From positions 1 through 13,863 of the forward strand of contig WAQS01000025.1 in assembly GCA_015520115.1 (NCBI GenBank): a stretch of 13,863 bases of DNA, written 5' to 3'. Positions 1 through 13,863 of this stretch are shown here, piece after piece (positions within the stretch are counted from its first letter, which is position 1; each line of letters begins with the position of its first letter). The notes under the pieces were generated by a model, which did not search any database, was not told where the DNA came from, and saw only the letters and a list, made by a program, of their open reading frames with translations. The position numbers were made by a program, and so were the translations under genes. Source of the stretch: Ferroglobus sp. Its GTDB lineage: Archaea > Halobacteriota > Archaeoglobi > Archaeoglobales > Archaeoglobaceae.

Positions 1-830
1 ACCTTTTCTAAACCGAGGTTCTCTGTGTTCGGTTTCCTTCCGGTAGCGACTAAAATGTGCTCTGCTTTAAGTTTTCTCGTTTCTCCACCGATTTTCACGA
101 CCACTTCTTTCCCGTCTCCTGTTTTTCTAACCTCTGAAATCGTCGTTGAAGTGTAAATTTTCATCCCGTCTTCTTCCATGTACTTTTGAAGATGCTCGGA
201 AATTACTGGCTCAGCCCTGCTTAGGATTCTTTCACCTCTTTCAAGAATTGTTACATCGCCCTCGAAATCGGACAGCTTTTTTCCAGATTTGGAAGCGATG
301 TAACCACCCCCAATGATAATTAACGATTCGGGAAGCTCCTCAAGTTGAAGTACAGTTCTCGAAGTTAGATACCCCACGCTCTCCAACCCTCTTATTGGAG
401 GAATCGCTGGTCGAGTTCCAGTGGCTATAATAAACTTTTCAGCTCTGTAAATTTCCCCGTTAACTTTTATCTCCGTGGGTGAGACGAAGTTAGCCCTTCC
501 TTGAACGAGGTTTATGTTGTCGTAGCTTTCAGCAACATCGATATACTTCTCTTTCCTCAATTCTGCTACGAGCTCATCCTTTTGGGCTATGAGGGATGCA
601 AAATCTAAGGACACATCAGCTTTTATCCCGGGAAAACCTTTTTTAGCGTTTTTGTAGATTACAGAAGCGTGAATTAGATTTTTTGTCGGGATACATCCTC
701 GATTAACGCAAGTTCCACCTACCTCATCGAATTCCGTTAGAAGAACTTTTGCCCCGTATTCGGATGCTTTTAAAGCTGCTGCGAAGGCTGCCGAACCAGA
801 TCCAATAATTGCCACATCATACTTTTGCAT
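1..830 (-). CDS. Mercuric-reductase/dihydrolipoamide-dehydrogenase-like FAD oxidoreductase (partial)
   Basis: Translating the minus strand from the ATG at 830 gives 276 uninterrupted residues that run off the window edge; the C-terminal NAD/dimer-interface portion is missing. Visible parts are an N-terminal FAD dinucleotide fold with GSGSAA at 10-15, the redox-active disulfide motif GGTCVNRGCIPTK at 38-50 (Cys41, Cys46), ATGTRP at 136-141, the NAD(P)-binding GGGYIA at 174-179, and ATGRKPN at 262-268. This layout belongs to the class I pyridine nucleotide-disulfide oxidoreductases. The GSGSAAFAAALKA start resembles MerA most, but no N-terminal heavy-metal domain is present, and the C-terminal Cys pair that MerA needs is outside the window. 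Dihydrolipoamide or another disulfide substrate is equally possible. Odd point: the Glu normally found after GGGYIA (as in ALELG) is Lys181 (ASKSG). It has its own promoter and is a separate unit from ftsY. Confidence 0.9.
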   Translation of the reverse strand, partial: MQKYDVAIIGSGSAAFAAALKASEYGAKVLLTEFDEVGGTCVNRGCIPTKNLIHASVIYKNAKKGFPGIKADVSLDFASLIAQKDELVAELRKEKYIDVAESYDNINLVQGRANFVSPTEIKVNGEIYRAEKFIIATGTRPAIPPIRGLESVGYLTSRTVLQLEELPESLIIIGGGYIASKSGKKLSDFEGDVTILERGERILSRAEPVISEHLQKYMEEDGMKIYTSTTISEVRKTGDGKEVVVKIGGETRKLKAEHILVATGRKPNTENLGLEK

Positions 831-856
831 GAAAGGACTTTAACTTAATTCTTGGA

Positions 857-863
857 TATATAG
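857..863 (-). promoter_or_regulatory. TATA box of the flavoprotein gene
   Basis: The minus strand reads AAACTATATATCC across 855-867, placing TATATAT about 27-33 bases before the ATG at 830. That is the usual archaeal distance for a start with little or no leader. The 55-base gap to ftsY contains no other clear signal. The site is inferred from sequence only. Confidence 0.55.
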
Positions 864-885
864 TTTACTCCTAACAATCTGGTAA

Positions 886-1866
886 TTATTCAAAAATTCT
901 CTTTATAAGCCAGTCCGGATCGAACTTAACGAGATCTTCGTAATTTTGCCCAGTTCCCACGAATAGAATCGGTTTTTCTGTAACGTAACTTATGGAAATC
1001 GCACATCCACCTTTCGGATCTGCGTCGATTTTTGTCAGAATGCTTCCGTCTATTCCAATAGCCTCGTTAAACATTCTCGCTCTTTCTACGGCATCGTTCC
1101 CAGCTAAGCTTTCATCAACGAAAATTGTTAAGTCGGGCTTCGTAACTCTCTTTATCTTTTCGAGCTGATCTATCAGATTCTTCTTCGTGTGCATTCTTCC
1201 AGCCGTATCTGAGAGCACGACATCAACGCCTTTGCTTTCAGCATGCTTGATTGCATCGTAGATAACAGCAGCAGGATCCGCACCGGGTTTGTGCTTTATC
1301 ACTTTAACCCCAAGCTTCTTTCCGTGCTCTTCAAGCTGCTCTATAGCTCCAGCTCTGAAGGTATCTCCAGCCGCTAAAACGACGCTCTTTCCGGATTTTA
1401 AGAAGCGGTAGGCAAGCTTGGCTATCGTCGTCGTCTTTCCGGTACCATTTACTCCGACGAAAATTATGTGGAGCGGTCTCTTCTCTTCCAACTTTTTCTC
1501 GACGAATTCATCAAAATCGAAGTAATTTCTGCTCAGTATTTCTCTCAAGATTTCTTTAAGCTCGTTTAGAACGAGAGAGGACAAGCTTTCTCCGATCCCT
1601 TTTCTTCTTCCAACGAGCCTCTCTTTCAGCTTCAAGCCGATCTCATCGACGACTTCGAAGGCAACATCGCTTTCAAGGAGAACCATCTCAAGCTCTGGCA
1701 GAACTTTTTCAAGTTTTCCCTCGTCTATTATTATTTCCCTTTCAAGGATGAGCGTTGCGAGTTTCTCTTTTAATCCAATTTTTTCTTTTTTAGCTATTTC
1801 CTCTCCCGCTTCCTCGTCAACTTTCCTCCTGAAAGAAGAGAGTTTTTCTTTTAAAGCTTTAAACAT
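886..1866 (-). CDS. ftsY: Signal recognition particle receptor FtsY
   Basis: This is the GTPase receptor that docks SRP-ribosome complexes at the membrane and pairs with SRP54. The protein is about 326 residues: a charged Lys/Glu-rich N-terminus, a four-helix N domain to about residue 125, then the SRP-type NG GTPase. Counting from the upstream GTG, P-loop GVNGTGKT is at 139-146, DTFRAGA at 169-175, DTAGR at 221-225, TKID at 279-282 and the closing GTGQ at 305-308. The short N-terminal A region is typical of archaea. The start is either GTG at 1869 or the immediately following ATG at 1866. I chose the ATG, which overlaps the prefoldin stop by one base (TGATG) and implies translational coupling. 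Stop TAA is at 886-888. It is the last gene of the translation operon. Confidence 0.97.
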   Translation of the reverse strand: MFKALKEKLSSFRRKVDEEAGEEIAKKEKIGLKEKLATLILEREIIIDEGKLEKVLPELEMVLLESDVAFEVVDEIGLKLKERLVGRRKGIGESLSSLVLNELKEILREILSRNYFDFDEFVEKKLEEKRPLHIIFVGVNGTGKTTTIAKLAYRFLKSGKSVVLAAGDTFRAGAIEQLEEHGKKLGVKVIKHKPGADPAAVIYDAIKHAESKGVDVVLSDTAGRMHTKKNLIDQLEKIKRVTKPDLTIFVDESLAGNDAVERARMFNEAIGIDGSILTKIDADPKGGCAISISYVTEKPILFVGTGQNYEDLVKFDPDWLIKRIFE

Positions 1867-2285
1867 CACTTCTCAGCCTCTTTCGATAGTTCCGCTATTT
1901 CCCTTTGCAAACTTTCCATTCTCGAAGCTATCGATCTTATAGCCTCCTCGATCTCAGCTCTCGTTTTTTCCATGTTTTCCTTCTTTTTGTTGAGAAAATC
2001 TATAGCCTCCCTGAGCTCTTTCTCGATCACAATTCCGCTTCCGACATCAACAAGGAACTTCTTCTTTTCAACGATGTCGACATATGCGAAAACTCCACCG
2101 CCAAGGTTCATCAGCGCTTCAGTTTTCTCTTCAGATTTCTCGAAGAACTCCAAGCTTTCAATAGTCCTCTCAAGCTCCGATTTGAAAAGCTCTATTTCTA
2201 CAAGCCTCCTTTGTAGTGCTTCGGCTTGTTCCCTAAGCTGCTCCAGTAAAATTAATCTCTGCTGGATTTCTCTTTCCTTACTCAT
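1866..2285 (-). CDS. pfdA: Prefoldin alpha subunit
   Basis: This is a subunit of the hexameric (alpha2-beta4) prefoldin chaperone that captures unfolded chains and passes them to the thermosome. About 139 residues form a long N-terminal helix with heptad pattern (residues 1-50), a central Gly-rich beta-hairpin region (LGGGVFAYVDIVE and VDVGSGIVIEK), and a long C-terminal helix. This is the two-coiled-coil architecture with two hairpins expected of the alpha class. A longer reading frame begins at a TTG at 2297, but the ATG at 2285 follows GAGTGAT at SD distance and does not overlap eL20, so I prefer it. It sits between eL20 (4-base gap) and ftsY (1-base overlap), matching the conserved archaeal order. 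Confidence 0.93.
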   Translation of the reverse strand: MSKEREIQQRLILLEQLREQAEALQRRLVEIELFKSELERTIESLEFFEKSEEKTEALMNLGGGVFAYVDIVEKKKFLVDVGSGIVIEKELREAIDFLNKKKENMEKTRAEIEEAIRSIASRMESLQREIAELSKEAEK

Positions 2286-2289
2286 GCTA

Positions 2290-2466
2290 TCACTCAAGCT
2301 TTTTCACTTCTTCAATTTTTATAAGATTTCTCTTCACTTTGTGGTTGCTTCCGATTATTGAGTAAACTTTTTCCAGAGCGAATCTCTCATTGTGAGCCTC
2401 TACAATCTTTTTGAACTTGTTCCACCCACCAGCATCCCTAAACATACCCCTCACTTCGAAGAGCAT
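2290..2466 (-). CDS. rpl18a: Large ribosomal subunit protein eL20 (L18Ae/LX)
   Basis: This 58-residue protein is the archaeal LX form of eL20/L18Ae, a component of the 50S subunit. It has the family's compact layout: an FEVRG strand at the start, a WNKFKKIVEA helix, ALEKVYSIIGSNHKVKR, and an IKIEEV ending. An open frame extends upstream to 2502, but the ATG at 2466 is chosen because GAGGTGAT lies just four bases before it and the resulting protein begins MLFEVRG like its relatives. The gap after aIF6 is 10 bases. It ends in TGA at 2290-2292. Confidence 0.93.
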   Translation of the reverse strand: MLFEVRGMFRDAGGWNKFKKIVEAHNERFALEKVYSIIGSNHKVKRNLIKIEEVKKLE

Positions 2467-2476
2467 GTTCATCACC

Positions 2477-3133
2477 TCAAACAAATCCAAGAGCTTCTTC
2501 AATCACACCGAGCTCGAAACCTGTTGTATCTTTTCCAGCAACATATCCTTTCGAATTTGCAACAACTCCAGTCCCAACCATATCGCTCCCGAAGTTTACG
2601 GTTCCCGTAACAGTTTCTATTTCGAGCGTCTCTTCAACCCTCTTCACTTCCCACTCGCTGGCGTTCGGATTCAGCAAACCTCCAGAATTTGTCACAACCG
2701 CAGCCATTCCGACGGTTTTTATTCCCCCAACAGTCCCCTTTGCTACTTTCAGCTTTAATTCATCTTTTAGAACGTTTAACACGCTCTCCTCAACTTCTGG
2801 ATGTACTATCGCGCCTCTGTCGTTAATCAATATCACGTTACCCATGCACGTCATCTTTGAATGCACTTTGTAAACGTCCATGTACTTCTCTATCTTCTTC
2901 AGCTCTTTTTCGAGGATTAAATCGCTCACAATAGCCCCATTTGAATTCAACGCAAGCATCGCTCCCACAAGCTCGGAGCCAAGAATCGTGCTCCTTATGA
3001 CTTTTACCTCCAGTTCCTCCTTTATAGCTTCTTCAGCCTTGTAATCCCTGACTCCAATAATCGCATAGTCTTCATTTGCCCTCACGTACATTCCGATCAG
3101 TGGACTTCCGTGTATTGCTAAGAGTTTCGGCAT
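2477..3133 (-). CDS. eif6: Translation initiation factor aIF6
   Basis: This is the anti-association factor that binds the 50S subunit and keeps it from joining 30S prematurely; it is also tied to large-subunit maturation. At 218 residues it matches the family length. The protein shows the repeating alpha/beta pentein pattern, with recurrent segments such as GSPLIGMYVRAN, GSELVGAMLALNSNGAIVS, CMGNVILINDRGAIVHPEV, GGIKTVGMAAVVTNSGGLL and GSDMVGTGVVANSKGYV, each a (G/S)xxxVGxxxxxNxxG-type unit. The start ATG at 3133 lies one base after the eL31 stop. Its position between eL31 and eL20 is the classic archaeal arrangement, linking it to the large subunit. Confidence 0.97.
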   Translation of the reverse strand: MPKLLAIHGSPLIGMYVRANEDYAIIGVRDYKAEEAIKEELEVKVIRSTILGSELVGAMLALNSNGAIVSDLILEKELKKIEKYMDVYKVHSKMTCMGNVILINDRGAIVHPEVEESVLNVLKDELKLKVAKGTVGGIKTVGMAAVVTNSGGLLNPNASEWEVKRVEETLEIETVTGTVNFGSDMVGTGVVANSKGYVAGKDTTGFELGVIEEALGFV

Positions 3134-3134
3134 T

Positions 3135-3404
3135 TTACTCCAACAGCTCAGCCTCCACTACTCCATCGTCGAATTTAACTGCCCTAATCCTTATTTTCGT
3201 CGGTGGTTTTTGCGCGCCTTTTTCCCAGATCTTTTCATTTATCTTAGTATCAAGCCTGATCTTGTCCTCGTCGGTTTTCATATGTTTGCTGAGGAACCTT
3301 CTCACGTAGCGGATTGCTTTCTTAGCTCTCAGCCATCTTGGGTACCTCTTCATTTTGTGCTTGAGCCTTATGCTGTAAACCCTCTCCAACACGATCTCCG
3401 CCAT
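3135..3404 (-). CDS. rpl31e: Large ribosomal subunit protein eL31
   Basis: This is an 89-residue, strongly basic 50S protein near the exit tunnel. Family marks are ERVYSIRL near the N-terminus, the basic helix YPRWLRAKKAIRYVRRFL, HMKTDEDKIRLDTKINEKIW, and KPPTKIRIRAVKFDDGVVEAEL at the end. The ATG at 3404 follows the eL39 stop by six bases, so its ribosome binding site overlaps the end of eL39 (AAGGTGTGATGG). The TAA stop is one base from aIF6. Confidence 0.96.
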   Translation of the reverse strand: MAEIVLERVYSIRLKHKMKRYPRWLRAKKAIRYVRRFLSKHMKTDEDKIRLDTKINEKIWEKGAQKPPTKIRIRAVKFDDGVVEAELLE

Positions 3405-3410
3405 ATTCCA

Positions 3411-3563
3411 TCACACCTTAAGCTTAGTGTGCCTCCAGAATCTTCTCTTCGGACTCGTAACGACCCTTCTCTTAGTTTTAAGAATCACCCAAACCGGTGG
3501 TCTCCTGTTCTGCTTCAGGAACTTACCAAGTCTCTTTTTCACACCAACGGTCTTTTTCCCCAC
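3411..3563 (-). CDS. rpl39e: Large ribosomal subunit protein eL39
   Basis: This very short gene lies between the PDCD5-like gene and eL31. Translating the minus strand from GTG at 3563 to TGA at 3411-3413 gives 50 residues: an [16 protein letters not shown] start, then [18 protein letters not shown], and a [14 protein letters not shown] ending. This matches eL39, a small, extremely basic protein that lines the 50S exit tunnel, with the family's NRRxPxWV and RRxWRxTKLKV marks. The GTG start is supported by GAGGTG about six bases upstream, overlapping the TGA of the preceding gene, and by the lack of an ATG near it. The family length is about 50. Confidence 0.95.
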
Positions 3564-3572
3564 TTTCCCACC

Positions 3573-3908
3573 TCACTTCCTTATTATTCTCGTTTCCCTT
3601 CTTTTAGGCATTATTCTCTTCAAAATTTCAACAAGCATTTCGTCTGTAATTTTCCTCGTAATTCTTCCGGATTGAGCTAAAGCTATAAGCTGATTTTCAA
3701 CAGCCTCAGCAATGTCCGGATGGGCGAGCTTTATTCTTGAAAGCCTTTCTCTTGCTTCAGGCTCAAGAATCGCTCTAAGTATGGCTTTCTTTTGCATTTC
3801 TATCTGTCTCTGCATTTCCTGTTGTTTCGCAAGTTCCTCAAGTTCTTTTTCCCTTTTAGCCTGAAGTTCCATTAGCTTTCTTCTCCTAATCTCTTCTAAC
3901 TCGTCCAT
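3573..3908 (-). CDS. PDCD5-family nucleic-acid-binding protein
   Basis: This 111-residue protein belongs to the archaeal homologues of human PDCD5 (TFAR19), described as DNA-binding and found in this translation operon across archaea. It begins with a very charged helix ([19 protein letters not shown], then Glu/Gln/Lys repeats to about residue 40). The compact triple-helix core contains [39 protein letters not shown] and [19 protein letters not shown], and the tail is basic. The exact role in archaea is not settled; the gene context suggests a link to ribosomes or translation. The start ATG at 3908 has GGTGAT four bases upstream. A 33-base gap separates it from eS19, the widest inside the operon. 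Confidence 0.93.
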
Positions 3909-3941
3909 AGTATCACCTTCGTTTTTTATCTCTCAAGTTAT

Positions 3942-4391
3942 TTAGTATTTTTCTAAGGCTGGAATCTCTTTGACGAGCTCTTTCTTAATTTCAGCCGCTA
4001 TTTTATCGAGAAAAGACCTGCCCTTCGGGGTTACAATTCTCCCTTCCTTCGTTCTCTGTACGAACCCGGCTTTTTCAAGCTGCTGGAGAGCTTTCCTTAT
4101 TATCGAGCCGCTTCCCTTCCTGAATTTTGGTGGTTTCACTCCTCTCCTTTTTCTACCACCGTAAAATGTCCTCAGCCTCTCAATTCCTACCGGCCCGTCT
4201 GTGTAAACTTTTCTGAAAATAGCGGCAACTCTCGTATACCACCAGTCCTCTTGCTCCGGAGCTCTCTCTTTATGAACACCAGTTTTAACGTACTTAGCCC
4301 ATTCTGGCGGGGTGAACTCTTCCATCTTCTTAAGTTCTTCAGCCACTCTTGCGATCAGCTTATCCGGAGGGACATCATAAACCGTCGCCAT
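3942..4391 (-). CDS. rps19e: Small ribosomal subunit protein eS19
   Basis: This is a 149-residue 30S head protein; the eukaryotic counterpart is required for maturation of the 3' end of small-subunit rRNA. It shows the family's winged-helix build: [17 protein letters not shown] at the start, [39 protein letters not shown]-like [16 protein letters not shown], then HFRKGSGS-like [19 protein letters not shown], and [13 protein letters not shown] near the end. The length fits. The start ATG at 4391 is one base after the YhbY stop (TGAGATG), with GAGGTG as its ribosome binding site. Confidence 0.96.
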
Positions 4392-4392
4392 C

Positions 4393-4626
4393 TCAACACC
4401 TCTTGAAAGTTAAGACGAATCCCCTAAAGTCTATGAGCTTTCCGTTAACTTTAGAAGCTATTTCCTGAGCAAGCTCCTTCTTATGCTTGCCTCCGGCTGT
4501 GAAGTTTCTAAAGTTCTTAAGCATTCTAACTTTCACGATACCCTTCTTTTCCAGAGTAGCGTTAATTTCCTTTATGACTTCATCAGTTATGCCCTTCTTT
4601 CCGATGTTTATCGTGACAACTTTCAT
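4393..4626 (-). CDS. yhbY: CRM-domain (YhbY-like) RNA-binding protein
   Basis: This is a 77-residue single CRM (CRS1-YhbY) domain. Bacterial YhbY associates with the pre-50S ribosome, and archaeal homologues (COG1534) often head this operon. Visible marks are [20 protein letters not shown], the VKVRMLKN strand, the Gly-rich loop around [15 protein letters not shown], and the closing [17 protein letters not shown]. The open frame continues 30 residues upstream to 4716, but that extension is unlike the family. A TATA element lies 24-31 bases before the ATG at 4626, so the long form would begin upstream of the predicted transcript. A second ATG at 4630 is out of frame. First gene of the operon. 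Confidence 0.9.
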
Positions 4627-4649
4627 GCATTTAAGCTTAAAGGGGTGAT

Positions 4650-4658
4650 TTAAAAAAT
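4650..4658 (-). promoter_or_regulatory. TATA box of the translation operon
   Basis: The minus strand reads AAAATTTTTTAAATCACCCC, with the T/A core 24-32 bases before the yhbY ATG at 4626. Transcription would start at or within a few bases of that ATG. It is the only convincing promoter before the nine genes down to ftsY, which otherwise have gaps of 33 bases or less. Confidence 0.55.
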
Positions 4659-4740
4659 TTTGCTTCCTCGGCGGAAAACCTTCTAAGTAGTGTGAGGAGA
4701 ACTCTCTCAGATTCAAATAAATAAAGTCGGAAGAATCAGA

Positions 4741-4750
4741 AAATTTTATA
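4741..4750 (+). promoter_or_regulatory. TATA box of the radical SAM gene
   Basis: AAATTTTATA lies 22-31 bases before the ATG at 4772, preceded by purine-rich GAATCAGA that could serve as the BRE. It predicts a leaderless mRNA. The 145-base region between the yhbY and radical SAM starts carries the two outward promoters; I see no RNA gene or conserved repeat there. Confidence 0.55.
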
Positions 4751-4771
4751 GGAGTCCAAGTTAAATTATTA

Positions 4772-6169
4772 ATGATGGTAGATATTGCTTTGATAAATCC
4801 ACGAGGTAAATTCGAACTCGCTGAAGAGTTGAATTTTGTCTCTCCACCGCTTGGATTGGCTTATCTCGCAGCTGTTCTTAGAAAGGAAGGGTATAAAGTA
4901 AAGATAATCGATGCTATGGCTGAAAGGCTTGATGTGGGGGAAGTTTTGAAGAAAATTAAAGACTGCTTCCTTGTTGGGATTACCGCTACCACCCCCCTCT
5001 TCAAAAGATCTTTAGAATACGCAAAAGAAATAAAGAAAGCGTTTCCCGAAAAATTCGTCATTCTCGGAGGAGTTCACGTAACCTACAGACCTGCTGAAGG
5101 TTTAAAAGAGGCTGATGCCGTGTGTATTGGAGAGGGGGAGAAAACTATCGTTGAAGTCGCTGAAAGGGTTGAAAGCGGAAGGAGCTTGGAAGGCGTAAGG
5201 GGGATTTGGTGGAAAAAGGACAAAAAAATCGTTAAGAATTTGCCGAGGGAGCCTATTTTCGATCTCGATTCTCTACCATTCCCCGCTTTCGACCTCCTTC
5301 CCCTCAACAAGTACAGCTTCATGGAAAGGCGGCTCGAAGAGTTCCCAATGATTACCTCCCGTGGTTGTCCTTTTTCGTGCCTTTACTGCGTCTCATCCAA
5401 GTTTTTTGGTAGGAGGTACAGAAGTAGAAGTGCAGAAAACGTTGTGAAGGAGATGAGCTGGTTGGAAGACGAATTTAAAGCTAAGCACATCGCTTTCAGC
5501 GACGACACGTTCACTTTAAGCAAAAAGAGAGTAGAAAGTATTTGCAAAGAGATAAAAAAGGAGGGAGTGGATTTAACTTGGAGCTGCGCCTCAAGAGCCG
5601 ACACGATCGACAGAGAGCTCGTGAGAATTATGAAAGGGGCGGGATGCACTAAGATATACTTCGGAGTTGAGTCCGCAAGCGAAAGAATTCTGAACTTCTA
5701 CAGAAAAAAGCTCGATCTAAAAGCTGTAGAAAGGGCGATAAGGATTTGCAAGGAAGAGGGGATAGAGACGGTGTGCTCATTCATAATAGGCGCACCGAAC
5801 GAAAGCGAGGATGAGATGAGAAGAACTTTGAAACTCGCGATGAAGCTCGATCCGGATTACGCTCAGTTTTCGATTCTCACACCATATCCCGGCACTGAAC
5901 TTTACGAGATTGCCGAAAAGGAGAACCTCCTGATAACGAAAAATTACGAAGACTACACTGCTGGAAAGCCCGTTATGAAAAACGCCCATTTAAGTCCGGA
6001 GAGAATTAAGGAGTTCCTAAATCACTGCTACATGAAGTTCTACGCCCGTCCGAAGTATCTATTCAAAATGGTTTCATCGAAGAACTTTAAGCTCGTTTAC
6101 AGCATTGTAAAACGATTGCTTTTACCGAAAAACGTGTTCAGTCAGTCTATAGCTGAAAAATTGTGTTGA
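4772..6169 (+). CDS. Radical SAM protein with B12-binding-type N-terminal domain, substrate unknown
   Basis: 465 residues. Residues 1-130 have the Rossmann-like layout of B12-binding radical SAM proteins (VDIALINPRGKF; PPLGLAYLAAVLRKEGYKV; VILGGVHVTYRPAEGL at 96-111; CIGEGE at 118-123). No DxHxxG cobalamin-histidine motif is visible, so cobalamin, if bound, would be base-off without a protein His ligand. The 4Fe-4S site is CPFSCLYC (Cys199, Cys203, Cys206), followed by FSDDTFTL at 242-249 and GVESAS at 298-303, typical of the SAM barrel. Members of this group are often mislabelled BchE; known ones methylate or rearrange lipids, tetrapyrroles or natural products. The reaction here is unknown. 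Monocistronic, with its own promoter. ATG 4772 or 4775 can be the start. Its stop directly abuts the stop of the opposing gene. Confidence 0.9.
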   Translation: MMVDIALINPRGKFELAEELNFVSPPLGLAYLAAVLRKEGYKVKIIDAMAERLDVGEVLKKIKDCFLVGITATTPLFKRSLEYAKEIKKAFPEKFVILGGVHVTYRPAEGLKEADAVCIGEGEKTIVEVAERVESGRSLEGVRGIWWKKDKKIVKNLPREPIFDLDSLPFPAFDLLPLNKYSFMERRLEEFPMITSRGCPFSCLYCVSSKFFGRRYRSRSAENVVKEMSWLEDEFKAKHIAFSDDTFTLSKKRVESICKEIKKEGVDLTWSCASRADTIDRELVRIMKGAGCTKIYFGVESASERILNFYRKKLDLKAVERAIRICKEEGIETVCSFIIGAPNESEDEMRRTLKLAMKLDPDYAQFSILTPYPGTELYEIAEKENLLITKNYEDYTAGKPVMKNAHLSPERIKEFLNHCYMKFYARPKYLFKMVSSKNFKLVYSIVKRLLLPKNVFSQSIAEKLC

Positions 6170-7309
6170 CTATCTTATCCTCACGGCGAACATGTCAGCC
6201 ACGAAAGCGAGTATTGTGATTGTAAATAATGCTCCTCCGATTACAGCAATTTGGGGAATCACCAAAAGGGCAACTCCTATAGGGGATAAGTAGAGAACGA
6301 ACTTTCCGATTTTCATGTTGAACAGATCAGCTATCATCGGCACATCTTCAACTCCAAGCTTGTCGGCATACTTCTCCATCCACGTAATCATCGGGATGAT
6401 ATGGTATTCAGCTCCGATGATCGTCAGAGCTATCCAGCCAGCTAAAAGAAGGTGTGAGTGCTGGAAAGTTAGATCGAAGAATAAGTTCAACGGAGCCAAA
6501 GTTATTCCTGCAAGCCCGAAAATTAAAGCTACAACGAAAAACTTCACGCTAATGTCCAACTCAGCTTCGCTTTCTGGCTTAGAGGCGAGAGTAAGTAGGA
6601 GATTTAAAGCCAACATGTAAAAGCTGAGGACGAAGAGAGTTCCGAAGATCAGCAGAGCTTTTTCCGAATACGCGAAACCGTAGAGCATCCCAACGAGAGC
6701 GACGTTTGATATTACGAATGTCGCCCAACCTAGTTTCTGACTTCTGAGCTTCCTCAGAGAGAGCATTGGAAATAGTTCGTACAGTCCTCCAAAGGTCGTT
6801 AATCCTATCCATCCCGCAGCCAAGAGGTGAGCGTGAACACGGATGTTGAAGGTGAGAATTCCCGAAAATGCTAAGAGCGCGTACACTACTCCAGCTAAGT
6901 AATAGATTATGGCTGCGGCAAAAAACCAGACCGCTATGCTTGGAGAAAGTCTTGCCGAGGAGATTGTCAGAAAGATTACTATCGCAAATAATATCGCCCC
7001 TAAAGTGTAAACAGCTGCGGAAATAGAGAAATCCACGATACCGCGCATAGAGAGCGCCAAAAGCACCGTGCCAAGATTTAAGAGGTAAAAACTTCCTTCA
7101 GCAAGAGATTTTCCCCTCAACTCCGTTCCGAGTATTGTCGGGACTATCTGATACATCGCTCCTACAATAGTCAAGCTTACAAAACCTGCGAGCATTAAAT
7201 GGGAGTGTACTGGTTTGAAGTAAAATCCGAAGAGGTTGAGAATACCCAAAAAAGCTGCTACTACCAAGTAAACCAGAGCGGAGTATAAAAATTTCAAGGC
7301 TAAATTCAT
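6170..7309 (-). CDS. 12-TM heme-copper-oxidase-subunit-I-like membrane protein with triplicated HxH motif
   Basis: This 379-residue protein is almost entirely hydrophobic, with about 12 predicted membrane helices that group as three units of four. Each unit holds the same motif HxHLxxAG(W/F)xxLTxxGxxYxxxP, at 35-57, 159-181 and 284-306, spaced 124-125 residues apart. The 12-helix, three-fold layout and the HxH...G...G..Y..P pattern resemble subunit I of heme-copper oxidases and NO reductases (cbb3-like) and NnrS. It lacks an HPEVY-type copper ligand motif and an HH pair, and no subunit II gene is adjacent, so a working terminal oxidase is unlikely. Heme or metal binding by the six His residues is inferred. 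The start ATG at 7309 is one base after the ScdA_N stop, with GGAGGT upstream. Last gene of its operon. Confidence 0.8.
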   Translation of the reverse strand: MNLALKFLYSALVYLVVAAFLGILNLFGFYFKPVHSHLMLAGFVSLTIVGAMYQIVPTILGTELRGKSLAEGSFYLLNLGTVLLALSMRGIVDFSISAAVYTLGAILFAIVIFLTISSARLSPSIAVWFFAAAIIYYLAGVVYALLAFSGILTFNIRVHAHLLAAGWIGLTTFGGLYELFPMLSLRKLRSQKLGWATFVISNVALVGMLYGFAYSEKALLIFGTLFVLSFYMLALNLLLTLASKPESEAELDISVKFFVVALIFGLAGITLAPLNLFFDLTFQHSHLLLAGWIALTIIGAEYHIIPMITWMEKYADKLGVEDVPMIADLFNMKIGKFVLYLSPIGVALLVIPQIAVIGGALFTITILAFVADMFAVRIR

Positions 7310-7310
7310 T

Positions 7311-7487
7311 TTAGACCTCCTCTATCTCTCTGATGAGGTCCTCCACTTTTAACCCTCTAAATTCCGCCGCATCTTTAATCTTCACGTTACCTCCACAACA
7401 GTCACAAATCCCGTACTTAAAAAGAACTCTTTTAGCAGCGGGTTTTTTCCTTAAAACTTCCGCAACCGTCATATCCGGAGAGATCAT
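7311..7487 (-). CDS. Free-standing ScdA_N (DUF542) domain protein
   Basis: This 58-residue gene runs from ATG at 7487 to TAA at 7311-7313. The protein has PDMTVAEVLRKKPAAKRVLF followed by KYGICDCCGGNVKIKDAAEF (Cys28, Cys30, Cys31) and GLKVEDLIREIEE. MTVxEVLxxxPAAxxVLxxYGIxxCCGG is the signature of ScdA_N, the N-terminal domain of the RIC/YtfE/ScdA di-iron proteins that repair iron centres after nitrosative or oxidative stress. Here the hemerythrin-like part is absent and the domain stands alone. A GGTGAT site overlaps the TAG of the DUF2249 gene and sits five bases before the ATG. Both neighbours are one or two bases away, so it is translated as part of the operon. An extra Cys (Cys28) precedes the usual CC pair. 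Confidence 0.88.
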   Translation of the reverse strand: MISPDMTVAEVLRKKPAAKRVLFKYGICDCCGGNVKIKDAAEFRGLKVEDLIREIEEV

Positions 7488-7489
7488 AA

Positions 7490-7990
7490 CTAATCACCTT
7501 CCACTTTTATGTACCTCGTAACGTCGACGATTCCTCCCTTCCTCCTCTTCTTTTCAGCGAGTATCTTCATAACCTCCTCGTACTTGTCCCCCAAGCATTT
7601 TTCAGCATAGCTGCACCACTCTACGCAGCTGTCTATTTCGAATATCACTTCCTTTCCACAGTTCTCGCAAACTCCTTTTATCTCGTCCGTCCACCTCTCG
7701 ATGTCAGCTCCGCAGTAGGGACATTTCACGATTTCAAGGGACGGTCTGAAGATCGTCGACACTCCTGGACAGCTTCCCGGGACGATCTCCGGCTCTCTTA
7801 TTTCAAGTTTTACGTATCCGTCTTCTTCTTTATACTTTACGATATACCCTTCATCGTGAAGTTTCTTTATTAAAGGTTCGGGCTTCGCCTCTATGATAAC
7901 ATCCAAGTTACCTACCTCACGAACCTTCTCAAGAATTAAACTGAACCTCTTATCCCTATCCATTCCCCTTACGTCCAAAACCTCTACCAT
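7490..7990 (-). CDS. DUF2249 domain fused to a zinc ribbon and Cys-rich tail
   Basis: 166 residues. Residues 1-65 form a DUF2249 (TusA-like) domain: VEVLDVRGMD, then NLDVIIEAKPEPLIKKLHDEG and a C-terminal strand. After a linker with Cys74, a zinc ribbon has CPYC at 90-93 and CENC at 108-111. The tail has Cys122, Cys126 and Cys132 in SCVEWCSYAEKCLG, a short Cys-rich motif, followed by a basic helix. The LDVRG strand lacks the sulfur-carrier Cys of TusA. Function is unknown; metal binding is likely from the Cys pattern. The open frame runs on to 8020, but the ATG at 7990 fits GGAGGG upstream and begins the DUF2249 fold, two bases after the previous stop. Confidence 0.85.
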   Translation of the reverse strand: MVEVLDVRGMDRDKRFSLILEKVREVGNLDVIIEAKPEPLIKKLHDEGYIVKYKEEDGYVKLEIREPEIVPGSCPGVSTIFRPSLEIVKCPYCGADIERWTDEIKGVCENCGKEVIFEIDSCVEWCSYAEKCLGDKYEEVMKILAEKKRRKGGIVDVTRYIKVEGD

Positions 7991-7992
7991 GT

Positions 7993-8193
7993 TCAAGCCC
8001 TCCTTATTCGGACAATCCACTTTTCCCCATCAAACCTCGACTCGCAAACGTAGCCTTTCTCCCTTAGCATAGCCATCAGCGGCTTAGGTTCCACCTCAAC
8101 TATCAGCTCCAATTCTCCGTGCTCCTGCAGTTTCTTCATGACAAGAGGAGGTCTCTCCGGATGAGGTAAACCTCTAACGTCAAGTCTTTCCAT
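7993..8193 (-). CDS. DUF2249 single-domain protein
   Basis: About 66 residues, a complete DUF2249 domain: MERLDVRGLPHPERPPLVMK, then ELELIVEVEPKPLMAMLREKG and the EKWIVRIRR closing strand. It is a tandem paralogue of the DUF2249 part of the next gene. The fold is related to the TusA/SirA sulfur carriers, but where TusA has CPxP this protein has HPER, so persulfide transfer through that residue is not expected. Possible starts are GTG 8202, ATG 8199 (overlapping the MIP18 stop as TGATG) and ATG 8193. I prefer 8193 because GTGAT then sits four bases upstream, the spacing used by neighbouring genes. The role of DUF2249 is not established; the family often occurs beside hemerythrins and respiratory or NO-related genes. 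Confidence 0.82.
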   Translation of the reverse strand: MERLDVRGLPHPERPPLVMKKLQEHGELELIVEVEPKPLMAMLREKGYVCESRFDGEKWIVRIRRA

Positions 8194-8198
8194 AACCA

Positions 8199-8471
8199 TC
8201 ACTTCGTGAGCAGCTTGTTAAGCTCCTCCTCTTTCACGTATCCGGTAACCTTTACTTTCGCTTTAACTCCCAAATCTTCCACGCTTCGCTTTATAGCGAA
8301 GGCAAGCTGCTGACCTATAGGACAGAAGGGCGAAGAAGGGCGGAACGTGATGTGAACTTCGTTATCTTTAACTTCAAGTTCCTCGATCAACCCCATCTCC
8401 CAAACATTCTGTCTCGTGTGAGGGTCTATAACCTTCTTCAACTTCTCAACTACTTCCTCCTTACTCACCAT
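8199..8471 (-). CDS. MIP18/DUF59 family Fe-S assembly-type protein
   Basis: This 90-residue MIP18 (DUF59) domain has DPHTRQNVWEMGLIEELEV at the start, a strand VHITFRPSSPFCPIG containing the conserved Cys50 in FCPIG, and an amphipathic helix QLAFAIKRSVEDLGV followed by VKVTGYVKEEEL. Relatives (SufT, PaaD, human CIA2/FAM96) take part in maturing Fe-S or other metal centres, so it may load a metal centre in an operon partner; that is inferred. It is first in a five-gene operon. The ATG at 8471 is preceded by GGTGGTAAGGT and, about 36 bases up, a TATA element. Confidence 0.88.
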   Translation of the reverse strand: MVSKEEVVEKLKKVIDPHTRQNVWEMGLIEELEVKDNEVHITFRPSSPFCPIGQQLAFAIKRSVEDLGVKAKVKVTGYVKEEELNKLLTK

Positions 8472-8503
8472 ACCTTACCACCAAAGAAGCTTTGTTCTCA
8501 AAC

Positions 8504-8510
8504 TATAATA
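8504..8510 (-). promoter_or_regulatory. TATA box of the MIP18-DUF2249-ScdA_N operon
   Basis: The minus strand reads GGCTATTATAGTTTGAG, with TATTATA 33-39 bases before the ATG at 8471. Unlike the leaderless promoters nearby, this spacing leaves a leader of roughly 10 bases that just holds the GGTGGTAAGGT ribosome binding site. A short T-run (GTTTTTC on the minus strand, 8521-8527) lies between this box and the livF stop and could end the transporter transcript; evidence for that is weak. Confidence 0.5.
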
Positions 8511-8532
8511 GCCTACTCCCGAAAAACTTAGG

Positions 8533-9201
8533 TTAATCAATGAGAAGATATCTTTTCAGCTCCTTTTCGAAGTTTTCTTCAATTACGCTTACGATTTTCC
8601 CGCTGAGTATGCTGTAAACCCTGGTTACGTACGGAAGAACGCTTTCAACCCTTTCATGGGTTATAATCGCTATTCCCATCTCCTCAGATTTTTTTACGAG
8701 AATTTTCAGAACTCTCTCAAAAGCTTTTTCCGAGAGTCCAGCGAAAGGCTCGTCGAGGAGTAGGTACTTCGGCTTCGAAATAAGACTTCTTGCCAAAACA
8801 ACAAGCTGTCTTTCTCCTCCACTTAAATTTCCGGCTTTTAACTTTAGAAGCTTTTTTAATTCTGGAAAAAGTTCCACAGCCTCGTTAACATCTCCGGTAA
8901 TCGCCAAATTTTCTTTCACGCTGAGGTTCTCGGCAACCCTCATTTTTTCTGGGGAGTAAACTACCCCAAGTCTAAACCTCTCGTGAGCCTTCATTTTACT
9001 CGCATTAACTCCATCGACGAAAACGTTCCCGCTGTGTTTTAGTATTCCAGCGATGCACTTAAAAAAAGTAGTCTTTCCGCTTCCGTTCGGTCCAAGTAAA
9101 AGTACGATTTCACCTCTCCTCAGTTCAATGTGGCAGTTTTCAAGAACTTTCTTTCCGTCAGCATGATAGCTTATTCTTTCAGCTTTCAACAATTTTTCCA
9201 C
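8533..9201 (-). CDS. livF: Branched-chain amino acid-type ABC transporter ATPase LivF
   Basis: This is the second cytoplasmic ATPase of the importer, up to 222 residues. Counting from GTG at 9201: Walker A GPNGSGKTT at 37-45, VVYSPEKMRV at the Q-loop position (LivF-type PE in place of the usual Gln), signature LSGGERQ at 126-132, Walker B YLLLDEP at 146-152, and H-loop His182 in IITHE. The PE Q-loop and the full LSGGE separate it from LivG. The start is uncertain: GTG 9201 gives a 23-base overlap with livG, but GGAGGGTGG lies better placed for TTG at 9192 or 9189. It ends with TAA at 8533. Last gene of the five-gene transporter operon. Confidence 0.92.
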   Translation of the reverse strand: MEKLLKAERISYHADGKKVLENCHIELRRGEIVLLLGPNGSGKTTFFKCIAGILKHSGNVFVDGVNASKMKAHERFRLGVVYSPEKMRVAENLSVKENLAITGDVNEAVELFPELKKLLKLKAGNLSGGERQLVVLARSLISKPKYLLLDEPFAGLSEKAFERVLKILVKKSEEMGIAIITHERVESVLPYVTRVYSILSGKIVSVIEENFEKELKRYLLID

Positions 9202-9823
9202 CCTCCATCTTCAAAAAGCGATCAGCTAAGTTTGAGAGAATCCCTCTTCTGTGGGAGGTTATTATCATCGTCAAGCCCTCTTCCCTCAGCCTCTCTATTT
9301 TCTCCCTAACTTTAAAGACGTTTTCCACATCAAGCCCAGCAAAGGGCTCATCCAAAAGCAGAACTCTTGGATTCGTTGCATACGCTTTCAGAATCTCAAG
9401 AAGCCTTGACTCTCCGTGGGAAATAAACTCGACTTTTCTCTCCGCTATGTAATCTAAATCCCAGTCTCTTAGCATCTTTCTCGCAAGCTTGAAGGATTCG
9501 TCAACGCTGTGATAATTCATTAAAACGACTGCAAGGTTTTCCAAAACAGTCATCTCCCTAAAGTTTCTCGGAATTTGAAAAGCGTAAACTACTCCGAGCT
9601 TGACCATTTTTTCTGGAGGCAATGCTGTCACGTCCAGATCGTCAAGAAAGACTTTTCCGCAGCTTGGAGTTTCTATCCCGGCTATTATCTTCATTAAAGT
9701 ACTCTTACCGCTTCCGTTCGGTCCAAACAATCCGAGGGTTTCTCCATCCTCAAGGTCGAAGCTCACGTTTTTAAGGATCATAACTCTTCCCTTAGACTTT
9801 GAGACGTTCCTGACCTTTAGCAT
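9179..9823 (-). CDS. livG: Branched-chain amino acid-type ABC transporter ATPase LivG
   Basis: 214 residues, shorter than the usual LivG of about 240-255; the extra C-terminal segment is missing. Walker A GPNGSGKST is at 34-42, Q-loop AFQIPRNF has Gln83, the signature is SHGES at 135-139 in the LivG-type context ISHGESRLLEILKA, Walker B VLLLDEP is at 154-160, and H-loop His191 is in ITSHR. The segment VTALPPEKMVKLGVVYAFQ and TVLENL is characteristic of LivG. A frame from TTG at 9838 is open, but the ATG at 9823 follows GGGTGGGTGT and gives the normal start. It overlaps the 3' end of livM by 32 bases. It pairs with LivF to power the two permeases. Confidence 0.93.
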   Translation of the reverse strand: MLKVRNVSKSKGRVMILKNVSFDLEDGETLGLFGPNGSGKSTLMKIIAGIETPSCGKVFLDDLDVTALPPEKMVKLGVVYAFQIPRNFREMTVLENLAVVLMNYHSVDESFKLARKMLRDWDLDYIAERKVEFISHGESRLLEILKAYATNPRVLLLDEPFAGLDVENVFKVREKIERLREEGLTMIITSHRRGILSNLADRFLKMEGGKIVES

Positions 9824-10649
9824 ACACCCACCCGCCAATCTTCGGTGAGAAAATTAAAAGCATCGCATACAATAGAAGATGCGCTCCGGTAAGCAGAGCG
9901 TTCAGGTAGCTTGAGATAAGGAAGAGGACTATAGAGGTAAAAGCTATGTATTCCTTTCTCCCTCCGGTTACCACGTAAGAAATAAAGGGGAATACGCTAA
10001 CCTCAAGGGAAAAGATTTCCGGGGAAACGTGGGAAAAATATAAGGCGAGGGACAAACCCGCAAATGATCCTATCGCAGAGGAGATCACCGAAGTCGTTAA
10101 CTTAACCTTCTCGACCTCAATTCCCACAGCTCTCGAAGCGAGCTCATCTGACTTTATAGCCCTCGCAAAGTAGCCAAGCTTACTCTTCAAAAAGCTCTCG
10201 AACACTATCGCAGAAGCTACGAAGGAAAAGGATGAGAAGAGAAGGGATGGTAGATCGTGTAAAATGAAAAATCCTTCTTCTCCTCCCCTCTCCCCGATAA
10301 CGATGTAAGGGGCTATTACGTAGGATAGAAGTGAAAGCGTAAAGGTGGCGAAAACAAAAGCCGTTTTACCAGTCGTTCTTTTGAGAATATAGAAGAGGAT
10401 TGCGCTCAAAGGAATGGAAATCAGAAAGCCGGCTGCAAGTGAGTTAAAAAGCAAGTAGGTTATTGCTGAAAGGTACGCTGATGAGCCAACAACAAAGGAG
10501 TGTCCCATGCTCACCCTGCCTTCGTTCTCAAGTATCGCCCATGAAATTGAGATCGTCGCGTAAATAAGCGCGAGACCGATTAGCCATGAGACGTACCCCT
10601 TTAAAAGGAAGGGTAAGAGAGCTGCTACAACATACATCAGAAATCTCAA
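9792..10649 (-). CDS. livM: Branched-chain amino acid-type ABC transporter permease LivM
   Basis: 285 residues with about eight to nine membrane helices. Family marks are LENEGRVSMGHSFVVGSSAY (the NLxxGxxGxxSxGHxxF region), and the cytoplasmic coupling loop RAIKSDELASRAVGIEVEKV (EAA-like AxxxxExAAxxxGI) near residue 170-190, followed by FSHVSPEIFSLEVSVFPFISYVVTGG. It is somewhat shorter than typical LivM. The start is TTG at 10649: GGAGGTG lies five bases upstream, and the codon overlaps the livH TGA (TTGA). The next in-frame ATG at 10637 has no such site. Its 3' end overlaps livG. Confidence 0.88.
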   Translation of the reverse strand: MRFLMYVVAALLPFLLKGYVSWLIGLALIYATISISWAILENEGRVSMGHSFVVGSSAYLSAITYLLFNSLAAGFLISIPLSAILFYILKRTTGKTAFVFATFTLSLLSYVIAPYIVIGERGGEEGFFILHDLPSLLFSSFSFVASAIVFESFLKSKLGYFARAIKSDELASRAVGIEVEKVKLTTSVISSAIGSFAGLSLALYFSHVSPEIFSLEVSVFPFISYVVTGGRKEYIAFTSIVLFLISSYLNALLTGAHLLLYAMLLIFSPKIGGWVYAKGQERLKV

Positions 10650-11338
10650 ACGAACACCTCCAAAAACATTGAAGCTGCCAGAGAGACTGCGGTAATGTTC
10701 ACAAGATTTCTCTCCCCGACGGATCTTTTTATCGTAGCAATGGCGGCTATTAAAATTCCAGCGAGCATGTAGCTTAGCCCTATTCTCGGGTGAATGGCAG
10801 CTCCCTCACTCGAAACTACTCCAAGAAGAATTGCAAAGAAAGTTGCGATGAAAATAGATGCAAAGCCGTAAGCAGCCGAATTAACTCCGCACATCCTAGC
10901 GAGCTCCTCATCCTCCTCTATAAACTTCAGCCTTATTCCGTGGGGGGAGAGGTAGAAACCTATTAGAAGTAAATAGGAGGCGATAAAAACCTCTGGAAGA
11001 GCTCTAACTCCTTCGCTAACGACGTAGTAGTATCCCTTTTGCACACCTATTCTCAAAATTTCTTCTATCGCAATCCCGTAGCCAAGGCTGACTATCGTAG
11101 CATCCATGACACCTCTGCAAATTCTCTCTTTGATCAAAAAAAGCGGATAGGCTATTAGAAAGCTTAAAAGAAAAGCTAAAATAACCGACAACTCTCCGAA
11201 AAAGTAGACGAGGTATGCGCCTACCGAAAAGGCAGAGTATAGAGAGAGATTCAGAAATTTTCCGATTCTGAAATTAAAAGAAATTAGGGAAGCGAATACC
11301 GAGAAGATGAAAAAGTTTTCGAGGAAAGTTAAGGCCAT
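10646..11338 (-). CDS. livH: Branched-chain amino acid-type ABC transporter permease LivH
   Basis: 230 residues with about six to seven membrane helices, well below the usual 285-300 for LivH. Recognisable parts are LNLSLYSAFSVGAYLVYFFG (matching LNFAxGxxxxLGAY), DATIVSLGYGIAIEEILRIG, the coupling-loop region EEDEELARMCGVNSAAYGFA, and IGLSYMLAGILIAAIATI near the end. Sequence conservation is lower than for the other subunits, so the call rests on context as well as motifs. The ATG at 11338 is preceded by AGAGGTTGT and overlaps the end of the lipoprotein gene by 10 bases. Confidence 0.85.
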   Translation of the reverse strand: MALTFLENFFIFSVFASLISFNFRIGKFLNLSLYSAFSVGAYLVYFFGELSVILAFLLSFLIAYPLFLIKERICRGVMDATIVSLGYGIAIEEILRIGVQKGYYYVVSEGVRALPEVFIASYLLLIGFYLSPHGIRLKFIEEDEELARMCGVNSAAYGFASIFIATFFAILLGVVSSEGAAIHPRIGLSYMLAGILIAAIATIKRSVGERNLVNITAVSLAASMFLEVFV

Positions 11339-12492
11339 ACAACCTCTGACGTTTTGAACTCTTCTGGGTACACAACCTCTATCTTTCCGTTAACGTACTC
11401 CCCTATGATTCCCTTAAGCTTTTCGCTACCCCATATAGCTTGGTGTTTGTCGTCGAACTTGTAAATCCCAGCTGCTCCTTTGAACTCTCCCTCTTCAAGA
11501 TTCTTAACGAGATCCTTGTTCTTTTCGTAAGCTTGGGCGATGATCAGAATAGCGTCGTAGGTGAGTAAAGCGGCGTAGTTGTTTGCCTCTTCGCCGAACT
11601 TCTCCCTATATCCGGAGAAGTACGCTGCTGTAAGTTCGGTCTTTTTAGTGTTTTCCAAAGCGGCAGCTTGGAAGGCGATGTAATTCTGATCGAGCTGCTT
11701 TAGTGTTTGTGGTAGCGCAAGTACTCCTCCGACGGAGTAAATTATCCCCTTCCCCCCGCTGTTTCTGTACTCCTTCACGAACGTGACAGAAAGCGTTCCC
11801 GGATCTCCGAGGATGAGAACATCTTTTTCCCCAACGACCTTGGCAGCTTCTCTGGCTTTTTCCACAACATCCTTCGGATCTACAGCTGGAGACTTGTAAA
11901 AGCTCACGCCTTTGCCCTCAACTCCGCTTGCGTTAATCTTCTTCAGCATCCCTAAGTTGAATATCTTAAGGGGATCGAAGCCGACGAAGTAGAAACCTTC
12001 AGCCCCAGATATTTTCAAAAATTCAGAGGCAAGTTCTCCCCAGTAGCTCGTATTGTATGCGTTTCTGAAGACGTACTTGTTACCCTCCTCAACCATCTTT
12101 TCAAGCTGTTCAGTGGACGCTACGCTCGCTATATAAACAGTCTTTGTTTCTCCAGCCACTTTCGCTGCTGCTATCGCTTCAGGACTCGAATAAGCTCCAA
12201 CAACAGCCACTACACCTTTCTCAACAAGCTGTCTGAAGGCTGATTCAGCCCCTTCAGGAGAAGATTTCGTGTCTGCAAAAATCAGCTCTATCTCATACTT
12301 AGAAAGCTTGAACTTCTCAGCGTGCTCTTTAGCGAGCAATGCAGCGTTTTTCATGGCTTTTCCGGCGGTTGCAAATTTACCGGTCTCTGGGATTAATACG
12401 CCAATTTTTAGCGTCTCTTTCCTTTCTGCACAACCGGGAAGAATCGTGGCGAGAGTAATAAGCATTATCAGCGTTAAAGCCTTGGCTCTCAT
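11329..12492 (-). CDS. Branched-chain amino acid-type ABC transporter substrate-binding lipoprotein
   Basis: 387 residues, a periplasmic-binding-protein type I fold (Leu/Ile/Val-binding family). Residues 1-17 form a hydrophobic signal segment followed by the lipobox LPGC at 18-21 (Cys21), so it should be anchored outside the membrane. The mature part starts with LKIGVLIPETGKFATAGKAM, followed by FADTKSSPEGAESAFRQLVEKGVVAVVGAYSS and later YFSGYREKFGEEANNYAALLTYDAI, all typical of the family. The exact ligand cannot be read from the sequence; branched-chain amino acids, other amino acids or aromatic acids are possible. First gene of the operon, with a TATA element 24-31 bases before the ATG. 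Confidence 0.93.
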   Translation of the reverse strand: MRAKALTLIMLITLATILPGCAERKETLKIGVLIPETGKFATAGKAMKNAALLAKEHAEKFKLSKYEIELIFADTKSSPEGAESAFRQLVEKGVVAVVGAYSSPEAIAAAKVAGETKTVYIASVASTEQLEKMVEEGNKYVFRNAYNTSYWGELASEFLKISGAEGFYFVGFDPLKIFNLGMLKKINASGVEGKGVSFYKSPAVDPKDVVEKAREAAKVVGEKDVLILGDPGTLSVTFVKEYRNSGGKGIIYSVGGVLALPQTLKQLDQNYIAFQAAALENTKKTELTAAYFSGYREKFGEEANNYAALLTYDAILIIAQAYEKNKDLVKNLEEGEFKGAAGIYKFDDKHQAIWGSEKLKGIIGEYVNGKIEVVYPEEFKTSEVVWP

Positions 12493-12499
12493 AGAAAGT

Positions 12500-12507
12500 A
12501 ATAAATA
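12500..12507 (+). promoter_or_regulatory. TATA box of the LLM oxidoreductase gene
   Basis: AATAAATA lies 24-31 bases before the ATG at 12531, preceded by purine-rich AGAAAGT as a possible BRE. It predicts a leaderless mRNA. It sits inside the opposite-strand core promoter region of the transporter operon. Confidence 0.55.
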
Positions 12508-12515
12508 GTGCTGTG

Positions 12516-12523
12516 TATTTAAC
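12516..12523 (-). promoter_or_regulatory. TATA box of the ABC transporter operon
   Basis: The minus strand reads GGAAGCGTTAAATACACAGC, with GTTAAATA 24-31 bases before the ATG at 12492. Transcription would begin at or next to the start codon. It lies closer to the LLM gene than the LLM gene's own TATA box does. Confidence 0.5.
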
Positions 12524-12530
12524 GCTTCCG

Positions 12531-13547
12531 ATGTTTAGAGTGGGAATTCAGCTTCCCCACTACCCCATAGAGCTTGTTATTAAAGCTGGGGTTTATGCAG
12601 ATAAACTCGGCTTTAACAGCATATTCACTCCCGATCACCTTGTTGGAATTGGGTTAAAGAATTTCTACGCTTACGAGGCATTTAGTATTCTTGGATATTT
12701 TGCCGGCAAAACGAAAGCAACGCTCGGAGTTTGCGTGAGCGATGTTTTGAGAAGAAATCCGGCTGTTGTGGCGCAGGCAGCTTCGACAATAGCGTCGATG
12801 AGTGGTAGGGAATTCATTCTCGGACTTGGAGCTGGGGAGGGGATGAACCTCCTACCCTTTGGAATAGAAACGAAGTTTATGGTTTCAAAACTTGAGGAAG
12901 GTGTTAGGATTATAAGAGAGCTCCTCAGCGGGAAGGTCGTAAGCTACGAAGGAAAATTTTTCAGAATGAATGGAGCTTTCGTCCCTCCTTCGGAAAAAGT
13001 GAAGATATGGATAGCTGGAAACTCACAAAAAACTATGGAGATCACGGCAAAATATGCCGATGGCTGGATTCCGACCGCTACGATGGGAGAGAGAAAGTAC
13101 GAGGAAAACCTAAAAAAGATCGTGAGAAAGCATAGGAAAGTCGAAGCTGGACTTTTCGCTTACACGGTCGTGGCGAAAAGCTACGATGAGGCGAGGGAGA
13201 TGATAGAAGTCCCGGGAAAGTTTATAGCCTTGCTATCACCATTCAGAGGCGAGTTCTTAAAGAAAGTGGGAATAGATGAAAAAGACCTCCCACCGAATAT
13301 TTTGCACTTCACGTTCACCAAAGAGAACGTCGAGAAGCTTTTGAATGTTGCTAAACAAATTCCTTTCGAACTTGTGGAGAGAAGGTACTTCTACGGCTCT
13401 CCGGAGGATGTCGCTGAGAGAATGGAGAAGTTCATAAAAGCCGGAGTGGAGCACTTCGTCCTAACCCCCCTTGTCAGGCACAATTACTACTTGGAGTGTG
13501 TTAGACTTATAGCGGAGAGAGTTCTACCACTTCTAAGAGAAGATTAA
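12531..13547 (+). CDS. LLM-class F420-dependent-type oxidoreductase
   Basis: 338 residues of the bacterial-luciferase-like TIM-barrel superfamily, whose archaeal members typically use coenzyme F420. Visible marks are FRVGIQLPHYPIELVIKAGV, FNSIFTPDHLVG, ATLGVCVSDVLRRNPAVVAQ with the TxASMSGREFILGLGAGEG strand-loop, YEGKFFRMNGAFVPP, and WIAGNSQKTMEITAKYADGW in the C-terminal half. These are the family's standard features. It resembles methylene-tetrahydromethanopterin reductase and F420-dependent dehydrogenases in general, but I do not see enough to assign Mer, and the substrate is unknown. Six further residues upstream are open (from 12513), but the ATG at 12531 fits the TATA spacing. A 27-base gap separates it from pyrD. 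Confidence 0.88.
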   Translation: MFRVGIQLPHYPIELVIKAGVYADKLGFNSIFTPDHLVGIGLKNFYAYEAFSILGYFAGKTKATLGVCVSDVLRRNPAVVAQAASTIASMSGREFILGLGAGEGMNLLPFGIETKFMVSKLEEGVRIIRELLSGKVVSYEGKFFRMNGAFVPPSEKVKIWIAGNSQKTMEITAKYADGWIPTATMGERKYEENLKKIVRKHRKVEAGLFAYTVVAKSYDEAREMIEVPGKFIALLSPFRGEFLKKVGIDEKDLPPNILHFTFTKENVEKLLNVAKQIPFELVERRYFYGSPEDVAERMEKFIKAGVEHFVLTPLVRHNYYLECVRLIAERVLPLLRED

Positions 13548-13551
13548 AATA
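13544..13551 (+). promoter_or_regulatory. TATA box of pyrD
   Basis: TTAAAATA lies 24-31 bases before the pyrD ATG at 13575 and overlaps the TAA stop of the LLM oxidoreductase gene. Purine-rich GAGAAGA precedes it. It suggests that pyrD has its own leaderless transcript, with possible read-through from the upstream gene. Confidence 0.5.
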
Positions 13552-13574
13552 CTCTGAACGATAGCTCGAAACTA

Positions 13575-13863
13575 ATGGAGGAATCCCTGCTTGAGGTGGA
13601 AGTGGCTGGATTGAAAATGAGAAATCCCATAATCCTCGCAAGTGGTATTCTCGGAAGTTACGCTTCTTCCCTCAACAGAATTTCAGAGCATGCCGGAGCG
13701 GTAATTTCGAAAAGTGTTGGTGTAGAAGAAGTGGAGGGTTACAAAAATCCCGTCGTGGTGAACTATTCCCACGGCATAATTAACGCCATTGGCTTATCAT
13801 CTCCGGGAGCTGTTAAGTTCGCAGAGGAACTGAAAGCTTACAAAGGAAGCGCTCCGCTAATAG
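13575..13863 (+). CDS. pyrD: Dihydroorotate dehydrogenase, class 1B type (partial)
   Basis: Translating from the ATG at 13575 gives 96 complete codons to the window edge. The N-terminal third of a dihydroorotate dehydrogenase is visible: a short first strand (LLEVEVAGLKM), NPIILASGILG, the FMN-binding region AGAVISKSVGVEEVEGYKNP, and INAIGLSSPGAVKFAEEL. NPxxxASGxxG, (T/S)KSxxxExxxGxxNP and NAIGLxxPG are diagnostic of the family and suggest the 1B type that works with a PyrK electron-transfer subunit. It oxidises dihydroorotate to orotate in pyrimidine synthesis. No Shine-Dalgarno site is seen before the ATG, in keeping with the leaderless promoter. The rest, including the catalytic Cys, lies outside the window. 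Confidence 0.93.
   Translation, partial: MEESLLEVEVAGLKMRNPIILASGILGSYASSLNRISEHAGAVISKSVGVEEVEGYKNPVVVNYSHGIINAIGLSSPGAVKFAEELKAYKGSAPLI

Follow-up and report, generated by a model that had tools for sequence, protein, structure and literature searches.

Operon structure

The question raised by this locus is what a compact run of five genes that joins small soluble proteins to an oxidase-like membrane protein does in a heat-loving archaeon. The genes lie on the minus strand of Ferroglobus contig WAQS01000025.1, read from 8471 to 6170 of the window, which is the whole stretch of 13,863 nucleotides analysed here (Table 1). An initial sequence-only reading had described five packed genes for MIP18, two DUF2249 proteins, ScdA_N and an oxidase-like protein, and this description is borne out by Pfam matches and coordinates. 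As that reading stated, no function for the set was found in the literature searches. Heme-copper oxidase (HCO) homology families, and a link of DUF2249 to the HCO superfamily, have however already been published (Pei et al. 2014, cited in the available part of PMC11218638).

Table 1. Features of the operon and its upstream region (positions in the window).
Feature	Position	Strand	Basis
MIP18/DUF59 (FeS_assembly_P), first gene, 90 aa	8199..8471	-	Pfam PF01883, E 3.6e-14
DUF2249 protein, 69 aa	7993..8202	-	Pfam PF10006, E 1.8e-9
DUF2249 + zinc ribbon + CVEWC....C segment, about 166 aa	7490..7990	-	DUF2249, 24.2 bits
Stand-alone ScdA_N (DUF542), 58 aa	7311..7487	-	Pfam PF04405, E 1.8e-11
HCO-homology protein of three units and 12 helices, 379 aa	6170..7309	-	COX1, 65 bits
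Operator-like site CCTAAGTTTTTCGGGAGTAG	8513..8532	-	Alignment of 8 upstream regions
TATA-like box	8503-8510		Directly after operator-like site CCTAAGTTTTTCGGGAGTAG

The gaps of one to five bases given earlier were close to what was found: the MIP18 and first DUF2249 genes overlap by 4 bases, and the remaining junctions are gaps of 2, 2 and 1 bases if the zinc-ribbon DUF2249 gene, whose ORF begins with GTG at 8020, starts at the likelier ATG at 7990. The single promoter proposed for the operon corresponds to a predicted TATA-like box 39 bases upstream of the ATG of the first gene; the block around it aligns across 8 upstream regions. As had been stated, hemerythrin, subunit II and cytochrome c are all missing from the operon, and the latter two are absent from the adjoining genes as well.

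Fold and histidines of the membrane protein

The membrane protein matches COX1 over three stretches, well above the cut-off of 34.8 bits, and cbb3 CcoN by profile comparison (E 5e-11). Its AlphaFold model (pLDDT 88.2, pTM 0.88) has twelve long helices, in agreement with the 12 transmembrane helices of the sequence-only reading; the hydropathy plot gave 17 stretches, and the helix count was taken from the model instead. By this predicted fold the protein belongs to the HCO superfamily and consists of three four-helix units. HxH motifs are found at 35/37, 159/161 and 284/286, in helices 2, 6 and 10, among a total of seven His. In oxidases and NO reductases (NOR), an HH pair of helix 7 ligates CuB/FeB. 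There is no His in helix 7 of the model (191-214), and without this pair the protein falls outside the known types of oxidase and NOR. A terminal oxidase or classical NOR was therefore ruled out; a partner subunit II or cytochrome c, the other mark of a canonical HCO/NOR, is likewise lacking. CcoN shares the fold family and has counterparts of the helix-10 HxH and a helix-2 His, but the window protein lacks the helix-7 HH, is shorter (379 aa vs about 470), and has no CcoO/CcoP in its operon.

H37 and H159 are His in 107/107 sequences, and all six of the HxH positions are occupied in 10/12 Archaeoglobales sequences. These counts were anchored by counting positions back from a conserved Pro; the two reading methods disagree in 83 cells, and the 30 listed are all in unit 3. 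Matches of <300 residues (L186, L064, L088, L089 and L090) were left out of the first-pass count. The three HxH motifs could provide bis-His sites for as many as three hemes. The His pairs showed no significant covariation on the tree (5 to 1, p 0.22; 2 to 0, p 0.5), and pairs other than the invariant H37/H159 are only suggestive as heme ligands.

The membrane protein is an 'HCO homology' (HCOH) protein. Pei, Li, Kinch and Grishin are said to have defined HCOH proteins in 2014 as three-unit HCO homologues with a conserved His pair, and reportedly linked them, by proposal, to denitrification and NO. The invariant H37/H159 pair agrees with that definition, and further shared features are the 12-helix HCO fold without the full oxidase ligand set, the existence of 4-helix single-unit relatives, and DUF2249 in the context. 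The present analysis follows the gene set across archaea and bacteria, recognises the haloarchaeal partner as a MIP18 relative, and reports an upstream site shared with norC and nosZ and the HxH in all three units in the Ferroglobus lineage. Relatives of the membrane protein occur on plasmids; phage records gave no match, and viral contigs no confirmed relative.

Soluble proteins

The MIP18 protein scores 53.2 bits against the PF01883 cut-off of 23.5, which places it in this family, and retains the PFCP motif, of which Cys50-Pro51 is invariant in 18/18 aligned sequences. The DUF2249 match of the zinc-ribbon protein lies below the cut-off of 29.5; comparison of 5 operon sequences gives 8 Cys in its ribbon/CVEWC domain, and one relative (L092) adjoins a 4-helix HCO-homology gene. 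The DUF2249 model scores 27.9 bits against TusA of the same genome, slightly below the same cut-off, and the two families are probably related.

The ScdA_N protein carries the Cys pair of CDCCGG, and is also near DUF1858. A role of the ScdA_N-type Cys pair at the di-iron site has been described for YtfE (available part of PMC9052748). The domain with its Cys pair is shared with RIC/YtfE/ScdA, but against TIGR03652 (RIC) the window protein reaches 32.5 bits (cut-off 204.7), no di-iron hemerythrin domain is fused to it or encoded in the operon, and a heme-type membrane protein is found instead. A split RIC was ruled out because the operon is without hemerythrin. A hemerythrin gene does occur elsewhere in the same genome (G000, contig C10), with a weak upstream site that is at chance level by itself. 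In another archaeon, NifU, ScdA_N and a 4-helix HCO homologue stand in a single gene run.

Conservation in Archaeoglobales

The order MIP18, DUF2249, (two more) and membrane gene is kept in 12/12 sampled Archaeoglobales genomes carrying the membrane gene, which is more than chance. Scattering of these genes in related genomes would have spoken against a module; the three-gene core is kept together, but 7/12 genomes have neither ScdA_N nor the zinc-ribbon DUF2249 gene in the operon, and in one of these 7 the zinc-ribbon gene stands elsewhere. G038, a weak match with stops, was left out of the set of 9 matches.

NarG is found in 8/12 genomes with the membrane protein (one in pieces) vs 1/9 hand-picked genomes without it (Fisher p 0.024, kinship ignored), so the link to NarG is modest. 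G013 has NarG without the membrane protein. Conversely, G002, G014 and G023 of the Geoglobus group have the three-gene core without above-cut-off NarG, NosZ, NirK or another HCO, indicating that the module is not tied to nitrate respiration.

NarG and a norB-like gene are present in the window genus. NO is an intermediate in the reduction of nitrate to N2O by F. placidus, which is reported to form NO from nitrate without the NirK and cd1 types of nitrite reductase (available part of PMC3236036). Indeed, NirK has no match in G000/G001 and cd1 none in the 12 genomes. NO formation without either type, together with the filled His positions of 10/12 sequences, favours the possibility that the complex is itself an enzyme of a new kind, either a nitrite reductase that forms NO or an NO reductase. 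This is highly improbable, since relatives stand beside NirK and NorB, where the activity would be redundant, and since the protein has no CuB-type site and the operon no electron donor. It would also be a long shot to take the Ferroglobus protein as a near-ancestral three-fold heme protein with the soluble proteins as donors, forming a new nitrite/NO redox enzyme and possibly the missing NO-forming nitrite reductase. Such a protein would carry three equivalent bis-His hemes, one per cleft between four-helix units, and would be a fused version of homotrimers of single-unit relatives.

Haloarchaea and bacteria

DUF2249 is found in 16 of 19 haloarchaeal loci, and a divergent MIP18 in 16. Among 145 haloarchaeal genomes, 69 have the membrane protein and NirK, 23 the protein alone, 6 NirK alone and 47 neither; the protein is thus present in 69/75 genomes with NirK (74 of the 75 above cut-off) vs 23/70 others (Fisher test, kinship ignored). 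G107, a weak and partial match, is counted among 93 protein-bearing genomes and was left out of the 92 in this comparison. NirK lies <20 kb from the membrane gene in 26/69 genomes, where chance would give about 1 at a genome size of 3.5 Mb. All 13 alphaproteobacterial loci include MIP18, and 12 of them DUF2249; every one lies amid nor, nir, nos or nnrS genes. The sets stand between hemN/nor and nnrS/nirK, after nos, or near nor. Mesorhizobium (L191) has all five gene kinds, with DUF1858 replacing ScdA_N.

The link of the module to denitrification is well supported. The earlier proposal of a membrane module dealing with NO or O2 accordingly finds support for NO and nitrogen oxides in these neighbourhoods and in the co-occurrence with NirK, while nothing in the neighbourhoods examined calls for a role in O2. 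No text was found in the literature on the unnamed genes beside nirK in H. mediterranei or on the S. meliloti genes looked for by number, nor anything joining DUF2249, DUF59, nirK and norB, or NnrS with new HCO families.

The same neighbourhoods bear on the idea of an assembly module for a metal centre in denitrification enzymes, which could be FeB or heme in NOR, CuZ with its sulfur in NosZ, or copper in NirK. Heme or metal would come from the membrane protein, and the soluble proteins would act as iron-sulfur carriers. In favour, the MIP18 family is one of iron-sulfur assembly, sets sit within nor/nir/nos clusters, and in several loci hemN is the gene directly before the set. We regard this explanation as unlikely, since the core of G002, G014 and G023 has no NirK, NosZ or other HCO to serve, NirK is missing from 23 of the haloarchaeal genomes that carry the protein, and the bacterial clusters already contain norQD or nosDFYL. 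Dedicated assembly of NirK, NOR or NosZ as the sole role was rejected, because the core exists without them.

A module for sensing nitrate or NO, in which DUF2249 and the heme protein would signal to a regulator, is quite doubtful. DrpA of Thermus thermophilus is a DUF2249 protein proposed as a nitrate sensor, and DrpA/DrpB (DrpB, 273 aa), which share DUF2249 with the present set, adjoin nitrate respiration genes, but no HCO homologue is described alongside them in the available part of that report (PMC6282519). DUF2249 genes are also induced in denitrifying H. mediterranei (available part of PMC11218638). However, the operon is without a regulator, the regulators beside other members belong to different families, and MIP18 and ScdA_N are ill-suited to a pure sensor.

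Upstream site

A palindrome, CCCTAA-N4-TTAGGG, lies upstream of norC in F. placidus. In a Ferroglobus genome, sites like it precede norC and nosZ, and a poorer copy precedes this operon; none was found upstream of narG. Relative to the norC palindrome, the operon copies have 1 mismatch (G003), 2 (the window, G001 and G036) or 3 (G014, G031 and G037), and copies with three mismatched bases are frequent by chance. In G014 and G031, the pattern is not clearly commoner than a reversed control. Of 11 upstream regions extracted, 8 were aligned and L058, L061 and L063 were left out; L063 (G036) has its two-mismatch palindrome about 42 bases upstream, and L061 (G037) a three-mismatch one only. The site common to norC, nosZ and the operon would tie the module to denitrification, less strongly than the neighbourhoods do.

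A possible role in NO defence

The explanation that we favour, at somewhat better than even confidence, is an NnrS-like, denitrification-linked NO-defence module that protects or rebuilds iron centres. NnrS (PF05940) is likewise a multi-helix protein of denitrification clusters, and in V. cholerae shields the iron pool from dinitrosyl iron complexes without removing NO (available part of PMC9246220). NnrS proper was ruled out for the window protein, which has no PF05940 match up to E 1 and a profile comparison probability of 22, a weak resemblance; in rhizobia, NnrS and the HCO homologue are separate side-by-side genes.

In the proposed NO-defence module, the membrane protein would hold b-type heme between two His from adjacent four-helix units. 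H37/H159 would be such a pair in every member, and H35/H286 and H161/H284 may be further ones in the Ferroglobus lineage. At the membrane the protein would intercept NO or nitrosyl iron, in the manner of NnrS. The four soluble proteins would work on its cytoplasmic side: the Cys pair of ScdA_N may gate or pass electrons, as for the YtfE di-iron site, and the 8-Cys DUF2249-ribbon protein, DUF2249 and MIP18 may relay iron, sulfur or electrons, which would allow nitrosylated iron centres to be cleared and then rebuilt. Here we infer heme binding, NO as the ligand, the direction of transfer and the side of the membrane. The soluble proteins might load or repair metal of the membrane protein, as the sequence-only reading proposed, or may instead act on iron centres elsewhere.

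Related sets in haloarchaea and root-nodule bacteria suggest that the module belongs to a common, as yet unassigned, part of the microbial response to NO. Scattered genes annotated as 'hypothetical protein', DUF2249 and 'metal-sulfur cluster assembly factor' thereby become one recurring module with a testable job, and its members include denitrification-cluster genes of Sinorhizobium meliloti and many haloarchaea, in which genetics is workable. If the three-heme reading were true, the Ferroglobus protein would offer a glimpse of a possible common ancestor of oxidases and NO reductases.

The Operon and Its Surroundings

The window, contig 25 of a draft genome (1.65 Mb, 91% complete), has its nearest relative in G001, which we take to be Ferroglobus placidus; the membrane proteins of the two are 91% identical. 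The sequence-only reading had claimed a set of MIP18, two DUF2249 proteins, ScdA_N and an oxidase-like protein of 12 transmembrane helices, and this set is borne out by Pfam matches for all five products (MIP18, DUF2249, DUF2249 with a zinc ribbon, ScdA_N and COX1) and by a 12-helix model. For the DUF2249-zinc-ribbon gene, GTG 8020 opens a frame of 176 amino acids inside the neighbouring gene, and ATG 7990 leaves a 2-base gap to the neighbour; ATG 7990 is the likelier start. The arrangement of the liv-type transporter set and the operon is the same in G001.

Coordinates of the operon, its neighbours, candidate sites and His motifs
Feature	Location	Strand	Remark
Operon of five genes	window 8471 to 6170	minus	
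liv-type ABC transporter set (two ATPases, two permeases, binding protein)	window 8533-12492	minus	directly upstream of operon
Radical SAM protein with B12-binding domain	window 4772-6169		convergent with membrane gene
CCCTAA-N4-TTAGGG-like site	window 8513-8532		before MIP18 of operon
Sites before norC, nosZ and a cupredoxin gene in F. placidus	G001 C1:1153210-1153225, 111884-111899, 111625-111640		
H35/H37	helix 2		HxH of unit 1
H159/H161	helix 6		HxH of unit 2
H284/H286	helix 10		HxH of unit 3

Fold and His Sites of the Membrane Protein

The COX1 model scores 65 bits on the membrane protein, spread over three stretches, and a profile built from 20 relatives found CcoN of cbb3 oxidase (E 5e-11). 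An AlphaFold model from five input sequences has 12 long helices (pLDDT 88.2, pTM 0.88). Six of the seven His residues lie in HxH motifs, one per four-helix unit; the two His of each motif precede a Pro by 22 and 20 residues, the same spacing in all units. Pairing the second His of a unit with the first of the next yields three equivalent possible sites. In profile alignments with the family, H60 in unit 1 and H347 and H345 in unit 3 of CcoN are visible; H60 and H347 are the low-spin heme ligands and H345 the heme b3 ligand. Because the best-scoring stretch aligns unit 1 of the family with CcoN unit 3, the correspondence of CcoN hemes to His pairs is ambiguous. Helix 7 of the membrane protein contains no His, and the protein thus lacks a usual CuB or FeB site.

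At H37 and H159, every one of the 107 distinct sequences compared (12 from Archaeoglobales, 81 haloarchaeal and 14 bacterial) has His, which argues firmly for a pair conserved throughout the family. In 43 sequences His occupies both H35 and H286, in 21 only H35, in 2 only H286 and in 41 neither; H161 and H284 are both His in 10 and neither in 97, with only two changes on the tree. Ranked by association with H35, column 286 comes first of 327 columns over all sequences, fourth of 312 once Archaeoglobales are excluded and third of 253 within the haloarchaea; independent pairs on the tree number 5 to 1 for H35/H286 (p 0.22) and 2 to 0 for H161/H284 (p 0.5). These counts are suggestive of H35/H286 and H161/H284 as further paired sites. 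All six positions are filled in 10 of the 12 Archaeoglobales sequences, and two in each of the 14 bacterial ones. The nine single-unit (4-helix) relatives examined all have HxH too, which a homotrimer carrying sites of this kind would need.

The Gene Set in Archaea and Bacteria

A neighbourhood survey, the step suggested by the earlier reading, found the core of MIP18, DUF2249 and the membrane gene kept together in all 12 sampled Archaeoglobales genomes having the membrane gene; in five of them, the core genes also enclose the genes for zinc-ribbon DUF2249 and ScdA_N. The zinc-ribbon DUF2249 gene of G031, in the Geoglobus group, stands away from the operon on contig C17 (L226 926-1420). Across 60 genomes, the window's own included, DUF2249 exceeds the cut-off in 9/9 carriers of the membrane protein vs 2/51 others.

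Sixteen of 19 haloarchaeal loci contain DUF2249, and 16 encode a conserved protein of ~200 amino acids. A Pfam scan of two such proteins, both from plasmid records, gave no match. The protein is a divergent MIP18, because it carries a TPTTxFCP motif and because 16 of its sequences (13 taken from these loci, 3 from plasmids), compared as a profile against 18 MIP18 proteins, give a probability of 95.7 and E 1e-8. Genes for CGCGG-family rSAM-modified RiPPs recur beside haloarchaeal homologues (e.g. L049, L050, L054). In another archaeon, G066, the genes for NifU, ScdA_N and a single-unit homologue follow one another (L091 9518-10380), and a further single-unit homologue adjoins a ribbon-CVEWC protein (L092 9150-9962); downstream of this pair is a gene read from sequence as nitrite/sulfite-reductase-like.

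The 13 alphaproteobacterial loci (4 out of 34 plasmid records and 9 out of another 115 records) all contain MIP18, in two frames in L194 and ~4 kb off in L191, and 12 contain DUF2249; nor, nir, nos or nnrS genes occur in all 13 stretches. All five gene kinds occur in Mesorhizobium L191, with DUF1858 instead of ScdA_N, nosZ before and nnrS after. On an Aliarcobacter plasmid the membrane gene is accompanied by MIP18 and by a DUF2249 with a weak score (23.2 bits); denitrification genes were not found around this set within the stretch fetched.

Link to Denitrification

Across 145 genomes of haloarchaea, the membrane protein occurs with NirK in 69 and alone in 23, NirK alone in 6 and neither in 47 (Fisher p 3e-14, a statistic that ignores kinship). 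NirK lies within 20 kb of the membrane gene in 26 of the 69, with ~1 expected for 3.5 Mb genomes. Among 21 Archaeoglobales genomes, NarG is present in 8/12 carriers (in pieces in one) vs 1/9 hand-picked non-carriers (p 0.024).

According to sections of one study, F. placidus converts nitrate to N2O via NO, and both known NO-forming nitrite reductases are reported absent (PMC3236036). NirK had no match in G001 or the window's own genome (G000), and no cd1-type nitrite reductase was detected among 12 genomes. NosZ exceeds the cut-off only in G001 among the 21 Archaeoglobales genomes, the window's own draft included among those lacking such a match.

A Candidate Operator

Eight aligned regions upstream of MIP18 share a block, [ACT]C[CT][GT]AA-N4-TTAGGG, immediately ahead of a TATA-like box; its right half is TTAGGG in five, TTCGGG in the window and G001 and TTAGTG in G002. 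The CCCTAA-N4-TTAGGG-like site resembles a sequence bound by a dimeric regulator. A 20-base pattern based on the block, with one mismatch allowed and the reversed pattern as control, matched 13 vs 4 times in G001, 6 vs 2 in G000, 5 vs 6 in G014 and 7 vs 6 in G031. Seven of the 13 G001 matches lie inside long ORFs; the other six precede the operon, a cupredoxin gene adjacent to nosZ, norC, a response-regulator gene, a gene that reads as glutamine-synthetase-like and a small ORF.

At norC of F. placidus, the site forms a CCCTAA-N4-TTAGGG palindrome without mismatch, ~40 bases ahead of the start, and nosZ has a one-mismatch copy ~52 bases before its likely start; the cupredoxin gene and the operon have two mismatches each. 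We name norC and norB on the basis of PMC3236036, the COX1 match and sequence reading. Five sites with at most two mismatches occur in 105 kb of F. placidus stretches partly picked by the pattern itself (operon, cupredoxin gene, nosZ, norC and one intragenic), and shuffled sequence yields 0.01 sites that are exact, 0.2 with one mismatch and 3.6 with two. The evidence weighs on norC and nosZ, since shuffles rarely give exact or one-mismatch sites; the operon's copy rests on its conservation. The stretch upstream of narG in F. placidus has no site. One-mismatch copies are present at the G003 operon and 58 bases upstream of the stand-alone zinc-ribbon gene of G031.

Some further sequences resemble the site. 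In G036 an inverted repeat, CCCTCA-N4-TGAGGG, lies ~42 bases before MIP18 as a variant (L063 2281-2296). A stand-alone hemerythrin gene on contig C10 of G000 (L220 1155-1634) has a weak, chance-level copy 33 bases upstream. On contig C5 of G031, a zero-mismatch 20-base match (L225 1709-1724) lies ~30 bases ahead of the closest start codon read for an ORF whose product bears a ferredoxin and is, by sequence reading, sulfite/nitrite-reductase-like; the frame is open further upstream, and the match may be intragenic.

Possible Function

NnrS is another HCO-like membrane protein. Passages of one account state that V. cholerae NnrS does not remove NO and prevents formation of dinitrosyl iron complexes (PMC9246220). 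In YtfE, as part of another paper has it, the ScdA_N Cys pair stands at the channel mouth to the di-iron site and aids its reduction (PMC9052748). Excerpts of a further paper cite Pei et al. 2014, where HCO-homology proteins were reportedly described, associate DUF2249 with the HCO superfamily and report induction of DUF2249 genes in Haloferax mediterranei under denitrification (PMC11218638).

The gene set, its contexts and its likely regulation fit a heme membrane protein that would meet NO and be served on its cytoplasmic side by a thiol gate and iron-sulfur carriers; we infer heme binding by the membrane protein, NO as its ligand, and the transfer partners and cargo within the module. No function assignment for the gene set was found in the literature searched, which lay mostly outside subscription journals, and the guess at its function is now better founded than before.
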